A stretch of DNA of 64,000 bases from Pontibaca salina (GTDB lineage Bacteria; Pseudomonadota; Alphaproteobacteria; Rhodobacterales; Rhodobacteraceae): the NCBI RefSeq assembly GCF_016307205.1, contig NZ_JAEIJD010000001.1:62001-126000 (forward strand). The letters run 5' to 3'. Made by a program: the position numbers and the translations under genes. Positions within the stretch are counted from its first letter, which is position 1; each line of letters starts with the position of its first letter. Shown here in pieces: positions 1-64,000 of this stretch. The notes below the pieces were generated by a model. That model was not told where the DNA came from. It ran no database searches and saw nothing but the letters and a program-made list of their open reading frames with translations.

Positions 1-913
1 CACGCGCGGCGGCGGACAGCGCAGACAAGATCGCCGCCGGAACCGAGATAACGATTGCGCAGGGGCTGGCGGCCACCAGTAACGTCGCGGCCTTGTACAT
101 GGCCTGTTGCCAGTCGCTGTACAGCCAGTAAAAAGCGGCAAATGCAACGAACGCACCGATCAGAACCGCGATGGTATAGCGCTGGCCAAACCATGCGCTG
201 AAGCGCTCGGATGGGGCCTTGGCGGCTTGCGCTTCGGTCACCAGACGAATCATGCGGGCGATGGTGCTCTCGCCGACCGTGCGGGTCACCGTAACATCCA
301 GCACCCCGTCAAGGTTTACCGTGGCCTCGTAAACTGGCTCGCCCGGTCCCTTTGATGCAGGCATGGATTCGCCGGTGATATTGGCTTCGTCAACGCCGCC
401 GTGACCCACAGCGATCGTGCCGTCGGTCGGCACCCGTGCACCCGGACGCAACACTACAATATCGCCGACCTCCAACGCGGTTGCCGCGACCTCTTCGACT
501 GATCCTGATGCGGTCTTGCGCAGCGCGGTCTCGGGGCGCAGCGCCATCAATGCCTCGATCGCATGGCGCGCGCGGCCAAGTGCGCGACTTTCCATCGTGC
601 CGGCAACGCTGAACAGCGTCAGAAGAATCGCCCCCTCCAGCGGTGCGCCGACCGCAGCCGCCGCCACGGCGGCGACGACCATCAGCAGATCGATATCGAG
701 AACCTGCTCTCGCCAAAGTGCCGTCACTGCCCGCCAACCTGCTGGAAAACCACCGGCAAGATACACAATTGCCAGCCCCGGAAAGCTAAGCGCGGCAAAC
801 CATTCTCCCGGCAGCCATATTCCAGCCAGCGCCAACAGCATCCCCAGGACCGTCATCAGCGACAAGAGGAAAGAACTGTCACGCAACAGAGACTGCATTA
901 GGCCTTGTTTCAT
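1..913 (-). CDS. P1B-4 type metal-exporting P-type ATPase (partial)
   Basis: A 304-residue N-terminal part is visible; the rest lies beyond the left edge. It begins at ATG 913, behind a GAGAAAAGAG ribosome binding site. Hydrophobic segments fill the first 110 residues, the actuator motif TGES is at about 180-183, and the membrane metal-site motif is SPC at 283-285, not CPC. SPC and the lack of any N-terminal metal-binding domain are the marks of the P1B-4 subgroup (CoaT/CtpD/PfeT-like), which pump Co2+, Fe2+ or Zn2+ out of the cytoplasm. The phosphorylation and nucleotide domains are not visible. The metal cannot be assigned from this fragment. Confidence 0.85.
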   Translation of the reverse strand, partial: MKQGLMQSLLRDSSFLLSLMTVLGMLLALAGIWLPGEWFAALSFPGLAIVYLAGGFPAGWRAVTALWREQVLDIDLLMVVAAVAAAAVGAPLEGAILLTLFSVAGTMESRALGRARHAIEALMALRPETALRKTASGSVEEVAATALEVGDIVVLRPGARVPTDGTIAVGHGGVDEANITGESMPASKGPGEPVYEATVNLDGVLDVTVTRTVGESTIARMIRLVTEAQAAKAPSERFSAWFGQRYTIAVLIGAFVAFAAFYWLYSDWQQAMYKAATLLVAASPCAIVISVPAAILSALSAAAR

Positions 914-1262
914 CTCTTTTCTCACGGCCTTACTCCACCAATGTCAGGGCGCTTATCACGGGTTGTCCTGCCGTCCCGTCGCAGCCAAGACGATTTGAAC
1001 GAACACTTACCCCAATCTTCGAACATGCGCCCGGCCCGACCACCCTGATGTGTTGCCGATGTCCAGCTTGTGAGCCAAATACGCCACGCGATCGTCCAGA
1101 CATCCTACCTCCGCTGCCGCGCCAATCCGACGCCTAAACGGCTATGGCTATCGTCCCGCTCACCGCATCCGTCCGTATGATCGGATTGTGAGAAATACAC
1201 ACCTGCCGCGATCCAAAGACCCACTTGCAGAGCATTCAGAGTAAATGTATTACGCCCTTAAT
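914..1262. other. Intergenic region, no gene seen
   Basis: This 349-bp stretch lies between the divergent metal ATPase and tRNA-Val. I see no credible open reading frame or terminator hairpin. It should contain promoters for both neighbours, but I could not pick convincing -35/-10 pairs. Confidence 0.5.
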
Positions 1263-1337
1263 GGGTGATTAGCTCAGTGGTAGAGCGCTTCGTTCACATC
1301 GAAGATGTCAGGAGTTCAAATCTCTTATCACCCACCA
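1263..1337 (+). tRNA. tRNA-Val(CAC)
   Basis: A full cloverleaf can be folded: acceptor GGGTGAT pairs with ATCACCC, D stem GCTC/GAGC, anticodon stem CTTCG/CGAAG around loop TTCACAT, T stem AGGAG/CTCTT with TTCAAAT loop. The anticodon is CAC, reading Val codon GUG. Discriminator A and an encoded CCA follow (1334-1337). It lies just left of the prophage attachment site but is not itself the integration target. Confidence 0.93.
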
Positions 1338-1461
1338 TTCCACAAAGTGCGATCGACGGAACTATCATAGCCTAGGTCACCCAAGTTACCAGCCTCGCCC
1401 ATCGCGACTGCAGCGCGGCGATTGTTTCGCAGGCGGATTTCAGGTTGCGTCAAAGAGAAGG

Positions 1462-1478
1462 TGGTGCACCCATCAGGA
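1462..1478. repeat. Left attachment site (attL) core
   Basis: This is a 17-bp exact copy of the tRNA-Arg 3' end (TGGTGCACCCATCAGGA), in the same orientation as the tRNA copy at 38558. The match stops at 1479 (C against T). No other part of the tRNA is present, which fits a remnant left at the distal end of an element that re-creates the tRNA at its other end. Confidence 0.82.
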
Positions 1479-1619
1479 CTGCATGACATTGCGCAATTTC
1501 AAGGGCTTGTGCCGCAAAGTGCCCACCAGTAGCGCCCATACAAATCAATAACTTAGGATGCCAAGTGCACATTTTTCAGGGATGCTTGCACCCCACATCC
1601 AGAGCCGAACCATATACCA

Positions 1620-1829
1620 CATAGGTGCCTCAATTTTTGGCTGCTGTGGGGACCAAGCGATGTCACATACGACCAGAGACTGCTGGCGTTCATGCCGGAT
1701 GCGAATCTTACCGACGCAGCTGAACATGGCCACGCATGCTGCAGGCTAGGTTTTTCCTCGAAATTCGGGATCAGCGAGCGGCTGGTATTTAATACTTCAA
1801 TCTGGCAGGGATCACGTTCCAGTTATTGA
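1620..1829 (+). pseudogene. Possible alpha/beta-hydrolase C-terminal remnant
   Basis: A reading frame open to the TGA at 1827 encodes a segment containing LLWGPSDVTYDQRLLAFMPD followed by a His-containing stretch. This recalls the last strands of alpha/beta hydrolases (LLWG, then an acidic residue, then a helix and the catalytic His). No start, no nucleophile elbow and no upstream hydrolase domain can be found, so at best it is a decayed fragment just inside the attL. The similarity is weak and rests on pattern recognition only. Confidence 0.25.
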
Positions 1830-1843
1830 ACGAAAGATCAGCC

Positions 1844-2566
1844 ATGCCAGTCCATTCAGTTGACACGACAGAACGTCGCAGCCGCCCTACACCGGATGCA
1901 TCAGTCTCTGAACGTATCCGTGCCCGTCTGACTGCGGCTAATGTACGCTTCAACGCCAACGACAACATCGCAGCTTTCCTAAACGAAGGTGAACTGGACG
2001 CGCTACGTGACGAAGTTGCCGAGCTTATGCAAGGGGTGCTGAGAGCATTGGTGATCGACACGTCCCGTGACCACAACACAACAGACACGCCCCGCCGCGT
2101 TGCCAAGATGTTTATCGATGAGGTCTTCGCCGGGCGCTACCAGGCTGCGCCGGATGTTACTGCATTTCCCAATGTTTCCCGCCTGAATGAACTGATGATC
2201 ATCGGCCCGATCACGGTGCGAAGCGCTTGTTCGCATCATTTATGCCCGATCATGGGGCGCGTCTGGGTCGGAGTTTTGCCGAGCGCCGAATCCGAGCTCA
2301 TAGGCCTGTCGAAATACACGCGCCTTTGCGACTGGATCATGAGCCGCCCGCAAATCCAAGAAGAAGCCGTCGTGATGCTGGCCAATGAATTGGAGACGCG
2401 CATTCATCCCGACGGACTGGCGGTAGTGATGGAGGCGGACCACTTTTGCATGCACTGGCGCGGGGTGAAGGACAATCAGTCCATGATGGCCAATTCGGTC
2501 ATGCGCGGGGCCTTCCTATCAAATGCAGATCTACGCCGTGAATTCTTGAGCCTGATAAAACGCTGA
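1844..2566 (+). CDS. folE: GTP cyclohydrolase I
   Basis: This 240-residue enzyme would convert GTP to 7,8-dihydroneopterin triphosphate, the entry step of folate, biopterin and 7-deazaguanine (queuosine) synthesis. The zinc and catalytic segment SACSHHLCPIMG and the second zinc Cys in DHFCMHWRG match the family, as do TPRRVAKMFIDE and the C-terminal RREFLSLI. A TTG at 1826 is also in frame, but ATG 1844 is preceded by a GAAAGA-like site. It is the first of three rightward genes between attL and the phage lysis genes, so it appears to be prophage cargo. Phage-borne folE genes are known and often feed deazaguanine DNA modification, but no queC/D/E or dpd gene is present here. Confidence 0.9.
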   Translation: MPVHSVDTTERRSRPTPDASVSERIRARLTAANVRFNANDNIAAFLNEGELDALRDEVAELMQGVLRALVIDTSRDHNTTDTPRRVAKMFIDEVFAGRYQAAPDVTAFPNVSRLNELMIIGPITVRSACSHHLCPIMGRVWVGVLPSAESELIGLSKYTRLCDWIMSRPQIQEEAVVMLANELETRIHPDGLAVVMEADHFCMHWRGVKDNQSMMANSVMRGAFLSNADLRREFLSLIKR

Positions 2567-2578
2567 CTTTTCGTAGAA

Positions 2579-2595
2579 CACCACTCCAAGTGGTG
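2579..2595 (+). terminator. Hairpin after folE
   Basis: CACCACT and AGTGGTG form a perfect 7-bp stem with a CCA loop, 12 bp after the folE stop. There is no following T-run, so it may be an mRNA-stabilising hairpin and not a true intrinsic terminator. Confidence 0.4.
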
Positions 2596-2911
2596 GTGCC
2601 GGCAAGAGCTAGGAGCGAAGGCCTTTCGCTATCTGTGATTGGCTATGCGGTCATTCTGGCTGCGCAGTCTTTGGCCAGCTGGAAGAGCAGGCTGACGCCA
2701 CCGGTGGTGATCGGCGCTGGTAGGCAGCCCACCTATTTGAGAGCCAGCCTCTTTGTAAAATCAGTGTGGTTTAGGCCCTCAGCACAGCCCACAAGTGTTG
2801 CAAAGCCACATCACCAATTCAGAAAAAGTTTTTCGAGCCCCACGTTGATAGTGAGGCTGTGATCTGGATTTGTTAATGGCTCCCTTCGTACGTTACAAAA
2901 AGGTTATTGTT
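2596..2911. other. Intergenic region upstream of outer-membrane gene
   Basis: This 316-bp stretch has no convincing gene. The open frame at 2590-2862 lacks a ribosome binding site and looks non-coding. The AT-richer end (2810-2910) is the likely promoter region and leader of the outer-membrane protein gene. Confidence 0.5.
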
Positions 2912-3529
2912 ATGAAAAAATATCTTAACACCGTCGCCATCTCTTCGCTTCTCGCAGCCCCTGCCTTCGCAGGTAACCTGCAAGAGCCCAGCGTTGAGCC
3001 GATCATTGCAACCCCCGTTCAGGTGCAGCCGATCTCTGACTGGACCGGCTTTTATCTCGGTGCTCAGCTGGGCTACGGTGACGCTTGGACTTCGCCAGTC
3101 GGCGTCGCTCTTGATGGTGGCTTTGCCGGTGTACATGCTGGCTACTTGCACGATTTCGGCGATTTTGTTCTTGGTGGTGAATTGGACTATGATCGGTCCG
3201 ATATTTCGCAAAATCTCGGCGGCACCGAACTTAAAATCGATAAGGTTGCTCGCTTAAAACTGATCGGTGGCTACGATCTGGGTAAGGGTCTGGTCTACGC
3301 GACAGCCGGTGTATTTAACGGCAATCTGAAGGTGTCTGAACCAGGTTTCAGCGAGAGTGATGACGACAATGGCTGGGTGCTTGGCGGCGGCTATAAGCAC
3401 AAGTTCTCCGAGAACTGGATCGGTGGTGTCGAAGCACTGCACCACAAGATAAGTGACCTCGGAGGAGAGCTTGATGGACTAGACCTGAAGGCGACCACGA
3501 TCAGCGCACGGATCTCGTACAAGTTCTGA
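2912..3529 (+). CDS. Outer-membrane beta-barrel protein (prophage-located paralog)
   Basis: This 205-residue protein has a cleavable signal peptide (MKKYLNTVAISSLLAAPAFA) and a small barrel that ends in ISYKF, with the terminal Phe required for Bam-dependent insertion. It closely resembles the chromosomal protein at 48988-49575: both mature proteins start GNLQEP, share VQVQPISDWTGFY, and keep YKHKF.ENWIGGVE near the end. Central loop regions differ. It belongs to the opacity/OmpA-like porin barrel group. ATG 2912 is chosen because the signal peptide begins there. A strong terminator follows. Inside the prophage boundaries it could alter the lysogen surface, for example to block superinfection, but this is inference. 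Confidence 0.85.
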   Translation: MKKYLNTVAISSLLAAPAFAGNLQEPSVEPIIATPVQVQPISDWTGFYLGAQLGYGDAWTSPVGVALDGGFAGVHAGYLHDFGDFVLGGELDYDRSDISQNLGGTELKIDKVARLKLIGGYDLGKGLVYATAGVFNGNLKVSEPGFSESDDDNGWVLGGGYKHKFSENWIGGVEALHHKISDLGGELDGLDLKATTISARISYKF

Positions 3530-3616
3530 TCACGTGGGAGGCACGTCGATATATAGCTGAGCGAATTCGGTCTATAGCACACCGCCCATAAGACATCACT
3601 ACATCGACACGACTTG

Positions 3617-3650
3617 GCGCCCCGAGAGATTCGACTCTCGGGGCGCTTCT
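3617..3650 (+). terminator. Intrinsic terminator of the outer-membrane gene
   Basis: GCGCCCCGAGAG (3617-3628) pairs perfectly with CTCTCGGGGCGC (3635-3646) around loop ATTCGA, followed by the T-rich TTCTTGG. It isolates the outer-membrane gene from the downstream ATPase. The remaining 286 bp to 3936 show nothing recognisable. Confidence 0.8.
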
Positions 3651-3936
3651 TGGTTTCTCACCCTTGCTTCTGGAACGGAGAATGCCGCGGGAGATGCCGC
3701 CGAACCAGTCTGCTCACACGGCGATCATGGGGTTTAAGAGCAGCAATGCGCAGGAAACGGACTTTGCATAGTTGGCGCCAATGCGCGTGGCAGAGCTGCG
3801 TGACCGGCCCATAGCGGACGTTCACAGGGGGATTCTATGCTGCAATGCAGCTTCACCAGAGTAGCATTCCAGGCCGATACCACCTACACTGCCAATCATC
3901 CGCAAGAAAAGCCACAGAATACCGGAGCACGCCGAA

Positions 3937-5916
3937 ATGATGAATGAGGTCCAGCCGGGACGCCATCCGAATTTTGATATAACCATTTTTGATCCGGTTG
4001 AACAAAGAGTCCTGCGGCGAATGGAGCAAATATTCCATCTTACCCGAGATGGTGAGATAGCTGTAGGAAAACAAAAAAGTAGCTACCGCTACGCTCTTGT
4101 AAAACCGTGTGGGAAGATGCGCGGCATCCTTCACACTGATCGGGAGGTATTGGTTGTTTTCTCAGCGTATGAAGAGTTTCAACCGCGTTCGATAGATGCT
4201 TTCGATCACATCATGGAGCAACTCCCGGAAGCATTTCGCATCGAGAAGGTTGCGCGTATCTTAGTGAGCGGTGATGTAGAAATCCGAAAAAAACTCCGTT
4301 CCTTATTTGAAAGCAGACCGGATGCTCCGGTGGTCATTCCTTATCACTATTCCGAGTTTTCCCTTGCGACTTTGGAAGCGGATATTGTTTCAAGGATGCG
4401 AGAATTTTCATTCTCCAGAGACCTATTTTCAATGTCATCGCCACTTCGCAGTGAGCTATACTTCTATGGACGCTCCGACCTTATCAATGAAATATCTTCA
4501 AAACTTTCTTCTGGCGAAAACTTCGGTCTTTTTGGGCTGCGCAGAAGTGGCAAGACCTCTTTGATATCTGGAATAAGCCGAGCGCTTTCGACCAGGAGTG
4601 GCGCGAGCGTAACTATTGATTGTCAATCCCCATCTGTTCATCAGTTGCACTGGAATGAACTCCTCCATCATATTGCTTCAGAGCTTAAGCATGCGTTTTC
4701 TGTCAAACATAAAATTGGAAACGTAGAGGCATACGGTGCCAAGAATGCTGCGACCACTTTCCTCGAGGACATTAGGGTGATCGGAAAGCAGGCGAAGAAA
4801 GAGTTCGTAGCCGTTCTGTTTGATGAGATTGAGCGTATAGCGCCCGGAACAGCATCCTCAAGCCATTGGAACAACGAACGTGACTTTCTTCTTTTTTGGC
4901 AGTCAATGCGGGCAGCATTTCAAAGCTCCTCATCCCCAATTGTGTATCTCATAGTTGGAACTAACCCACACTGCATCGAGGCAATTAAACTATTTGAAAG
5001 CGATAATCCTTTGTATGGGAATGTTGAAAAGCGTTTTATCCCTATGTTTACACCTGACCAAATTTCGGAGATGGTGGCGGACCTTGGTGGCATCATGGGT
5101 GTTGAATTTGACGCTGAAAGCCGCATGAAATTATTTCAAGATTTTGGCGGTCACCCATTTCTCACACGGTATGCGTGTAGCTTCATCGCAAAGTCGGCAG
5201 GCGTTCGACCTGTTAAAGTTGACCGCACACTATATGCAAGAGGTGTTAACGAATATACGACCGAAGCAGAAAGTTATGTCGCATCTGTTGTAGGATTATT
5301 AGAAGAACAGTACCCAGACGAGCACCTAATGCTTGAGTATATTGGTCAAGGAGACTTGGCGAGTTTCGAGGCTCTCGCCCAACAAGATCAAAGCCTTCTT
5401 GAACACTTATATGGCTATGGCGTACTCAAGAAGGGTATTGAGGGGAGTTATTTTAATATTGGCGTTGTTGAGCAATATTTCGCAAATAAAGCCAAACCGG
5501 TAAAGTTACTCAGTACAGAAGATCGATTGGCTGAAATCTCAAAACGGCGGAATTCACTTGAAAGAAAAATTCGAGTTCACGTAGGAACTGTTTTCAGCGT
5601 TCATTTCTCCAGGGCAAAGCGAAGGGTAAACCTTGTTTCAAAGCTGATGGAGCGACGTCGGACCGACGTGGCAGGAGTTGACTTTGATAGCCTGTTAGCG
5701 GAAGGCGCCAGCCCGCTTTACTTTGATGAACTCAAGTCAATTATTTTGGGTTTTTGGGATAAATTCGAACACTCACTTGAAATGAATAAGTCTGAGTTTG
5801 AGTATCATATGGAAGTTGTTAATAAAGCGCGATATGATGCACACGCCAAAGATGTGCAAGATCACGATTTTGAAAAAGCGCGCGTCTCTCTTGTCGAACT
5901 TGAGTCCAAATTCTGA
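3937..5916 (+). CDS. AAA/STAND-like ATPase with HEPN-like C-terminus
   Basis: The 659-residue protein has three parts. Residues 1-190 form a domain I do not recognise. An ATPase core follows, with Walker A GLRRSGKTSL near 199-208 and Walker B AVLFDEIE near 292-299, introduced by YFYGRSDLI, typical of STAND-like AAA ATPases. From about residue 530, a helical C-terminus ends with NKARYDAHAKD (about 627-637), resembling the Arg-to-His catalytic motif of HEPN RNases of the Swt1 type, but with three residues between Arg and His where four or more are usual. The gene is visibly richer in A/T than its neighbours, suggesting separate acquisition. ATPase-HEPN architectures are common in anti-phage systems; a role in prophage-encoded immunity is inference. 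Confidence 0.7.
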   Translation: MMNEVQPGRHPNFDITIFDPVEQRVLRRMEQIFHLTRDGEIAVGKQKSSYRYALVKPCGKMRGILHTDREVLVVFSAYEEFQPRSIDAFDHIMEQLPEAFRIEKVARILVSGDVEIRKKLRSLFESRPDAPVVIPYHYSEFSLATLEADIVSRMREFSFSRDLFSMSSPLRSELYFYGRSDLINEISSKLSSGENFGLFGLRRSGKTSLISGISRALSTRSGASVTIDCQSPSVHQLHWNELLHHIASELKHAFSVKHKIGNVEAYGAKNAATTFLEDIRVIGKQAKKEFVAVLFDEIERIAPGTASSSHWNNERDFLLFWQSMRAAFQSSSSPIVYLIVGTNPHCIEAIKLFESDNPLYGNVEKRFIPMFTPDQISEMVADLGGIMGVEFDAESRMKLFQDFGGHPFLTRYACSFIAKSAGVRPVKVDRTLYARGVNEYTTEAESYVASVVGLLEEQYPDEHLMLEYIGQGDLASFEALAQQDQSLLEHLYGYGVLKKGIEGSYFNIGVVEQYFANKAKPVKLLSTEDRLAEISKRRNSLERKIRVHVGTVFSVHFSRAKRRVNLVSKLMERRRTDVAGVDFDSLLAEGASPLYFDELKSIILGFWDKFEHSLEMNKSEFEYHMEVVNKARYDAHAKDVQDHDFEKARVSLVELESKF

Positions 5917-6274
5917 GTGTGCCGCACCCGCTCGCCCATCAGCTCCGTCTACTTGAGATAGAATGCATAAGGTCTGAATCACTGCCTATGGGGATTGATA
6001 GTCGGCCATGACGCAACGCAGCGAACGACCGCTCCCCGCCCTGTCTGTATGTGCTAGGCCCGACTGGCCGCGCGGCAGGCATGCGGTCGCTTTGGGCTGA
6101 CAGCGGTCATTCCCTGCGACTCGCGTGAATGCCGACAGTGGACCGATCGCGCAATCTGCCAATCCGATGCCGCCTGGCCGCCTAATGCCCTCTTCAGCGA
6201 CTTATGTATACCTCATGGGCGGGCGCGCATCCGCGCACTGGCAGCTCAGACACTGCCCTTCCGAAGCTTCTGCA
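5917..6274. other. Intergenic region between cargo gene and lysis cassette
   Basis: These 358 bp separate two convergent transcription units. The short overlapping frames have no ribosome binding sites or recognisable products. I see no clean terminator hairpin and no further copy of the attachment repeat. Confidence 0.5.
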
Positions 6275-6463
6275 CTACCTCTCCCAGCCGCAGACACCCG
6301 CCCCGGCAAGGTTGTGTGTCAGGATCTGGCGCGCAGTACCTTCGGTCAGCACATCATTCACGCTTGGCCGAATCGGCGATGACCAACAGTCACCTGTCGG
6401 TGTCACGCATCCAGTCAGCAAGATCAGCGTGCACATCATGGCTGCTTTTGGCATCGACCTCAT
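6275..6463 (-). CDS. Outer-membrane spanin lipoprotein (Rz1-like)
   Basis: This 62-residue protein begins MRSMPKAAMMCTLILLTGC, a lipoprotein signal with lipobox LLTGC. Its start lies inside the preceding inner-membrane spanin gene in another frame, the arrangement known for Rz/Rz1 pairs. After holin and endolysin action, the two spanins fuse inner and outer membranes. It is the last gene of the lysis cassette. The assignment rests on lipobox, size, overlap and position; the sequence itself is not conserved enough to be decisive. Confidence 0.7.
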   Translation of the reverse strand: MRSMPKAAMMCTLILLTGCVTPTGDCWSSPIRPSVNDVLTEGTARQILTHNLAGAGVCGWER

Positions 6464-6704
6464 CACGCACCCCCTTTGCTTTTTCCAGTGAGGCCGCCTT
6501 AACCTCCGCAGCGTGTCGTTCTCCTTGGGTAGCGCCATCTCGCCGCCCTTTGATGTAAGCCCCCAGCGCTGTCGCAATCACGCCCACAGCGCCGCTTAGC
6601 AGGGCGATCAGCGTCGCGCTCATAGCGGCACGTCCCAAAAGCACACCGGGCCACGTCCAGACCAGCCAGACGCGGCTGAGCGGCTGCCAGCCGAGACGAA
6701 TCAT
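6390..6704 (-). CDS. Inner-membrane spanin (Rz-like)
   Basis: This 104-residue protein has N-terminal hydrophobic segments, the second reading MSATLIALLSGAVGVIATAL. A charged helical region (GRRDGATQGERHAAEVKAASLEKA) follows, as in i-spanins. The start at 6704 overlaps the holin stop as ATGA, implying translational coupling. Its last 74 bp overlap the lipoprotein gene in another frame. Expected to sit in the inner membrane with a periplasmic coiled coil. Confidence 0.6.
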   Translation of the reverse strand: MIRLGWQPLSRVWLVWTWPGVLLGRAAMSATLIALLSGAVGVIATALGAYIKGRRDGATQGERHAAEVKAASLEKAKGVRDEVDAKSSHDVHADLADWMRDTDR

Positions 6705-6892
6705 GTTTGCCACCCGTTGCGCTTGGCGATGGCATAAGCGCCTTCAACCGTCGCGCCGATGATGACGCCGGCAAGCGCGATCAGGTCCGGGTCAACGGCA
6801 ATCAGCGCGCCTGCGTCAGGGGTCACCAGCCCATAGGTGACAAGCGCCGATGCGATCCAGCGCAGGGTAATCCGTGAAAGCGGCCCAATCAT
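6701..6892 (-). CDS. Putative holin
   Basis: A 63-residue protein with two hydrophobic stretches (about 8-30 and 36-55) separated by an acidic turn (VDPD). Size and form resemble the small holins of the Pam3 gp28 type. It lies immediately after the lysozyme gene and before the spanin pair, so a role in timing membrane permeabilisation is likely. Confidence 0.65.
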   Translation of the reverse strand: MIGPLSRITLRWIASALVTYGLVTPDAGALIAVDPDLIALAGVIIGATVEGAYAIAKRNGWQT

Positions 6893-6893
6893 C

Positions 6894-7415
6894 TTACAAA
6901 TCCTCCAAGCAAAGTTTGTGTTCAGCCGCCCGCCGATTGACCAACCCCGGCAGGACGCGCCCCCCGGCCTTGTTCCACATCGTCACCGCATCGCAGCCGC
7001 CGCGATAATCGCCCGCATTGAAGCGCCGCACGGCAGTTGACCGGCACGCCCCGCCAACGCCAACGTTGTAGGTCCACGACACCAGCGCGACCTTAGTCTT
7101 GACCGGCAACGGCGTTGGCGGATCAAGGCAGGCGTCCAGCCCGCGCTCATGGGTTTCAAGCTCGCGGGTCAGCATCGCATCGCACTGCGCGCGCGTGGCG
7201 GTGTCGCCCATCTGCACGCCCTTGGTGATGCCCTCGCAGATCGTCGGGATGCCGACCGGATCGCGGTAAGCCACGTACCGCGTCCCCTCCCAGCCGCTGA
7301 CAAAGGCGATGGTCAGCGCCAGCCCCGCGACCGCGCCTTTCTTGGCTTGGCTTTTGGGCTTGTCTGGGTCGGGCCTTCGGAACAGCCCAATCAGGGCGGC
7401 GAAAAACTGTCTCAT
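6894..7415 (-). CDS. Phage lysozyme (GH24 endolysin, probable SAR type)
   Basis: This 173-residue muramidase cleaves the glycan strands of peptidoglycan. The catalytic triad E43-x8-D52-x5-T58 (in SGWEGTRYVAYRDPVGIPT) fits the T4/P21 lysozyme family exactly. Residues 27-42 (GAVAGLALTIAFVSGW) form a weakly hydrophobic helix directly before the active site, as in signal-arrest-release endolysins such as R21. Start 7415 is chosen for its GGAGA ribosome binding site; an in-frame start 15 bp upstream is less favoured. It leads the holin-spanin genes. Confidence 0.9.
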   Translation of the reverse strand: MRQFFAALIGLFRRPDPDKPKSQAKKGAVAGLALTIAFVSGWEGTRYVAYRDPVGIPTICEGITKGVQMGDTATRAQCDAMLTRELETHERGLDACLDPPTPLPVKTKVALVSWTYNVGVGGACRSTAVRRFNAGDYRGGCDAVTMWNKAGGRVLPGLVNRRAAEHKLCLEDL

Positions 7416-7431
7416 GCTATCTCCGCGCAAT

Positions 7432-7451
7432 AAAAAACCGCCCGAAGGCGG
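7432..7451 (-). terminator. Intrinsic terminator upstream of the lysis cassette
   Basis: On the minus strand CCGCC and GGCGG enclose TTCG, followed by six T residues (positions 7437-7432). It lies between the 107-residue membrane protein gene and the lysozyme gene, so it would end or attenuate late structural transcription before the lysis genes. Confidence 0.7.
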
Positions 7452-7477
7452 CGCGTTTGTCTCGGCTGTGGGTGGAG

Positions 7478-7801
7478 CTACTCGCCCCTGCCCCGCTCGA
7501 TCCGCTCAAGGCGGCTGTCGATCCGGCTCAGCATCGCGAGGATGTGAGCGAACCGCTCGTCGTCGCGCGCCTTGGATTGCTCCAGCGACCGGACGCGCAC
7601 CTCGATTTGCTGCCGTTCACCCGTCGCCGCCAATGACGCCCGCGATGCCTCGTCGATCCGCGTCGAGAGGGTGGCGACTTGCAACCCGACATACAGACCC
7701 GCCGCAATCAGACCGCTCGCCATTGTCCACGCCAAAGCCTTGTTGAGGGTGATACCCCGGTCGCTGTTTTCGATCATGCGCGAATGGTGCGTGTCCGTCA
7801 T
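7478..7801 (-). CDS. Phage membrane protein with coiled coil
   Basis: A 107-residue protein with one hydrophobic segment (about residues 22-44, containing TMASGLIAAGLYVGL) followed by a long charged helix rich in heptad-like repeats. I do not recognise a family. It is encoded between the tail genes and the lysis cassette; an accessory holin/antiholin or a membrane-bound regulator are both possible. Confidence 0.6.
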   Translation of the reverse strand: MTDTHHSRMIENSDRGITLNKALAWTMASGLIAAGLYVGLQVATLSTRIDEASRASLAATGERQQIEVRVRSLEQSKARDDERFAHILAMLSRIDSRLERIERGRGE

Positions 7802-7810
7802 GAATATCCC

Positions 7811-8236
7811 CTAAGCCTCGATCTGCATCGCCGCGCGGAACAGATCGTCCACCTGCTCAGGCGTCAGCTCCAGTGCGGCGGCCAAGGCTGCAATCGTTGG
7901 GCTGTTGCGGCGAAACTCCACCGCCTCGCCCCATGCCAGCTTGGTGAAATCGTCAGCCGCGGCAATGGCCTGCTCGGTCGCGTCCAGCAATCCAGCAGCG
8001 GAGAGCGCGGCCTTGGCCTGAAACCGGCTGGCGACCATGCCCGCGCGCTCTTGCTCCAACGCCTCGACGGGGTCGGGCGGCGTATGCACCCACTGCGTCC
8101 CGTCCCAATCGTAATCCGCGCCGGGTTTCAGCGGCACAGTAACCGTGCCTTCGGGTAAGGCTGCAATCTGCTCCGGCGTTGGCGTCGTGATCGTCTGCCA
8201 ATAGCCGCGCTCCGGGTGATAAAATCCGTGATTCAT
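7811..8236 (-). CDS. Tail-fibre-associated protein (possible fibre chaperone)
   Basis: This 141-residue protein starts at ATG 8236, which overlaps the upstream fibre gene stop as ATGA; the longer frame upstream is not used. The N-terminus (MNHGFYHPERGYWQT, then PLKPGADYDWDGTQWV) resembles tail-fibre assembly and host-specificity accessory proteins that sit just after fibre genes. The C-terminal half is Ala-rich and helical. Function is inferred from position. Confidence 0.55.
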   Translation of the reverse strand: MNHGFYHPERGYWQTITTPTPEQIAALPEGTVTVPLKPGADYDWDGTQWVHTPPDPVEALEQERAGMVASRFQAKAALSAAGLLDATEQAIAAADDFTKLAWGEAVEFRRNSPTIAALAAALELTPEQVDDLFRAAMQIEA

Positions 8237-9051
8237 AAGATTAATTCCGCCCATGCGTTAATATTAGAGCCTTCGACCCTGTACGTATCTCCTGGGGGTA
8301 CCTCCGCCCGCACGGGAAACGTCATGCCACCCGATCCGCTAGTCCTGCCTATCTCTGTCACCCTAAAGCCATTGACCAATATCTTCAGTGACCCCGATGA
8401 TGGGACACCTCTTATTACGGACACTACAATCGTGCGGCCCGTGGTGTTTACATAGTCCGTATCAACCGACCGGCTGGCAGTCACATCCTGCCACGACTGC
8501 CCCACCCCCGAAGCCACTCCAGCAACCATCGCTGGCGTCATCCACACATCGTCCCGCGTGCCTGCTTGCGCCTCGGCGGGGGTGGCCTTGTCGGCGTCGG
8601 ACATAACTTTGCGCCACGGCCTCCAGCCGCTGTCATAGGTGCGCCACGTCAACACGGAGCCGCTTTGTGTGTGTACCGCAATCTGGAAGAACTCGCCGCT
8701 GCCACCGCGCCCCACAATTACCGCGCCGCCGGTGTATCCCGTAGGCTTGGTTCCTGCTGTGGTCGCGTCAAAGTAGTACGCCCCGGCAGCCATGTTGGGG
8801 TCGTCTATATTCGCCAACAGAGACGCGCTCCCTGTCTCTCCCAGCCCAAACGCGCCGACTGCCATCAGCCGCCCCGGCGTGGTGTCGGTCAGACTGGCCT
8901 GCACCGAGAAGAAATCGTTCGGGTCGACGTTGTTCAACTGCGCCGTGAGGTCGTTCACGATCCAGTCAAACATATTCAACGCTTGCGTGTTGAAATTCAC
9001 GGGATCGGTGAATTGCGGAACGGGTGGCATCCCCGTGATGGGTATCGTCAT
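8233..9051 (-). CDS. Tail fibre / receptor-binding protein
   Basis: A 272-residue protein with a fibre-like composition (Gly, Thr, Ser, aromatic) and the pattern FFQIAVHTQSGSVLTWRTYD, common in phage tail-fibre domains where a Trp-Arg pair precedes a Gly-rich turn. It overlaps the upstream baseplate-like gene by 4 bp and the downstream chaperone-like gene by ATGA. It probably makes contact with the host surface. No catalytic motif is seen. Confidence 0.7.
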   Translation of the reverse strand: MTIPITGMPPVPQFTDPVNFNTQALNMFDWIVNDLTAQLNNVDPNDFFSVQASLTDTTPGRLMAVGAFGLGETGSASLLANIDDPNMAAGAYYFDATTAGTKPTGYTGGAVIVGRGGSGEFFQIAVHTQSGSVLTWRTYDSGWRPWRKVMSDADKATPAEAQAGTRDDVWMTPAMVAGVASGVGQSWQDVTASRSVDTDYVNTTGRTIVVSVIRGVPSSGSLKILVNGFRVTEIGRTSGSGGMTFPVRAEVPPGDTYRVEGSNINAWAELIL

Positions 9052-9956
9052 GTCAGACCCTCTATTTTGAGATTGGCATAGGAAGTCCCACCAGCATTCA
9101 GCGGGATTTCAAAGTCTTGAAAGAAACCGTAGACCTGCGCGCCGAACTCCATCGCATCCTCAGACACATAGTAATAGCTCGGCGTGGCCCGCTGTTTTGA
9201 GAGCAGGCGCTTGACGTTGTGCGCAGTGCGGGATGGCAGGGCGAATTGATAGCTGGTCGTGTCTGCAAAGGCGCGCTCGACAATGATGCTATCACCGAAT
9301 TGATTTCGGTCCTTTGTTGAGAAATCCTTGATGCCCGTTGCCGTGCCGGACATTGTTATTCCGAGCGTATAGGACGGCCCCGTGATAATCTGACCGACAG
9401 ACACGGTGGCCGATGCGGTTTCCGCGAAAAGCTCGATCAGGATCTCATTGCCGGGATAGCCGGGGATATTGGCGAACACCATCTCCTGCATGATCGACAG
9501 CGACAGATCGACGGTGAAGAATGTCCAATAATCGTAGATTGCGCTGATACCGCCGATGAATTGCTCTTTGTCATACAGCCTCTGGCCCGACGCCGAAAAC
9601 ACCTGAACGCGCGCCCGGTACGCGCCGAGATTGACGAAAGCCACAGCTCCCACCGCCTCGGCTGGCGTGATCCGATAGGTGATCTTCTCGACCTGCTGCA
9701 CCGGGTCAGACACCAGCTTGTCAAACGCCTTCCAGCGGTTGGTGGCGTAGAGGTCGATCCAGTTGGTGCCATCATCGGTGCGCGGGTCATTGCCGCTATT
9801 GCCCGCCACCGCCGATCGATAGACGCGGTGATCGAGCATGACCTCGGCGCCATCGCCATAGGTCGTGCCAGCGGCCCACACCGGCGCGTCATCTTCTGGC
9901 ACGTCGCTTGAGACCAGCTGCCCGTCCGTCATGGTAATCGGCGCGATCATCTTCAT
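9048..9956 (-). CDS. Tail-tip/baseplate protein with carbohydrate-binding-like N-terminus
   Basis: A 302-residue protein translated with 4-bp overlap after the tape measure gene. Residues about 24-72 (VWAAGTTYGDGAEVMLDHRV, then YRSAVAGNSGNDP and W) match the aromatic layout of family 5/12 carbohydrate-binding modules. The remaining beta-rich region contains a jelly-roll-like stretch (YDYWTFFTVDL). It occupies the place of distal tail and tail-tip proteins, so a tip or adaptor role is likely. Confidence 0.65.
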   Translation of the reverse strand: MKMIAPITMTDGQLVSSDVPEDDAPVWAAGTTYGDGAEVMLDHRVYRSAVAGNSGNDPRTDDGTNWIDLYATNRWKAFDKLVSDPVQQVEKITYRITPAEAVGAVAFVNLGAYRARVQVFSASGQRLYDKEQFIGGISAIYDYWTFFTVDLSLSIMQEMVFANIPGYPGNEILIELFAETASATVSVGQIITGPSYTLGITMSGTATGIKDFSTKDRNQFGDSIIVERAFADTTSYQFALPSRTAHNVKRLLSKQRATPSYYYVSEDAMEFGAQVYGFFQDFEIPLNAGGTSYANLKIEGLT

Positions 9957-12900
9957 TGCGTGCGCTCCATTGGCATTCCCGTCCTATCCCACTTTTCCAG
10001 CGTGTCGGCGGTGGTTTTGCGCTGCTGGTCGGCCCGCAGCCCAAGCTGGCGATTTTCCTCGCGCAGCAGCCGGATTTCCTCGCGCAGCCCGTCAAAGCGC
10101 TCCGCAATCTGCTGCTCGGAGGTTTTGCCGCTCCCGGCGGTGAGATCAATCGGCCCGCTGGCCGTGCCATAGACATTGCCGGAGCCGAATTGCGCCAGCA
10201 CCCGCGCCGCCGTTTCGCGGTAGGCAAGGTCACTGACGGATTGCGCCTTGATGTCGCGCAGATAGCCCCGCACCGCCTGCATGTCGCCCGCCTGCGCCGC
10301 CGCCACCACTTCGGCCATATGGATGCCGCCGCGCGCCGCGTATTGGCCCCGACTGGTCGGCATCAGATCCAAGTCGGTGAGGATCGAACGCACCATGTCG
10401 CGGGTGCGCTTGGTCAATTCCTCGACCGGAGCCAGCACGTCATTCATGCCGCCCGCGAGCTTCATAAGCTCGGCGTAAAGGGTTGCGCCTTCATGGCTGG
10501 TGGTGTCGATCCCCTCGATCAGGTCACGGAATGCCTTGCGGCTCGTTGGCATGGCATAGCCCAGTTCCTCGAATGCCTCGCCCAAGCGCCGCGTGGTCGT
10601 GTCCAGCCGCTCTTGCTCGGTGTAGAAGTTCTGCCAGAACACCCCGACCGCCTGCGTCATCGCGTCCAGCCCGCCGAACGCATCGACCAGCGTGGACGCC
10701 AGATCGCCGCCCTTGAGCGTGGCGTCCATCAGCGTGTGGCCGAGCAGGTCCATTGCATCGTTGACGCCAGTGATCGCAAGATAGATCCGCTGCAAAGTTT
10801 CGGTTGCGCCTTCGCCTTCGCGCTGGATTTCTAGAAAGGCGTCGGACAGCCGCCTTACAGTCTTTGTTGCCTGCGACGCATCACGCCCTGCGTACTTGCT
10901 AAATAATCCAATGTTGCCGAGCCTTTCGCTTAGGAAGGCGAACACCTTGTTCCCCGCCCACCCGGAAGTGGAGTCCGTGACTGCGCTTGTGGTGCTGAAG
11001 ATCTCCGCAACCATTTTGTCGGAAAACTCGCCAAGCGCCTCGGCAATTTTCTCCTGCTGTTTTTCCTTGCTCAGCCCCTTCAGCGACAGGGTGAAAGCGG
11101 CGCTGAAATTATCCAGCGCATCCTCGCCCGCGCCGAAGGCCGAGGCCATTTCCAGCACACTTGCGCCCATGCTATCGACGGTGCTCTGAATGCCGGAAGT
11201 CATCTCCTTGCCAGCGTTCTTATAGGTGGTGCGGGTCTTCTTGCTCAGCCCCCAGAACTTCGACTTTTCGACTTTCTTGAAGGTCTGCGCCAGCACGTCC
11301 ATGTTCTTGACCGTGACGCGGATGCCGCTGTCGAGCAGCTTGGTCTTGGTCTTGAAAAACGACACCGCCGCCGCAATCCCAAGGATGGGAAGCGCCACTG
11401 CGCCAAGCGCCGCCCCCGCGGTAGCCATCGCACCGCCGCCCGCCAGCGCCGCGTTAGCCCCGATGGCGAAGGGGTTGAAGCCCGCAAGCCCGATGCCCAT
11501 CGCATTGCCGAAGCCGCCAATAAGCCCGGTCCCGACCGTGCCAGCCGCCGTGCTGCCAAGGGTGCCGAGAATGCCGCCGCCGATGCCGCCAAACTGGCCG
11601 AGCATCCCCAGCCCGCCGCCGCCAGCGCCGCCCATCGCGCTTGCCGCCGTCCCGGCAACCCCGCCACTCATGCCGATGCTGATCGGTATTCTGTTCGCAT
11701 TGGCGGTGAAAATCATCTTCAAGAGCATTTGCTTGAACGTGTCCAACACGCCCTTTGCAAAGCCCTTGAAGTCCTTGAACCCGCGCCCGACAAAATCACC
11801 CCACGCGCGCGACAGAGAGTCGATCAGGGGGTTTTGCTCTTGCAGGCCGATGTTCATCTGCTCGATGTCGCCAGCTGCATCTAGGGCTGCCGCTCCCGCG
11901 CCGCCAGTTGCGGCAGACAGCCCTTTTATTGAAATCGTCAGATCCTTAGCAAGCTCAAGCTCTTTTGACATGGTTTCAGACTTTGCGCCGGTTACAGCTT
12001 TTGCCGCCCGATCGAGCGCCCGCTTCGCCTCGTCCAGAACCTTGCGCGCCCGTTCGGCTCTTTCCTCTGCCTTTGCGACTTGGCGATCAAGCGCCGCATC
12101 CATCTTTGAACTATCTTTGCCTTGCAAATACCAATCATTCTCAAATTCTTGGCTTGCCGTTTGCTTGATCGCCTCCATCTTTGCGACCTCTGCTTCGGCA
12201 GCAGCAAGCGCGCTCTGGGCCAGCTTGTAGTTGTTATTCGCTAACTCCACCGCCTCCTTGCCCGCGCTCGGCGCCGCTGTTTGGTAGAAAGTGCCAAGCA
12301 CGGCATTAAGGGCCTCTTGCGACTCCTTCGCGCTGTCGATTGCCTCTGTGACCGGGTGAACGCTCTTCTTGAACCCCAGCATGTAAGTCGCGGCCCCAGC
12401 GACCAGCGCCGCAAGCACACCCCACGGCCCCCCAGCAAGCGCCACTGCGCCCCGTAGCAGGGTCAGCGCGCCGGTAAGAAGCCCCACACCCTTTGTCGCC
12501 GCTGCAAGAGCAAGGACGAGCCTAACACCGGCGACTGCGGTCAGCGCTGCAAGCGACGCGGCAAGAACGTCCAAACTGCCCGCCAGCCCGTCGATCATGG
12601 ACCGCAACAAGCCGCCTTCGCGCAGGCTGTTGGTCATGGCCTCGGCAAAGCGCCCCAATGCCGGCACAAGTTCAACCGCCAGGCGCTGGCCCAAATATTG
12701 CGTGATTAGGCTAAGCCGCCCGATCTGGTCATTAGCCGCCTCGATCTTGCCCGCGTCCACCGCGCTTAATGCAAGCCCGTAATCCGCAATGTCCTTTCGG
12801 GCATCGCGCAGCGCATCACCGCCCTGCTGCACCAGCAGAACCATCTCGCGGTTGCGGATGCCCAGATCCCGCAAGACCGCCGAGGCCTCGCCGGTGGACA

Positions 12901-13354
12901 GGCCAAGTTCTTTCACCCGGTCGGCAATAGTCGCCAGCTTTTCGTCCGCCGTGCTGCCTTCAAGCGCCTTGGCCGACAGCCCCAGCGCCTTAAGCGCCCG
13001 GTCGGCATTTCCAGATACGCCGATGTTCGCGATCTCGCGCTCAAGCGTCTGCACGTCATTTGTCAGGCTCGACAGGGAAACACCCGCTTCACCGGCGGCA
13101 AGCTCCATCGCCCGAAAGCCGCCGATGCTGGTATCCAGCCGCCGCGCCGCTTTCGCCACGCGGTCGATCTCTTGCGCGCCCTTGATCGCCGCCGCTGAAA
13201 TGGCCGCACCCATCGCGGTTGCCACGCCAGCCATAGCCGCAAACTGATTGCGCGCGACTTTCAGTCGCTTCTGGGCGTCGGACATGCCGCGGCTGAACTT
13301 GGCGGAGTTCAAGCCGAGATCCACGCGCAAGCTGCCGATGACGGATGATGCCAT
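9953..13354 (-). CDS. Tail tape measure protein
   Basis: At 1133 residues this is by far the longest phage gene. The N-terminus (LGLNSAKFSRGMSDAQKRL) is typical of tape measure proteins, followed by long helical segments, a first hydrophobic region around residues 255-325, and a very Gly/Ala-rich hydrophobic stretch at about 545-665 likely to enter the host membrane during DNA injection. It sets tail length. It is preceded by a terminator that separates it from the regulatory island, and its stop overlaps the next gene. The long opposite-strand frame at 11226-12230 is a shadow of this gene. Confidence 0.92.
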   Translation of the reverse strand: MASSVIGSLRVDLGLNSAKFSRGMSDAQKRLKVARNQFAAMAGVATAMGAAISAAAIKGAQEIDRVAKAARRLDTSIGGFRAMELAAGEAGVSLSSLTNDVQTLEREIANIGVSGNADRALKALGLSAKALEGSTADEKLATIADRVKELGLSTGEASAVLRDLGIRNREMVLLVQQGGDALRDARKDIADYGLALSAVDAGKIEAANDQIGRLSLITQYLGQRLAVELVPALGRFAEAMTNSLREGGLLRSMIDGLAGSLDVLAASLAALTAVAGVRLVLALAAATKGVGLLTGALTLLRGAVALAGGPWGVLAALVAGAATYMLGFKKSVHPVTEAIDSAKESQEALNAVLGTFYQTAAPSAGKEAVELANNNYKLAQSALAAAEAEVAKMEAIKQTASQEFENDWYLQGKDSSKMDAALDRQVAKAEERAERARKVLDEAKRALDRAAKAVTGAKSETMSKELELAKDLTISIKGLSAATGGAGAAALDAAGDIEQMNIGLQEQNPLIDSLSRAWGDFVGRGFKDFKGFAKGVLDTFKQMLLKMIFTANANRIPISIGMSGGVAGTAASAMGGAGGGGLGMLGQFGGIGGGILGTLGSTAAGTVGTGLIGGFGNAMGIGLAGFNPFAIGANAALAGGGAMATAGAALGAVALPILGIAAAVSFFKTKTKLLDSGIRVTVKNMDVLAQTFKKVEKSKFWGLSKKTRTTYKNAGKEMTSGIQSTVDSMGASVLEMASAFGAGEDALDNFSAAFTLSLKGLSKEKQQEKIAEALGEFSDKMVAEIFSTTSAVTDSTSGWAGNKVFAFLSERLGNIGLFSKYAGRDASQATKTVRRLSDAFLEIQREGEGATETLQRIYLAITGVNDAMDLLGHTLMDATLKGGDLASTLVDAFGGLDAMTQAVGVFWQNFYTEQERLDTTTRRLGEAFEELGYAMPTSRKAFRDLIEGIDTTSHEGATLYAELMKLAGGMNDVLAPVEELTKRTRDMVRSILTDLDLMPTSRGQYAARGGIHMAEVVAAAQAGDMQAVRGYLRDIKAQSVSDLAYRETAARVLAQFGSGNVYGTASGPIDLTAGSGKTSEQQIAERFDGLREEIRLLREENRQLGLRADQQRKTTADTLEKWDRTGMPMERTQ

Positions 13355-13374
13355 GATGAACTCCTAGTTAATGC

Positions 13375-13407
13375 AAAAAAGGCCCCGAAGCGTTGCCGCT
13401 CGGAGCC
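13375..13407 (-). terminator. Intrinsic terminator of the regulatory island
   Basis: On the minus strand a GGCTCCGAGCG/CGCTTCGGGGCC stem (one G-U pair, one bulge) with a GCAA loop is followed by six T residues at 13380-13375. It lies after the Tat-signal gene and 20 bp before the tape measure start, so the Rha-Tat genes end independently of the tail operon, or late transcription must read through. Confidence 0.72.
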
Positions 13408-13432
13408 TTGGTTTGTTCAGTTTCAATTTAGA

Positions 13433-13873
13433 TCAGGCGAATGCCTGCTCCATCTTGCAATCCGGCGGCAGACTGTTCTGCCCGCTGGCAGCGCGCCAGA
13501 TGGCTCGCATAAGCTTTCTGTGCGGCTCATTCGCTCGCTCTGCATATTCTTTATGCTCAGGCACAACGCTCGGACCCTCCAAGTCCCAGAGAACATGCGA
13601 TAAAGCCGCAATGCCCTCTGTCGAGGTCGGGGTCATTTCAATCATTGCCCAGAATGCATCATCTTCCTTAGCCTGTGCGGCCATGCTTTCAGGCATATCC
13701 CAGTCGCCATTGCCGGGAAGATCCGCGTAGAGGTACCACTCCTTTCGCGCATCAACCCACTGACGATACAGCGGCAAGATCGGGTCTGCCTCCTCATGCG
13801 CCAACGTTGCCGCCGGCAACGTGCTCACGGCCAGAGCGGCAGGCGCGGCTTTCATAAAATCACGGCGCTTCAT
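13433..13873 (-). CDS. Tat-signal exported phage protein, unknown function
   Basis: The 146-residue protein starts at ATG 13873, overlapping the Rha stop as ATGA. Its N-terminus MKRRDFMKAAPAALAVSTLP has the twin-arginine pattern (RRDFMK), a mild hydrophobic stretch and a probable cleavage after TLAHA-like residues. The mature part is helical and acidic, with several Trp and Tyr residues and no recognised domain. Tat export suggests a folded periplasmic product. It is part of an accessory island inside the tail genes and ends at its own terminator. Confidence 0.75.
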   Translation of the reverse strand: MKRRDFMKAAPAALAVSTLPAATLAHEEADPILPLYRQWVDARKEWYLYADLPGNGDWDMPESMAAQAKEDDAFWAMIEMTPTSTEGIAALSHVLWDLEGPSVVPEHKEYAERANEPHRKLMRAIWRAASGQNSLPPDCKMEQAFA

Positions 13874-14628
13874 TTTGCACCCCCGATCAACTTGGCGGTC
13901 GGAAAGATCAGCCTTGCCAGCACCGACAGCCCCTTGGTTGTGACCCTCACCTGCTCGGTTACCTTCTCGCTGCCATCCGCGCGCAATACAGTCGTGGTCT
14001 TGTGCTCCAGCAGCCCCCGATTGCACTTATCCTGATAGCCGAGCCAGCTACCCGCACCAGCACGCTTGTAAATCCAGCCGTTATGCGACAGCCAGTCGAA
14101 CAGGTCTTTTGGGCGCATACCGAGGTTCTTGGCGGATTCCGTCACGTTCAGCGATCCGTCCGCCTTGGTCAGTCGCTCATGTGCTGCCACGTCCTCCTGC
14201 ATAGACTCGATCTGCTTGGCCTGCTCCTGATTGACCTCGATCAGCTGCACCGCGATCTGCGTTAGTTGGCCTTGGTTTCGCACGTCGATCACCGGCTGCC
14301 GTAGCTTTGCCTCCATCGCGTTGAAAGCTTCGAGGAACTTGATCTTCCACTCCATCGCCTTCTTGCCGGTGAAGCCCATGACCAGCATTGAATAGCCGTC
14401 GCGGGTCATTTCATACATCTGGTAGGTCTGGCCGTTGGCTGACTCTACATAGGGGGTCTCCTCAAAATTGAGGACACCCCAATCAGGGCTTTCTTCGATC
14501 AGGTTGCGAATGTCGCGCTGAACGTTGTCGTGGCGCTTCCCGAACCGGTCCGCGATGATGCGGCTGGTGGTTTTTAGGCTCTCGCTCACAAGACCGTTGA
14601 AATCGTCGTGCTTTAGTGGCATATTCAT
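13870..14628 (-). CDS. Rha-family phage regulator with KilAC antirepressor domain
   Basis: This 252-residue protein joins an N-terminal Rha domain (SLKTTSRIIADRFGKRHDNV, then YEMTRDGYSMLVMGFTGKKA) to a C-terminal KilAC-type DNA-binding domain (about 155-252, with SAKNLGMRPKDLFDWLSHNG and GSWLGYQ). Such proteins act as antirepressors or expression regulators in temperate phages. ATG 14628 is chosen because AAGGAAG lies 8 bp upstream; an in-frame ATG at 14718 lacks a site. It is transcribed after the small Arc-type gene and could be its target, like P22 Ant under Arc/Mnt control. Confidence 0.88.
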   Translation of the reverse strand: MNMPLKHDDFNGLVSESLKTTSRIIADRFGKRHDNVQRDIRNLIEESPDWGVLNFEETPYVESANGQTYQMYEMTRDGYSMLVMGFTGKKAMEWKIKFLEAFNAMEAKLRQPVIDVRNQGQLTQIAVQLIEVNQEQAKQIESMQEDVAAHERLTKADGSLNVTESAKNLGMRPKDLFDWLSHNGWIYKRAGAGSWLGYQDKCNRGLLEHKTTTVLRADGSEKVTEQVRVTTKGLSVLARLIFPTAKLIGGAK

Positions 14629-14704
14629 TGCTGAACTTCCTTTCGTTGTTGGGCGGATTTTCATCGAGGCCGTGGGTGTTACAGCACCTGCGGCTTCACT
14701 CGTT

Positions 14705-14875
14705 TCAGGACTCTGCATCTAGCTTTACCCCCTTGATCCGCATCGCGGTCTCGATGGCCGCGATGATCTCAGCGTTCATCGTGCGGTGCTCCTTCTTCGC
14801 TTCCATCTTGATTACGTCCCGCCAACCCGGAGGCAGGCGAAGCATATATTGGTCAATCATCCTTCTATTCATCAT
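14705..14875 (-). CDS. Arc-type ribbon-helix-helix repressor
   Basis: A 56-residue protein not visible as a long frame. Residues 7-45 (IDQYMLRLPPGWRDVIKMEA, then EHRTMNAEIIAAIE) match the Arc/Mnt ribbon-helix-helix fold: a short beta-strand that reads the major groove and two helices. It is divergent from a second protein of the same family at 14959, and precedes the Rha gene. The divergent arrangement and shared repeats between them suggest mutual or self-regulation. Confidence 0.85.
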   Translation of the reverse strand: MMNRRMIDQYMLRLPPGWRDVIKMEAKKEHRTMNAEIIAAIETAMRIKGVKLDAES

Positions 14876-14890
14876 CAGGTCCCCTTTATA

Positions 14891-14953
14891 TCCTAATGGT
14901 AGGCATAGCCTAAGGCTACTATTGAGGTCAATAGCTTTTATACCCTAAGGCTA
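14891..14953. promoter_or_regulatory. Divergent operator region between two Arc-type genes
   Basis: TAGCCTAAGGCTA (14906-14918) is palindromic except for its centre, and a near copy TACCCTAAGGCTA lies at 14941-14953, 35 bp further on. A half-related CCTAATGGTAGG is at 14893. These repeats fall in the 83-bp gap between the divergent RHH genes, next to the second gene start, and are the likely binding sites of one or both proteins. Confidence 0.65.
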
Positions 14954-14958
14954 CAAGG

Positions 14959-15285
14959 ATGTCAGAGCCACAGAACCGAACACTCACTGAGCAATTTATG
15001 CTCCGCCTTCCCGACGGGATGCGCGACCGCATTAAGGACGCCGCCGCCAACAACAACCGATCCATGAACGCCGAGATCGTCGCCACGTTGGAAGAGAAGT
15101 ATCCAGCACCCTCAGACGTGATGCACATCCACCTAAGCAACATCAGGCGTGCGCTGGACATCTACGAGCGGACCACAGACCCCCGCGAGCGCTTGCGGCT
15201 GCAAGCGCTTGTTGAAGGGATGGCGACGCTTGGTCACGATTTAGAAGTGACGTTTGATGACCCATCCCCCTCCGACGACGACTAG
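14959..15285 (+). CDS. Arc-family ribbon-helix-helix protein with C-terminal extension
   Basis: A 108-residue protein. Residues 8-48 (LTEQFMLRLPDGMRDRIKDA, then NNNRSMNAEIVATLEEKY) form the ribbon-helix-helix domain, very similar to the divergent 56-residue protein. A further 55-residue helical, acidic extension is absent from that paralog and may bring oligomerisation or a partner. It points against the late operon, so it is likely expressed in the lysogen or early. Confidence 0.85.
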   Translation: MSEPQNRTLTEQFMLRLPDGMRDRIKDAAANNNRSMNAEIVATLEEKYPAPSDVMHIHLSNIRRALDIYERTTDPRERLRLQALVEGMATLGHDLEVTFDDPSPSDDD

Positions 15286-15286
15286 A

Positions 15287-15535
15287 TGGCGTATTCCTTC
15301 CCCCGCCAAACGTAGACGCGGTGAAGTTGGTCATCGCTTTTGATTTTTTGGCCAAAAACCATCGCGCAGTAACACGCCAATATTTCAGCGAAGACTTCCA
15401 ACAATATGGACCAGCTCATGAGCATGATCGATCCTTTCTTTCTTCTAGGTGCAACCTTCACGACGGCGACTGACCCTGCGCTTGACTCACAGTTGCGCGA
15501 ATGCGGACACTTGCCGAAACGATCAGGAGAGAATC
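15287..15535. other. Intergenic region in accessory island
   Basis: These 249 bp separate two rightward accessory genes. AGGAG just upstream of 15536 is the ribosome binding site of the next gene. Nothing else is recognised. Confidence 0.4.
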
Positions 15536-15748
15536 ATGAGTTGGCTTTCGCGGCTGTTCGGTAAACCAAAGCCGCCAGACAAGTCCTTCAAGGACAAGCA
15601 CGGGAGCATGTACGTCGATCAAGAGCAAGATCGCAGCTGGATTAACCTTTCATTCAATCCTGACCCACCCCCGAAGAATTTAAGTGGGTTCAATTTGGAA
15701 AGCGCCGTGAAGTCGCCGGCACCCACCATCACATGCCCGCGAATCTAG
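15536..15748 (+). CDS. Small protein, possibly the N-terminal half of a split HIRAN-like gene
   Basis: A 70-residue product beginning MSWLSRLFGKPKPPDKSF behind a good AGGAG site. It ends in NLESAVKSPAPTITCPRI. In the overlapping +1 frame the same DNA (15700-15735) reads KRREVAGTHHHMPANLAFV, which looks like the natural start of the HIRAN-like domain of the next frame. The two frames may therefore be one gene with a frameshift near 15695-15705 (a genuine mutation, a sequencing error or recoding), or two overlapping genes. Confidence 0.5.
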   Translation: MSWLSRLFGKPKPPDKSFKDKHGSMYVDQEQDRSWINLSFNPDPPPKNLSGFNLESAVKSPAPTITCPRI

Positions 15749-16083
15749 CCTTTGTAGATGCAGTTACCAAAGGCAATAACATCGACAAGCCGCACGGCGC
15801 GATCCTGGTAAGCGAAGATACGGACAAATACGACCCGCAACCATATCAAGTATGGGCTTGGGCCTTATCGCCCGAAAACCGCTGGATGATCGGTTACGTT
15901 GACGCAGGTAGCGCCAAGAAACTGCGATCCCTCCCAAGTGAAATGCCGATATCAATCCGTCTTGAAGGCCTTCGGCAATGGCAACTTGAAGACAAAAAGC
16001 GCCTCTATATCAGCTACTCTATCCTGACCCCATCCAAGCCAGAGAGGCGCAAGAACGGCTGGCTGGCAGAGGAGGAAACTTGA
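15733..16083 (+). CDS. HIRAN-like domain protein
   Basis: A 116-residue frame overlapping the previous one by 16 bp. The pattern FVDAV, then ILVSEDTDKYDPQPYQVWAW and WMIGYVDAGSAKKL resembles the HIRAN fold (conserved acidic-D-x-x-DP-x-A-V, then IGY), a small beta-barrel that binds DNA ends or stalled forks in SWI2/SNF2-type proteins and also occurs alone in phages. The ATG at 15733 lacks its own ribosome binding site, supporting coupling or fusion to the upstream frame. Located between the tail assembly chaperones and the Arc genes, opposite to late transcription. Confidence 0.5.
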   Translation: MPANLAFVDAVTKGNNIDKPHGAILVSEDTDKYDPQPYQVWAWALSPENRWMIGYVDAGSAKKLRSLPSEMPISIRLEGLRQWQLEDKKRLYISYSILTPSKPERRKNGWLAEEET

Positions 16084-16093
16084 TGTCTCCTCA

Positions 16094-16707
16094 TCAACCC
16101 CCGGCTGACGCGCGCATCGCCAAGCCCATGAAGAATCCGCGCACCCGCGCCTGGTCCGCTTCATCGGAAACTTTCGGCTTCTTTTCTGGTGCTTTGATGG
16201 ACTTGAACTCCGGCATTTTGCCCGGATCATGGAACGCATAGGCCATGAGGCGGGCGGCCTCGTGGTGCATAAACCGCTGCCGATCTATTTCCTCGATCCT
16301 GCGCGCATCGTCCGCGCGCAAGATCATTTCAATCTCACGAATGCCCAGCCGCCAGAATTGCTCGTAATCAAAGCCCGCCTCAAGCCACGCGGTCAGCCAG
16401 TCTTTGAGGCCGCCTTTTTCTTGCCGGTCGAGGCCAAAGGGCTTTTTTCCGCCGCCCCCTCGATCAGCTTGATGGTCTGATCAAAGCCGATTTCGTCAAT
16501 CAGGTCGCCCGCCTCATCCTCGGTGATCTGAGGCCTGACCGCCGACCAGAACAGCCGACGAATAACCGTGATCGACGGATCGTCCTGCATCCGATCAAAC
16601 GCGCGGATCATGCTTTCGCCCGCCGCCTCTTCATAGCGCGCCATCGCGTTTGTGGTCATGGCGAGGGTGTAGTCACCCCCGCCCGCTTTGAACTCGATAC
16701 CGATCAT
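16094..16707 (-). CDS. Tail assembly chaperone, -1 frameshift product (GT-like)
   Basis: Slippage by one base at G-AAA-AAG (16420-16414) takes ribosomes from the 104-residue frame into a second frame ending at 16094, giving about 204 residues. The second frame continues GGLKDWLTAWLEAGFDYEQF and contains no early stop up to 16094. It lacks its own plausible start and ribosome binding site, so a fusion is the best reading. This mirrors lambda gpG/gpGT: the fused form binds tape measure protein during tail assembly and both forms are lost from the virion. The tape measure gene is downstream, separated only by the accessory island. Confidence 0.8.
16393..16707 (-). CDS. Tail assembly chaperone, unshifted form (G-like)
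   Basis: A 104-residue protein starting at ATG 16707, which overlaps the tail tube gene stop as ATGA. The region KAGGGDYTLAMTTNAMARYE and the short helical body resemble tail assembly chaperones next to tail tube genes, including that of the Rhodobacter gene transfer agent. The C-terminus STGKKKAASKTG is encoded over the slippery sequence where a -1 shift yields the longer product. Confidence 0.75.
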   Translation of the reverse strand: MIGIEFKAGGGDYTLAMTTNAMARYEEAAGESMIRAFDRMQDDPSITVIRRLFWSAVRPQITEDEAGDLIDEIGFDQTIKLIEGAAEKSPLASTGKKKAASKTG

Positions 16708-17138
16708 GTGCCAGCCGTCCATGTCACGTCGCCCGTCAGGCGCAGATTGATATTCATATTGACCGGCGCGCCAAGGTCATTGGCTTCCAATTCAGGCGTC
16801 GGGAACCCGCGAAACTCAAACACATCGCCCTCGGTCGTCTGCGACGGCTGCAACGGCATGGTCACGCGATAATAGATCGCCCCGTTCGCGTTCTGATCGG
16901 AGATTTGCTGGGCATATCCCGCAGACGTATATCCCGCTGGAACGGTGATCTCGCCCGCATCCTTCAAGCCCTTCACGTACTCACGAAAGCCGTTCGGGCT
17001 GTCGAGGCTGGTGACCTCCTGATATTCTGTCGTGACCGCAGGAACGGCCACGCCCTTGCACTCAGGGATAGCCTCATAGGTTGTGCCATCCGTGGACCGC
17101 TCGACGGTCGCGCCATAGGCAATGATTTGTTCACTCAT
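16704..17138 (-). CDS. Major tail tube protein
   Basis: A 144-residue beta-rich protein with the features of lambda gpV-like tail tubes: early AYGATVERSTDGTTYEAIP, a central GEITVPAGYTSAGYAQQI, and a C-terminal beta-strand end (NINLRLTGDVTWTAGT). It polymerises to form the tail tube around the tape measure. It is followed by the chaperone genes in the conserved siphovirus order. Confidence 0.88.
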   Translation of the reverse strand: MSEQIIAYGATVERSTDGTTYEAIPECKGVAVPAVTTEYQEVTSLDSPNGFREYVKGLKDAGEITVPAGYTSAGYAQQISDQNANGAIYYRVTMPLQPSQTTEGDVFEFRGFPTPELEANDLGAPVNMNINLRLTGDVTWTAGT

Positions 17139-17147
17139 CTCTGTCTC

Positions 17148-17531
17148 CTAGAGTTGGTAATTGACGAGGAAATCCATCGACACCCGAAACGGCCTGTCCG
17201 CTTCGTTTGTGCCGCCTTCGCGCCCGTCACGCGAATTTTGATAGAAAACGGCGTTGATATTGCCGCTTCTGGTCCCATCCAGTGCAGCCCTAACCGCGCG
17301 CCCCAGCGCCTTTGCAGCGCCGTAGCTGTCTGCGTAGCAGTCCACTTGCACGCGCCCCGTAGTCAACGCCCACGGTCCGTCCAGCGTATGCCCCGACACG
17401 TCGCTGACCGTGTGCAGCACAATGGCCGGTAGCGGCGCGCCTTGCGGGCGCGCCCCCCAGTCGATGCGCGTGCCGACAAGCGCCGAAACCCCGCTGTCAG
17501 CCAACAGCAGGGCGCGAAACTCTTTTTCCAT
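17148..17531 (-). CDS. Tail terminator/completion protein (DUF3168 family)
   Basis: A 127-residue protein with the DUF3168 layout: a helical N-terminus (MEKEFRALLLADSGVSALVG), then RIDWGARPQGAPLPAIVLHT and VQVDCYADSYGAAKALG. In siphoviruses and the gene transfer agent this gene lies just before the tail tube gene and encodes the protein that caps the tail at the head-proximal end. Confidence 0.85.
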   Translation of the reverse strand: MEKEFRALLLADSGVSALVGTRIDWGARPQGAPLPAIVLHTVSDVSGHTLDGPWALTTGRVQVDCYADSYGAAKALGRAVRAALDGTRSGNINAVFYQNSRDGREGGTNEADRPFRVSMDFLVNYQL

Positions 17532-17537
17532 GTGTGG

Positions 17538-17675
17538 TCAGCCTTTCGCCCGCAGCCCGATGCGACAATGCTGGCGATACAGGTTCGATCCAGTCCACTT
17601 GGCGGTGAACGACACAATCAGCCCCCGCGAATACAACCCAACTCGCCACTTCGAAAACGGTACAATAACCGACAT
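17538..17675 (-). CDS. Small phage protein, unknown
   Basis: A 45-residue frame (MSVIVPFSKWRVGLYSRGLI..., ending GLRAKG) that fills the 148-bp space between the HK97 gp10-like and DUF3168 genes. ATG 17675 follows AAGGAT at a short distance. It is basic and has no recognised domain. It may be a minor connector component or non-coding. Confidence 0.5.
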   Translation of the reverse strand: MSVIVPFSKWRVGLYSRGLIVSFTAKWTGSNLYRQHCRIGLRAKG

Positions 17676-17679
17676 ATCC

Positions 17680-18141
17680 TTACCCCTTCGCCGCTTCCCG
17701 CGCGGCCTTGCGCTCGGCCCGCTTCACGCTCTTTTCAAACTCGCGCCAAAGCTCCTGCCCCAGCCGGTCAAGGAATGGCCCGCTGTCCTCGTCCCACGCG
17801 GGGCGAAGCGCAGGCTGTGGCCCGTGGTGGATATTCCCGAATTCCTGTTGAACGCCCGCCGGGTTGTTGGTGCCGACGAAGCCCTCAACCGCCGCTTTGT
17901 CATTGCGGAACATTTTGCGATGAACGCCGCTCTGCCGCTTGTTCAGCTTGGTCGAGTAAACGAACGACTCGGCATATTCGCCGGTCTCTCCCACGGGCGC
18001 GTAGCTGTTTGCCAATTCCGCCATCGGCTCGGCTGCCTTCTTTAGCCCGCGCCGCAGCACACCCTTGCCTGCGGCCTTCGACAGCCGGTCAAGCTCCTGC
18101 TCCAATTCCTTGAAGCCAACCAAATCAACGGTAACGCTCAT
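17680..18141 (-). CDS. HK97 gp10-like neck/tail completion protein
   Basis: A 153-residue protein with the standard N-terminus of the family (MSVTVDLVGFKELEQELDRL, then KAAEPMAELANSYAPV) and a helical C-terminus. Such proteins link the head-closure ring to the tail. It overlaps the head-closure gene by 4 bp (ATGA) and precedes the tail terminator gene, matching HK97-type gene order. Confidence 0.88.
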   Translation of the reverse strand: MSVTVDLVGFKELEQELDRLSKAAGKGVLRRGLKKAAEPMAELANSYAPVGETGEYAESFVYSTKLNKRQSGVHRKMFRNDKAAVEGFVGTNNPAGVQQEFGNIHHGPQPALRPAWDEDSGPFLDRLGQELWREFEKSVKRAERKAAREAAKG

Positions 18142-18482
18142 GCCTGGTCACTCCGTGCAGCCGCTGTGATCTCGATCATCTGATTACGCTCAACACCCTT
18201 GATCCCGACGATCTCAAAGGTGACATCGCCGCTAACAATGCGGTCCTTCGGCGTAATGCCGGCGGTGAAGGTCGATCGCATAACGATGAAGCGCGTGGTG
18301 ACATGCGCAGCGACCTCGCTCGCCCGCCAACGCTCGCCATCGCTGATGTCGGTCCGCTCCGCGCGCACCGGCGCGCCATGATTGTCGTCTGCCGTCCCGG
18401 TCCAGACCGGTGCCGAGGTGTATCCATCATCGTTCGGCTGCGCCCGCTGGAATTGAATGCGACAGTTGAAGACAACAGCCAT
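18138..18482 (-). CDS. Head-closure protein
   Basis: A 114-residue protein (MAVVFNCRIQFQRAQPNDDG...) starting at 18482, where TGATG joins it to the connector gene stop; the longer upstream frame overlaps that gene and is rejected. The segment GERWRASEVAAHVTTRFIVM and the following beta-strands fit the SPP1 gp16/HK97 head-closure family, which seals the portal after packaging and receives the tail. Confidence 0.85.
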   Translation of the reverse strand: MAVVFNCRIQFQRAQPNDDGYTSAPVWTGTADDNHGAPVRAERTDISDGERWRASEVAAHVTTRFIVMRSTFTAGITPKDRIVSGDVTFEIVGIKGVERNQMIEITAAARSDQA

Positions 18483-19048
18483 CACGCGCACTCCCGCGGC
18501 CGCATGTAGCGACGCTGCCGGATCAGGGACGTGATGCCGAACGCCAGCTTCGGCAATTCGACCTCGCCCACCGCCAGTCCGGCTTCCAGCCACTCTTTGG
18601 CCAGCAGGATGATGGCCTGTTTCAGCGCCAGCGGCGGCGTTTCGTGCCCAACCACAGCCTGCACCCGAATCTCGCCCGTGCTATCATGAAACCCGCCCCA
18701 ACCGACCGGCAGGACAAGCTGCGGCTCCATTGCGCCATTAACCAGCTGAATGTCATCGAGGGGCTGTTCTTGCCAGTCTCCATCCACTCCCATGACGTCC
18801 AGCCCGGTGATGGCGCTGACTGGTGCGCAGGGAAACCACCAACGCCGCCAATACCCCTGCACGGTGAACTCATATTCGCCCGGAGCCAGCGGGCGGCCGG
18901 AGGCATAGGACACGACCTCCTGCGCCGCGTTCAGATACATCTCGATCAGCGCATCATCATCGGGGCAGATCTCCGCGCTCGGGATCGCCCGCCTGAACTC
19001 AGTCGCCGACACCACATTCGGCACGGCCCCTGCCCCGATATACTTCAT
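18482..19048 (-). CDS. Head-tail connector (adaptor) protein, gp6-like
   Basis: A 188-residue protein with helical N-terminus (SAEICPDDDALIEMYLNAAQ, EVVSYASGRPL) and a middle part typical of gp6-like adaptors and gene transfer agent gp6. It attaches to the portal ring and binds the head-closure protein. It is followed by the overlapping head-closure gene. Confidence 0.88.
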   Translation of the reverse strand: MKYIGAGAVPNVVSATEFRRAIPSAEICPDDDALIEMYLNAAQEVVSYASGRPLAPGEYEFTVQGYWRRWWFPCAPVSAITGLDVMGVDGDWQEQPLDDIQLVNGAMEPQLVLPVGWGGFHDSTGEIRVQAVVGHETPPLALKQAIILLAKEWLEAGLAVGEVELPKLAFGITSLIRQRRYMRPRECA

Positions 19049-19063
19049 GGGTTCACCCTGCCC

Positions 19064-19378
19064 TTACTTGCTGCCTTGCTTGGGCGGCGCTCCAGCTGCG
19101 TCGCTGGATGGCTTCGCCGCGGCGGCCAGCTCAAGCTCCGCTTCGCGCGCAGCCAGTTGCTTTTCGCGCTCATCGAGGGCGGCCATGCGCTTTGCGATAT
19201 CGGCTGCATCCGCCGAACCAGCGCTGGCCGCGCGCTGCGGGGTCTCGCCCTTGAACAGTTTGGCGATCGGCGGCTTAGATCCGGTCAGGCGCTCTGCCTG
19301 CGCTGGCTCGAACCCGGCGACATCGCCCTTCACATAGCGGCCCCAGGTCCGCTGAATTTCGACAACGGTTTTCGACAT
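19064..19378 (-). CDS. Small phage structural-operon protein, Ala-rich C-terminus
   Basis: A 104-residue protein starting at ATG 19378. The conserved-looking N-terminus (VVEIQRTWGRYVKGDVAGFE) resembles small proteins found after capsid genes in many Proteobacteria phages, possibly head decoration or assembly factors. Residues 55-104 are Ala-, Glu- and Lys-rich and probably form a coiled coil followed by a disordered tail. Function is not known to me. Confidence 0.7.
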   Translation of the reverse strand: MSKTVVEIQRTWGRYVKGDVAGFEPAQAERLTGSKPPIAKLFKGETPQRAASAGSADAADIAKRMAALDEREKQLAAREAELELAAAAKPSSDAAGAPPKQGSK

Positions 19379-19463
19379 GTTCTTCAACTCCGTATGGTGC
19401 GATCACCTGATCGCGGAAAAGGTCAGGCTGGCCCACCGGTGCGGCAGGCCAACCCGCGATCGA

Positions 19464-20780
19464 TCAGAGCGACCAGCCGATGCCGTTCAGCCCTGCGATC
19501 GCCTCGTCATGCGCGGGGGCCAGATCGTGCTCGGCAATCGCACGCATCAGCGTCAGATCGCTCTGATAGGCCGACACGGTATCACCCGCCTGGTTGACGA
19601 ACGCCGCCTCGGTCGAACTGCCGACGACGATCTGCTGGCTCTCGCCAATCATGATCTCGGCAAAGTCCGCGAAATAGACCTCGGTCTCGTCGCTGCCAGC
19701 GCCAAGGTTGTTCGGGATCTGCGACGTTGTGCGGACCGGATACCCCAGAAGCGTCCCACTCTGCAGGATCGACGGGAACATATACGCCCCGGTCGGGTCG
19801 CGCAGGCTTGCAAGGAAGTTCTTGGTGCTGGCGCGCATGCCCCATCCGGGCGATATCATGCCGACATTGGCGTCCTCGACGTCGCTGACCACCTTACGCA
19901 ATGCAGCTTCGACCACAGCAGCACTGTTGCCGACAGCGTCCTGCCAGTTGGCGGCGAGGCACCAGTGCAGCAAGCCCTTGGGGTCATTCGCACTGCCATC
20001 ATAGCGCAGGAACGCAATATCCTCTTTCAGCGCCATCGCATCGAGCATGAGATCGCGAACGACCTGAGCGACCCCGATGCTGGAGTGGCGCAGCAGCGAG
20101 TTGCCGACCGGAACCAGGCAGGTGAGCTTCTTGAACTTCTCGTCCACCTTGTCGAAGGTCGGCTCGCTATCCTCCATCGCCGCATTTTCAGCCGCGTAGC
20201 TGGCGGTCGGGCCCGAAGCGACCCGCGCATTGCGCAACTCACCTGCCGGCATGTCATGGACACGCGCGCCCGATGCCCGAACCAGAACTCGCGGCTTGAG
20301 CAGATCGATGATGCCGGATGCCAGAGCGCGAGGCACGGTCACACCGCGAGCCGCTTCACTGGCGCCGGACAATGAGGCCGAGATGGCGCTGTGACCATCC
20401 GCCTCAAGCCGTGCAACGGCCCGATCGCGATCACCTTTCGCGTTGGCCAGGGCATGTACCATGAAGCCAAGCTCGACGCCCTCCTGTCCCGGCTCCTTTG
20501 CGCGGGCGGGCATTGCCTGTGCCTGCGGCTGGACCGGGGGCGTGTCGGTCTCCGACACGGCAGACGCAGCCTGAGCGGCCTCAACGGTTTCGGCCCGCTT
20601 CACCTTGGCATCTGCTGCGGCAAATTCCTGCTGTGCCTCTGCAAACGCCGCCTCCGCTGCTGCGAGATCGTCGGCGTCAGGGCCACCCGCGACCGCTTCC
20701 AGGGCAGAGATCGCATCGGCGCTGCTCTGCATCTTGTCGGCCGCCGCCTTGCGGGCGCGGCGCAGATCATTGATGTCCAT
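19464..20780 (-). CDS. Major capsid protein (HK97 fold)
   Basis: A 438-residue protein. Residues 1-130 are a helical, coiled-coil delta/scaffold domain with a flexible Gln/Pro-rich linker (about 85-105), expected to be removed by the prohead protease. The mature part begins near residue 140 and shows HK97-fold signatures such as PTASYAAENAAMEDSEPTFD, LVPVGNSLLRHSSIGV and SGTLLGYPVRTTSQIPNN. ATG follows a strong AAGGAG site. It comes directly after the S49 protease and portal genes. Confidence 0.93.
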   Translation of the reverse strand: MDINDLRRARKAAADKMQSSADAISALEAVAGGPDADDLAAAEAAFAEAQQEFAAADAKVKRAETVEAAQAASAVSETDTPPVQPQAQAMPARAKEPGQEGVELGFMVHALANAKGDRDRAVARLEADGHSAISASLSGASEAARGVTVPRALASGIIDLLKPRVLVRASGARVHDMPAGELRNARVASGPTASYAAENAAMEDSEPTFDKVDEKFKKLTCLVPVGNSLLRHSSIGVAQVVRDLMLDAMALKEDIAFLRYDGSANDPKGLLHWCLAANWQDAVGNSAAVVEAALRKVVSDVEDANVGMISPGWGMRASTKNFLASLRDPTGAYMFPSILQSGTLLGYPVRTTSQIPNNLGAGSDETEVYFADFAEIMIGESQQIVVGSSTEAAFVNQAGDTVSAYQSDLTLMRAIAEHDLAPAHDEAIAGLNGIGWSL

Positions 20781-20877
20781 CAGGATACTCCTTTTTTTGA
20801 TGGAACAGGCTGCATCGCGCAGCCCAAAAGCCCCGCCGCGAAGGCAGGGATGCGAACACGGGGAATTTTCCGTGAAT

Positions 20878-21783
20878 TTAGATCAGGGCGCGGGCCATGG
20901 CGGCGGCTGCCTGTGCCCGGAACGCGCGCGAGGCCGAACGGGGCCGCGGGGCATATTGCGCGCCGACTCGGTCATAAAAGGCCGCGCGCGTTTCCAGCGC
21001 ATCAACCAGCCCGCGCGTGCGCGCATCGTCGCCAGCGAACACAGCGCCCCCATCCCGGACATCATCCGTCACGCTCAGCTGAGCGGTCAGATCATCCGGG
21101 GCGATGCCCCGGCCCTGGGCAACAGCAGCGTGAAAGATGCTCTCGGTTTGGTCGAGACGGCGGCGCAGCTCGGCCTGACCCTCTTCGGTCGCGGGGTCCG
21201 GGCGCTTGGCGCGCGCATGGCTGGACGTCACGATATAGTTCATGTCGCCGGACCGGTCCGGCGTGGCGGGCGCCCAGGTCTGTGCCATGACGCCGATCGA
21301 TCCGACCTGCGACCCCGGCGTCAGGGAAATGTCCGTGGCCTGACTGGCGAGCCAATAGGCAGCCGATGCCGCCAAAGGATGCACCAACGCATGCACCGGC
21401 TTTTCCGCAGCGGCCGCGGCAATCGCGTTGACCGCCGCCTCGATGCCCATAACCATCCCGCCGGGGCTGTCGATTTCCAGCACGATGGCCGAGACCGCCT
21501 CATTGTCGGCCAGTTCCTGCATGGTTTCAGCCAGGCCGTAATAGGTGGTCCACCCCATCCAGCGCTCCAGCATGTATGCGTTGGGCGTCAACAGGCCGCG
21601 GACCGGCACAACGCCGAGGCCCCGTGAAATCCCGAACCGCTGCCCCGGCTCGATGGTGGCCGATGCCTGCACATCCGCCGCAACATCGCGGGGCAGTTCC
21701 ATGCCCAGCAGCGGAGCGCCATATTCGACGCTGAGCGCCAATTGCGATGAGGACATCATCGCTGCAACGGTGTTCGGTTTCAT
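20878..21783 (-). CDS. S49/SppA-type prohead protease
   Basis: A 301-residue serine peptidase of the ClpP/crotonase fold. LEIDSPGGMVMGIEAAVNAI precedes the nucleophile Ser in PLAASAAYWLASQA, and the S49 core continues GSQVGSIGVMAQ. In phages with capsids carrying an N-terminal scaffold this class (like lambda gpC) cleaves the scaffold during head maturation. It overlaps the portal gene stop by 4 bp (ATGA). Confidence 0.9.
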   Translation of the reverse strand: MKPNTVAAMMSSSQLALSVEYGAPLLGMELPRDVAADVQASATIEPGQRFGISRGLGVVPVRGLLTPNAYMLERWMGWTTYYGLAETMQELADNEAVSAIVLEIDSPGGMVMGIEAAVNAIAAAAAEKPVHALVHPLAASAAYWLASQATDISLTPGSQVGSIGVMAQTWAPATPDRSGDMNYIVTSSHARAKRPDPATEEGQAELRRRLDQTESIFHAAVAQGRGIAPDDLTAQLSVTDDVRDGGAVFAGDDARTRGLVDALETRAAFYDRVGAQYAPRPRSASRAFRAQAAAAMARALI

Positions 21784-23054
21784 GCGTCTTCCTCTTCGGT
21801 CTCTGCAGATTCCACGCGGGTCATGTTGGGCGCGGGGTTGAGATCATCGCCGCCCTTGACCGGGGCCAGCCCGACAATCTTGCGGCTCTCATTGGGTGTC
21901 TGGAACGGCCCGCCGGTCGCCTTGACCAACGCCTCGTTGCGATCCTTTGTCGTCGGCTGCAGAAGCGCGCCAAAGTCATGGCGCAGATAGAACCCCGCCC
22001 GGCGTTCCTTTTCCGTCAGCACCGCCAGCATCAGCTGCGCCTCGACCAGCACGGACCAGTGCAGCAGGCAGTCGGTCAGATAGTCGATCGCCTGCTGTTC
22101 GCCATTGGCCTTCACACCGTGTTCCAGCATTTGCAGCTTGCTGGGCGGCATCCGGTAGATCGCGGCCAGCTGCTCGCGATCGAACTTGCGGCTGGCCAGC
22201 AGCTCCTGATCCGCCGCAGACAGATCGAGGCTCTTGATATCCTCGCCGGGCCCCAGCACCGGCATGCCGTCCGCATCGGGGCGCGTGATCTGTTCCTTCA
22301 CCCGGCGGGCGTTGCGGGCGCGATCCTCGTCGCTGTCATAGAAGTCATCGAGCTTGATCACCGCCTTCGTGGTGCCGCCATTGGCCGTGCGCGCGGCAGC
22401 GGACTGCCCGGCCAACGCCAGGCCGACCGATTCGCTGGCCGCTTCCAGCGGCGACCGTCCGGTCCAGCCATCCGAAGCGCCATAGCGCAGATGGATCATC
22501 GAGCGCGCCGGCACTCGGCGATAGACCCCGGAACCGTCCTCGAACTCATAGAAGCGAGCGCGACCCGCTTTCAGCATGCTGCACTGATCCTGAGTGACCA
22601 GATCGATCATCATCAATTCGCCAGCGCCATCACGCGGCCCGTAGGCATAGCCGTTGCCGCGCAGGGCATAGGCATAGATCAACGCGTAGCGCGCGACCTG
22701 AGCTGCGATACCGGGCGCAGCCTCGATGTTGAGCAGATAGGCCGCCGGATGATCGCGCACCCGCACCTCCTGCCCGTCCTTGTCGCGCTGATAGAGTTTC
22801 AGCGGCACCTTCGAGAGATCACCGGCAATGTTGTTGCAGCAGGCGAACACCGTCGCGTGCTGTTCGGCGCGCCGGGGCGTCACCCGGGGCAGGCCTTTGA
22901 CGGACGGCATGGAACCGCCCCAGCCGATTTCACCCATCCAGGCGGTTGGGCTTTGCGTCCCGCTGGTCGCGGCGGCCGTCACTACAGGCGGTTCGACGCG
23001 CTGCGCGTCCTGCCGGGACCGCTCGCGCCTGATCTCCATTCCGAAAAGTCTCAT
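21780..23054 (-). CDS. Portal protein (HK97 family)
   Basis: A 424-residue protein. Start 23054 overlaps the terminase stop as ATGA; the ORF extends further upstream but that part lies within terminase. Family features include RAEQHATVFACCNNIAGDLS, PLKLYQ, ADQELLASRKFDREQLAAIY and RMPPSKLQMLEHG. Twelve copies should form the vertex ring through which DNA is packaged and ejected. Confidence 0.93.
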   Translation of the reverse strand: MRLFGMEIRRERSRQDAQRVEPPVVTAAATSGTQSPTAWMGEIGWGGSMPSVKGLPRVTPRRAEQHATVFACCNNIAGDLSKVPLKLYQRDKDGQEVRVRDHPAAYLLNIEAAPGIAAQVARYALIYAYALRGNGYAYGPRDGAGELMMIDLVTQDQCSMLKAGRARFYEFEDGSGVYRRVPARSMIHLRYGASDGWTGRSPLEAASESVGLALAGQSAAARTANGGTTKAVIKLDDFYDSDEDRARNARRVKEQITRPDADGMPVLGPGEDIKSLDLSAADQELLASRKFDREQLAAIYRMPPSKLQMLEHGVKANGEQQAIDYLTDCLLHWSVLVEAQLMLAVLTEKERRAGFYLRHDFGALLQPTTKDRNEALVKATGGPFQTPNESRKIVGLAPVKGGDDLNPAPNMTRVESAETEEEDA

Positions 23055-24718
23055 ACGATCAGGATTTCCCGTGCCTTGCGTTTCTCTTCGCCTGCCTCGG
23101 CGCGGCCAAGCGCCATGATGGCAGCAACAGCCGTATCGATCCGTCCGGTCGATTTCTTTTTGTTGGGCGACAGGTTTTCTGCCTTGTCCATATCCAGCAT
23201 CACATTGCCGACCGACCACGCCAGAACCGGGTTTCCACCATGCCGGATGCGGTTGGTCATCACGCAGTTCTCGAACCGCTTGATCGGCGACGACATCCCC
23301 CGCGCCCCCTGCCCGTGCTCCAGAAGCGGCAAGCGCATTTTTTCGAGCTCGTTGGCAATGTAGGTCATCCCCCAGCGGTCATAGGCGACTTCCTGAATGT
23401 CGAAATGCTCGCGCAGCCACTTGATCCGCGCGATGATCTTGTCCTCGTCGATCACGCCGCCCTGGTGGACCTCCAGCCAGCCGGTATCGCGCCAGTGCAC
23501 GAAGTCGCGGTTTTCGGTCTGCGCCCGGACGATAAACCCCTTCGGCCCCTCCGGAATGAATGTATAGGCGACCAGGTAGATCAGACCCTCGACCGGGATC
23601 GCCAGGACGATCGAGGTCATGTCTGTGGTGCGGCTGAGATCGAGGCCCACCCACGCCTTGCGCCCGAACAGCTTTTCAATCTCGAACGGCGCACAGGCCA
23701 TGCCCTTGTCCCAGACATCGCGTCCAATCCACGTCTGCGCGCCCTCGGTCCAGAGGTTCAGATGCAGCCGCCGAAAGTTCGGCATGCCGCCCTGAATGAC
23801 CAGCGCCTTTTCGTAGATGCGCGCGAAGTCCTCCTGCTGGAAGCTCACACCAAGGTTCGGGTTGCCCATCGCCCAAGTGTTCGGATCGCCGGGATCCGCA
23901 TCTTCTGGCGGCTCTGCGATATAAGCAAAGAAGCTGTCATCCTCGACATCGCCGCGCAGAACCTTCTCCCCGTACTCGCGTGTTTCCCCGCAGATGGTTG
24001 CTCGATCTGCCCCTGCAGTGGTGATCGCCCAGTCGATCGGCTGCGCGCGCGCCAGCATCGAGTTAACCACAATTTCCGCCAGCTCCCGATCCGTCCAGCG
24101 GTGCACCTCGTCGCGCGCCGCGAAATGCGGGTTGATCCCGTCCGCCGAGTTGCCGTCGCGGCTGAGGCAAGAGATCGTGCCGTTCGTTCCCGGCGACTCG
24201 ATCGAGGATTGCCAGACCTTCATCAGCTGCGACAGGGCCCCGGACCCCCGGATCATCCGTTTCAATTCCTTGAACAACAGTCCTGCCTGATCCCGCGTGG
24301 TGGCGGCGCAGAAGCCTTGCGGCGCGGCCTCCCCGTCAAACAGCTGCGTGTAGAGCATCGGCACCGCTGTGTCGGTCGTCTTGCCGTTCTTCTTGCCCAC
24401 CTGGTGATAGGTGGAGCGGAACCGACGCAGTCCGGTTTCCTTGTGGCGCCAGCCGAACACCGAGCCGTGCCGGAATTCCTGCCAGGGCTGCAGCGTCAGC
24501 GGCTCCCCGGCCAGCGGGCCGGTGGTGTGCTGGATCAGCCCCGAGAAGTTGAGAATCCGGCTGGCTGTCTGGCAATCGAAATACCATCCTCGATCGCCAG
24601 CTGTTTCCAGATCCATCAGATGCCGCTCGCACGCCATGCGCACCAGGTCACCTGCAACGATCCTCCCCTCGATGACAGCCAGGGCATACCGGCTGACCGG
24701 GTGATCAATTGGCTCCAT
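23051..24718 (-). CDS. Terminase large subunit
   Basis: A 555-residue HK97-like terminase. The ATPase half carries the Walker A-type HQVGKKNGKTTDTA near residue 105-118, a Walker B region (HFAARDEVHRW, about 200), and the nuclease half carries acidic residues in VGLDLSRTTDM, EVAYDRWG and GRIDTAVAAIMALG. It pumps and cuts genome DNA at the portal. It overlaps the small subunit gene by 14 bp and the portal gene by 4 bp. Confidence 0.94.
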   Translation of the reverse strand: MEPIDHPVSRYALAVIEGRIVAGDLVRMACERHLMDLETAGDRGWYFDCQTASRILNFSGLIQHTTGPLAGEPLTLQPWQEFRHGSVFGWRHKETGLRRFRSTYHQVGKKNGKTTDTAVPMLYTQLFDGEAAPQGFCAATTRDQAGLLFKELKRMIRGSGALSQLMKVWQSSIESPGTNGTISCLSRDGNSADGINPHFAARDEVHRWTDRELAEIVVNSMLARAQPIDWAITTAGADRATICGETREYGEKVLRGDVEDDSFFAYIAEPPEDADPGDPNTWAMGNPNLGVSFQQEDFARIYEKALVIQGGMPNFRRLHLNLWTEGAQTWIGRDVWDKGMACAPFEIEKLFGRKAWVGLDLSRTTDMTSIVLAIPVEGLIYLVAYTFIPEGPKGFIVRAQTENRDFVHWRDTGWLEVHQGGVIDEDKIIARIKWLREHFDIQEVAYDRWGMTYIANELEKMRLPLLEHGQGARGMSSPIKRFENCVMTNRIRHGGNPVLAWSVGNVMLDMDKAENLSPNKKKSTGRIDTAVAAIMALGRAEAGEEKRKAREILIV

Positions 24719-25148
24719 TGCCGTTCAACTGTTTCTCAAGCATGTTGAGCAGATTGCCCTGCCCGGCCGATCCGATCCGGCTCTCATCGACCGGCGACAT
24801 CCCGAACAGCGCCGAGAGACGTTGCATCGATGACAGCGCATCCTGCCGCTGCCCCCAGACCGCGCGCTTCTTCTCCTGCTTCCCATGCCGACCCTCGGTC
24901 ACATAGTAACTGCCATACGCCGCAATCTCTCCGGTGAAGCGGATGAAGTCCGCCGCCGCCTCGCAATAGGCCGCGAACATGTCCTCGAAGTGCGGCTCAA
25001 GCCGTTCCTTCTGAACCGCGATCGGCGCCAGCCGCTGCCAGACCGCGCGCCCCTCATCGCTCATAAAATCAGGCGCGTCCGGAACATGCCGGATAGAATC
25101 GCCCTTCATCGGAATGACGTTCTGCAATCTTGGCTTCGCGCCCTTCAT
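24705..25148 (-). CDS. Terminase small subunit, P27 family
   Basis: A 147-residue protein with the P27-type pattern: a proline-containing N-terminus (HVPDAPDFMSDEGRAVWQRL), a helical AAYCEAAADFIRFTGEIAAYG and a basic YYVTEGRHGKQEKK segment. It recognises the packaging site and loads the large subunit. Gene order HNH, small subunit, large subunit, portal is usual for HK97-like phages. Confidence 0.9.
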   Translation of the reverse strand: MKGAKPRLQNVIPMKGDSIRHVPDAPDFMSDEGRAVWQRLAPIAVQKERLEPHFEDMFAAYCEAAADFIRFTGEIAAYGSYYVTEGRHGKQEKKRAVWGQRQDALSSMQRLSALFGMSPVDESRIGSAGQGNLLNMLEKQLNGNGAN

Positions 25149-25273
25149 ATCGTGCTCCTGATCCTCACTGGTGCAATTGACCAGTGGTGAAAAATCTCCA
25201 ATTCAACTCGCGCAAAGAGAAAGCTCCCCCCGCCGGTCCCGAGCAGGGGCTGTTAATTTCCGGGATACCCCCC

Positions 25274-25654
25274 CTATGCGCCGTGAAAAACTTCGCGCGC
25301 TGTTTTGCGGCTGTGGCAGCGCTGGCAAAGCGCCTGCCAGTTGCTCTTGTCCCAGAACAGCTTGCGATCTCCGCGATGGCGGATGATGTGATCGACCTGC
25401 GTTGCTGGCTCCACTGCGCCCAGCTCGCCGCAATCGGCGCAAAGCGGATGCCGCCGAAGGAACCGGCGACTGGCTGAGACCCAGCGCGGATCAGCATAGA
25501 GCCGCCGCGCCTGTGCAGCTGCGGGCGAGGTCTGTGCCTTCGCGCGACTGGCCGCCAGCTTCGCTTGCCGCTGCTCTTCATGCAGTTCGCAATGGGACAG
25601 GCCGGACAAGGCAACATCCTCGCAGCCCGCCGTGGCGCAGAGTTTACGTCTCAC
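25274..25654 (-). CDS. HNH endonuclease
   Basis: A 126-residue protein with a small cysteine-rich N-terminus (CATAGCEDVALSGLSHCELH) and an HNH core near the C-terminus: HPLCADCGELG, the VDHIIRHRGD motif with the first catalytic His, then NWQALCQRCHSRKT. HNH proteins encoded next to terminase in HK97-like phages are needed for packaging-site cleavage. The next gene is the terminase small subunit, 125 bp on. Confidence 0.92.
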   Translation of the reverse strand: MRRKLCATAGCEDVALSGLSHCELHEEQRQAKLAASRAKAQTSPAAAQARRLYADPRWVSASRRFLRRHPLCADCGELGAVEPATQVDHIIRHRGDRKLFWDKSNWQALCQRCHSRKTAREVFHGA

Positions 25655-25692
25655 CGATTATTCCCTGATTGCCGAGAACAGTCCCGGAAACG

Positions 25693-25722
25693 AAAATGCG
25701 CCGCTCGGTTTCCCTGCGGCGC
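25693..25722 (-). terminator. Terminator-like hairpin before the HNH gene
   Basis: GCGCCGC and GCGGCGC (25698-25704 and 25716-25722) can pair around an 11-nt loop, followed on the minus strand by ATTTTCG. It separates the DUF6456-like gene from the packaging operon. It could act as an early-late transcription boundary. Confidence 0.5.
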
Positions 25723-25765
25723 ACGTTCAGACTGACTATCATGTGGCACAACTAATCAGCGCCTG

Positions 25766-26329
25766 TCAACACCCCATCGCATCAGCAAGCCTGTCGAGCG
25801 CCTCGTATAGGTGTTCACGGCCCGCACCGTGGTTCTGCGCGCGATAGCGGGGCAGATGCCCAACCGACCGTCCCTCACCTACCACCGCCCACAAGATGTC
25901 CTCATCGCCGCGCTGGATGCACCGTGTCACCCGCGTCAGCCGCGAGACGCGCTCGACCTGAATGTCGATCATCGCATCGGGCCGCGGCGTACTGTCCACC
26001 CGCTCGGCCGACCAGTCCATGCCCTTGCTTTTCTGCGTTGCCGCCCAGGCATCGCGCAGCCGCTCGCCCGCCGTGTACCCACGATCGCTGATCCAGCCCC
26101 GACTGTGATAGATCTCAAGCATGTCGACCCGGCGCACGCCCTTGACGCCGTTGGGGTTGATCACCTTGCCGGTCTTTACATCACGTGGCCCGCGATCCTC
26201 CGCCACCAGACCGATCCGGTTCGCCGGACCGCTCGCCCCATGGTCCCACCGGGGCTGTGCCAGGCTCACCTTGCCTCTGGGCTTGGCAAAGTCTCGTGTT
26301 CCACGCTTCAGTTTCACTGCCCTGCTCAT
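25766..26329 (-). CDS. DUF6456-like phage protein
   Basis: A 187-residue basic protein. Its C-terminal half (YTAGERLRDAWAATQKSK, then REHLYEALDRLADAMG) resembles the DUF6456 group, alphaproteobacterial proteins with a YLxxA.G.RL pattern and a terminal helix with LxxALdrLa. It stands alone between the repeat block and the packaging genes, a place often taken by late-gene regulators. A DNA-binding regulatory role is possible but not shown. Confidence 0.55.
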   Translation of the reverse strand: MSRAVKLKRGTRDFAKPRGKVSLAQPRWDHGASGPANRIGLVAEDRGPRDVKTGKVINPNGVKGVRRVDMLEIYHSRGWISDRGYTAGERLRDAWAATQKSKGMDWSAERVDSTPRPDAMIDIQVERVSRLTRVTRCIQRGDEDILWAVVGEGRSVGHLPRYRAQNHGAGREHLYEALDRLADAMGC

Positions 26330-26773
26330 GATCTCAACTCCTTCTTACGCTCATTTCCGCTTGTTTGGTGTGTCGCGCCGCGTCGGCCACTACATGTTGT
26401 GTCGTGCTGTTTCTCTTTGGGGAGGTAGGGAGGGTAGCCAATCGCTCGAACCGCTACCCTCCCGTAAATCCGCCCCTTCTATCTTATTGTTATCTCTATG
26501 GTTTATCCCCGCTCTGGGAAGGTAGGGAGGGTAGGGAGGATAATATGAACACTTTACTAGGAACGTTTTTTCTCTGCCTTTACTCCGATGCCGATAAGGA
26601 CACCCCGTATTACGCGCGCGCGCACACGCGCGTGACGGGATTACCCTCCCTACCTTCCCTACCTTCCCGTAAAGCCACCTAAGCCGTTGATCTTTCATCA
26701 CTTTACCCCGCGCCCTTTAAGCCTCCTACCTTCCCAAACCTGCCTCCCTACCCTCCCTACCTTCCCGTAATCG
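26330..26773. repeat. Polypurine/polypyrimidine repeat block downstream of the helicase gene
   Basis: This 444-bp gene-free interval contains TACC[C/T]TCCCGTAA three times (26455-26467, 26660-26672, 26758-26770). GGGAGGGTAGC at 26428 and GCTACCCTCCC at 26453 form an 11-bp perfect inverted repeat. GGGAAGGTAGGGAGGG at 26517 is perfectly inverted as CCCTCCCTACCTTCCC at 26644, with a second copy of the latter at 26751. A CG-alternating tract (26612-26633) lies within. Runs of G triplets could form G-quadruplexes. Short frames inside it only translate the repeats. An origin of replication or a regulatory RNA are the main possibilities. Confidence 0.75.
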
Positions 26774-28609
26774 TCACCAAACGGGGTCAGGGGTATCTGG
26801 ATCGTCGGGGCGATGGACGCCGATGGGGCGGCCCTGACTGTCGCGCGGCGCGTTGCGGAAACGCTTGTCGAACTCATCTGTCAGCCGGATGCCGCTATAT
26901 TGCGACAGGCTCGACTTGGTTCTCTGGAACTGCAGGCCCGTCTGGGGATGGCGCCATTGACGGCTCTTGGCGGACACCTGTTTGGCAAAGGTCGTCGGCT
27001 TCCATGTGCTCAGGCCGCGCTCAAGCAAATGATAGTTGAACGCATCGCCCAGATCTTTCGACAGCACCGTGTCGCCATGTTCGCCCGTGATCGTGCAGCA
27101 GGTGGTCAGGAAGGTTCCGATCGGATCACTTTCCTCGCGGTAATCCTCGGTCGCCTCCAGCACGCTGTCCGGCGGCGCCAGACCCATTTCCAGATAGGAC
27201 ATCAGCCCCTCGACCAGCCAGTTCAGGATGCCGGTGCGCTCTTCCCAGAGCTTGGCCCCCAGCTGCTCGTCGCGCTCATCCTCGGGGATCTGCACGTCCC
27301 ATGGCACCAGCATCACGCGCCGCCAGATGCCGCCATCGGCACCCCGGATTTCCGGCTTGTGGTTGCCGCTGATGGTCAGCTTGAATTGCGGATCGAGATC
27401 GATCTGCTCGCCATAGTTGGGCCGCACCGGGATCGGCTCGCCGCCGGTCATCAGTTTGATCAGACCTTCCTGCAGGCGCTCGCCCTGGTCAGGCTCAGAG
27501 GCACGCACGAACCGGGCCCCCAGCAGCGGGATCAGGTCAGGCGTGGCCTCGGCCCCGGCGCGCCGGTTGTTGCCGGTGAGGCTCTCGATGCGCAGGGAGG
27601 CGGCGTAATCCGACTGGATTCGCGCAATCAGGTCGACCAGCACCGACTTGCCGTTGGCCCCGTCCCCGAAATAGAAGGCCAGCTTGGCGATCTTGAGCCC
27701 CGACATCGAGGCCCCGTGCCAGCGCTGCAGAAAGTGGCGCATCTCGATGTCGGGCTGCACCCGCTCAAGAAACGCCTCAAACAGCGGCGCGGTCGCATCG
27801 GGATCATACTCAACTGGGATCATCTTCGACAGCAGCTGGTCGCGCTCGTGCGGGATCACCTCAAGCGAGGCGATCTTCCCCTTGCCATCCTTATCCGCAT
27901 CAACCGAAAACCGAAGCAAACCGGTGCGGGTGTTCACGTCCAGCTCATTGGCATCGAGGCTTTCGAAATCCTCTGCCAGATCGGTCCGGCTCTCGTGCAT
28001 CATATGCGTGATCGGGCCGTTGTTCCCGGCGTTCTTGGCATGGGTCAGGCGACGGCCAACCGCGCTCTTGTGCGATTTCAGCACCCCGTCGATGGCCTTC
28101 AGCCGTGTCACGATCTGGCTAAGCTCGGAATCGTGATCATCCTGCCGCTGCGCGGCGGCCATTCCCTCCAGCTCGACCTGACGCGCCTTGAGGCTGCGCT
28201 CTTCTTCCAACAGCTTGGCCTCGCGCTTGGTCGGTTCGATGAAATCCACTTCACGCTCGATCAGCGACCAAACCTTCTGCGCACGACTGCGAATTGCCAG
28301 TTCATCAGGATCTTTCAGCCAGCGCTGCCCGGTCCATGAGAACCAACCGACACGCGGCACGAACATGACATCCTCGCCGAAATGCGTGATGAAGCGCTGG
28401 CCATTGCCATAATCATTCAGCGGCTGCTGGGCGGCATGACGCAGGCGATCGGGATCAACGTCATCGGGCTGCGGGGGCTGCGGGGCATCTGGGCCCGGAT
28501 CAGCCGGGGGGACAGGATCGGCCGGCACAGCATCGCGCGACCCGTCCGGAAACAAGGGCGTGACGCTCGACAGCGGATCGCGCTTCTTTGGGTTGCTCTC
28601 ATCGGTCAT
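26774..28609 (-). CDS. P4/D5-type SF3 helicase (phage replication primase-helicase)
   Basis: A 611-residue protein. Residues 1-60 are Pro/Asp-rich and probably disordered, residues 60-270 hold a D5_N-type region, and the SF3 helicase core follows: Walker A FGDGANGKSVL (about 315-325), Walker B-like strand in LLGARFVRASEPDQ, then KLMTGGEPIPVRP and LTISGNHKPEIRGADGG with the SF3 sensor Asn. No classical primase active site is visible, so it may rely on a separate primase. It is the last gene of the early leftward operon and lies beside the repeat block. Confidence 0.92.
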   Translation of the reverse strand: MTDESNPKKRDPLSSVTPLFPDGSRDAVPADPVPPADPGPDAPQPPQPDDVDPDRLRHAAQQPLNDYGNGQRFITHFGEDVMFVPRVGWFSWTGQRWLKDPDELAIRSRAQKVWSLIEREVDFIEPTKREAKLLEEERSLKARQVELEGMAAAQRQDDHDSELSQIVTRLKAIDGVLKSHKSAVGRRLTHAKNAGNNGPITHMMHESRTDLAEDFESLDANELDVNTRTGLLRFSVDADKDGKGKIASLEVIPHERDQLLSKMIPVEYDPDATAPLFEAFLERVQPDIEMRHFLQRWHGASMSGLKIAKLAFYFGDGANGKSVLVDLIARIQSDYAASLRIESLTGNNRRAGAEATPDLIPLLGARFVRASEPDQGERLQEGLIKLMTGGEPIPVRPNYGEQIDLDPQFKLTISGNHKPEIRGADGGIWRRVMLVPWDVQIPEDERDEQLGAKLWEERTGILNWLVEGLMSYLEMGLAPPDSVLEATEDYREESDPIGTFLTTCCTITGEHGDTVLSKDLGDAFNYHLLERGLSTWKPTTFAKQVSAKSRQWRHPQTGLQFQRTKSSLSQYSGIRLTDEFDKRFRNAPRDSQGRPIGVHRPDDPDTPDPVW

Positions 28610-28818
28610 GTTATCCTCATTTCGCGGGTTTGAAAGTCGTCAACGATGCGGCGCAGCACTTGCAGCTGCCTGGCCGAAGGCGCGAACGGTCCACGCCTCA
28701 CCCGACCCAAGATCGAAATGCAAAAGCCCCTCTCCCAAGGCGTCACATTGCGATCACGCACCAAAATCGGCAGGTAACGCAGCAGCCGGTCGACCTCTTC
28801 TGGCGACACGACGGTCAC
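28606..28818 (-). CDS. Small early phage protein, unknown
   Basis: A 70-residue protein (MTVVSPEEVDRLLRYLPILV...), helical, basic near the end. It overlaps both the upstream gene and the helicase gene by 4 bp, so it is translated as part of the replication operon. I do not recognise a family; VRRGPFAPSARQLQVLRRIV resembles a helix-turn-helix-like segment found in small phage accessory proteins. Confidence 0.65.
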   Translation of the reverse strand: MTVVSPEEVDRLLRYLPILVRDRNVTPWERGFCISILGRVRRGPFAPSARQLQVLRRIVDDFQTREMRIT

Positions 28819-29237
28819 GCTGCGCCTCTCTGGAAATTCCCCTCCGGATCAACGCGCGCCATGAATGCATGCCGATCGGCATTGCTCATCTGCTCCCACA
28901 GATCCACGAAGATGCGCTTGCGTGCGCTTTCGGCAAATGTGGCGCGCTCGATGCGCCGCAATCCGGCACCGACATAAGCCTCGATCTCTGCTGTGGTGGC
29001 GATATCGGCCCAAAATCCGGCATCAGACCGCAGCTTGCTCCAGATATCTACATCCGGCATGCCGGCCGACACGTATTCCAGCCAGCCCTGCATCAACTCG
29101 GCGACGCCCGGAATATCCTCTTCCGGGATCGACATCAGGATAAGCGCCAGCTGACCACAGGTCTTTTCCAGCCGCATTTCCCGGAGCATGTCCGCGCGCC
29201 AGGTCTCCAGCGCCTCGATACGCTGTTGCTCAGTCAT
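28815..29237 (-). CDS. Early phage protein, unknown
   Basis: A 140-residue, mostly helical protein (MTEQQRIEALETWRADMLRE...). It overlaps neighbours on both sides and is coupled to the helicase operon. No domain is recognised. Confidence 0.65.
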   Translation of the reverse strand: MTEQQRIEALETWRADMLREMRLEKTCGQLALILMSIPEEDIPGVAELMQGWLEYVSAGMPDVDIWSKLRSDAGFWADIATTAEIEAYVGAGLRRIERATFAESARKRIFVDLWEQMSNADRHAFMARVDPEGNFQRGAA

Positions 29238-29538
29238 GCTGCGCCTCCCCGGAGTTCAGGGCGTCCCAGTGAGTAGACGCCTGATGCTCATAAAACTTGC
29301 GCAGGGCGCGCTGCAGATAGACCAGTTCAGCCGCCCGCGCCCGATCGCCATCTGCCGAAACAAAGGCAACCGCGCAGTCGCGCACTGGCTTCAGATGCGA
29401 CGAACACTTGTCGACCTCTTTCAGCGCGCCGGTCAGAACCTCGCGCCACAGATCCGCGTTCGGCCCGGACCATGCGCCCGTGACCAGGGCCACTGCTGTT
29501 GTGATCAGCGCCGCCTGCGCCTTTTGCGCGCGGTCCAT
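29230..29538 (-). CDS. Early phage protein, unknown
   Basis: A 102-residue protein starting at ATG 29538, one base inside the upstream gene stop (TGATG). The central part, DKCSSHLKPVRDCAVAFVSA, is helical with paired Cys residues. No domain recognised. The tight overlaps on both sides indicate an operonic gene. Confidence 0.6.
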   Translation of the reverse strand: MDRAQKAQAALITTAVALVTGAWSGPNADLWREVLTGALKEVDKCSSHLKPVRDCAVAFVSADGDRARAAELVYLQRALRKFYEHQASTHWDALNSGEAQHD

Positions 29539-29987
29539 CACAAAGTCCTCAGAACATGCCAGCGCGACAGCAGGCGCGAATAGGAAATCCCCAATTCCAG
29601 CGACAAATTATTCATCGCCTCATACCGACCCTGACAGCGCAGCAACTGCAGGTCGCGATCCAGCGTCCAGAAATCCGGAAACGGTATAGTGCCCCGCTCC
29701 CGCGCCACCATCAGACGGCGCTCGCCTGCGGGAACCTCTCTCTCCGACGCTACTATCGCGAGCGCGACCTTCGCTGCCGGCCGCTTCTTCTGCGCGCGCT
29801 TGCGGCGCACATAACCATCCCCGCGGGTTACCATGCGCGGATCGTAACCGTACCGCCGCGCCGCCTTGCTGATAGCTGGCCCGCTCACGCCGTAACGCTC
29901 GCCGATCTTCTCAACCGTAGCACCACTGCCCCACAGCTGCCGAAACTCGACATCGTCCGGAACCCTGATCCTCGCCCAAGGCCTCAT
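29538..29987 (-). CDS. Helix-turn-helix early phage protein
   Basis: A 149-residue basic protein starting at ATG 29987 (ATGA overlap with the DUF6378-like gene). Residues about 14-46 (FRQLWGSGATVEKIGERYGV, then SGPAISKAARRYGY) form a resolvase/GcrA-like helix-turn-helix: GATVEKIGERYGVS is a clear recognition pattern. A second helical region near the C-terminus (MNNLSLELGISYSRLLSRWH) has a similar appearance. Likely a regulator or replication accessory factor of the early operon. Confidence 0.7.
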   Translation of the reverse strand: MRPWARIRVPDDVEFRQLWGSGATVEKIGERYGVSGPAISKAARRYGYDPRMVTRGDGYVRRKRAQKKRPAAKVALAIVASEREVPAGERRLMVARERGTIPFPDFWTLDRDLQLLRCQGRYEAMNNLSLELGISYSRLLSRWHVLRTL

Positions 29988-30451
29988 GCCGCCACCCACG
30001 GATCACGGTCACGCGCAAAGTGCTGCTCCGCGAGGATGTGCGTCTTGCACTGTTTAACCTGACAGTCCTGAGCTTTGGTGCGACCGGAAACCGGGCCGTT
30101 ATTCTCGCCGTAGGGTCCGCCCTCATCACAGCGCCGACCGGACGCCAACGCCGCCGTCAGCGCCTTGTCCGCATCATCCGCTGTGCGCCGCTGTGCCGCG
30201 ATCTCGCCACCGCAGGCAAGATATCCGCAGCCATCTATCCAGTTGTCCATGTGAGCCGGATTGCTCTTGATCCGCGCGCACTTGAGAAGGACCATCATCA
30301 CGGCCACATCATCCGCGCCCACTGGCACATCCAGATGCGCCGACCAATAGGCTGCAATTCGACCGAAATTGCGCTCTGCATCGCCATGTGTGGCTGCGCG
30401 ATCGCGGCTCACATACTCATTGGCTGTCGCCAGTATCTCCGAACGTTTCAT
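29984..30451 (-). CDS. DUF6378-like phage protein
   Basis: A 155-residue protein with the pattern RAATHGDAERNFGRIAAYWS, DDVAVMMVLLKCARI and HMDNWIDGCGYLACGGEI. These match the phage DUF6378 group, which has the look of all-alpha NTP-pyrophosphohydrolase-like proteins (His, Glu and Asp on helices), but metal-binding is not certain. The C-terminal 50 residues are extra. It is the first gene of this part of the early operon. Confidence 0.75.
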   Translation of the reverse strand: MKRSEILATANEYVSRDRAATHGDAERNFGRIAAYWSAHLDVPVGADDVAVMMVLLKCARIKSNPAHMDNWIDGCGYLACGGEIAAQRRTADDADKALTAALASGRRCDEGGPYGENNGPVSGRTKAQDCQVKQCKTHILAEQHFARDRDPWVAA

Positions 30452-30724
30452 ATCGTCACCCCCGCCACCGCACCGGGACGCAAACCGTCTGCGCCCCGGC
30501 TTCGGGAGGGAATTAGGGGGGCCATTCCGCGCGACGCGCCCCCCTCGGTCGCGACCCAGACAGGCAAGGAAAGCCCACGCGCGGATGTTCGGTTATGGCA
30601 ATGGTTGTGACGCCGCGCGGCCAAAACGGGCCGGGACACCTGCCTTTGTGCCGTGCTATCAGCGGTCCGACAGGTCAAGTGGACCTCACCTACCCCCGCG
30701 GCGCAGAAGGAGGCGCGAACAGAC
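30452..30724. other. Intergenic region between divergent early genes
   Basis: These 273 bp separate the leftward DUF6378-like gene from a rightward small gene. The second carries a clear GGAGG site. I see no repeats or terminator; promoters for both directions are expected here. Confidence 0.45.
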
Positions 30725-31033
30725 ATGGCAGGAAGAAAACGCTTCTCCGATTTGGAGATGACCCAATGGGAAGAGGCCGCAGAAACGAAGCGCCCAAGCC
30801 CGATCGAATACCCCAACGCGGATGAAATTCCCCGAACCACCGGCCTTGCGCTGCACGCCCTACCCGATGGTATCGCGGCACGCTTTCGCCAGGCGGACGG
30901 ATCCGAGGTCACGCTCAACCTCAACCCGATCGTCGCCTTCTCGCTGGCGCGCACCATTACCGCAGGCGGCGTCGCGGCAGGCTGGCTGAACACAAACGGA
31001 CAGCCCTGCAATCCGATCGACACGGACGAGTGA
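30725..31033 (+). CDS. Small phage protein, unknown
   Basis: A 102-residue protein with GGAGG upstream of ATG 30725, beginning MAGRKRFSDLEMTQWEEAAE. The C-terminal half has a beta-strand (FRQADGSEVTLNLNPIVAFS) and a hydrophobic helix (LARTITAGGVAAGWL). It runs against the surrounding leftward operon and converges on the two-motif protein gene at 31050. No family recognised. Confidence 0.6.
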   Translation: MAGRKRFSDLEMTQWEEAAETKRPSPIEYPNADEIPRTTGLALHALPDGIAARFRQADGSEVTLNLNPIVAFSLARTITAGGVAAGWLNTNGQPCNPIDTDE

Positions 31034-31049
31034 TGCAGCGCGGCCATGA

Positions 31050-31238
31050 TCAATGCTCCCCATGGCCGCGGATCATACGCACTGGCGTCAGCATCGGAAT
31101 GATGTCACCAGTGGCGCCTGCACGCATAGATAACGCGATGCCCTCTGGCAGCATTGGCCCAGGCCCAGGCTTAGGCTCACTCACCCGGACCATGCGCGCT
31201 TCGATCAGCGGAATAAGATCAGGTGTTGGAAAATTCAT
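31050..31238 (-). CDS. Small protein with two R-x-V-R motifs
   Basis: A 62-residue protein (MNFPTPDLIPLIEARMVRVS...) with AAGGGAG upstream of ATG 31238. It contains the segment DLIPLIEARMVRVSEP and a second related one, DIIPMLTPVRMIRGHG. The first is strikingly like DLIPLLGARFVRASEP of the SF3 helicase in the same operon, which is around its Walker B strand. It follows a 70-residue protein with similar motifs. Function unknown. Confidence 0.6.
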   Translation of the reverse strand: MNFPTPDLIPLIEARMVRVSEPKPGPGPMLPEGIALSMRAGATGDIIPMLTPVRMIRGHGEH

Positions 31239-31359
31239 GAAAACGCTCCCTTGAAAGAAAGGTGGACGGCGCGGACATCCCCATGCGCACGCCGTCCCAG
31301 TTTCCCGGCCAGGCAAACCCCCGATGAGGACGGAGAAAGCAGGTTGTCGAACCGGGTAT

Positions 31360-31572
31360 TCATGTTGCCAACTGGGGCTTTTCCCCAACAGCAGGCTCAC
31401 TGCAGCGCACCAGACGCGCACCGAGCAGCCGAGTTAGGCCGTCTCCTCCTGGAGCTGGCAGCCCAAGCCGAGAAAGAGACTGGGCATAACTCTCACTGAC
31501 CTCGGGTTTACTGTGCCGCACAAAACGGACACCATCGATCTTGATCCACTCTGGGCCCAAACAAGCAATCAC
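31360..31572 (-). CDS. Small protein with two R-x-V-R motifs
   Basis: A 70-residue protein starting at GTG 31572 behind GGAGG, coupled to the preceding micro-gene by a GTGA overlap. It contains EWIKIDGVRFVRHSKPEVSE and GLTRLLGARLVRCSEPAVGE, two copies of the same pattern about 30 residues apart. The second resembles the Walker B region of the prophage helicase. Structure and function unknown; a small beta-hairpin repeat is likely. Confidence 0.6.
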   Translation of the reverse strand: MIACLGPEWIKIDGVRFVRHSKPEVSESYAQSLSRLGLPAPGGDGLTRLLGARLVRCSEPAVGEKPQLAT

Positions 31573-31694
31573 TGCACTCCTCCGATCATGTGGAAATATT
31601 TTTCCGCTTTTGATTTCAGCCGAAAATACTTGGACAAGGCCCGCTCGGAGCGGGCCTCGAACCAACGGGCTTTGATGTAAGTAAAGACCTTCAC
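31569..31694 (-). CDS. Basic micro-protein, unknown
   Basis: A 41-residue frame (GTG start at 31694, GGAGG upstream) encoding a basic helical peptide, VKVFTYIKARWFEARSERAL then SKYFRLKSKAEKYF. It overlaps the HTH gene stop by GTGA and the next gene start by GTGA, so it looks like a translated link in a coupled chain. No family recognised. Confidence 0.5.
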   Translation of the reverse strand: MKVFTYIKARWFEARSERALSKYFRLKSKAEKYFHMIGGVQ

Positions 31695-32020
31695 GGACGC
31701 CCTCCGAAGCTGGACAGGCCGAACTCAACACCGGCGATCAGTGCGACCGCAGTGACGTATCTCAACGAGGCGTCATTGTTGCAGCGCAGCCAGTTCTGAA
31801 CCTGCCGCGGTGACACATCGAGCACCCGCGCGGCCTTGTGTGAGATTTCATGTTCCGATGAGGACGGGAACGCCCGCCAGAGCAGCGCCGCGAACCAGCG
31901 GCGGCTGGCGGTTTCGTGATCAACCGAATTACTCGCAAGATTTTTCAATGGGGTTACTCCATGCTTGTGGAGTGAGGAGGAAATTGGATTGTTGTTTTTA
32001 CGAATGGTTGCGGGGGTCAT
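31691..32020 (-). CDS. Helix-turn-helix early regulator (CII-like position)
   Basis: A 109-residue protein whose middle holds a helix-turn-helix, SHKAARVLDVSPRQVQNWL, followed by a further helix (YVTAVALIAGVEFG). It begins at ATG 32020, overlapping the Cro-like gene stop as ATGA. Its place directly after cro matches lambda cII or similar regulators; the role is inferred. Confidence 0.7.
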   Translation of the reverse strand: MTPATIRKNNNPISSSLHKHGVTPLKNLASNSVDHETASRRWFAALLWRAFPSSSEHEISHKAARVLDVSPRQVQNWLRCNNDASLRYVTAVALIAGVEFGLSSFGGRP

Positions 32021-32241
32021 TGGCTGGCCCCCGTTTTTTCCCTGTGACTTTGCGCCCTCTCAAGGGCGATTCTTTCAAGCGTCAGCTCAAGACCGCGCCG
32101 TTGAGCCGCCTCAACTAATGCGACGTCATAGTGGGCCGGAATGCTTTGCCGATGACGCCAGGCCGCAACCGTTGGGTAAGGGCACCCGATGTCCTTAGCG
32201 AGCGCGGCCATAGACGGCCAAAGGGTGAGGATATGCTTCAT
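32017..32241 (-). CDS. Cro-like repressor
   Basis: A 74-residue protein with an N-terminal helix-turn-helix (SMAALAKDIGCPYPTVAAWRHRQ), in which the recognition helix follows GCPYPTVAAW, as in YdaS/Cro-type proteins. It is divergent from the S24-type repressor across a 72-bp gap holding operators, the standard lytic-lysogenic switch layout, and starts the leftward early operon. Confidence 0.85.
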   Translation of the reverse strand: MKHILTLWPSMAALAKDIGCPYPTVAAWRHRQSIPAHYDVALVEAAQRRGLELTLERIALERAQSHREKTGASQ

Positions 32242-32242
32242 G

Positions 32243-32277
32243 CATAACTATATGCGTTATGTATTTTTTCCTGTCAA
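32243..32277 (-). promoter_or_regulatory. Early leftward promoter with overlapping operator
   Basis: On the minus strand TTGACA (32277-32272) is followed 19 bp later by TATAGT (one mismatch to the -10 consensus) just upstream of the Cro-like gene. CATAAC-N7-GTTATG (32243-32261) is a perfect inverted repeat lying over the -10, a fitting site for repressor or Cro. A further pair, TATTGCAT (32282-32289) and ATGCAATA (32318-32325), flanks the start of the repressor gene. Confidence 0.65.
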
Positions 32278-32313
32278 TGCCTATTGCATAGACAAACCAG
32301 CTAAGAGCAATGC

Positions 32314-32967
32314 ATGAATGCAATATACGATCGACTTAAAGAAGCTCGCGAAAAAGCAGGCTATGAAACTGCCGCCGATGCAGCCGGCGCCTTTGGCTGG
32401 CCATACCCAACCTATGCCGCCCATGAGAATGGCTCGCGGGGCTTTCGTGCTGAAACAGCACAGCGCTATGCAAAGGCCTTCCGCGTCACCGCTCACTGGC
32501 TTTTATACGGCGACGAAAATATTGACCGCGTGGAAGACGGCGAGCCAGCGCCCAGCAATGCAGCCCTGGTACCAGTCTATGACGTCGCCGCCAGCGCCGG
32601 CAATGGAACGGTGGTCGAGTACGAAGCCGAAATCTACAGCCTCGCGTTCCCACCCGACTACCTGAAAAAGCTGACCAGCAGCAGCCCTACGAACCTCGCG
32701 ATCATCAGCGTCAAGGGCGACAGCATGGACCCGACGCTGGTGGATGATGATGTGGTTCTACTTGACACCTCGAAGACAAACCTCAGCTTTGACGGCCTTT
32801 TTGTAATCCGCTTTGATGATGCGCTACACGTGAAGCGAGTCGGCAGATCCGCCAAGCCCGGACACGTGACTATCATCTCGGATAACACCGCTTTTCGCGA
32901 CATTGAGGCCAGCAAAGGCGACCTAAATGTTGTTGGGAAAGTACTTTGGTATGGGCGAAAAGTTTAG
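32314..32967 (+). CDS. CI-type repressor with S24 peptidase domain
   Basis: A 217-residue protein: an N-terminal HTH (AREKAGYETAADAAGAFGWP, then AHENGSRGFRAETAQRYA) and a C-terminal LexA/S24 domain (about 90-215) with the catalytic Ser in SVKGDSMDPTLVDDDVVLLD and a downstream Lys in FDDALHVKRVGR. It should maintain lysogeny and self-cleave upon RecA activation. The ribosome site is weak (AAGAG). The TagO-like gene follows 19 bp on and is likely co-transcribed. Confidence 0.9.
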   Translation: MNAIYDRLKEAREKAGYETAADAAGAFGWPYPTYAAHENGSRGFRAETAQRYAKAFRVTAHWLLYGDENIDRVEDGEPAPSNAALVPVYDVAASAGNGTVVEYEAEIYSLAFPPDYLKKLTSSSPTNLAIISVKGDSMDPTLVDDDVVLLDTSKTNLSFDGLFVIRFDDALHVKRVGRSAKPGHVTIISDNTAFRDIEASKGDLNVVGKVLWYGRKV

Positions 32968-32986
32968 ACTATTGAGGATTAATTTG

Positions 32987-33577
32987 ATGCGTGGACTTAT
33001 GGCAACCACAATTTTGATGATCTCTATGGAAGCGGCAGCCGCGCAAGAGGAGTGCGCTAAGATTGCGGACCCAGATGATCGACTCAACTGTTTCGATCAC
33101 TCATATAAGGTCACTGAGATAGTAGAAACCGCTAGCGACTGGGATGTTCGAATCGACAAGTCAAAGCTAGACGACAGCACTACTGTCGTAATGGCAGTCG
33201 ATAGCGACAACTCAATAACTCAACAGCTTGGCGGGTCATCCGCGGGCAATCTGATCATTCGCTGCCAAGAGAATACGACCTCCATATACCTTACTTGGGG
33301 CGGACACTTTATGGCCGACATTCAAGGCAAGGGTCGAGTAGACTACCGCATAGATGACAGGAAGGCTGCGAGGTCAAGCATGAGAGCATCGACTGACAAT
33401 AAGGCTCTAGGCCTCTGGAACGGAGCATCTTCTATTCCCTTCATAAAGGCGATGTTCGGCGGGGTCAGCCTTTATGTCCGCGCCACTCCATTCAGCGAAT
33501 CACCTGTCGAGATGACATTTAACATTTCCGGACTAGAGGAGGAGATCGCGCCACTTCGCGAGGCTTGCAACTGGTAA
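32987..33577 (+). CDS. TagO/VasI-like periplasmic protein
   Basis: A 196-residue protein with a signal peptide (MRGLMATTILMISMEAAAAQ) and a CAKIADPDDRLNCFD pattern close to the processed N-terminus. Then come KLDDSTTVVMAV, LIIRCQENTTSIYLTWG, a paired STDNKALGLW, and PLREACNW at the end. These are hallmarks of the TagO (VasI-type) family linked to type VI secretion, whose Cys residues form disulfides. It lies after the repressor in the same direction, so it should be made in the lysogen. No T6SS gene is present. ATG 32987 follows GAGGAT; a longer frame starts inside cI. Confidence 0.75.
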   Translation: MRGLMATTILMISMEAAAAQEECAKIADPDDRLNCFDHSYKVTEIVETASDWDVRIDKSKLDDSTTVVMAVDSDNSITQQLGGSSAGNLIIRCQENTTSIYLTWGGHFMADIQGKGRVDYRIDDRKAARSSMRASTDNKALGLWNGASSIPFIKAMFGGVSLYVRATPFSESPVEMTFNISGLEEEIAPLREACNW

Positions 33578-33762
33578 ATATGAGCCTCCGGCGCTCTCGC
33601 GCCCGGCCTCATTGACCCGTGGATCTGGAGAGAAAGGCGCGGCGCGGGCGGGGTAGACGTTTGATACCTGTAGACTTAAGAAGGGCTCGTCCCTATATGT
33701 AGAGGGCAACCGAACGTCTCTTAATTTGTTAATTGGCGCAAGACGCGCCTGATGGTGGAGAC

Positions 33763-34326
33763 ATGACTTACAACGCCCGAAAAGCTGCACAGACAATCGC
33801 GTTCTTCGTTATGAAGAACGGTGCGCTACCGCTTGCCGTTATCAAAGCGGTAAAGCTCGTATACCTTGCGGATCGTGAAAGCATCAGCCGCTTCGGCTTC
33901 CCCATTCAGGACGAAGACCGGGTCTCAATGAAACACGGGCCTGTGAACTCCGACACCTACTCGATGATAAACGGCGAGTGTGACCCAGCTAATACTGGCT
34001 GGTCATTGTATCTACGCGATCGCGAAGACAATAAGATTTCCCTTGCCCGACCCGACTTGACCGAGGATGACCTCGATGAACTTAGCGAGGCCGATATTGA
34101 AGCCTTAAATGCGACCTGGGATCGCTTCGGGCATATGGGAAAATGGCAGCTGCGCGACTGGACACACGTCCAAGCCAACATTCCTGAGTGGGAGAACCCT
34201 GGTAGTTCCTCATGGGTTATCCCGCTAGAGCGGATTATGGGACACCTCAACATACCCAACGTGGAAGAACAGGTTGCCACTGTGCGCGATTTCGACCACA
34301 TTGACCGTATTTTTCAGACGCTCTGA
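33763..34326 (+). CDS. Panacea (SocA/GepA, DUF4065) antitoxin-like protein
   Basis: A 187-residue protein with N-terminal RKAAQTIAFFVMKNGALPLA, VIKAVKLVYLADRESISRFG and VSMKHGPVNSDTYSMING, the defining pattern of the Panacea domain. Panacea proteins are antitoxins to many unrelated toxins, often in prophages. ATG 33763 is chosen from the GGTGGAG site; ten extra codons upstream are not needed. The next gene follows after 6 bp and is a likely toxin. Its mid-part (DLTEDDLDELSEADIEALNA) is very acidic. Confidence 0.85.
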   Translation: MTYNARKAAQTIAFFVMKNGALPLAVIKAVKLVYLADRESISRFGFPIQDEDRVSMKHGPVNSDTYSMINGECDPANTGWSLYLRDREDNKISLARPDLTEDDLDELSEADIEALNATWDRFGHMGKWQLRDWTHVQANIPEWENPGSSSWVIPLERIMGHLNIPNVEEQVATVRDFDHIDRIFQTL

Positions 34327-34332
34327 TTCCGA

Positions 34333-34716
34333 ATGTCTTTTCGGCGTGCAGGGACTATTCTCATCCCATCTGGCCCCTCTCACGACAGCGCGCGCCCGCA
34401 TCTTCATGTGATATGCAATGACACAGACGCTAACGGCCTCAATCTAATCGTGTCCATTACCACGTGGACCAACGACCTCTGCGATCCTACCTGCCGGATT
34501 GAGGCGCATGAACATCCCTGGTTGCGCCACCAATCTTACATCCTTTACCGCAAAGCATCTGTGCGAGAAGCCGTAAAGCTTAACGCAGGCATTCACCAAG
34601 GCATCTTTAAAATCCGTAAGGAGATGAATGCACAGACCTTTCTGCGAGTTAGGAATGGAGTCTGCACATCGCCGCACACCCCACGAAAAATCAAGAGATA
34701 CTTCGGCTGCTCCTAA
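34333..34716 (+). CDS. Putative toxin partner of the Panacea gene
   Basis: A 127-residue basic protein 6 bp downstream of the Panacea gene. It begins MSFRRAGTILIPSGPSHDSA, followed by PHLHVICNDTD, VSITTWTNDLCDPTCRIEAH and EHPWLRHQSYILYRKASV. The early strands and the HLHVI segment followed by a Cys-His-rich loop resemble a small beta-barrel, distantly like PemK/MazF-type toxins, but I do not recognise a family with confidence. Panacea-associated toxins have varied targets. An intrinsic terminator ends the pair. Confidence 0.55.
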   Translation: MSFRRAGTILIPSGPSHDSARPHLHVICNDTDANGLNLIVSITTWTNDLCDPTCRIEAHEHPWLRHQSYILYRKASVREAVKLNAGIHQGIFKIRKEMNAQTFLRVRNGVCTSPHTPRKIKRYFGCS

Positions 34717-34731
34717 CCCCAAACCCTCAAC

Positions 34732-34752
34732 CCCCGCTCCGGCGGGGTTTTT
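34732..34752 (+). terminator. Intrinsic terminator after the Panacea pair
   Basis: CCCCGC and GCGGGG (34732-34737, 34742-34747) with loop TCCG, followed by TTTTTC. It closes the rightward repressor-to-toxin-partner transcription unit. Confidence 0.82.
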
Positions 34753-34805
34753 CTTCGTCGCCGGTGGCTGGAAACAACCACCGGCAGCGATCAGCATCGT
34801 GCCAC

Positions 34806-35162
34806 CTATCCAAGTGGAACACCCATTTCGGCGAGCTTAGCGCGCAAATAGCCGACGCCAATATCTTTCATGATTCCGAGACTTACTCCCGCCATACTCG
34901 CGGATGCTACTTTGGTTTTTTGCCAAATTTTGTCGTCCCGGATCGCCGCGCAGAAATCATGACCGGCGTTTGTCATCCTGAAAATTCCACCATAACGTCC
35001 ACTCTCCTCCAGAAACCCAGCGTCAGCTAGGCACTTTAGGTGATAGTATCGCCTACATTCCTCATGGGTCATACTAAGATGCTTAGCCGCTAATAAAAGC
35101 GGCTCGTCGCTGTCCTCAAAATCCGGCATCAACGTTCGGATCAAATCGTCATCCCGGCGCAT
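34806..35162 (-). CDS. DUF2513-like protein
   Basis: A 118-residue protein starting MRRDDDLIRTLMPDFEDSDE. This opening, with a winged-helix-like ECRRYYHLKCLADAGFLEES region and GGIFRMTNAGHDFCAAIRDD, is the DUF2513 pattern common in phages and mobile elements. The C-terminus is basic and helical. It is on the strand opposite to its neighbours. Probably a DNA-binding regulatory protein, but not proven. Confidence 0.75.
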   Translation of the reverse strand: MRRDDDLIRTLMPDFEDSDEPLLLAAKHLSMTHEECRRYYHLKCLADAGFLEESGRYGGIFRMTNAGHDFCAAIRDDKIWQKTKVASASMAGVSLGIMKDIGVGYLRAKLAEMGVPLG

Positions 35163-35383
35163 AATTTTATCCCCCGCACATATCCGGACAGGATGCCGAG
35201 CTGTGCTCGATTCTGCTAGCGCCATACCACCTCCCCCATCAGTCCCCGCGCCGGTTTTTCCATTCCAGCATATCAGGTGATTCTTTGGCGATCTACATCC
35301 CGCATACCCTCTATGCATCGAGCATTGACTCCGGGCTATGCGCTATGCATAATCGATCTATATCGAGCACAAGGGAAGCCGCA

Positions 35384-35491
35384 ATGGTCTGCACTAACCG
35401 AATCGCCTTCATCATCGACGTAGTCGGCGGCGCCGCGATCTTCCTTACCCTCTATGCCGGCCCGCTGGCCGCCCACGCTTTCGGAGGCTGA
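35384..35491 (+). CDS. Small membrane protein, unknown
   Basis: A 35-residue frame with AGGGAAG upstream of ATG 35384. It is one hydrophobic helix (IAFIIDVVGGAAIFLTLYAG). It ends 4 bp before the next gene start. It may be a leader-like membrane peptide, or only a spurious frame. Confidence 0.4.
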   Translation: MVCTNRIAFIIDVVGGAAIFLTLYAGPLAAHAFGG

Positions 35492-35495
35492 CAAT

Positions 35496-35768
35496 ATGAG
35501 CTCCCACCAAAACACCGAAACCGCCCGCTTTGTCGCCACCCACCCCGAGCACTACATCGATCGCCCGCACCTTTATTCGGCGGCATGGCGCATCCTCAAG
35601 GAAGCCCGAGGCCAAGGCGTCGATCCCCGCCATATCGGCGCGTCGCGGCACTGTGTCGTCACGGCTGATCCGGTCCTTGAACGCATCCGCCCCCGGATCC
35701 ACGCCCGCGCCGTCGAGCTCGGCATCACCGGCCCCGCGCCGCTGATCTTCGGAGGGACGCTGGCATGA
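35496..35768 (+). CDS. Small phage protein, unknown
   Basis: A 90-residue protein (MSSHQNTETARFVATHPEHY...) that overlaps the end of the SLATT-like gene region without clashing. AlphaHelical and basic; RPRIHARAVELGITGPAPLI closes it. No family recognised. Confidence 0.5.
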   Translation: MSSHQNTETARFVATHPEHYIDRPHLYSAAWRILKEARGQGVDPRHIGASRHCVVTADPVLERIRPRIHARAVELGITGPAPLIFGGTLA

Positions 35769-35773
35769 TCGGA

Positions 35774-36322
35774 TCACGCCCGATTGAAGTCATCTCCGAA
35801 CAGGGATTGTCCCGCCTGATTGTGCGCTCGCTTGTTGATGCGATTGCTGACTGGCGGCTCGTCAGAATAGATCGTAGTCATTCTTGCCTTGACGTCAGCC
35901 ATGTCGGCTCCGCGCTCAAGCTCAGCAAGCAGACCATAGTAACGGCGGCGCAGGTCCGCGTGGAGCACGGCGGATTCGCCGAAGCCCCAGACAAGCGATG
36001 CAGCGCCTATAACAGCAATCAGCGCGCCCGCAGCCTGACCAACTATCGGATAGCTGGCCCCAAATCCGGCGATTGCGCCAGACCCCAGAACAATCATGAG
36101 AAAGGTCAGGCCGCGATGGATGCGCCCAAGCCAGTGCTGACTGATGTCGTGATAAAGCGCGCATCGCAGCAAGTCGAAGCGCACAAGCTCTATTTCGGTG
36201 GCTTTTTCGGCGGTTTCACCCCCGGCGGAAATCGATCCGGCTGGGGTACCGGTGGCATCGGCCTTTGCGGTGGCGTGACGATCGGGATCGGTTTCGTCGG
36301 TTTCGTCGGCTTCTTGGCCCAT
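35774..36322 (-). CDS. SLATT-like two-helix membrane protein
   Basis: A 182-residue protein. After an acidic, disordered N-terminus (about 1-45), it has RCALYHDISQHWLGRIHRGL, two membrane helices (LTFLMIVLGSGAIAGF and AAGALIAVIGAASLVWG), a helix with HADLRRRYYGLLAELE, and TIYSDEPP near the end. This matches SLATT domains, two-helix membrane effectors associated with SMODS/CBASS-type defence and also found alone in phages. No sensor or cyclase gene is beside it. Start 36322 is chosen as the acidic N-terminus begins there; the longer upstream frame is doubtful. Confidence 0.55.
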   Translation of the reverse strand: MGQEADETDETDPDRHATAKADATGTPAGSISAGGETAEKATEIELVRFDLLRCALYHDISQHWLGRIHRGLTFLMIVLGSGAIAGFGASYPIVGQAAGALIAVIGAASLVWGFGESAVLHADLRRRYYGLLAELERGADMADVKARMTTIYSDEPPVSNRINKRAHNQAGQSLFGDDFNRA

Positions 36323-36489
36323 CTCGTATCTCCCATTTTGAATCGTGTCTCCTTCAGGGCTTGCAACAAGGGGATGCGGCTGGGTGCGTCGTGTAAGGGC
36401 GTACCCAGCACAAACGCTACAGCCCGCGATCGCATACAACAAGATTTCGCTGCATCTCCTGCGGCAGACGCACATCGGAGGGCTTTGGC

Positions 36490-36678
36490 ATGAATGATGT
36501 CCACCACGACTGGCGCGACCAGTGGATCATCGACGAAGTGGCGCGCGCCGCCGAAAACGACAGAAGGATCGCCAGCATCCAGCGCGCCCGCCGCATTGCC
36601 TGGATCGGCCCCGCGCTGATCATCCTCGCGGCCCCGATCGGCCTGCTGCTCTGCATCCTGTTTTACACCCTGATCTGA
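36490..36678 (+). CDS. Small membrane protein, unknown
   Basis: A 62-residue protein: charged helical first half (MNDVHHDWRDQWIIDEVARA) and one hydrophobic helix (IAWIGPALIILAAPIGLLLC). It ends 12 bp before the next gene. It may be a phage membrane accessory. Confidence 0.55.
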   Translation: MNDVHHDWRDQWIIDEVARAAENDRRIASIQRARRIAWIGPALIILAAPIGLLLCILFYTLI

Positions 36679-36690
36679 ATGGAGGCAGAC

Positions 36691-37011
36691 ATGACGCCCA
36701 AGGAACTCCGCGCTCTGTCGCGCCCGAAAATCCGGAAGCTTGCCCGTCACGGCAAGCTCATGGACACCACCTTCAAGGTGTTTCAGCGGGCGGTCTATCC
36801 CGGCGCGGCGCCCGACCAGGTGAACGCCCTGCGTATTGCCTTCTTTGCCGGCGCGCAGGAAATCAACGCGCTCCTTCTTGCCAGCCTCGATGAGGAGGAA
36901 GATCCAACAAACGGCGATCTCGACTTTATGTCACACTGGCGAGCCGAAATTGAACGTTTCCAAGAGCGGGCCATCGCGGTCATGAAGGCTACGCGTGGAA
37001 GGGCGAACTGA
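36691..37011 (+). CDS. Conserved-looking phage protein, unknown
   Basis: A 106-residue protein from ATG 36691 behind GGAGG (MTPKELRALSRPKIRKLARH...). The centre has FQRAVYPGAAPDQVNALRIA and an acidic loop. All-alpha appearance. It overlaps the next gene by 1 bp and belongs to a rightward run ending in the integrase. No function can be assigned. Confidence 0.6.
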   Translation: MTPKELRALSRPKIRKLARHGKLMDTTFKVFQRAVYPGAAPDQVNALRIAFFAGAQEINALLLASLDEEEDPTNGDLDFMSHWRAEIERFQERAIAVMKATRGRAN

Positions 37012-37250
37012 TGCAGCCCCTCCGAATTTCCAACGCAACCCGCGTCCTCGCTGAGACCCAGAATGAATATTATGCGCTGGCCATCCGCGACGAAGAAATC
37101 GGCGGCGTGAACACCATGACCAGCGTGTGGGAGCCAGCGCCCCGCGAGATGGCGGACCTTGCCAATGGCGGGGCGGTTCGGTTGACCATCATCGGCACCG
37201 GGCATCCGCCCGTGATGCTGACAACGCAGCCCGCGCCAGAGGGCGAATAG
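37011..37250 (+). CDS. Small phage protein, unknown
   Basis: A 79-residue protein (MQPLRISNATRVLAETQNEY...) with a beta-rich end (VRLTIIGTGHPPVMLTTQPA). The residues ATRVLAETQNEYYALAIRDE look like those of small phage proteins acting near excisionase genes, but I do not know its role. It is spaced by 2 bp from the excisionase-like gene. Confidence 0.6.
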   Translation: MQPLRISNATRVLAETQNEYYALAIRDEEIGGVNTMTSVWEPAPREMADLANGGAVRLTIIGTGHPPVMLTTQPAPEGE

Positions 37251-37252
37251 AC

Positions 37253-37468
37253 ATGGCCCCGCTGCGTGTCACGCCTAGATTGCTGTCCGCACCGCTGGCG
37301 GCTGAGTATCTTGCGGTGTCCGTCAGCACATTACGACTGCTGCCAATCCCCCGGCGCGCGCTGGGGTCACGGCGCCTCTATGACGCCCGCGACCTTGACG
37401 CCTATGCCGACTCGCTGCCTTATGATGAGCCTAAGGGTGAAAATACGTGCGACGATCTGTTCGGCTGA
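37253..37468 (+). CDS. Excisionase-like helix-turn-helix protein
   Basis: A 71-residue protein with a MerR/AlpA-like winged HTH: LLSAPLAAEYLAVSVSTLRL, then RRALGSRRLYDARDLDAYAD (the wing and C-terminal helix of Xis-type proteins). It lies just upstream of, and overlaps, the integrase gene by 22 bp. It would direct the integrase to excision. Confidence 0.75.
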   Translation: MAPLRVTPRLLSAPLAAEYLAVSVSTLRLLPIPRRALGSRRLYDARDLDAYADSLPYDEPKGENTCDDLFG

Positions 37469-38544
37469 AATACTTAATGGCGAATGGCCGCTTCAAGAGC
37501 GGGCGCACCCGGTACTATTATCGCCGCGCCGGTCGCCGCATTCCCCTGCCCGACTTCCCTGCCGATCACCCTGAATTCTTGGCACAATATGCCGCTGCTG
37601 CAAAACAATTTGACGAACGACCGCAACCTGGCCCCAATCATCAGACCGGAACCATCGGAGCCGGAATCAGGGCATTTCTGGCGTCCGACCACTACCTGAG
37701 CCGAGCCGCATCAACCCGCGCTGTCTGGCGGCGCATGCTGGAGCACTTGGAAGCAGACTATGGGAAGGCGATGATGGCCGACCTGCTGCCCCGCCACATC
37801 CGCAAGGACCTTGCGAAGCTGCCACCGCATCCGGCAAACAATCGCCTCAAGGTCTGGCGCGCTCTTGGCAAATGGTGGGTAAACTCGGGGCTGCTGGACA
37901 TGGACCCTGCCCGCGATGTGACCGCCCGAGAAACTCCAAAGACGGAAGGGCACGCACCGTGGGATCGCGCAGAGATAGAGGCATTCCGTGCGCGATGGGG
38001 ATACGATACCCCGCACCGACTTGCGTTTGAGCTGATCTTTTGGACCGGTGCGCGGCGCAGTGATGTCGTGAGGCTTGGCCCCGGCATGGTCGATGCGCAG
38101 GGCTGGCTGGTCTATGTGCAGCAGAAAACAGGCGGGCGCGTCGAGGTGCCATTCACTGCGCCCGCCCCTGAATGGGCAGAGCCAGACCAGCACCTGGCCA
38201 ACGCCATCGCGGCGCAAAGGGACCGGCACATGACTTGGGTCGTCACCCGAACCGGCAAGGCTCGATCATCAAAAGCCTTCGGGGCATGGTTTGCCACTGC
38301 GGCACGGGCTGCGGGAATCGCTGGAAAGACCGCCCACGGCCTGCGCAAGTCGCGCGGAATCGTCATGCGCGAGAACGGCGCAACGCTTGATCAGCGGATG
38401 GCTTGGCTAGGGCACGATTCCGCATCAGAAGCGCACCATTATGGCCGCGCGGCAGACGTGCGCCGGATCATTTCAGGAACGGAAAGTGCCCACTCGTCTG
38501 ACATAAGTGCCCAATTGCCAGCAAATATCGTTATAAAGCAATAG
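37447..38544 (+). CDS. Tyrosine site-specific integrase
   Basis: A 365-residue integrase starting with GTG 37447 (an ATG at 37477 is an alternative). An N-terminal arm-binding region and a core-binding domain (about 65-150) precede the catalytic domain, with Arg203 in TGARRSD, Lys near 227, His297 and Arg300 in HGLRKSR, His323 in GHDS and nucleophile Tyr332 in HYGRAAD. The stop lies 13 bp from the tRNA-Arg 3' end, so the integration site is beside its own gene. It integrates and, with the excisionase, releases the phage. Confidence 0.93.
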   Translation: MRRSVRLKYLMANGRFKSGRTRYYYRRAGRRIPLPDFPADHPEFLAQYAAAAKQFDERPQPGPNHQTGTIGAGIRAFLASDHYLSRAASTRAVWRRMLEHLEADYGKAMMADLLPRHIRKDLAKLPPHPANNRLKVWRALGKWWVNSGLLDMDPARDVTARETPKTEGHAPWDRAEIEAFRARWGYDTPHRLAFELIFWTGARRSDVVRLGPGMVDAQGWLVYVQQKTGGRVEVPFTAPAPEWAEPDQHLANAIAAQRDRHMTWVVTRTGKARSSKAFGAWFATAARAAGIAGKTAHGLRKSRGIVMRENGATLDQRMAWLGHDSASEAHHYGRAADVRRIISGTESAHSSDISAQLPANIVIKQ

Positions 38545-38557
38545 GTTAAAAAATATA

Positions 38558-38574
38558 TGGTGCACCCATCAGGA
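38558..38574. repeat. Right attachment site (attR) core
   Basis: The last 17 bases of tRNA-Arg, including the CCA end, are repeated at 1462-1478. The integrase cleaves and joins within this core. The tRNA sequence left of it comes from the phage attP, which restores the tRNA. Confidence 0.85.
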
Positions 38575-38634
38575 TTCGAACCTGAGGCCTTCGCCTTCGG
38601 AGGGCGACGCTCTATCCAGCTGAGCTATGGGTGC
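38558..38634 (-). tRNA. tRNA-Arg(CCG)
   Basis: The minus strand folds into a complete cloverleaf of 77 nt: acceptor GCACCCA/TGGGTGC, D stem GCTC/GAGC, anticodon stem TCGCC/GGCGA with loop CTCCGAA, T stem TCAGG/CCTGA, discriminator A and CCA. The anticodon CCG reads CGG codons. It is the integration target of the prophage. Confidence 0.93.
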
Positions 38635-38815
38635 CCTTGGTTCCCGCAACGGAGTTCGGGCAGGGTCGTAATGTCTCACTTCTCTCATTCCTTGCGACCG
38701 TCGGCAGCTCCGAACCTGACATCTGCAAGAAATGTCGCGGTCCTGACGGGCTAAGGTCACGAGGACGGGGTATAACGGGACAGTGCCCCGCCCGCAATCG
38801 CAAATTCACCCACAG
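38635..38815. other. Intergenic region between tRNA-Arg and sufS
   Basis: These 181 bp hold the presumed tRNA-Arg promoter and the end of the Suf operon. I see no gene; sufT or sufA genes that often follow sufS in this group are not here. Confidence 0.4.
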
Positions 38816-40036
38816 TCAACCAAGCAGTTCATGAGCCAGTTCCAAAGCCTCAACCAATACATCAACCTCGGCCTTGGTGTTGTACAGGCCAAACGAAGCG
38901 CGGCAGGTAGCAGAAATCCCTAGAAAATCCATTAACGGACCGGCACAGTGATGGCCCGCCCGCACGGCCACCCCCTTCTTGTCAAGAATCGTCGAGATAT
39001 CGTGGGCATGTGCGGCGCCCTCCAGGGTAAAGGAAAAAATCGCGGCCTTATTCGGCGCCGTGCCCTGTAAGGTTAGCCAGTTCAACCCGCCAAGGCGCTC
39101 GAGCGCGTAATCGCGCAACACCCCTTCATGCGCCGCGATCTGCTCCATCCCAAGGTCCATCATATATTCCAGCGCCGCGCCCATTCCGATGGCCTGAACG
39201 ATGCCCGGTGTGCCGGCTTCGAACTTCATCGGCGGATCATTATAGATCACGCGGTCCTTGCTGACTTCGCGGATCATGTCTCCGCCACCGATGAATGGGC
39301 GCATCTCGGCCATGCGCTCGGGACGGATATGGATCGCGCCCGACCCCGATGGTCCATAAAGCTTGTGGCCGGTGATCGCGTAAAAATCACATCCGATATC
39401 GGAAACGTCGACAGGCATATGCACCGCCGCCTGACTGCCATCGACCAGAACCGGCACGCCCTTGTCATGGGCACCTCGCGTAATCGCCTTTACATCAACA
39501 ACGGTCCCCAACACATTGGAGCAATGGCTGACCGCGACCAGTTTCGTACGCGGTCCGATGGCATCTATCACCGCCTGCGGGTCCAGTGCTCCCGTGGCAT
39601 CCACATCGACCCATTTCAATACAACTCCTTGGCGTTCACGCAGGAAATGCCAGGGCACAATATTGGCGTGATGTTCCATTACCGAGAGGACGATCTCGTC
39701 GCCCGCCTGCAGCCGCGGCATGGCCCAGCCATAGGCGACCATGTTGATACCTTGGGTTGCGCCGGAATTCAGCACGATTTCATGTTCCGAGGACGCGTTC
39801 AGAAAACGCGCCACGATGCCGCGTACGGCTTCGTATTTTTCGGTCATGATATTGGAAAGATAGTGCAAACCCCGGTGAACATTGGAATATTCTTCGGCGT
39901 AACCACGCGTGATTGCGTCGATGACCACTTGCGGCTTTTGTGCCGAAGCTCCGTTGTCGAGATAGGTCAGCGGTTTGCTGTTGACCTTGCGCGACAGGAT
40001 CGGGAAATCGGCACGAATCTTGTCAATGTCATACAT
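38816..40036 (-). CDS. sufS: Cysteine desulfurase SufS
   Basis: A 406-residue class V PLP enzyme that takes sulfur from cysteine for Fe-S cluster assembly. Seen are the PLP-lysine segment ITGHKLYGPSG, the DNGASAQKP start, GATQGINMVAY, and the reactive Cys loop RAGHHCAGPLM near the C-terminus. Length fits the SufS group (about 405), longer than IscS. ATG 40036 is chosen since MYDIDKIRADFPILSR is the standard start. It is the last gene of the Suf operon in this window, after a YIP1-like gene. Confidence 0.95.
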   Translation of the reverse strand: MYDIDKIRADFPILSRKVNSKPLTYLDNGASAQKPQVVIDAITRGYAEEYSNVHRGLHYLSNIMTEKYEAVRGIVARFLNASSEHEIVLNSGATQGINMVAYGWAMPRLQAGDEIVLSVMEHHANIVPWHFLRERQGVVLKWVDVDATGALDPQAVIDAIGPRTKLVAVSHCSNVLGTVVDVKAITRGAHDKGVPVLVDGSQAAVHMPVDVSDIGCDFYAITGHKLYGPSGSGAIHIRPERMAEMRPFIGGGDMIREVSKDRVIYNDPPMKFEAGTPGIVQAIGMGAALEYMMDLGMEQIAAHEGVLRDYALERLGGLNWLTLQGTAPNKAAIFSFTLEGAAHAHDISTILDKKGVAVRAGHHCAGPLMDFLGISATCRASFGLYNTKAEVDVLVEALELAHELLG

Positions 40037-40619
40037 GGGCATATGCCTCCAGGAACGAGCCTCCGACAAAGCTCAGGATGAACGTCAGAACCAGCAGGAT
40101 CGCCAGCGCCGAGATCAGCAGAACCCCAGCCGAACGCATCAGCGAGCCAAAATTGTGGGCCTGATTAATGAAGTGCAGCATAATGAAGATACCGTAGAAT
40201 ACAGCCGCCAGCACCACCATCGCCGAAAGCACGGGCGCCAGCAACGCAAGGAACAACGCGACAGCCTGAATCGCCACACGCAGAAGCTGGATCCAGCCCA
40301 CCAGAACCATGATATCTTCAAGCGTGCCGGTCCCGCCCAGCAGTCGACCAAATACGTGCAGCGACACCACGCTCAGCGACAACCCAGCAGCGACGACGAC
40401 GAAATACAGGATTGGCGCCGGTAACAGCACACTAAGCTCCGGGGGCGGCGGCAATGCAATGTTGGACACCGCAAACAACAGGGCATTCAACACAGCCACC
40501 AGCAACAGCGCAGTCCATAGCACATCGCGCGTCAGGCCAAGGCCGATCAGCGTTCGGGCTGCTCCCGCTGGGTCGGTGATGGTGGCAACGGTCAGTGGGC
40601 GCCAGTCGGTACCGGTCAT
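40029..40619 (-). CDS. YIP1-family membrane protein
   Basis: A 196-residue protein with five hydrophobic segments (for example ILYFVVVAAGLSLSVVSLHV and LLISALAILLVLTFILSFVG). The length and topology match bacterial YIP1/DUF1282-type proteins. It overlaps the neighbouring YIP1-like gene (ATGA) and sufS by 8 bp. Two YIP1-like genes within a Suf operon suggest a membrane link, but the function is unknown. Confidence 0.8.
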   Translation of the reverse strand: MTGTDWRPLTVATITDPAGAARTLIGLGLTRDVLWTALLLVAVLNALLFAVSNIALPPPPELSVLLPAPILYFVVVAAGLSLSVVSLHVFGRLLGGTGTLEDIMVLVGWIQLLRVAIQAVALFLALLAPVLSAMVVLAAVFYGIFIMLHFINQAHNFGSLMRSAGVLLISALAILLVLTFILSFVGGSFLEAYAHV

Positions 40620-41101
40620 GTCGGAGCCCTTTCGGCAACTGTTAGGGTGGAAATCCAGAACCACACAAACACCGCCAGCCAGACAAAGCCAACCCCCGAA
40701 ACCGCCGGTCCGGGCCCGATGAACCCGGCCACCAGCCCGTGCAGCAGCAATAACGGGGTTGAAGCCAGAAGCGACCAGAACAGCGCCAGACGCGCCCCGA
40801 ACCAATCGCCCCTCCCGCCCAGTATCCGCGCCAGCAAATGCGAAACTCCCGCCAGCGCATACATCAGCAAGGGAGCAATGAAGATCCAGGCCAGCAAGGT
40901 GCCCCCCATCAGCATATTCAAATCCTCACCCGTCAGATGGGCCTCTCGCGCAAGGCGCGGCATCTGCGCAATAAATACGATGACGCAGGCACCCATGAGA
41001 AAGGCCAGCGCGCGATCTTCGCGCTGGCCCATCGTCATGAGGCGCCGCATGACCCGCCCCGGCGCGGCATAGGTTGCCGCGATGTCATTGGTCACTGGCA
41101 T
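40616..41101 (-). CDS. YIP1-family membrane protein
   Basis: A 161-residue protein starting at ATG 41101, whose A is the last base of the sufD stop (TGATG). It has four hydrophobic segments (ALAFLMGACVIVFIAQMPRL; LAWIFIAPLLMYALAGVSHL; LLASTPLLLLHGLVAGFIGP; VGFVWLAVFVWFWISTLTVA). It is coupled to the next YIP1-like gene and is likely its partner. Confidence 0.8.
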   Translation of the reverse strand: MPVTNDIAATYAAPGRVMRRLMTMGQREDRALAFLMGACVIVFIAQMPRLAREAHLTGEDLNMLMGGTLLAWIFIAPLLMYALAGVSHLLARILGGRGDWFGARLALFWSLLASTPLLLLHGLVAGFIGPGPAVSGVGFVWLAVFVWFWISTLTVAERAPT

Positions 41102-42381
41102 CAGCGTCGGCGTGAGAGCCAGTTTTCCAGCCGGGAAACGATGTCTTCGGCGATCGCTTGATCTTCGATCTCGTCCACCGCTTCGGCCAAAAATGCCAGC
41201 GTCAGCAGATCCGCCGCGCGATCTTCCGGCACACCGCGAGAGCGCAGATAGAACAGCGCGGTTTCGTCGATTTCCCCGCTGGTGCACCCGTGCGAGCACG
41301 CCACGTCATCGGCATATATTTCCAGCTCGGGCTTTGCCAGAAACTGGCTGTCACCGTCCAACATCAGCGCTTGGCTAAGCTGATAACCATCGGTCTTCTG
41401 TGCGCCCTCTTTCACCAGGATCTTGCCCTGGAAGACGCCCACCGCGCCGTTGCGCAGCACCTTTTTGAACACCTGACGGCTTTCGCAGTTCAGCGCATCA
41501 TGGGTGATAAAGATGGTATCGTCATGTAAAAAATCACCGTCGCCTACACAGGCTCCCGCGATATGAACGATCGCATCATCACCGGTCAGTTCCACCACCG
41601 CTTCATTGCGGGTTAGGTGTCCGTTCACCGTCATGGTGAATGATTTGAAGCTGGACTCAGCACCCAAGCGCGCAAAGATATGTGTCACGGCGCTGCGCTC
41701 ATGGTCGCGCCCTTGCGAACGGATATGATGCAGCTTGCCACCATCGGCGATGTCGATTTCCATGCACTTGCTGAAACGCGCGCCAGCGGGTCCATTTTCT
41801 AGAATCGTAGCCTCGGCCCCAGATTCCACCCGGATTACATGGTGCAGCATCGGATCAGAATCTTCTGCCACGTGGTGATAGACCACGCTGATCGGCTTGC
41901 TTGGTTTTCCAGTGACGCGAATTACGACGCCATCCGGCGCGAAGGCCGTATTCAGCGCCGCCAGTGGACGTGCCACCGGGGTCTGAGCGCGCTCTTCCAG
42001 TGTGCCGTACAGATCTCTCGCCCAATGGATGTCTTGATCGGCGATCTCGGCCAGACGTTCAATACTGACGCCCTCTAATTTCAGATCGTCCGAGGCTTGC
42101 GCGTCAAATACGCCATCCACGAAAACGATCTTCAGCCGATCAAAGCTGTCAAACAACTCGCCTTCGTCGGTCTCCAGAGCCTTCGCGTGCGGCGCATCCG
42201 GCCCTACCAAAACGTCCGGGCGGGTGAATTTCCAGTATTCGTCGCGTCGATCCGGCAAGCCGGAACTCTGCACCCTTGCCAGTGCCGCACGGCGCGCAGG
42301 TTCGCTCCAGCCCCCTTCTGGCAGACTGAGCGCGGCAAGCCGGGTCTCGGTTGCGGTTTCCTTAATCTTGGGAAGGGCCAT
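41101..42381 (-). CDS. sufD: Fe-S scaffold subunit SufD
   Basis: A 426-residue beta-helix protein of the SufBCD scaffold. The C-terminal signature CSHGCTSGEIDETALFYLRS RGVP-type motif, with the conserved His and the Cys-His-Gly-Cys stretch, is clear, as is GVFQGKILVKEGAQKTDGYQ. The N-terminus is helical (WSEPARRAALARVQSSGLPD). It pairs with SufB over SufC. It follows sufC after 2 bp. Confidence 0.94.
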   Translation of the reverse strand: MALPKIKETATETRLAALSLPEGGWSEPARRAALARVQSSGLPDRRDEYWKFTRPDVLVGPDAPHAKALETDEGELFDSFDRLKIVFVDGVFDAQASDDLKLEGVSIERLAEIADQDIHWARDLYGTLEERAQTPVARPLAALNTAFAPDGVVIRVTGKPSKPISVVYHHVAEDSDPMLHHVIRVESGAEATILENGPAGARFSKCMEIDIADGGKLHHIRSQGRDHERSAVTHIFARLGAESSFKSFTMTVNGHLTRNEAVVELTGDDAIVHIAGACVGDGDFLHDDTIFITHDALNCESRQVFKKVLRNGAVGVFQGKILVKEGAQKTDGYQLSQALMLDGDSQFLAKPELEIYADDVACSHGCTSGEIDETALFYLRSRGVPEDRAADLLTLAFLAEAVDEIEDQAIAEDIVSRLENWLSRRR

Positions 42382-42383
42382 TT

Positions 42384-43139
42384 TTACGCCACCTCAGCCA
42401 GAATATCGGCATAGCCATTGTGTTCGACTTCAAGCGCCAGTTCGGGGCCGCCCGTTTTCACGATTCGTCCGTCGGCCATGATGTGCACGACATCCGGTTT
42501 GATATGGTCTAGCAGTCTTTGGTAATGGGTAATAACCATGAACGCACGCCCTTCGTCACGCAGCGCATTGACGCCGGTTGCAACCAGCTTCATCGCGTCG
42601 ACATCCAGCCCCGAATCGGTTTCATCCAACATGCACATACGCGGCTCTAGCATCGCCATCTGCAAGATTTCATTGCGCTTTTTCTCGCCGCCAGAAAAAC
42701 CCACATTCACCGGACGTTTCAGCATCTCGGCATCGATTTCCAGATCTTTGGCTTTGGCGCGCACCTCTTTCAGGAACTCCGCAGCGCTCAGCTCCTCCTG
42801 CCCGCGAGCCTTGCGCTGCGCGTTTACCGCTGTGCGCAGGAAGGTCATATTGCCGACGCCGGGAATTTCCACGGGGTACTGAAACGCCTGAAACAGACCG
42901 GCTGCGGCGCGCTCCTCTGGCTCCAGTTCCAAAAGGTCGGTGCCGTCCAGCGTGGCAGTACCCTGCTTGACCTCATAGCCCGGACGACCAGACAGCACAT
43001 AGGCCAGTGTCGATTTCCCCGAGCCATTCGGCCCCATAATCGCGTGGACCTTACCGGCCTCGATTTTCAGGTCCACACCTTTCAGGATTGCCTTGTCTTC
43101 TTCGGCAAGTTCGACGTGCAGGTCTTTGATTTCCAGCAT
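42384..43139 (-). CDS. sufC: Suf ATPase SufC
   Basis: A 251-residue ABC ATPase: Walker A GPNGSGKST (about 37-45), Q-loop, signature FSGGEKKRNEILQMA, and Walker B MCMLDETDSGLDVDAMKLV, where the SufC-specific DETDSGLD replaces DEPTxGLD. It powers SufB-SufD rearrangement. The gap upstream to sufB is 153 bp, with no recognisable gene. Confidence 0.95.
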   Translation of the reverse strand: MLEIKDLHVELAEEDKAILKGVDLKIEAGKVHAIMGPNGSGKSTLAYVLSGRPGYEVKQGTATLDGTDLLELEPEERAAAGLFQAFQYPVEIPGVGNMTFLRTAVNAQRKARGQEELSAAEFLKEVRAKAKDLEIDAEMLKRPVNVGFSGGEKKRNEILQMAMLEPRMCMLDETDSGLDVDAMKLVATGVNALRDEGRAFMVITHYQRLLDHIKPDVVHIMADGRIVKTGGPELALEVEHNGYADILAEVA

Positions 43140-43292
43140 AATATCCTCGTCATCTGTCTCATATTCCCAGCGTCATGCGCCGGCTGTTTCAGGTATTGCC
43201 TACAACGCCGCGCAGGCGGCGCTGTAATGATCGGCCCGAGGCGGGACAGGCATTGCGAAACTGTCCGGCGCCCCTTCTTTGCCCGCTCCGGG

Positions 43293-44816
43293 TCAGCCGA
43301 CGCTGCCTTCCAGCGAAATCGCGACCAATTGCTGCGCCTCCATGGCGAACTCCATCGGCAACGCTTGTAGAACGTCCTTGCAGAAGCCATTGACCACCAG
43401 TGCAACGGCCTCTTCCTCGTCCATCCCGCGCGAGCGGCAATAGAACAACTGGTTCTCGTCCACTTTGGACGTGGTCGCTTCATGCTCGACCCGGGCGGAG
43501 TTGTTCTTAGCCTCGATATAGGGGATCGCATGCGCCCCGCATTTGCTGCCGATCAGCAGGCTGTCACACTGCGTGAAATTGCGCGCGTTTTTAGCCTTCG
43601 GGTGCATCGACACCAGTCCGCGATAGGTGTTTTGCGCCTGGCCGGCGCTGATCCCCTTGCTGACGATACGCGATTTGGTGTTTTTGCCCAGATGGATCAT
43701 CTTGGTGCCGGTATCAGCCTGCTGCCAGTTGTTGGTGATGGCAATCGAATAGAACTCGCCCTGGCTGTCATCACCACGCAGAATGCAGCTGGGATATTTC
43801 CACGTCACCGCTGCGCCGGTTTCCACCTGCGTCCACATCACCTTGGAGCGGTCGCCCCGGCAATCGGCACGTTTGGTCACGAAGTTATAGATCCCGCCCT
43901 TGCCGTCCTCGTCGCCGGGATACCAGTTCTGGACGGTGGAGTATTTCACCTCGGCGTCTTCCTCGACGATGATCTCAACCACAGCGGCGTGCAATTGCGC
44001 TTCGTCCCGCTTCGGGGCGGTGCACCCTTCGAGATAGCTGACATAGGATCCCTTGTCGGCGATGATCAAGGTGCGCTCGAACTGGCCGGTGTTCTCGGCG
44101 TTGATGCGGAAATAGGTGCTCAACTCCATCGGGCAACGCACCCCCGGCGGCACATAAACAAATGAACCATCCGAGAACACGGCCGAATTCAGCGTCGCAT
44201 AATAGTTGTCCGAGACCGGGACCACGGTGCCGAGATATTTCTTTACCAGGTCGGGATAGTCGCGAATTGCGTCGCTGATCGAGCAGAAAATGACCCCTGC
44301 CTTCTTCAGGTCATCTTGAAATGTTGTGCCAAGCGAAACACTATCGAACACCGCGTCCACCGCGACTTTGCGGCCTTCGGCAGGCGCGCCCTCGGCCCCT
44401 TCGACACCAGCAAGAATTGCTTGCTCACGCAGCGGAATGCCCAGCTTTTCATAGGTTGCCAGCAGCTTAGGATCGACCTCATCCAGCGATTTCGGTTTGA
44501 CCATCATCGATTTCGGACGCGCGTAATAATACTGATCCTGAAAGTCGATTTTTGGGTAGTCGACCATTGCCCAGTCCGGCTCGACCATCTTTAACCAGCG
44601 GTCATAGGCTCCCAACCGCCACTCGGTCATCCATTCCGGTTCTTCGTTTTTTTCGCTGATCAAACGAACGATATCATGGGTTAACCCTTTAGGAGCGTAT
44701 TCCATCTCGATATCGGTCGACCAGCCGTGCTTATAGGTGCTGCCGACCTCGCGTACGGCATCAACCGTGTCCTGATCGACACCTTCCTTAACTTGGCTGT
44801 GGTCTAATGCGGTCAT
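43293..44816 (-). CDS. sufB: Fe-S scaffold subunit SufB
   Basis: A 507-residue scaffold protein. Signature stretches include [60 protein letters not shown] and the C-terminal [23 protein letters not shown] 44816 is chosen as [20 protein letters not shown] is the usual start and GAGGAGC lies before it; the frame is open far upstream. The first Fe-S cluster forms here. Confidence 0.95.
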
Positions 44817-44841
44817 TTGATCGCTCCTCTTTGCTTTCACG

Positions 44842-45885
44842 TCACGCCGCACGGGCGCGATGTTTCTTTTCGCTGGCCAGCCACCTATCGGCAAAGCGCA
44901 GCACATCTTGCTCACTCGTCTCCAGCCCCAGCGACACACGAATCGCGCTGGCCGCTGAAAGCTCGTCAAATCCCATTGCACGCAACACTCGGCTGGCACT
45001 GACCTTTCCGCTGGAACACGCCGATCCAGCGCTGATCCCGAAACCGGCCAGATCCATCTGCATGACCTGCGTCTCGCCTTTCCAGCCCGGTGTGACAAGG
45101 CAAAGCGTATTGGGAAGACGGCGCGACTCTTTCCCGATAGAAATAGTCACACTTGCGCCAGTCACAAGAACCTGCTCCAATTTATCCCGCAAAAGGGACA
45201 CTCTGTCCCACTTGCCATCTGCCAGATCGCGCGCTGCTGCAGCGGCGGCCGCGCCAAATCCGGCAATTCCGATCAGATTCTCGGTGCCGGCCCGGCGCCC
45301 CATCTCCTGACCGCCACCACGTAACTGCGCCGCCAAGTCGGTGCCGCGCCGCACGACCAACGCGCCCACACCTTTCGGGCCGCCCAGTTTATGTGCCGAA
45401 ATCAACGCCATCTGCGCACCCGACCAGTTGAACGCAAAGGGCAGCTTCCCAAAGCCCTGCGTCGCATCGCAGACCGCCAGCCCCTCTGGCAGGTCCTGCA
45501 CAATCCCGGTTTCCGAATTCGCCAGTTGCAGCACCGACTTCGCCGGATCCGTCACCTGCACGGCCCCGTCTGCTCCAACCGTCAATCCAGTCTCGACCCA
45601 GGCGGCGACGGCGTCATGCTCGATACCCGCGCCCAGCAGGCCGCGCCCAGCGCAAGCAAGGGCCGCCGCCTCGGTTGCCCCCGAGGTAAACACAACATCG
45701 GCCCCTTCAGCGCCAAAGGCTTCGGCCACCTGCGCGCGCGCGCGCTCGATCAAGGATTTTGCCGCGCGCCCTTCGGCATGAACCGACGACGGATTGCCGA
45801 TCAAATCCATGGCCGCACACATCGCCGCGCGCGCCTCTGGCCGCAATGGCATCGTGGCATTGTGATCCAAATAGCTCCGCTCCAT
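44842..45885 (-). CDS. IscS/NifS-type cysteine desulfurase
   Basis: A 347-residue PLP aminotransferase-fold enzyme of the smaller class I desulfurases (IscS/NifS-like). Seen are [33 protein letters not shown], the PLP-lysine in [17 protein letters not shown], and the active Cys segment [20 protein letters not shown]. It is shorter than E. coli IscS. It lies between iscR and sufB, typical of rhodobacterial mixed Isc/Suf operons, and would supply sulfur to the scaffold alongside SufS. Confidence 0.88.
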
Positions 45886-45902
45886 CACACCCGCTTCTTT
45901 CT

Positions 45903-45965
45903 GGCTTCAAATACCCCGGGGGGAAGCGCCAAAGGCGTTGGGGGGCGGCGCCCCCCTGCAGGGCC
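45903..45965. repeat. Palindromic GC-rich intergenic element
   Basis: ATACCCCGGGGGGAAGCGCC is followed by AAAGGCGTTGGGGGGCGG and CGCCCCCCTG. Two nested hairpins can form (GCGCC/GGCG and GGGGGGCG/CGCCCCCC). Elements of this shape, carrying a CCCCGGGG core followed by a GGGGGGCGGCGCCCCCC stem, are scattered through Roseobacter-type genomes. It lies between the desulfurase gene and iscR. Confidence 0.55.
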
Positions 45966-45972
45966 GGAAAGT

Positions 45973-46434
45973 TTACGCATCGTCAACCACCGCGAACAGA
46001 TTGGGCACCGCTGGACATGGTGCCAATTCATTCTGCACGACATCCGACAATCGGGTCTGATGCAAGAACACATAGACATGAGCGCTCAATCCTTCCCACA
46101 GGCGGTTGGTCAGTGATTGAGCCCGACTGCCGGACAACCCGCCCGACACGCCGGCCCCCTTGTGCATGGCGTCCACCGTCTCATCCACGGCGGTCAAGAC
46201 ATCAACCACGCGAATATCGGCAGATGGCCGCGCTAGGCGGTACCCGCCGCCCGGCCCGCGCACCGACGCCACAAGCTCGGCACGCCGCAATCTCACAAAA
46301 AGCTGTTCAAGATAGGCCAGCGAGATATCCTGGCGCTGCGCAATTTCGCCCAAGGTAACCAACTCTCCCTCGGGCTGCATCGCGATATCGGCCAACGCGA
46401 CCATGGCGTAACGCCCCTTGGTGGACAGTTTCAT
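45973..46434 (-). CDS. iscR: Rrf2-family regulator (IscR-like, lacking the cluster cysteines)
   Basis: A 153-residue Rrf2 protein with the standard winged helix start MKLSTKGRYAMVALADIAMQ and RGPGGGYRLARPSADIRVVD wing. The region equivalent to the E. coli IscR cysteines (about 90-106) reads DAMHKGAGVSGGLSGSRAQS and has no Cys at all; one Cys remains near the end (NELAPCPAVP). Rhodobacter IscR is known to have lost most of these ligands and to bind its cluster unusually. It stands at the head of the Isc/Suf operon and probably represses it. Confidence 0.9.
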   Translation of the reverse strand: MKLSTKGRYAMVALADIAMQPEGELVTLGEIAQRQDISLAYLEQLFVRLRRAELVASVRGPGGGYRLARPSADIRVVDVLTAVDETVDAMHKGAGVSGGLSGSRAQSLTNRLWEGLSAHVYVFLHQTRLSDVVQNELAPCPAVPNLFAVVDDA

Positions 46435-46620
46435 TCCAAAAACCCTCGGCTTTCCAGACCTATGCACGCCCAAAACATTGACGTTTTGAGCCTTAATGCG
46501 TATGTGCCAACAACGCTGCGGCGCAATTATCGCTCGCGCCAATTTAGAAGAATTCTAAGGTGTCCTAGCGAAGTAGTCAACATTGCTCCCGGCACCCCTT
46601 AACAGACAGGAACCGCCCCT
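46435..46620. promoter_or_regulatory. Divergent promoter region, iscR and hydrolase genes
   Basis: A 186-bp region between divergent genes. It is AT-richer at 46560-46600 (AATTTAGAAGAATTCTAAGG, with AGAATTC palindrome). The leftward promoter drives the iscR operon, and operators for IscR or an iron regulator are expected, but no consensus can be claimed. Confidence 0.4.
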
Positions 46621-47274
46621 ATGCCCGAGGTCATCTTTCCCGGACCCGAAGGCCGCATCCAAGGCCGCTATCACCCCCAGAAAGAACGCGACGCACCGAT
46701 TGCCATTGTTCTGCATCCACATCCGCAATTCGGCGGCACGATGAACAACAAGGTTGTTTATAATCTTCACTACGCATTTTACAACATGGGCTTCACCGTC
46801 CTGCGCTTCAATTTTCGCGGCGTTGGGCGGTCTCAAGGAGAATACGATCAGGGTGTTGGCGAACTGTCCGATGCCGCATCGGCTCTGGACTACCTCCAGT
46901 CGATGAACAACAATTCCAAACACTGTTGGGTCGCCGGGTTTTCCTTTGGTGCCTGGATCGGCATGCAGCTCTTGATGCGCCGCCCCGAGATCACCGGCTT
47001 CATCAGCGTTTCGCCACCGGCGAACATGTATGACTTTTCGTTTTTGGCCCCCTGCCCGTCGTCGGGCCTGATTATTAACGGGACCGCAGACCGGGTAGCA
47101 CCCCCTGCCGATACCCGCACTCTGGTGGAAAAGCTGCACGAACAAAAGGGCATCACGGTCACCCATGAGGAAATGGAAGGTGCCGACCACTTCTTTCAGG
47201 AGCCGCATATGGATCCGATGATCGAAACCGTCAGCGACTACGTTAAGCGCCGACTGACCGAAACCACCCGCTAA
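46621..47274 (+). CDS. Alpha/beta hydrolase
   Basis: A 217-residue hydrolase. HPHPQFGGTMNNKVVYNLHY, FNFRGVGRSQGEYD, nucleophile elbow GFSFG (Ser near 106), Asp in NGTADRVAPP and His in GADHFF make up the triad. The HPHP-FGG start and short length match the COG2945-like group often beside Fe-S or dienelactone hydrolase genes. Substrate unknown. Divergent from iscR. Confidence 0.88.
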   Translation: MPEVIFPGPEGRIQGRYHPQKERDAPIAIVLHPHPQFGGTMNNKVVYNLHYAFYNMGFTVLRFNFRGVGRSQGEYDQGVGELSDAASALDYLQSMNNNSKHCWVAGFSFGAWIGMQLLMRRPEITGFISVSPPANMYDFSFLAPCPSSGLIINGTADRVAPPADTRTLVEKLHEQKGITVTHEEMEGADHFFQEPHMDPMIETVSDYVKRRLTETTR

Positions 47275-47448
47275 ACTGTCTTGGCCGCCCGCTCACGCGG
47301 GCCCGGCCTGCAGATATGCTCCCGCGCTGCGCGACGGATGGCCCCGGCGCCACAGTGCCGGTATGCCACCGCATACAGTCTTCCCCACCTCGCCGGAACA
47401 CGCTAGAGAGCGCGCAAACCGACTCACATGAGAAGAAAGGGACCACCC

Positions 47449-48663
47449 ATGTCCAAGATCAAGGTTGAGAACCCGGTCGTTGAACTTGACGGCGACGAAA
47501 TGACCCGGATTATCTGGGATTTCATCAAACAGAAACTGATCCTGCCCTATCTCGATATCGATCTGAAATATTACGATCTCGGCATCGAATCGCGCGATGA
47601 AACCGATGACCAGATCACCGTCGATGCGGCCCATGCGATTCAGAAATACGGCGTCGGCGTCAAATGCGCCACCATCACCCCGGATGAAGCACGGGTCGAG
47701 GAATTCGGCCTCAAGCGCATGTACCGCAGCCCCAACGGCACCATCCGCAACATTCTGGGCGGCGTCATCTTCCGCGAGCCGATCATCTGCAAGAACGTGC
47801 CCCGCTTGGTACCCGGCTGGACCCAGCCCATCGTTGTCGGACGTCATGCTTACGGCGATCAATACAGAGCCACCGATTTCCGTTTTCCCGGCAAGGGCAA
47901 GCTGACGATCAAATTCGTCGGCGAGGATGGCGAAACCATTGAGCACGAGATTTTTGACGCACCCTCGTCCGGTGTTGCCATGGCGATGTACAATCTTGAC
48001 GATTCGATTCGCGATTTTGCCCGCGCCTCAATGAACTACGGTCTGGCGCGCGGCTGGCCGGTCTACCTGTCCACCAAAAACACCATCCTCAAGGCCTATG
48101 ACGGGCGCTTCAAGGATCTGTTTCAGGAAGTGTTCGACGCCGAGTTTGCCGAGAAATTCAAAAAGGCCGGAATCACCTATGAGCACCGCCTGATCGACGA
48201 CATGGTTGCGGCGGCAATGAAATGGTCGGGCGGCTATGTCTGGGCCTGCAAGAACTATGACGGCGACGTGCAGTCTGACACCGTGGCGCAAGGCTTCGGC
48301 AGCCTTGGCCTGATGACCAGCCAATTGATGACCCCCGATGGCAAGATCGTCGAGGCCGAAGCCGCCCATGGCACCGTCACCCGCCACTATCGCCAGCACC
48401 AGAAGGGCGAGGAGACCTCGACCAACTCGATCGCGTCGATCTTTGCCTGGACCGGTGGCCTGAAGCACCGCGCCAAGCTCGACGAGAACGAGGCTCTGAT
48501 GAACTTTGCCACCACGCTGGAAAAGACTGTGGTCGAAACTGTCGAATCGGGCTTCATGACCAAGGACCTGGCCCTGCTGGTCGGACCGGATCAGAAATGG
48601 CTGACCACCATGGGTTTCCTTGAAAAGATTGACGAGAATCTGAACAAGGCGCTGGCGGGCTGA
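47449..48663 (+). CDS. icd: NADP-dependent isocitrate dehydrogenase
   Basis: A 404-residue dimeric eukaryotic-type (IDH class II) enzyme of the TCA cycle: 2-oxoglutarate plus CO2 plus NADPH from isocitrate. [20 protein letters not shown] is the standard start, [19 protein letters not shown] contains the substrate-binding Ser/Asn/Arg residues, and [20 protein letters not shown] holds metal-binding Asp residues. ATG 47449 is preceded by AAAGGGA. Followed by an intrinsic terminator. Confidence 0.96.
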
Positions 48664-48707
48664 TTCGAACCACGCTGGCGGTTGTCAACAACCGTCAACC
48701 AAAAAAT

Positions 48708-48738
48708 AAACGCGGCAATCAAGATTGCCGCGTTTTGT
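48708..48738 (+). terminator. Intrinsic terminator of icd
   Basis: CGCGGCAATC and GATTGCCGCG (48711-48720, 48723-48732) pair around AA, preceded by an A-rich run and followed by TTTTGTCT. The tight loop will open by a pair or two. Confidence 0.85.
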
Positions 48739-48987
48739 CTGAGCGCATCACCGGGCACCTCAAAGACCGTTCGGCGCACAGTGCGGGTTTTCCCCAGAAA
48801 ATCGCCGAAAACCCCAATAATATATGGTCGGCTGATTGCCGCCGATGTGCTTAAATCGCCACGTCGACCGGGTTTTGCGGCTGGGTACGTTGTCTTCATT
48901 CGGGCGGCGTTTTATGTTTCTGTCGTGTTCGAAACTAAGTTTAGGCGCACAGCAGTGAACCAAGCGCCCGTTAAAAAGGAGAACGAA
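48739..48987. other. Upstream region of the host outer-membrane gene
   Basis: This 249-bp region has no gene. It ends in AAAAGGAGAACG, the strong ribosome binding site of the outer-membrane protein. The longer frame starting at 48682 is not used. Confidence 0.45.
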
Positions 48988-49575
48988 ATGAAATTCATCC
49001 GTTTCGCAGCAATTCCCGCGCTGCTGGCAGCCCCAGCATTCGCCGGCAACCTGCAAGAGCCCGTTGTCGAGCCGATCATCGCCGCCCCTGTTCAGGTGCA
49101 GCCGATCTCCGACTGGACCGGCTTTTACGTCGGTGGTCAGGTAGGCTATGGCGACGCATCCGGCGGCGACATCGATGTCGACGGCATGCTTGGCGGTGTG
49201 CACGCTGGCTACATGTATGATCTGGGCCAGTGGGTCGTCGGTGCCGAACTGGATTACGACTGGGCTGATCTGACCGGCGAACCCGCCGATACCAAACTTG
49301 ACGAAGTTTATCGTCTGAAGGCGCTAGCTGGCTATGATCTGGGCAACGGCCTGATTTACGGCACCGTAGGCGGATTCAACGCCAATGTTGATCTGGCTGG
49401 CACCGACTATGACGATAGCGGCTGGCTGGCTGGTGTTGGCTATAAGCACAAGTTCACCGAAAACTGGATCGGCGGCGTGGAAGTTCTGTACCACGACACC
49501 GGTGACTTCGATGGTGAGGCAGGCGGCGATGTGGACGCGACCACAATCACCGCGCGGGTCTCCTACAAGTTCTGA
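48988..49575 (+). CDS. Outer-membrane beta-barrel protein (host copy)
   Basis: A 195-residue protein with signal peptide MKFIRFAAIPALLAAPAFA and a small beta-barrel ending in VSYKF. The mature protein starts GNLQEP and shares VQVQPISDWTGFYVGGQVGY and YKHKF.ENWIGGVE with the prophage copy at 2912. Differences are mainly in predicted surface loops. It lies beside icd and has its own promoter region and terminator, so it is the resident chromosomal member. Resembles OmpW/opacity-type barrels; probable porin or surface antigen. Confidence 0.88.
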   Translation: MKFIRFAAIPALLAAPAFAGNLQEPVVEPIIAAPVQVQPISDWTGFYVGGQVGYGDASGGDIDVDGMLGGVHAGYMYDLGQWVVGAELDYDWADLTGEPADTKLDEVYRLKALAGYDLGNGLIYGTVGGFNANVDLAGTDYDDSGWLAGVGYKHKFTENWIGGVEVLYHDTGDFDGEAGGDVDATTITARVSYKF

Positions 49576-49596
49576 TCTGTTCCAGATCGAAACGAA

Positions 49597-49623
49597 AACG
49601 CGGCGGCAATGTCCGCCGCGTTT
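49597..49623 (+). terminator. Intrinsic terminator of the outer-membrane gene
   Basis: AACGCGGCGG and CCGCCGCGTT pair around loop CAATGT, ending with TTT. It lies 21 bp after the outer-membrane gene stop. Confidence 0.75.
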
Positions 49624-49783
49624 GACCGCAAGGTCAAAGAACCGCGCACGCCTCAGGCTGGCGCGGCTTTCTTTTGCCTGACTGTATGGCACCGCACCAG
49701 CAGGACCGTGAACTCAGGCTTTCGGCGCGCCCGGCCTTCAGGTAAGCCAGTGCTGACCCCTCCGCCGGAACAGGAGCCAGCCC

Positions 49784-50122
49784 ATGCCGATCCACTATCT
49801 TTATCTTCTGGTTGCCGTTCTGGCCGAGACCATCGGCACCACCGCCCTACAGGCCAGTCAGCAATTCTCGCGATTTTGGCCGTCGGTCATCGTGGTGCTT
49901 GCCTATGGCATATCCTTCTACCTACTGGCTCTGACATTACGTTTCTTACCGGTCGGCATCGTCTATGCGCTTTGGTCCGGGCTGGGTATTGTCCTGATCG
50001 CCCTGATCGGTTTCGCGGTTTTTGGTCAGCGGCTGGATCTGCCCGCCATAGTTGGCCTAACCCTGATCATCAGCGGCATTTTTGTGATTCACATGTTCTC
50101 AACAGCCACGCCCCCCCATTGA
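49784..50122 (+). CDS. SMR-family multidrug efflux protein (EmrE-like)
   Basis: A 112-residue protein with four hydrophobic segments and the membrane-embedded Glu in VAVLAETIGTTALQAS (first helix, about residue 14), YALWSGLGIVLIALIG and the C-terminal helix (VGLTLIISGIFVIHMF). This is the small multidrug resistance fold, in which dimers exchange protons for cationic drugs through this Glu. Substrate not predictable; EmrE/Gdx subgroups cannot be told apart by eye. Confidence 0.9.
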   Translation: MPIHYLYLLVAVLAETIGTTALQASQQFSRFWPSVIVVLAYGISFYLLALTLRFLPVGIVYALWSGLGIVLIALIGFAVFGQRLDLPAIVGLTLIISGIFVIHMFSTATPPH

Positions 50123-50218
50123 AACTTGCCCGTTTTTGCTGGTAATATGGGCTAACGCGCGATATGCGCGACCCAAACGGGCCAATTGGGCCCCACATCC
50201 CCGAACAAAGGCGAACGA

Positions 50219-52036
50219 ATGGACCTGCGCAATATCGCAATCATTGCTCATGTGGATCATGGCAAAACGACTCTGGTGGACGGACTTCTGAAACAGGCGG
50301 GTACCTACCGCGAAAATCAGGCGACCACCGATCGCGTCATGGATTCTGGCGATCTGGAACGCGAGCGCGGAATCACCATTCTGGCCAAGGCCACATCGGT
50401 GGAATGGAACGACATCCGCATCAATATCGTCGACACCCCCGGCCACGCCGATTTCGGCGGCGAGGTCGAGCGCATCCTGTCGATGGTCGATGGTGTGGTG
50501 CTGCTGGTTGACGCCGCCGAAGGGCCGATGCCGCAGACCAAGTTCGTGACCTCAAAGGCGCTGGCGCTGGGCCTGCGCCCGATCGTTGTGCTCAACAAGG
50601 TCGACAAACCCGACGCCGAGCCCGACCGCGCCTTGAATGAATGTTTTGACCTGTTTGCCAATCTCGGTGCGGATGACGACCAACTCGATTTCCCGCATCT
50701 CTATGCGTCAGGGCGTTCGGGCTGGGCCGATGAAGAACTCGACGGTCCACGCAAGGATCTGAGCGCGCTTTACGACCTGATCGTGAAGCACGTCCCTGCC
50801 CCGGCGCAGATCGCCGCACGCGACGAACCCTTCCGCATGCTGGCGACCACGCTCGGGGCGGATCCGTTTCTTGGGCGCATCCTGACCGGACGGGTCGAAA
50901 GCGGCACCCTGAAAGCCGGCGAAACCGTCAAGGCACTGTCGCGCGACGGCACCCTGATCGAGAGTTTCCGCGCCAGCAAAATTCTGGCGTTTCGCGGCCT
51001 GTCACAACAGGCTATTGATCTGGCCGAGGCTGGCGATATCGTCTCGCTGGCCGGAATGTCAAAAGCGACCGTTGCAGACAGTATCGTGGCACCAGCAGTG
51101 GACGAAGCGCTGCAGGCCAAACCCATCGACCCACCGACCATTTCGGTCACCTTTGCGATCAATGACAGCCCGCTGGCCGGACGTGACGGCAAAAAGGTGC
51201 AATCGCGCGTGATTCGCGACCGGCTGATGAAAGAGGCCGAAAGCAACGTCGCGATCAGGATTTCCGACACCCCCAGTGGCGACGCCTTCGAGGTTGCCGG
51301 ACGGGGCGAATTGCAGATCGGCGTACTAATCGAGAACATGCGCCGGGAAGGGTTCGAGTTGTCGATTTCGCGTCCACAGGTGCTCTTGCGCGAAGAAAAC
51401 GGCCAGCAACTTGAGCCGATCGAAGAGGCCACAATTGACGTTGATGACGATTTTTCCGGCACAGTGATCGAAAAACTGACCGGCGTGCGCAAGGGTGAAC
51501 TGGTCGAAATGAAACCGGCAGGCGCCGGCAAAACCCGCATTGTTGCGCATGTCCCATCGCGCGGCCTGATCGGTTATCACGGCGAATTCATGACCGACAC
51601 GCGCGGCACCGGCGTTTTGAACCGCGTTTTTCATGACTGGGCGCCGTATAAAGGCACAATTCCGGGGCGGCGTGCTGGCGTTTTGATCTCAATGGAGAAT
51701 GGTCAATCGGTTGCCTATGCGCTTTGGCATCTGGAAGAGCGCGGTCACATGTTTATCGGTGCACAGACCGACGTCTATCAAGGTATGATCATCGGCGAAC
51801 ACAGTCGCGACAATGACCTTGAAGTGAACCCGCTGCGTGGCAAGAAGCACACCAACGTACGCGCCTCAGGGACTGACGAGGCGGTACGCTTGACGACACC
51901 CGTCACCATGTCATTGGAAGAGGCAATCGCCTATATTGATGACGACGAGTTGGTCGAAGTGACGCCCAATGCGATCCGCCTGCGCAAACGTTATCTTGAT
52001 CCCCATGAACGCAAGCGCGCGGCCAAGACCTCGTGA
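50219..52036 (+). CDS. typA: Ribosome-dependent GTPase BipA/TypA
   Basis: A 605-residue translational GTPase involved in ribosome assembly and stress response. G1 [11 protein letters not shown] (about 10), G2 GITI, G3 [11 protein letters not shown]4 NKVDKPDAE, and the C-terminal domain unique to TypA ([54 protein letters not shown]). Start 50219 is chosen as [15 protein letters not shown] is the family start. Stands alone; a hairpin after it separates it from the ectoine cluster. Confidence 0.96.
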
Positions 52037-52093
52037 TGGCGATGGGGTAACCCGAGGTTACCCCTGACCACCCCATATTTACACGGACGAAAA

Positions 52094-52123
52094 CAAGCGG
52101 GCAACACTAATGCCGCCCGCTTG
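52094..52123. terminator. Bidirectional terminator hairpin between typA and ectoine genes
   Basis: CAAGCGGGC and GCCCGCTTG (52094-52102, 52115-52123) form a perfect 9-bp stem, between convergent genes. There is an A-run before (AAAA at 52090-52093) but only a short T-rich tail after, so it works best for the minus strand. Confidence 0.6.
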
Positions 52124-52154
52124 TATCCAATACCAGTTGCCTGAAAATTGCCTG

Positions 52155-53588
52155 TCAGGCCGCTTGGGATAACGCCTGTTCTTTGTCCTCGACAAAGGCC
52201 TTGTGCAGCGCTTTTATGACCGTCTTCAAATCGTCTCGCCCCACCACGAACTGCACATCAACATTGCGCGGTCCTTGCGATGCGCCCAGCGCCTCGCATC
52301 CGGCATCGGAGATTGCCAGAAGGCCCCGGGTCAGAACCGACAGGCCGTTCAAGTCGCGCCCAATGGCCGAAGCCATGGCAAGGGTGCGCGACGAAATCTG
52401 GGCCGAGGGAAAACGGGCGACGATATCCTTTTCAACCCGCCGCATGGTTTTTAACGAGCTGTCCACGTAATGGGTGATCGTGTTGGCATTCGACACCTTG
52501 GATATGATGCGCACATCATGACGTGTCAGGACATCGAGAATCGCCGAATCATAGCCCTTGACCCCAACCATGTCCTGCTCGAACACTTCCAGCGCGATAA
52601 TGTCGAGACCGGTCACGATCTCAACCGCTGGCTCTTCCGCCGGTTGATCATCGATCAGCGTGCCCGGGTCGTTCGGCTCGAACGCATTTGTGACGCGAAG
52701 GGGCACATCGGCCTGCCGCAAGGTCTTGGCGGCGCTAGGGTGAATCGCCTCCATCCCCATGTTCGACAACTGGTCCGCGACATCATAATTCGCCCGCCCC
52801 AGTTTACGCACTGCCTCCGGGCCGACAAGGTTAGGATCGGCAGAAGATAGGTGGAATTCCTTGTGGATGATTGCCTCGCGCGCACCGGTCAGCGCCGCCA
52901 GTTTGGAAAAGGTGACCTCGGAATAACCGCGATCAAATTCCTGCATCAGCCCTTCGGCACATTGGGCATAGCCGGTTACGATGGGCAATTCGCTGGCGGT
53001 ATCGATGTCAGCCATGGTGTCGGTGATCCGCTCGTCAAGGCTCACGCCGCCATCGTCGCGCCAGCCCGATAGATCGACAAACCGCGCGTCAACGCCGGCC
53101 CTTTGCAACATCAGCGTGGTGACAAAGGCGGAATGCGCCTCCCCTAGGCCGGCAAGAAGCTCGCGAATTTGCAACAGATGTTCAGCAAGACGGAAATGCC
53201 CGTAGGAGCACAACCGCTGCAGGTCGATCAGGCAGTTGCGCGCCCCTTCAATCCGCTCTTGCACGAAATCATTGGCTTGCGAGATGTCGGCAGGATGCTC
53301 GAGAACCGCGCTATGTGCCTCGACCATCGCGTCGTTCACGCGGGTCAGTGCATCGTGCCAGCCATGATGGGTATCGGCATTGGTGAATTCGCCGTAAACA
53401 CCAGGCTTGCCGCTTTTCTTATGCTCCAATAACAAATTGCTGATCCCGCCAAAGGCCGAGACCACAAAGATCCGCCCGTAAAGCTCGGCCCCGGTACGGG
53501 CACCGATAAAGAGGGTATCGCGCAATTCATTAATCCGCGACATCGACGTACCGCCGATTTTTTCGACTGTGTGGGTGGGTTGGGTCAT
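52155..53588 (-). CDS. Ectoine-pathway aspartate kinase (Ask_Ect)
   Basis: A 477-residue aspartate kinase: phosphorylates L-aspartate, the first step toward L-aspartate-semialdehyde for ectoine synthesis. KIGGTSMSR, VSAFGGISNLLL, GYSEVTFSKLAALTGA and ACT-type C-terminal repeats are seen. Starts at ATG 53588 (MTQPTHTVEKIGGTS), 4 bp after ectC. The family linked to ect operons has this N-terminus and lacks the usual feedback sensitivity to lysine or threonine. Confidence 0.92.
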   Translation of the reverse strand: MTQPTHTVEKIGGTSMSRINELRDTLFIGARTGAELYGRIFVVSAFGGISNLLLEHKKSGKPGVYGEFTNADTHHGWHDALTRVNDAMVEAHSAVLEHPADISQANDFVQERIEGARNCLIDLQRLCSYGHFRLAEHLLQIRELLAGLGEAHSAFVTTLMLQRAGVDARFVDLSGWRDDGGVSLDERITDTMADIDTASELPIVTGYAQCAEGLMQEFDRGYSEVTFSKLAALTGAREAIIHKEFHLSSADPNLVGPEAVRKLGRANYDVADQLSNMGMEAIHPSAAKTLRQADVPLRVTNAFEPNDPGTLIDDQPAEEPAVEIVTGLDIIALEVFEQDMVGVKGYDSAILDVLTRHDVRIISKVSNANTITHYVDSSLKTMRRVEKDIVARFPSAQISSRTLAMASAIGRDLNGLSVLTRGLLAISDAGCEALGASQGPRNVDVQFVVGRDDLKTVIKALHKAFVEDKEQALSQAA

Positions 53589-53592
53589 TATA

Positions 53593-53988
53593 TTAACTGG
53601 TTGTTTCCCCTGCCGGTGCATATGAACCATCTTCGCGATGGACTTCAGTTCCGGTGACTGGTGGGTTGAAGACACAGGCCATGACCAGATCTTCTTCGGC
53701 GCGCACGATATGTTTGTCGTTCAGATTCAGCGCATACATCACACCGGGTCGGATTTCATGAGTTTCCCCTGTGCCCAGATCGGTGATCGAGCCCTTGCCC
53801 GAAATGCAATAAACGCTTTCGAAATGATGCTTGTAGTGGAACTGATGCTCAGACCCCGCCTCAAGCGTGGTGATGTGGAATGAGAATCCCATTCCATCAT
53901 CTGCCAGCAGCATCCGCACCGAGGTCCACCGGGCATCGGCCACGGCTTTGTCGGTCTTCTTCAGTTCGTGGAAATCACGTACAATCAT
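53593..53988 (-). CDS. ectC: Ectoine synthase
   Basis: A 131-residue cupin that closes N-gamma-acetyldiaminobutyrate into ectoine. [60 protein letters not shown] and the C-terminal [20 protein letters not shown] contain the iron-binding Glu, Tyr and His residues of EctC. Overlaps no gene but lies 5 bp from ectB. Confidence 0.96.
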
Positions 53989-53993
53989 TGGTC

Positions 53994-55286
53994 TTACTCC
54001 GCTGCAATCTGTGTATTCGCAATCACATCGCGGGCTGAATCAACCATAATCGACAAGCCCTTGCCGAACAGGTCATCTGGCGTGGTCAGCGGCGCAAGCA
54101 CCTTGACGACCTGGTCTTCCGACCCCGAGGTCTCGATCACCAGGCCATTCTGAAACGCTTGTGCGCAGATCCTATCGGCAAGTTCGCCACTGCCGACATC
54201 GACACCCTGCATCAGGCCGCGACCTTTCAGACGTGCGCCTGGAACCATATCCGCGATCTCCTGCAAGGCATCGCTCAATGTGGCGGATTTTTCGACTAAT
54301 TCTTTGGCAAAGGAATCATCGGACCAGAATTTTTCGATTGCGACGCGCGCCGTGACAAAGGCATGGGTGTTGCCACGGAAGGTACCGTTATGTTCGGCTG
54401 GGCCGAACACGTCATGTTCGGGACGCACCAGCGTCATCGCCATCGGCAGACCGTAACCGGAGATCGACTTGGCCAGCGCAATCACATCGGGCTGAATGTC
54501 CATTCTCTCAAAGGAAAAGAACGTGCCGGTGCGACCGCAACCTGCCTGAATATCGTCGATGATCAGCAGCGCGCCGTGCTCCTTGGCCAGTTTGGCGACC
54601 CGCTCGATCCAGGCGCGGCGCGCGGCGTTCAGCCCGCCCTCGCCTTGCACGGTTTCCAGCATGATCGCCGCAGGGGCGTCCATCCCCGAGGATGAATCGT
54701 TCAGCATCGCTTCGAGATAGTCGGCAGTATCCGTACCATCGCCCATAAACATATCGTAAGGCATTCGGGTCACGCCGCTCAACTCCGCAGCCGCGCCGCC
54801 ACGGTGATATCCGTTGCCGGTCGCCGCCAGCGCCCCCATCGTCACGCCATGAAAGCCATTTGTGAAAGCAATGATGTTCGTGCGCCCGGTGGCTTTGCGT
54901 GCGATTTTCATCGCCGCTTCGACGGCATTCGCACCGGTCGGACCGGTGAACATCACCTTGTGATCCATGTTGCGCGGTTTCAAGATATGGGTTTCGAACG
55001 CCGTCAGGAAACGGCCCTTGACGTCGGTGTGAAAGTCCAGCCCGTGGGCCAGCCCATCATTCGTGATATGCTCGACCAGCGCGGCCTTCATATCAGGGTC
55101 GTTATGGCCATAGTTCAGCGAGGAACATCCGGCCAGAAAGTCGATATATTCATTGCCGTCGGCATCGGTCATAATTGACCCCCGACCCTCGATGAAGGTC
55201 GCTGGGATGCTACGGCAATAAGAGCGTGCGTTGCTTTCGCGGCGCTCGTAAATAGAAACAGGACTATTGGTCATGCTCTTAGACAT
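53994..55286 (-). CDS. ectB: Diaminobutyrate-2-oxoglutarate aminotransferase
   Basis: A 430-residue class III PLP aminotransferase. [40 protein letters not shown], the PLP-lysine in [20 protein letters not shown] and [14 protein letters not shown] are standard. It makes L-2,4-diaminobutyrate from aspartate semialdehyde. Middle gene of the ectABC-ask operon. Confidence 0.95.
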
Positions 55287-55335
55287 GTGATTTTCCTTTC
55301 AAAGGAATTCGCTACGAGAGGTGGTGTGAGTGAGA

Positions 55336-55869
55336 TCAGGCGGCTTCTGCCAACGAGACCTCTTCCGGCAGAGCAATCGTGACCATGTGCTCGGTCTCGT
55401 GCCGTCCGCCGAAATGCTCCTCGCGCCTAAAATGGGGCTTATCCGTCAACGTGCCGCCGATATGCTCGGCGAAACTGCGGAACAGCGCCCAAGAAGCTTC
55501 GTTATCAGGTGTGATCGTCGTCTTGAGTTCAGATGCGTTGGTGCATTCGTCACGATTTATCAAATGAGCCAGCATCTTGCGGCCCAATCCACGGCCACGT
55601 GCCCTAGGGCTGACAGCAACCTGCCAGACAAAAATCGCATCGCTTTCGGGAATTATGTGCCCCGAAATCCAACCCAGCAACTCACCATCTTCTTCTGCAA
55701 CAACGCAAGTGTCGCGGAAATGTTCCGCCTGCACCAGATTGCAATACATGGAATTTTCATCAAGCGGTCTGCACGTGCGTACAAGTTCCCAGATCTCGGC
55801 CCCATCCTCCGCAGTCGGCTTGCGCAGGAGGGGCATAGGGGTTCGGGGTTTGTCGCTATCTTTCGGCAT
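55336..55869 (-). CDS. ectA: Diaminobutyrate acetyltransferase
   Basis: A 177-residue GNAT acetyltransferase. LRKPTAEDGAEIWELVRTCR, CNLVQAEHFRDTCVVAEEDG, LLGWISGHIIPESDAIFVWQ, VAVSPRARGRGLGRKMLAHL (acetyl-CoA loop) and TTITPDNEASWALFRSFAEH are all EctA features. First enzyme of the operon, whose promoter lies in the divergent region to 56095. Confidence 0.95.
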   Translation of the reverse strand: MPKDSDKPRTPMPLLRKPTAEDGAEIWELVRTCRPLDENSMYCNLVQAEHFRDTCVVAEEDGELLGWISGHIIPESDAIFVWQVAVSPRARGRGLGRKMLAHLINRDECTNASELKTTITPDNEASWALFRSFAEHIGGTLTDKPHFRREEHFGGRHETEHMVTIALPEEVSLAEAA

Positions 55870-56095
55870 GATCTCTTGTACCTCGTTTTGTTTGACAACC
55901 TAAGTAGCGCTTCAAAAATACAATTTCAAGGTTCGAAGCACATTCCCACCTATATTTCTTATATCATTGTTTTTATTGTCTTTTTTTACTTAGATACGTC
56001 TGCACTTAGAAGCAATCCCCCAACCCAACCCATTGATTGTCAATGCATTTTCTGCTATTTATGTCGCCAGACTCCCCCACGCGACAATTGAGCCC
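55870..56095. promoter_or_regulatory. Divergent ect promoter region
   Basis: A 226-bp AT-rich region between ectA and ectR. CATTGA-TTG-TCAATG (56031-56045) is a perfect 6-bp inverted repeat 51 bp before the ectR start and could be an EctR operator. A TTGAAA (55930s, minus strand) followed 17 bp later by TACTTA is a possible ectA promoter but weak. The ectoine operon is usually induced by osmotic stress. Confidence 0.45.
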
Positions 56096-56626
56096 ATGAC
56101 ACAAGCACCCCAAGACCGGACCAATGACAGTTTGATCGCGTTGCGACGGATCCTGCGCGCGACCGAAATTTACGAACGCAAGCTGGCACATGCCGCTGGG
56201 CTATCGCCGCCGCAGCTACGGGTTTTGCAAATCGTGGCTGAAAAACCCGACATCGGCACGACGCCCAAGACGCTGTCGGTCCAAATGGGGGTCACCCAGG
56301 CCACGGTCACCGCACTGGTTGACCGATTAGTGCGCCATGGCATGGTTACACGGGTGCCATCGCAGACTGATCGTCGGCAAATCAACGTCGTGATCACCAC
56401 CACAGGCCTGGCCGCCGTAGAACGCGCGCCGGACGCCTTGCAATCGCAATACGTCGCCGCCTTCGAGGCACTCGAGGATTGGGAGCAGGCACAGCTTGTT
56501 TCCTCCCTAGAACGGGTCGCTGCGATGCTCAAGGCGGGGGATATCGACGCCTCACCCGTTCTTGCAGTGCGCGATATCCGCGCCGGCAACCAATGGGTCG
56601 ATACGAAACCAAGGGGGAAGACCTGA
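56096..56626 (+). CDS. ectR: MarR-family ectoine regulator (EctR)
   Basis: A 176-residue MarR-type winged-helix protein. AAGLSPPQLRVLQIVAEKPD, GTTPKTLSVQMGVTQATVTA and LVDRLVRHGMVTRVPSQTD mark the wing HTH. Divergent from ectABC-ask, as is usual for EctR, which represses the operon by overlapping the promoter. ATG 56096 follows the AT-rich promoter region. Confidence 0.9.
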   Translation: MTQAPQDRTNDSLIALRRILRATEIYERKLAHAAGLSPPQLRVLQIVAEKPDIGTTPKTLSVQMGVTQATVTALVDRLVRHGMVTRVPSQTDRRQINVVITTTGLAAVERAPDALQSQYVAAFEALEDWEQAQLVSSLERVAAMLKAGDIDASPVLAVRDIRAGNQWVDTKPRGKT

Positions 56627-56632
56627 GAGGAG

Positions 56633-57175
56633 TTAGTCCGCCCCGGCCCGCTGCAGGGCTGGGCGCAGCCGCTCACTGATTACGCGCTGGGTGATTGGCC
56701 CGGCAAAACGCAAAAGGATCGTGCCGTCGCCGTCGATCAAATAGGTTTCAGGCACGCCGTAAACTCCCCAATCCAGCGCCATCCGGCCGGCCTCATCGAC
56801 GCCGACGGCAGTGTAAGGGTCGCCCAACTCGTTCAGAAAGCCGCGCGCATTTTCGGGCTTGTCCTTGTAATTCACTCCGTAAATCGGGATGCCCTCGGCC
56901 GCCAGCGCCTCAAGGCTAGGGTGCTCAACCCGGCAGGGCGCGCACCAGCTGGCCCAGAAATTCACCAGCTTCACATCGCCATCACGCAAGGTTGCGCCGT
57001 CAAATGTTGCCTTGCCCGACATCGGACCCACCGCCACTGCCGGGGCTTGCCGGCCAATCAGTGCCGATGGCAGCGCGTCGGGATCGTCACGCATCATGCC
57101 GACCGCTGCCAAGATCACGAAACCGGCAAACAAAGCCGGCGGGATGAGCAGCATGGGGGAAAATTTTCTAGCCAT
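56633..57175 (-). CDS. ccmG: CcmG thiol-disulfide oxidoreductase
   Basis: A 180-residue membrane-anchored thioredoxin: N-terminal signal anchor (about 6-28), GRQAPAVAVGPM, the redox motif WASWCAPC (about 80-87), and cis-Pro in VYGVPETYLIDGDGTILLR. It reduces heme-binding cysteines of apocytochrome c in the periplasm. Start 57175 overlaps ccmD by 8 bp. Confidence 0.94.
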   Translation of the reverse strand: MARKFSPMLLIPPALFAGFVILAAVGMMRDDPDALPSALIGRQAPAVAVGPMSGKATFDGATLRDGDVKLVNFWASWCAPCRVEHPSLEALAAEGIPIYGVNYKDKPENARGFLNELGDPYTAVGVDEAGRMALDWGVYGVPETYLIDGDGTILLRFAGPITQRVISERLRPALQRAGAD

Positions 57176-57326
57176 TGCGCCGCATCCGTTCCTCAAGTTT
57201 CTGCATTTCCGCCCGCACCCTGCGCCCGCGCCACAGCGACAGAAGCACCAATGCAAGCAACAACACGATGGTCGCGCCATAGGCGGATAAAACGGTATCG
57301 CTGTATTTACCCAGGTCGGGAATCAT
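57168..57326 (-). CDS. ccmD: Heme exporter protein CcmD
   Basis: A 52-residue single-pass membrane protein too short for the usual ORF lists: MIPDLGKYSDTVLSAYGATI, then the membrane helix (VLLLALVLLSLWRG) and a positively charged tail. It overlaps ccmC by ATGA and ccmG by 8 bp. CcmD helps release heme-loaded CcmE from the CcmABC complex. Confidence 0.85.
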   Translation of the reverse strand: MIPDLGKYSDTVLSAYGATIVLLLALVLLSLWRGRRVRAEMQKLEERMRRNG

Positions 57327-58075
57327 GATGCGATCCTTTCGCGGGCCAGCAGCGCCTTGATCCGCCGCGCGCGGATTTCAGTCCCGGTGCGATATAATAC
57401 CAGCGCGACGAACAGCAGAACAAAGCCGACGATGCAGGTTAGCAGCGGATAGAAAAACACGTTGCTGACTTTCTCGCTGGTATCACTGCCGGTTATAGCC
57501 CCCACCCGCATTACCGAGGCACCTTGATGCAGGCCCTGATTCCAGAAATTCACCGCATATCGGGACAGCAACGCGAAAACCGAACCGACGAGGCACAGCA
57601 TAGAGGTCAGATCGGCCGCAGTGTCGGGATCCTCGATCGCCTCCCACAACGCGATATAACCCAGATAGAACAGGAACAGGATCAGGAACGAGGTCAGCCG
57701 TGGATCCCACTCCCACCAGGTTCCCCACATCGGTTGGCCCCAAATCGCCCCGGTTACCAGCGCAATCAGCGTCAGCACCCCACCCACCGGGGCTGCGGCA
57801 CGGGCGGCCAAGGCGCTGACATGATGTCGGCGGATAAGCCAGATCAGCGACGCAACCAGCATCATCAACCAGGCGTTGATCGCCATCAACGCCGCCGGCA
57901 CATGCAGATAGATGATCTTGACCGTCGACCCCTGTTTGTAATCATCCGGGGTAAAGAAGAATCCCCAGACCACCCCAACCAATAGGCAGGTCAGCGATAC
58001 CGCCCAGACATAGGGCATGACCCGTTCGCTGGTGGTTAGAAATTTCTTCGGATTGGCATATTCCCAGAGCGACAT
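57323..58075 (-). CDS. ccmC: Heme exporter protein CcmC
   Basis: A 250-residue six-helix protein of the WWD heme-handling family: WGQPMWGTWWEWDPRLTSFL is the tryptophan-rich periplasmic motif, with His ligands in flanking helices (YLHVPAALMAINAW, NFWNQGLHQGASVM). It transfers heme to CcmE. It follows ccmB after 45 bp. Confidence 0.96.
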   Translation of the reverse strand: MSLWEYANPKKFLTTSERVMPYVWAVSLTCLLVGVVWGFFFTPDDYKQGSTVKIIYLHVPAALMAINAWLMMLVASLIWLIRRHHVSALAARAAAPVGGVLTLIALVTGAIWGQPMWGTWWEWDPRLTSFLILFLFYLGYIALWEAIEDPDTAADLTSMLCLVGSVFALLSRYAVNFWNQGLHQGASVMRVGAITGSDTSEKVSNVFFYPLLTCIVGFVLLFVALVLYRTGTEIRARRIKALLARERIAS

Positions 58076-58120
58076 AGCAGCTATCTAATCTTTCCCCGCA
58101 TGCAGGACAATTCACATTCT

Positions 58121-58777
58121 CTAGCGCAAATTGACGCGCAGCACCGCCGCGCTGGCGAATGGCAACAATGCGATCGTGGCGGCAGTGATTCCGGCCAACA
58201 TCAAGGCCGGTGTGGCGATATCCATACCGGCTGCACCGCGGCGCGCAACCTCGGCCCCGAAGATCAGCGTCGGCACGTAAAGCGGCAACACCAACAGGCT
58301 CAGCAACAGGCCGCCACGTTTCAGACCGACGGTCAGCGCCGCCCCGAATGTCCCGATCACGGATAATGCCGGGGTTCCCAATGCCAAAGAAACTACCATC
58401 CAGAAATAGCCCGGGGCGGGCAGATTCAGGAGTATCCCCAGCACCGGTGCGGCCAAGACCAACGGCAAGCCGGTGGTGATCCAATGCGCCAGAGCCTTGA
58501 TGCTGACCGCCGCCTCGAGCGGCAACGGCGCAGTGGCCAACAGGTCCAAAGTCCCATCTTCCCAATCCAGCGCCAATAACCGATCCAAGGACAACAAACA
58601 GGCCAGCAAGGCCCCAAGCCACAAAATACCCGGTGCGATGGTCCCCAGCAAAGCGGATTGTGGTCCGACACCCAGCGGCACCAAAACTGTCACGATCAGA
58701 AAAAACGCCAGCCCTAGGCCGAATCCACCCCCGGCACGCAGCGCCAGCTTGAGGTCACGGGCCAACAACGCGTTCAT
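58121..58777 (-). CDS. ccmB: Heme exporter permease CcmB
   Basis: A 218-residue six-helix ABC permease ([60 protein letters not shown]). The last two are the CcmB signature. It forms the complex with CcmA and overlaps its gene by 4 bp (ATGA). Confidence 0.95.
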
Positions 58778-59388
58778 GCGAATGCCCCATCGAAATCGTC
58801 AAGCGGTGGTGGCACTGCTTTGAACGGCCCAAGCTCCATCACCTCGGCGTCCAGCCCCAAATCGATATGGGTCGCAATCATTGCGCTGCCCCCCTGCCCC
58901 AGATGAGCGCGTACCGCGTCGGCGAACATCGCGATTGCCGAGGTATCAAGCGACACTGTCGGTTCGTCCAAAATCCAGATTGCGCGTCCGGTCAGCAACA
59001 GGCGCGACAATCCCAGGCGACGCTTTTGACCCGCCGAGAGCGCTCCTGCCGGACGATCGGCCAGATCAGCGAGCCGAAAGCTGTCAAGCGCCACCTGAAT
59101 GGAGGATGTCCCGAACACGCGGGCCCAAAAATTCAGGTTCTCGGTGACGGTCAGCGTCGGCTTGATCCCATCGGAATGGCCGGCATAGGCGATGCGATCA
59201 TCCGCCCCGGCGATCGTTCCGGCCAGCGGTGGCTGCAGGCCAGACAGGGTGCGCAGCAAAGTGGTCTTGCCAATCCCGTTTGGCCCGCGCAGAATCAGTG
59301 CCTGACCCGGCGCAAGGGTCAGGTTCAGGTTTTCCAGCACGCGCACGCCACCGCGCGAAATTGCCAAATCACTTGCACTCAGGGTCAT
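58774..59388 (-). CDS. ccmA: Heme exporter ATPase CcmA
   Basis: A 204-residue ABC ATPase: Walker [14 protein letters not shown], signature [15 protein letters not shown], Walker [15 protein letters not shown]-loop IATHIDL. Start 59388 ([14 protein letters not shown]) is preferred to an earlier in-frame ATG. It powers release of holo-CcmE. Confidence 0.94.
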
Positions 59389-59434
59389 GGGCGCGACATA
59401 ACCCATTGCCGTGTCCGGCAAAAGCGCAATACTG

Positions 59435-59788
59435 TCACACTGGCAGAACGGCTAACGCAACGCGGCGCCCTTCAGATAGCAACACGTTATAAGTACGACA
59501 GGCAGCCGGAGACCCCATAACCTCCACACCCAGCCCCGCCTGCTCAAGTTCTGCCAGCAAGGCCGCCGGGATATGCGCGATCTCGGCACCGGTCCCGATA
59601 AAGATCACATCGATCTCTCCGACCAAGTCCAACAACGGCGCAGCGTCGGCCAAACCGCCCCACCCTCGGGGGCCACGAGGACCGGCCAGCACTGCGCCCT
59701 GGATCGCTTCGCCGCCGATCCGGAAAAAGCCCGGCCCATACCCATCAACAGGCTTGGCGTCGGTATAGACGACTTGGTTCATTTGCAT
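59435..59788 (-). CDS. Mth938-like (DUF498) protein
   Basis: A 117-residue protein of the Mth938/NDUFAF3-like fold: [40 protein letters not shown] and [22 protein letters not shown]-type end. Commonly encoded next to secD-secF in this group. NDUFAF3 is a complex I assembly factor in mitochondria; the bacterial role is not known. Confidence 0.85.
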
Positions 59789-59860
59789 GGCATCACCCCG
59801 TTGGTCGACGATTGGCTCGGCAGCAGGATACGGCCATTGTCAGATGTGATCAAATCATCA

Positions 59861-60829
59861 TCAGGCATCTACATTGGCAAACTGGTTGCCACCGGTCTTG
59901 TCGGGCTTGGACCAATCCCGCTTCACCCCTAGCCACAGCACCACTGTCGATGCAATGAAGACTGAAGAATAGGTTCCGACAATCACGCCCCAAATCATCG
60001 CGAAGACAAAGCCACGGATCACATCGCCGCCTAGGAAATACAGCGAGAACAGCGCCAGCAGGGTTGTCACCGACGTCATGACCGTGCGCGACAGAGTCTC
60101 GTTGATCGACTGATTCAGCACCTCGGAAAGGGGCTTCTTCTTGTATTTACGCAGATTTTCGCGAACCCTGTCGAACACCACCACCGTATCATTCAACGAA
60201 TAGCCCACGATGGTCAGCAAGGCGGCGATGATCGCCAGATCGAACCGGATCTGAATCTCGGAAAATATGCCGATGGTCAGGACCACGTCATGCACCAACG
60301 CCAGTACTGCCCCTACGGCAAATTGCCACTCAAACCGCAGCCAGACATAGATCAGCACAGCCCCCATCGCCAATACTACGGCCAGAATTGCGGTTTTTAT
60401 CAATTCACCCGACACTTTCGGGCCGACTGATTCGACCGAGATAAATTTGATGTCCGGGGCGACCTGAAGTAGCGCACCCTCAACGGCAGCAATCAATTCA
60501 GGCGTGACCGCTTCCTGCTCGTCCTGCGCCTGAATGCGGACCATTGCGACATTCTTGTCCGGCCCGAAACTGGGGTCGAACACCTCGGAGATGCTGACAT
60601 CTCCCAAATCAAGCGTATCAAGCGCTGCACGATAGGCCGCAACATCGACGGGCTGTGCGCTTTCGGTGCGGATCGTGGTGCCGCCCCGAAAATCGATGCC
60701 ATAATTCAAACCACGTGCCATGAATGACACCAGCGCAAGCAGGAGCAGCACCCCCGAGATACCGACCCAGACCTTCCACAGCTTGAAAAAGTCGATGCTT
60801 GTTTCTTGGGGAATCAGCTTCAAGCGCAT
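59861..60829 (-). CDS. secF: Protein translocase subunit SecF
   Basis: A 322-residue membrane protein, six helices with a large first periplasmic loop. GLNYGIDFRGGTTIRTESAQ, KVSGELIKTAILAVVLAMGA, ALLTIVGYSLNDTVVVFDRV RENL and the final FVFAMIWGVIVGTYSSVFIA are SecF signatures. With SecD it uses the proton gradient to pull secreted proteins outward. It follows secD after 1 bp. Confidence 0.96.
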   Translation of the reverse strand: MRLKLIPQETSIDFFKLWKVWVGISGVLLLLALVSFMARGLNYGIDFRGGTTIRTESAQPVDVAAYRAALDTLDLGDVSISEVFDPSFGPDKNVAMVRIQAQDEQEAVTPELIAAVEGALLQVAPDIKFISVESVGPKVSGELIKTAILAVVLAMGAVLIYVWLRFEWQFAVGAVLALVHDVVLTIGIFSEIQIRFDLAIIAALLTIVGYSLNDTVVVFDRVRENLRKYKKKPLSEVLNQSINETLSRTVMTSVTTLLALFSLYFLGGDVIRGFVFAMIWGVIVGTYSSVFIASTVVLWLGVKRDWSKPDKTGGNQFANVDA

Positions 60830-60830
60830 A

Positions 60831-62492
60831 TCAAACCTCGATTGTCTTGGGGCGGCGACGTTCGAACCACATCACAATCATCAAGCGTGTGACGAAGATT
60901 GCCGTGAACACCGAGGTCAGAATGCCCAATCCCAGAGTGACCGCGAATCCGCGCACCGGTCCCGAGCCCATCGTAAACAAGATCACAGCGGTGATGAAAG
61001 TGGTGATATTGGCGTCGAGGATCGCACTGAGCGCGCGTTCATAGCCAAGTTCGATCGCCCGCACCGGGCCCCGCGCTGATTTCAGCTCCTCGCGGATACG
61101 TTCAAACACCAACACATTGGCGTCCACCGCCATCCCTACGGTCAGTACGATGCCCGCGATTCCCGGCAGCGTCAGTGTCGCTCCAATCAGCGATAACAAA
61201 CCGAAGATCATCGCGACGTTCAGGATCAGCGCGACATTGGCAAAAACCCCGAACAGCCCATAGGACAGGACCATGAACACCAGCACGGCCACAAAAGCGA
61301 CCAGTGTCGCGATCTTGCCCGCATCAATACTGTCCTGCCCCAACTCGGGGCCAATGGTGCGTTCCTCAAGAAAGTCCAGACCGGCCGGCAGCGCGCCAGC
61401 GCGCAGCAACACGGCCAGGTTGGTGCTTTCCTCGACGGTGAAATTACCGGTGATGATACCCGATCCACCCGGGATGTGGCTCTGGATTACCGGGGCGCTA
61501 ATAACCTCATCGTCGAGCACAATGGCAAATGGGCTACCAATATTCTCGGCGGTGTAATTGCCAAATTTGCGCGCGCCCGACGTGTTGAACCGGAAACTGA
61601 CTGCAGGGCGACCATTCTGATCAAAGCTCGGTTGGGCATCGACCAATTCTTCGCCAGTCACCACCGGCGCGGATTCAATCGTATAGTAAACACCGTTTTC
61701 GTCGATTGAGGGCAGAATCTTATTGCCAAGGCCGGGGTTGGAATTGGCATCGGTGCCACGCCCGACCACCGGGTTGAAGGTCAGTTGCGCGGTGGTGCCG
61801 ATGATCTCTTTCAGCTCGGCAGCGCTGCCGATGCCTGGTACCTGAATCAAGATACGGTCGCTGCCCTGCCTCTGAATCGTAGGCTCACGGGTGCCGACCT
61901 CGTCAATACGTCGGCGCACGATTTCCAACGCCTGACGTACAGTGCGGTCGTCGCTCGCTTGCTTTTCCGCATCCGATAACGTGACAATCAACATATCACC
62001 CTGCCCGCGCACGGTGATATCGGTTGAGCCGGCGCCGGTCAGGGTTTGGATCGGTCGCGCGAGGTCCTTTACTGCGGCAACCGCCCGATTCATGCCCTCG
62101 GCGTCTCCGATGCGGACATGCAGGGTGCCCGGCGGCGACTTTTGCAGCCGAATCGTACCCACAGTATCGCGCAAGGGGCGCAGCGTATCGCGGATTTCAG
62201 GCCACATCGCCTCCATCCGGCTTTCGTAAACGTCGCGAACCTGAACCTCGGCCAGAAGATGCGCTCCGCCCCGCAAATCGAGACCCAGATTGACTAGATC
62301 CGACGGCAACCAATTTGGCCAAAGTTCGGCCAAACGCTGGTTCTCCGGCGTATCCGCGCCCTGCTCGATTGCGACGATCGCATCGTTATGCTGTTCGACA
62401 CGTGTGTAGAACGCATTAGGAAGCGCCAGCGCGACGCCGGTCAGGCACAGCAGCCATATCAGGACGCGCCGCCATAAATTGATCTGAAACAT
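60831..62492 (-). CDS. secD: Protein translocase subunit SecD
   Basis: A 553-residue protein: N-terminal helix, large periplasmic P1 domain ([19 protein letters not shown] near 70), and six C-terminal helices with [16 protein letters not shown] and [20 protein letters not shown]. Together with SecF and YajC it forms the accessory translocase complex. Confidence 0.96.
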
Positions 62493-62526
62493 GCCCCAGC
62501 CTTCCGATCGGGTTCAGCCGGCAGAA

Positions 62527-62811
62527 TCAGTTTGCCGGTTCGGTCTTGCTGGTAACCGTAGCGATGGTGCTTTTAATCAATCGGATTTTGACGTTTTCGG
62601 CAATCTCGACCTCGACCTCGTTATCGTCTTTGACCTTGACGATCTTGCCGACGATTCCCCCCTGAGTAATGACAATATCGCCCCGGCGCACCGCCGCAAC
62701 CATGGCTGCATGCTCCTTGGCCTTTTTCTGTTGTGGCCGGATCAGCAGGAAGTACATGATCGCAAAGATCAGAACGAGCGGAAGAAACTGGGCGATTGTG
62801 CCACTATCCAT
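62527..62811 (-). CDS. yajC: Preprotein translocase subunit YajC
   Basis: A 94-residue single-pass protein: [20 protein letters not shown] is the membrane helix followed by the RPQQKK signature, then a beta-rich domain ([20 protein letters not shown]). Start 62811 is chosen as [11 protein letters not shown] begins at the membrane anchor. First gene of yajC-secD-secF. Confidence 0.95.
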
Positions 62812-62982
62812 GAGGAAATCCTTTTGTTGGGCGCGGGGCACATCTCGCCCGCGAATTCGCGCGAAACCTATTCGCAGAAGCTGATCAATGCAAGCCGCCG
62901 ACTGCGCGAATACGAACCCTTACACAGCAGCGCGCGTTACGGCATAAGTACAATCAACGATTCAACGACCAAGGACAGCCCC

Positions 62983-64000
62983 ATGCATGATATCCGCGCC
63001 ATCCGAGAGGCCCCTGCTGAATTTGATGCCGCCTTGGCACGCCGTGGCGAAGCATCCGTCGCTGCCGATTTGCTGGAACTGGATGCGCAGCGCCGCGCCC
63101 GCATCTCGGCCGCCGAGTCCGCGCAGGCCGAACAGAACAAGGCCAGCAAAGATGCTGGTGCCGCCAAGGCCAAAGGCAACGAAACTGAATTTCAGCGTCT
63201 GCGTGCACTGGTATCCGATAAAAAGGCCGAAATCGCAGCCATGCAGGACGAGGCGCGTAAACTGGACGCTGAACTGAGCAAGCGGTTGGCGGGCATCCCC
63301 AACCTGCCCGCCGAGGATGTGCCCGACGGCAATGACGAGGCCGACAATGTCGAAGTGAACCGCTGGGGTAGTCCGCGCGATTTCGGTTTTACACCAAAAG
63401 AACATTTTGAGATTGCCGGTGTTGCCCCGTCGATGGACTTTGAGACTGCCGCGCAGCTTTCAGGATCGCGCTTTGTCCTCCTTTCGGGCGCAGTAGCGCG
63501 AATCCACCGGGCATTGGCACAGTTCATGCTGGATACCCATGTGGACGAGAATGGCCTGACCGAAGTCAACGGCCCGGTCTTGGTGCGACCAGAAGCCATG
63601 TTCGGCACCGGGCAATTGCCGAAATTCGGCGAAGACAGCTATGAAACCACAAATGGCTGGTGGTTGATCCCCACATCCGAGGTCACACTCACCAATATCG
63701 TGGGCGATGCCATCGTCGAGGAAAGCTATCTGCCGCGCCGCTACACCGCCCATTCGCTCTGTTTCCGCTCCGAGGCCGGATCAGCGGGCAAGGATACCCG
63801 CGGGATGTTGCGTCAGCACCAATTCGAGAAGGTCGAGATGGTCAGCATTACCCGCCCGGAAGACAGCGAGGCCGAGCACAAACGCATGTTGCGCTGCGGC
63901 GAGGATCTGTTGGAACGGCTGGAGATCCCTTATCGCACCGTGGTGCTGTGCACCGGCGATATGGGCTTTGGCGCGCGCCGCACCTACGATATCGAAGCAT
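62983..64000 (+). CDS. serS: Seryl-tRNA synthetase (partial)
   Basis: The first 339 residues of a class II aminoacyl-tRNA synthetase; the C-terminus is beyond the right edge. [20 protein letters not shown] begins the N-terminal coiled coil that clamps tRNA-Ser (to about residue 105). Motif 1 ([20 protein letters not shown]-like) and motif 2 ([24 protein letters not shown]) are present; motif 3 is not reached. Divergent from yajC. Confidence 0.95.

Follow-up and report, generated by a model that had tools for sequence, protein, structure and literature searches.

The open reading frame at positions 3937-5916 (+) of the window, the 64,000-nucleotide stretch of Pontibaca salina DNA analyzed here, raises the question of whether a single gene carried by a prophage could provide a complete defense function, with an ATPase joined to a divergent HEPN domain in one polypeptide. 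The initial annotation, made from the sequence, proposed such a single-gene system.

The gene and its prophage

From its ATG start, the reading frame, located exactly where the initial annotation had placed it, encodes a protein of 659 amino acids in which, according to the Pfam matches, a homolog and the family alignment, an REase-like domain, a STAND-like ATPase and a HEPN domain follow one another. One copy was found in the genome. The homolog, from Roseibium aggregatum (L001), matches the protein over its full length, all 659 residues, at 81% identity, and the two genes are saturated with synonymous differences (pS 0.80) at a low level of nonsynonymous ones (pN 0.118), which rules out a chance reading frame and points to an old gene that evolves under purifying selection. 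By part, identity to this homolog is highest in the ATPase (86%) and lowest in the C-terminal domain (72%). The description of the gene as AT-rich stands, its GC content being 0.448 vs 0.601 for the remainder of the prophage, and its GC3 0.42 vs 0.65-0.80 in seven phage genes. Counts of promoters and terminators do not clearly exceed those in shuffled sequences. Between the preceding outer-membrane gene and the ATPase-HEPN gene, a GC-rich stem-loop of 13 pairs followed by a T-rich tail, terminator-like in appearance, is found at 3616-3647 (+).

The integrase gene of the prophage (37447..38544, +; phrog_1, E 1.2e-29) lies beside a tRNA-Arg gene (38558-38634), and a 17-bp exact repeat within the latter (38558..38574, +) recurs at the far end of the element (1462..1478, +) as an exact copy of the 3' end of the tRNA. 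The genes for the terminase, portal, major head protein, tape measure, endolysin, repressor and primase are all located between these att repeats. With an integrase next to a tRNA and with head, tail and lysis genes enclosed by att repeats, the assignment of the gene to a prophage cargo region proved correct. The ATPase-HEPN gene is on the strand opposite to the prophage late genes and adjoins the endolysin end, the endolysin gene itself (6894..7430, -; phrog_7, E 7.4e-56) being the first recognized phage gene in that direction. Its other flank is occupied by an outer-membrane beta-barrel gene (2870-3529), and folE, the gene for GTP cyclohydrolase I (1826-2566, +; PF01227, E 5.5e-42), also lies within the att repeats; the three genes constitute a block of cargo at this end of the prophage. 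Situated between the att sites, odd in composition and not a core phage gene, the ATPase-HEPN gene has the attributes of a moron.

Some other features of this region are worth recording in their own right. The folE gene is unusual as phage cargo and is perhaps tied to 7-deazaguanine metabolism, or is simply host-derived. In the prophage early region, a SocA/Panacea antitoxin-like domain protein (33733-34326, +) is encoded near a DUF2513 protein (34806-35318, -), a neighborhood that might represent toxin-antitoxin or defense cargo. The gene at 32927-33577 (+), oddly placed immediately behind the phage repressor, encodes a protein that matches VasI of type VI secretion (PF11319, 68.5 bits). Just outside the prophage, positions 40001-41000 show an AT skew of 0.395 vs -0.02 and -0.06 in the flanking 1-kb segments.

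Three domains in one protein

The middle of the protein, about residues 166-440 (4432..5256, +), is a STAND-like/AAA ATPase core, as was recognized initially: AAA_35 (residues 193-419; 31.0 bits vs the Pfam cut-off of 27) and nSTAND6 (residues 177-251; 29.5 bits vs 27.7, covering positions 2-72 of 148) both score over their cut-offs, and the Walker motifs are intact. In an alignment of 20 proteins, query included, the Walker A motif GLRRSGKTS (residues 200-208; 4534..4560, +) retains G200, R202, G205, K206, T207 and S208 throughout (20/20), the Walker B pair Asp296-Glu297 (4822..4827, +) is equally invariant (20/20), and so are G404 and P407 (20/20) of the sequence GGHP at residues 404-407 (5146..5157, +), which we take to be the GxP-like motif of STAND NTPases. 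Because the Walker A and B residues are invariant in all 20 proteins, the protein can be expected to bind and hydrolyze ATP. Behind the ATPase and in front of the HEPN domain, residues 441-520 (5257..5496, +) would presumably form a helical lid or a winged helix. Scans of the protein against Pfam, NCBIfam and PADLOC, as well as sequence searches of the PDB, returned only ATPase or chance rows; PADLOC gave no convincing system match, the best E of 0.0058 pertaining to the ATPase segment only.

The C-terminal 139 residues (521-659; 5497..5913, +) are, on the evidence of model, profile and motifs, a divergent HEPN domain of the Swt1 type, in agreement with the HEPN-like C-terminus originally suggested. 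The AF2 model of this region, built from 11 sequences, consists of helices only (mean pLDDT 90), the all-alpha fold that this suggestion anticipated. An hhalign comparison of 16 C-termini of the family with 12 HEPN_Swt1 regions gave a probability of 96.2 and a score of 58.8 over 112 columns, vs a mean of 10.1 and a maximum of 18.9 for 200 column shuffles, and 10.75 for the reversed alignment; other parts of the ATPase-HEPN family, three in all, scored 12.3-14.1. The 12 regions were fetched from other genomes and include one under the Pfam cut-off (L038) and three (L030, L031, L033) that were cut around the R..xxH motif, the locus edge being near the contig end. With the Pfam model HEPN_Swt1 (PF18731), two of the 16 relatives matched at 19.4 and 18.2 bits, under the cut-off of 27.5, across 98 and 105 of the 115 model positions; a PF18731 scan of 41 near relatives yielded one partial match, also under the cut-off, and the window protein itself matched no Pfam HEPN family even at E up to 10.

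Among the VIA-align rows for the C-terminal model, ranks 1-4 are the Roquin-2 ROQ region (Z 7.7 and 7.1), 2hsb (7.0) and 1ufb (6.0), ranks 5-8 (Z 5.5-4.5) are not HEPN, and rank 9 is the HEPN structure 4nqf (Z 4.5), all rows being below 8 in a range, under about 13, where the Z of helical bundles can reflect a common arrangement. We take the Roquin-2 ROQ region to contain a HEPN domain and 1ufb to be one. Foldseek found nothing significant for this model in the PDB, with the best row again the HEPN structure 4nqf (E 2.1), and nothing significant among viral structures; the HEPN call therefore rests on the profile, the motifs and the second-look alignment.

The sequence NKARYDAHAKD, singled out initially for an Arg-to-His spacing one shorter than usual, indeed occupies residues 629-639. 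As described in the accessible text of PMC3710099, the leading, although not universal, motif of HEPN domains is Rx4-6H, and many HEPN families have a second motif, Ex3[KR]. In RYDAHA (residues 632-637; 5830..5847, +), three residues separate Arg632 from His636, one under the lower end of the published range, resulting in Rx3H in place of Rx4-6H; the second signature is found as the Ex3R of Glu542-Arg546 (5560..5574, +). These features are family-wide. The HEPN C-terminus is present in 16 of the 20 aligned proteins, and all 16 of these C-terminal rows have R-x-[DE]-A-H-A, as do four more copies, each close to an aligned member (L024, L004, L039, L040); two rows, L016 and L017, read RRYEAHA and are the only ones that also allow an Rx4H reading. 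The invariant columns of the 16 rows are six in number (R538, E542, R632, A635, H636 and A637), five of them inside the two HEPN-type motifs. Since the x3 spacing of all 16 rows departs from Rx4-6H, we file the domain as a divergent HEPN homolog and not as a canonical HEPN RNase; the E and the R or K of Ex3[KR] are in place in 16 of 16. As to the original choice between a variant active site and an inactive fold, the short spacing is no peculiarity of this gene but is fixed across the family (16/16), which favors a variant site over a decayed one. Two residues spaced i to i+4 can lie on the same side of a helix, but the model places the motif past the helix end, in its least confident inner part (model residues 111-120; mean pLDDT 63), and any Arg-His geometry read from it is tentative.

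Some relatives depart from this domain order. In L003 (1405-3456) and L015 (7896-9944), the N-terminal domain and the ATPase are kept and the C-terminus looks unrelated, with the motifs RNKHCH and RNKFCH, respectively, both of the regular Rx4H form, possibly an effector swap to another HEPN group; hhalign of these C-termini, two rows only that are 70% identical (whole protein), gave no match to the family (score 10.5) or to HEPN_Swt1 (11.3). In L018 (7086-9377) and L019 (357-2861), the shared ATPase stands behind N-terminal TPR repeats and the protein ends without a HEPN domain; L018 also has a weak cold-shock-domain match. With two proteins that differ at the C-terminus and two that lack the domain, the ATPase core does not require the HEPN domain.

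For the N-terminal domain (about residues 1-165; 3937..4431, +), the structure prediction proposed at the outset gave an alpha/beta fold that appears PD-(D/E)xK-like, without the ExK signature (AF2 model of residues 1-173, pLDDT 81.7). The VIA-align rows for this model include EndoMS (Z 6.7), FokI (6.1), N.BspD6I (5.8), Can2 (5.4) and XisH (5.3), and lower down EcoT38I, Shedu and Cap4 along with many Rpb5 and several acetyl-CoA carboxylase structures, all with Z under 7 and rmsd of 3.6-5.5 Å; the best Foldseek E is 0.03, to Rpb5. Many of these VIA-align matches, Rpb5 included, presumably belong to the PD-(D/E)xK-like fold class. Across the 12 N-terminal rows of the alignment, T36, P57, E70, R84, R101, L163 and P169 are invariant, Glu70 being the only strictly invariant acidic residue, and either Asp or Glu occupies columns 90, 103 and 129 in every row; Lys occurs at E70+2 in none of the 12 rows, and no column is always Lys. 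The three acidic columns may belong to a metal site, which weakens the claim of a dead domain. With modest confidence, we interpret the domain as a nuclease fold that has been converted to binding and could plausibly sense DNA or protein.

Spread of the family

The protein has few full-length relatives, and these are dispersed among prophages, plasmids and genome contigs. In searches whose counts each include the own genome, the family gene was found in 2 genomes out of 292 from the order, in 3 out of 385 from the class and, with a profile, in 4 out of 398 from the phylum; the last count also includes one genome from the order set (G016). Using the protein as the query, tblastn matched 20 of 72,556 plasmid records (16 from Klebsiella, 2 from Nostoc, with the ATPase only, 1 from Qingshengfaniella and 1 from Deinococcus) and none of 50,697 phage records, the latter result being the same with the L010 protein. 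Two profile scans of IMG/VR detected 12 loci (11, then L024), of which two lack the HEPN part; when closer viral relatives were sought with A6, L016, L012 and L005, no new family member came up.

The L010 gene has matches in 2 of 5,426 Escherichia coli genomes (87%), and the L024 gene has none in E. coli genomes. Both E. coli copies lie between prfC and yjjG in one and the same prophage remnant, where the family gene is intact beside an integrase and five features nearby are marked as pseudogenes; because the two copies share the protein accession WP_097318268.1, they perhaps derive from one event. The L014 copy directly follows an integrase gene that we read as P4-like. In all 10 viral loci checked, the GC content of the family gene is below that of the rest of the locus.

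A shared neighbor gene was not seen in six genome-assembly loci, where ORF starts were compared by eye, the incomplete gene tables of the Klebsiella, Qingshengfaniella and Deinococcus plasmids show no immediate partner in common, and none of the partly examined neighborhoods has a defense system as the annotated immediate neighbor. On a Klebsiella plasmid (L004), VapBC is encoded about 4.5 kb downstream of the family gene; on the Deinococcus plasmid (L006), the corresponding distance to an AbrB/MazE-PIN pair is about 3 kb, also downstream. The initial interpretation of the window gene as single-gene prophage cargo is supported.

A candidate conflict protein and its known counterparts

An ATPase in the middle, a probable sensor in front, a HEPN domain at the back, no partner gene seen and a place in mobile cargo fit the pattern of one-protein abortive infection, and we consider it somewhat probable that the gene encodes a self-contained, prophage-borne conflict protein, an ATP-gated HEPN RNase that acts by abortive infection. 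In the resting state, the STAND-like ATPase module would keep the C-terminal Swt1-type HEPN domain inactive. Infection would be sensed, perhaps when a phage protein or phage DNA is bound by the N-terminal domain with its nuclease-like fold, and nucleotide exchange and oligomerization would then allow the HEPN domains to meet as an RNase, with Arg632, His636 and Glu542 as the predicted RNase residues. Cleavage of RNA would halt growth before the competing phage multiplies. That the protein is an unnamed mobile one-protein switch, in which a REase fold devoid of its signature senses the phage and the STAND-like ATPase gates a re-spaced HEPN RNase, is a tentative and rather doubtful proposal. If the domain is active, the Arg-His pair of HEPN tolerates a shorter spacing than the published rule, such that motif scans would miss members, and the known families would be joined by one in which a lone gene, carried about by prophages and plasmids, encodes the ATPase-HEPN protein. 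The family is found in Alphaproteobacteria, Enterobacteriaceae and Deinococcus, and its E. coli homolog is testable in laboratory strains.

The same architecture could serve other ends. The HEPN domain might be an RNA- or protein-binding regulatory module rather than an RNase, the effector being the N-terminal nuclease-like domain or a recruited partner; in this case, the departure of Rx3H from the published Rx4-6H, the inactive, RNA-sensing HEPN domain inferred for eukaryotic Swt1 (both according to the available text of PMC3710099), and the retention of the ATPase without the C-terminal domain in L018 and L019 would be readily explained. However, in all 16 rows R, H and Ex3[KR] rank with the best-conserved residues of the domain, which is not how a decaying motif would look; moreover, the N-terminal domain lacks ExK in all 12 rows, and no shared partner gene was seen in the 6 loci, so we regard a regulatory HEPN as unlikely. 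Were the REase-like domain to bind, nick or cut phage DNA in a restriction-like manner with the help of the ATPase, the HEPN domain would be a backup. The numerous N-terminal VIA-align rows that are nucleases of the PD-(D/E)xK type, as well as the invariant Glu70 and the acidic columns 90, 103 and 129 (12/12), point in this direction; nevertheless, with Z below 7, rmsd of 3.6-5.5 Å and Foldseek E not under 0.03, with many rows being non-nucleases, that is, Rpb5 or acetyl-CoA carboxylase, and with neither ExK nor an always-Lys column in the 12 rows, a DNA-targeting factor seems very unlikely.

A function outside defense, in lysogeny, stress or replicon maintenance, would make the protein an addiction-like toxin that harms cells losing the element. 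Such a role would suit a singleton gene found on prophages and plasmids, HEPN toxins are known in toxin-antitoxin pairs (PMC3710099, in the text available), and the toxin-antitoxin pairs located about 3-5 kb off on the Klebsiella and Deinococcus plasmids fit plasmid maintenance. Yet no antitoxin-like partner is annotated next to the gene in L004, L005, L006, L039 and L040, as far as the incomplete plasmid tables go, and the large ATPase-HEPN architecture is closer to that of triggered defense proteins, which makes this role quite improbable.

The proposed ATP-gated HEPN RNase resembles several known systems in part. With the Swt1-like HEPN family (PF18731), it shares a homologous HEPN domain (hhalign 96%) and the fusion to an ATPase; in the accessible portion of PMC3710099, a Swt1-like HEPN fused to a STAND-ATPase is tabled among STAND-ATPase/TPR/S1 fusions. 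The exact architecture of the window protein may already be included there. As compared with Swt1-like HEPN, the window protein reads R-x-[DE]-A-H rather than R-x4-H, scores under the cut-off in Pfam and carries the HEPN domain at the C-terminus, behind the REase-like domain and the ATPase. PrrC and RloC likewise join an ATPase to a HEPN RNase, but their ATPase is of the ABC type and their HEPN domain belongs to another family; both are tabled in PMC3710099.

The Ava_2192 / DUF499 proteins, which belong to BREX-related systems according to the accessible parts of PMC3710099 and PMC12839542, likewise combine an Abi2/Swt1-group HEPN domain with an AAA+ ATPase in defense loci; there, however, HEPN is N-terminal and occurs along with a methylase and a helicase, whereas the window protein has it at the C-terminus and is encoded by a lone gene. 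Tha, from a Staphylococcus aureus prophage, is a HEPN defense protein that is activated by phage tail proteins and has RNase activity (PMC11087260, available text). Like the window protein, it is the product of a single prophage gene with a C-terminal HEPN domain and an N-terminus without assignment, but it is only 301 aa long and contains the regular Rx4H motif R265NSIMH270, and the word ATPase does not appear in the available text of the paper (PMC11087260). The STAND defense proteins of P4-like satellites share the ATPase switch, an exchangeable effector and the location in satellite hotspots, but have an N-terminal effector and C-terminal repeats in the accessible text of PMC9122126, whereas in the window protein no repeats were noted and HEPN is C-terminal. 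In the part of the DefensePredictor study available (PMC13092281), 31 further validated systems are reported, with four HEPN and seven P-loop NTPase cases, plus a CBS-HEPN protein.

In open-licence PMC text, without supplements, the literature on related systems includes none identifiable as this ATPase-HEPN protein: AAA_35 and HEPN together had no match, and RxxxH is absent among the matches listed. The protein may have been tested experimentally before, with the E. coli screens described in the accessible parts of PMC9519451 and PMC13092281 as possible instances. The principle of the fusion is already in print, and the unusual traits of this protein are a HEPN motif re-spaced across the entire family and a REase-like N-terminus.
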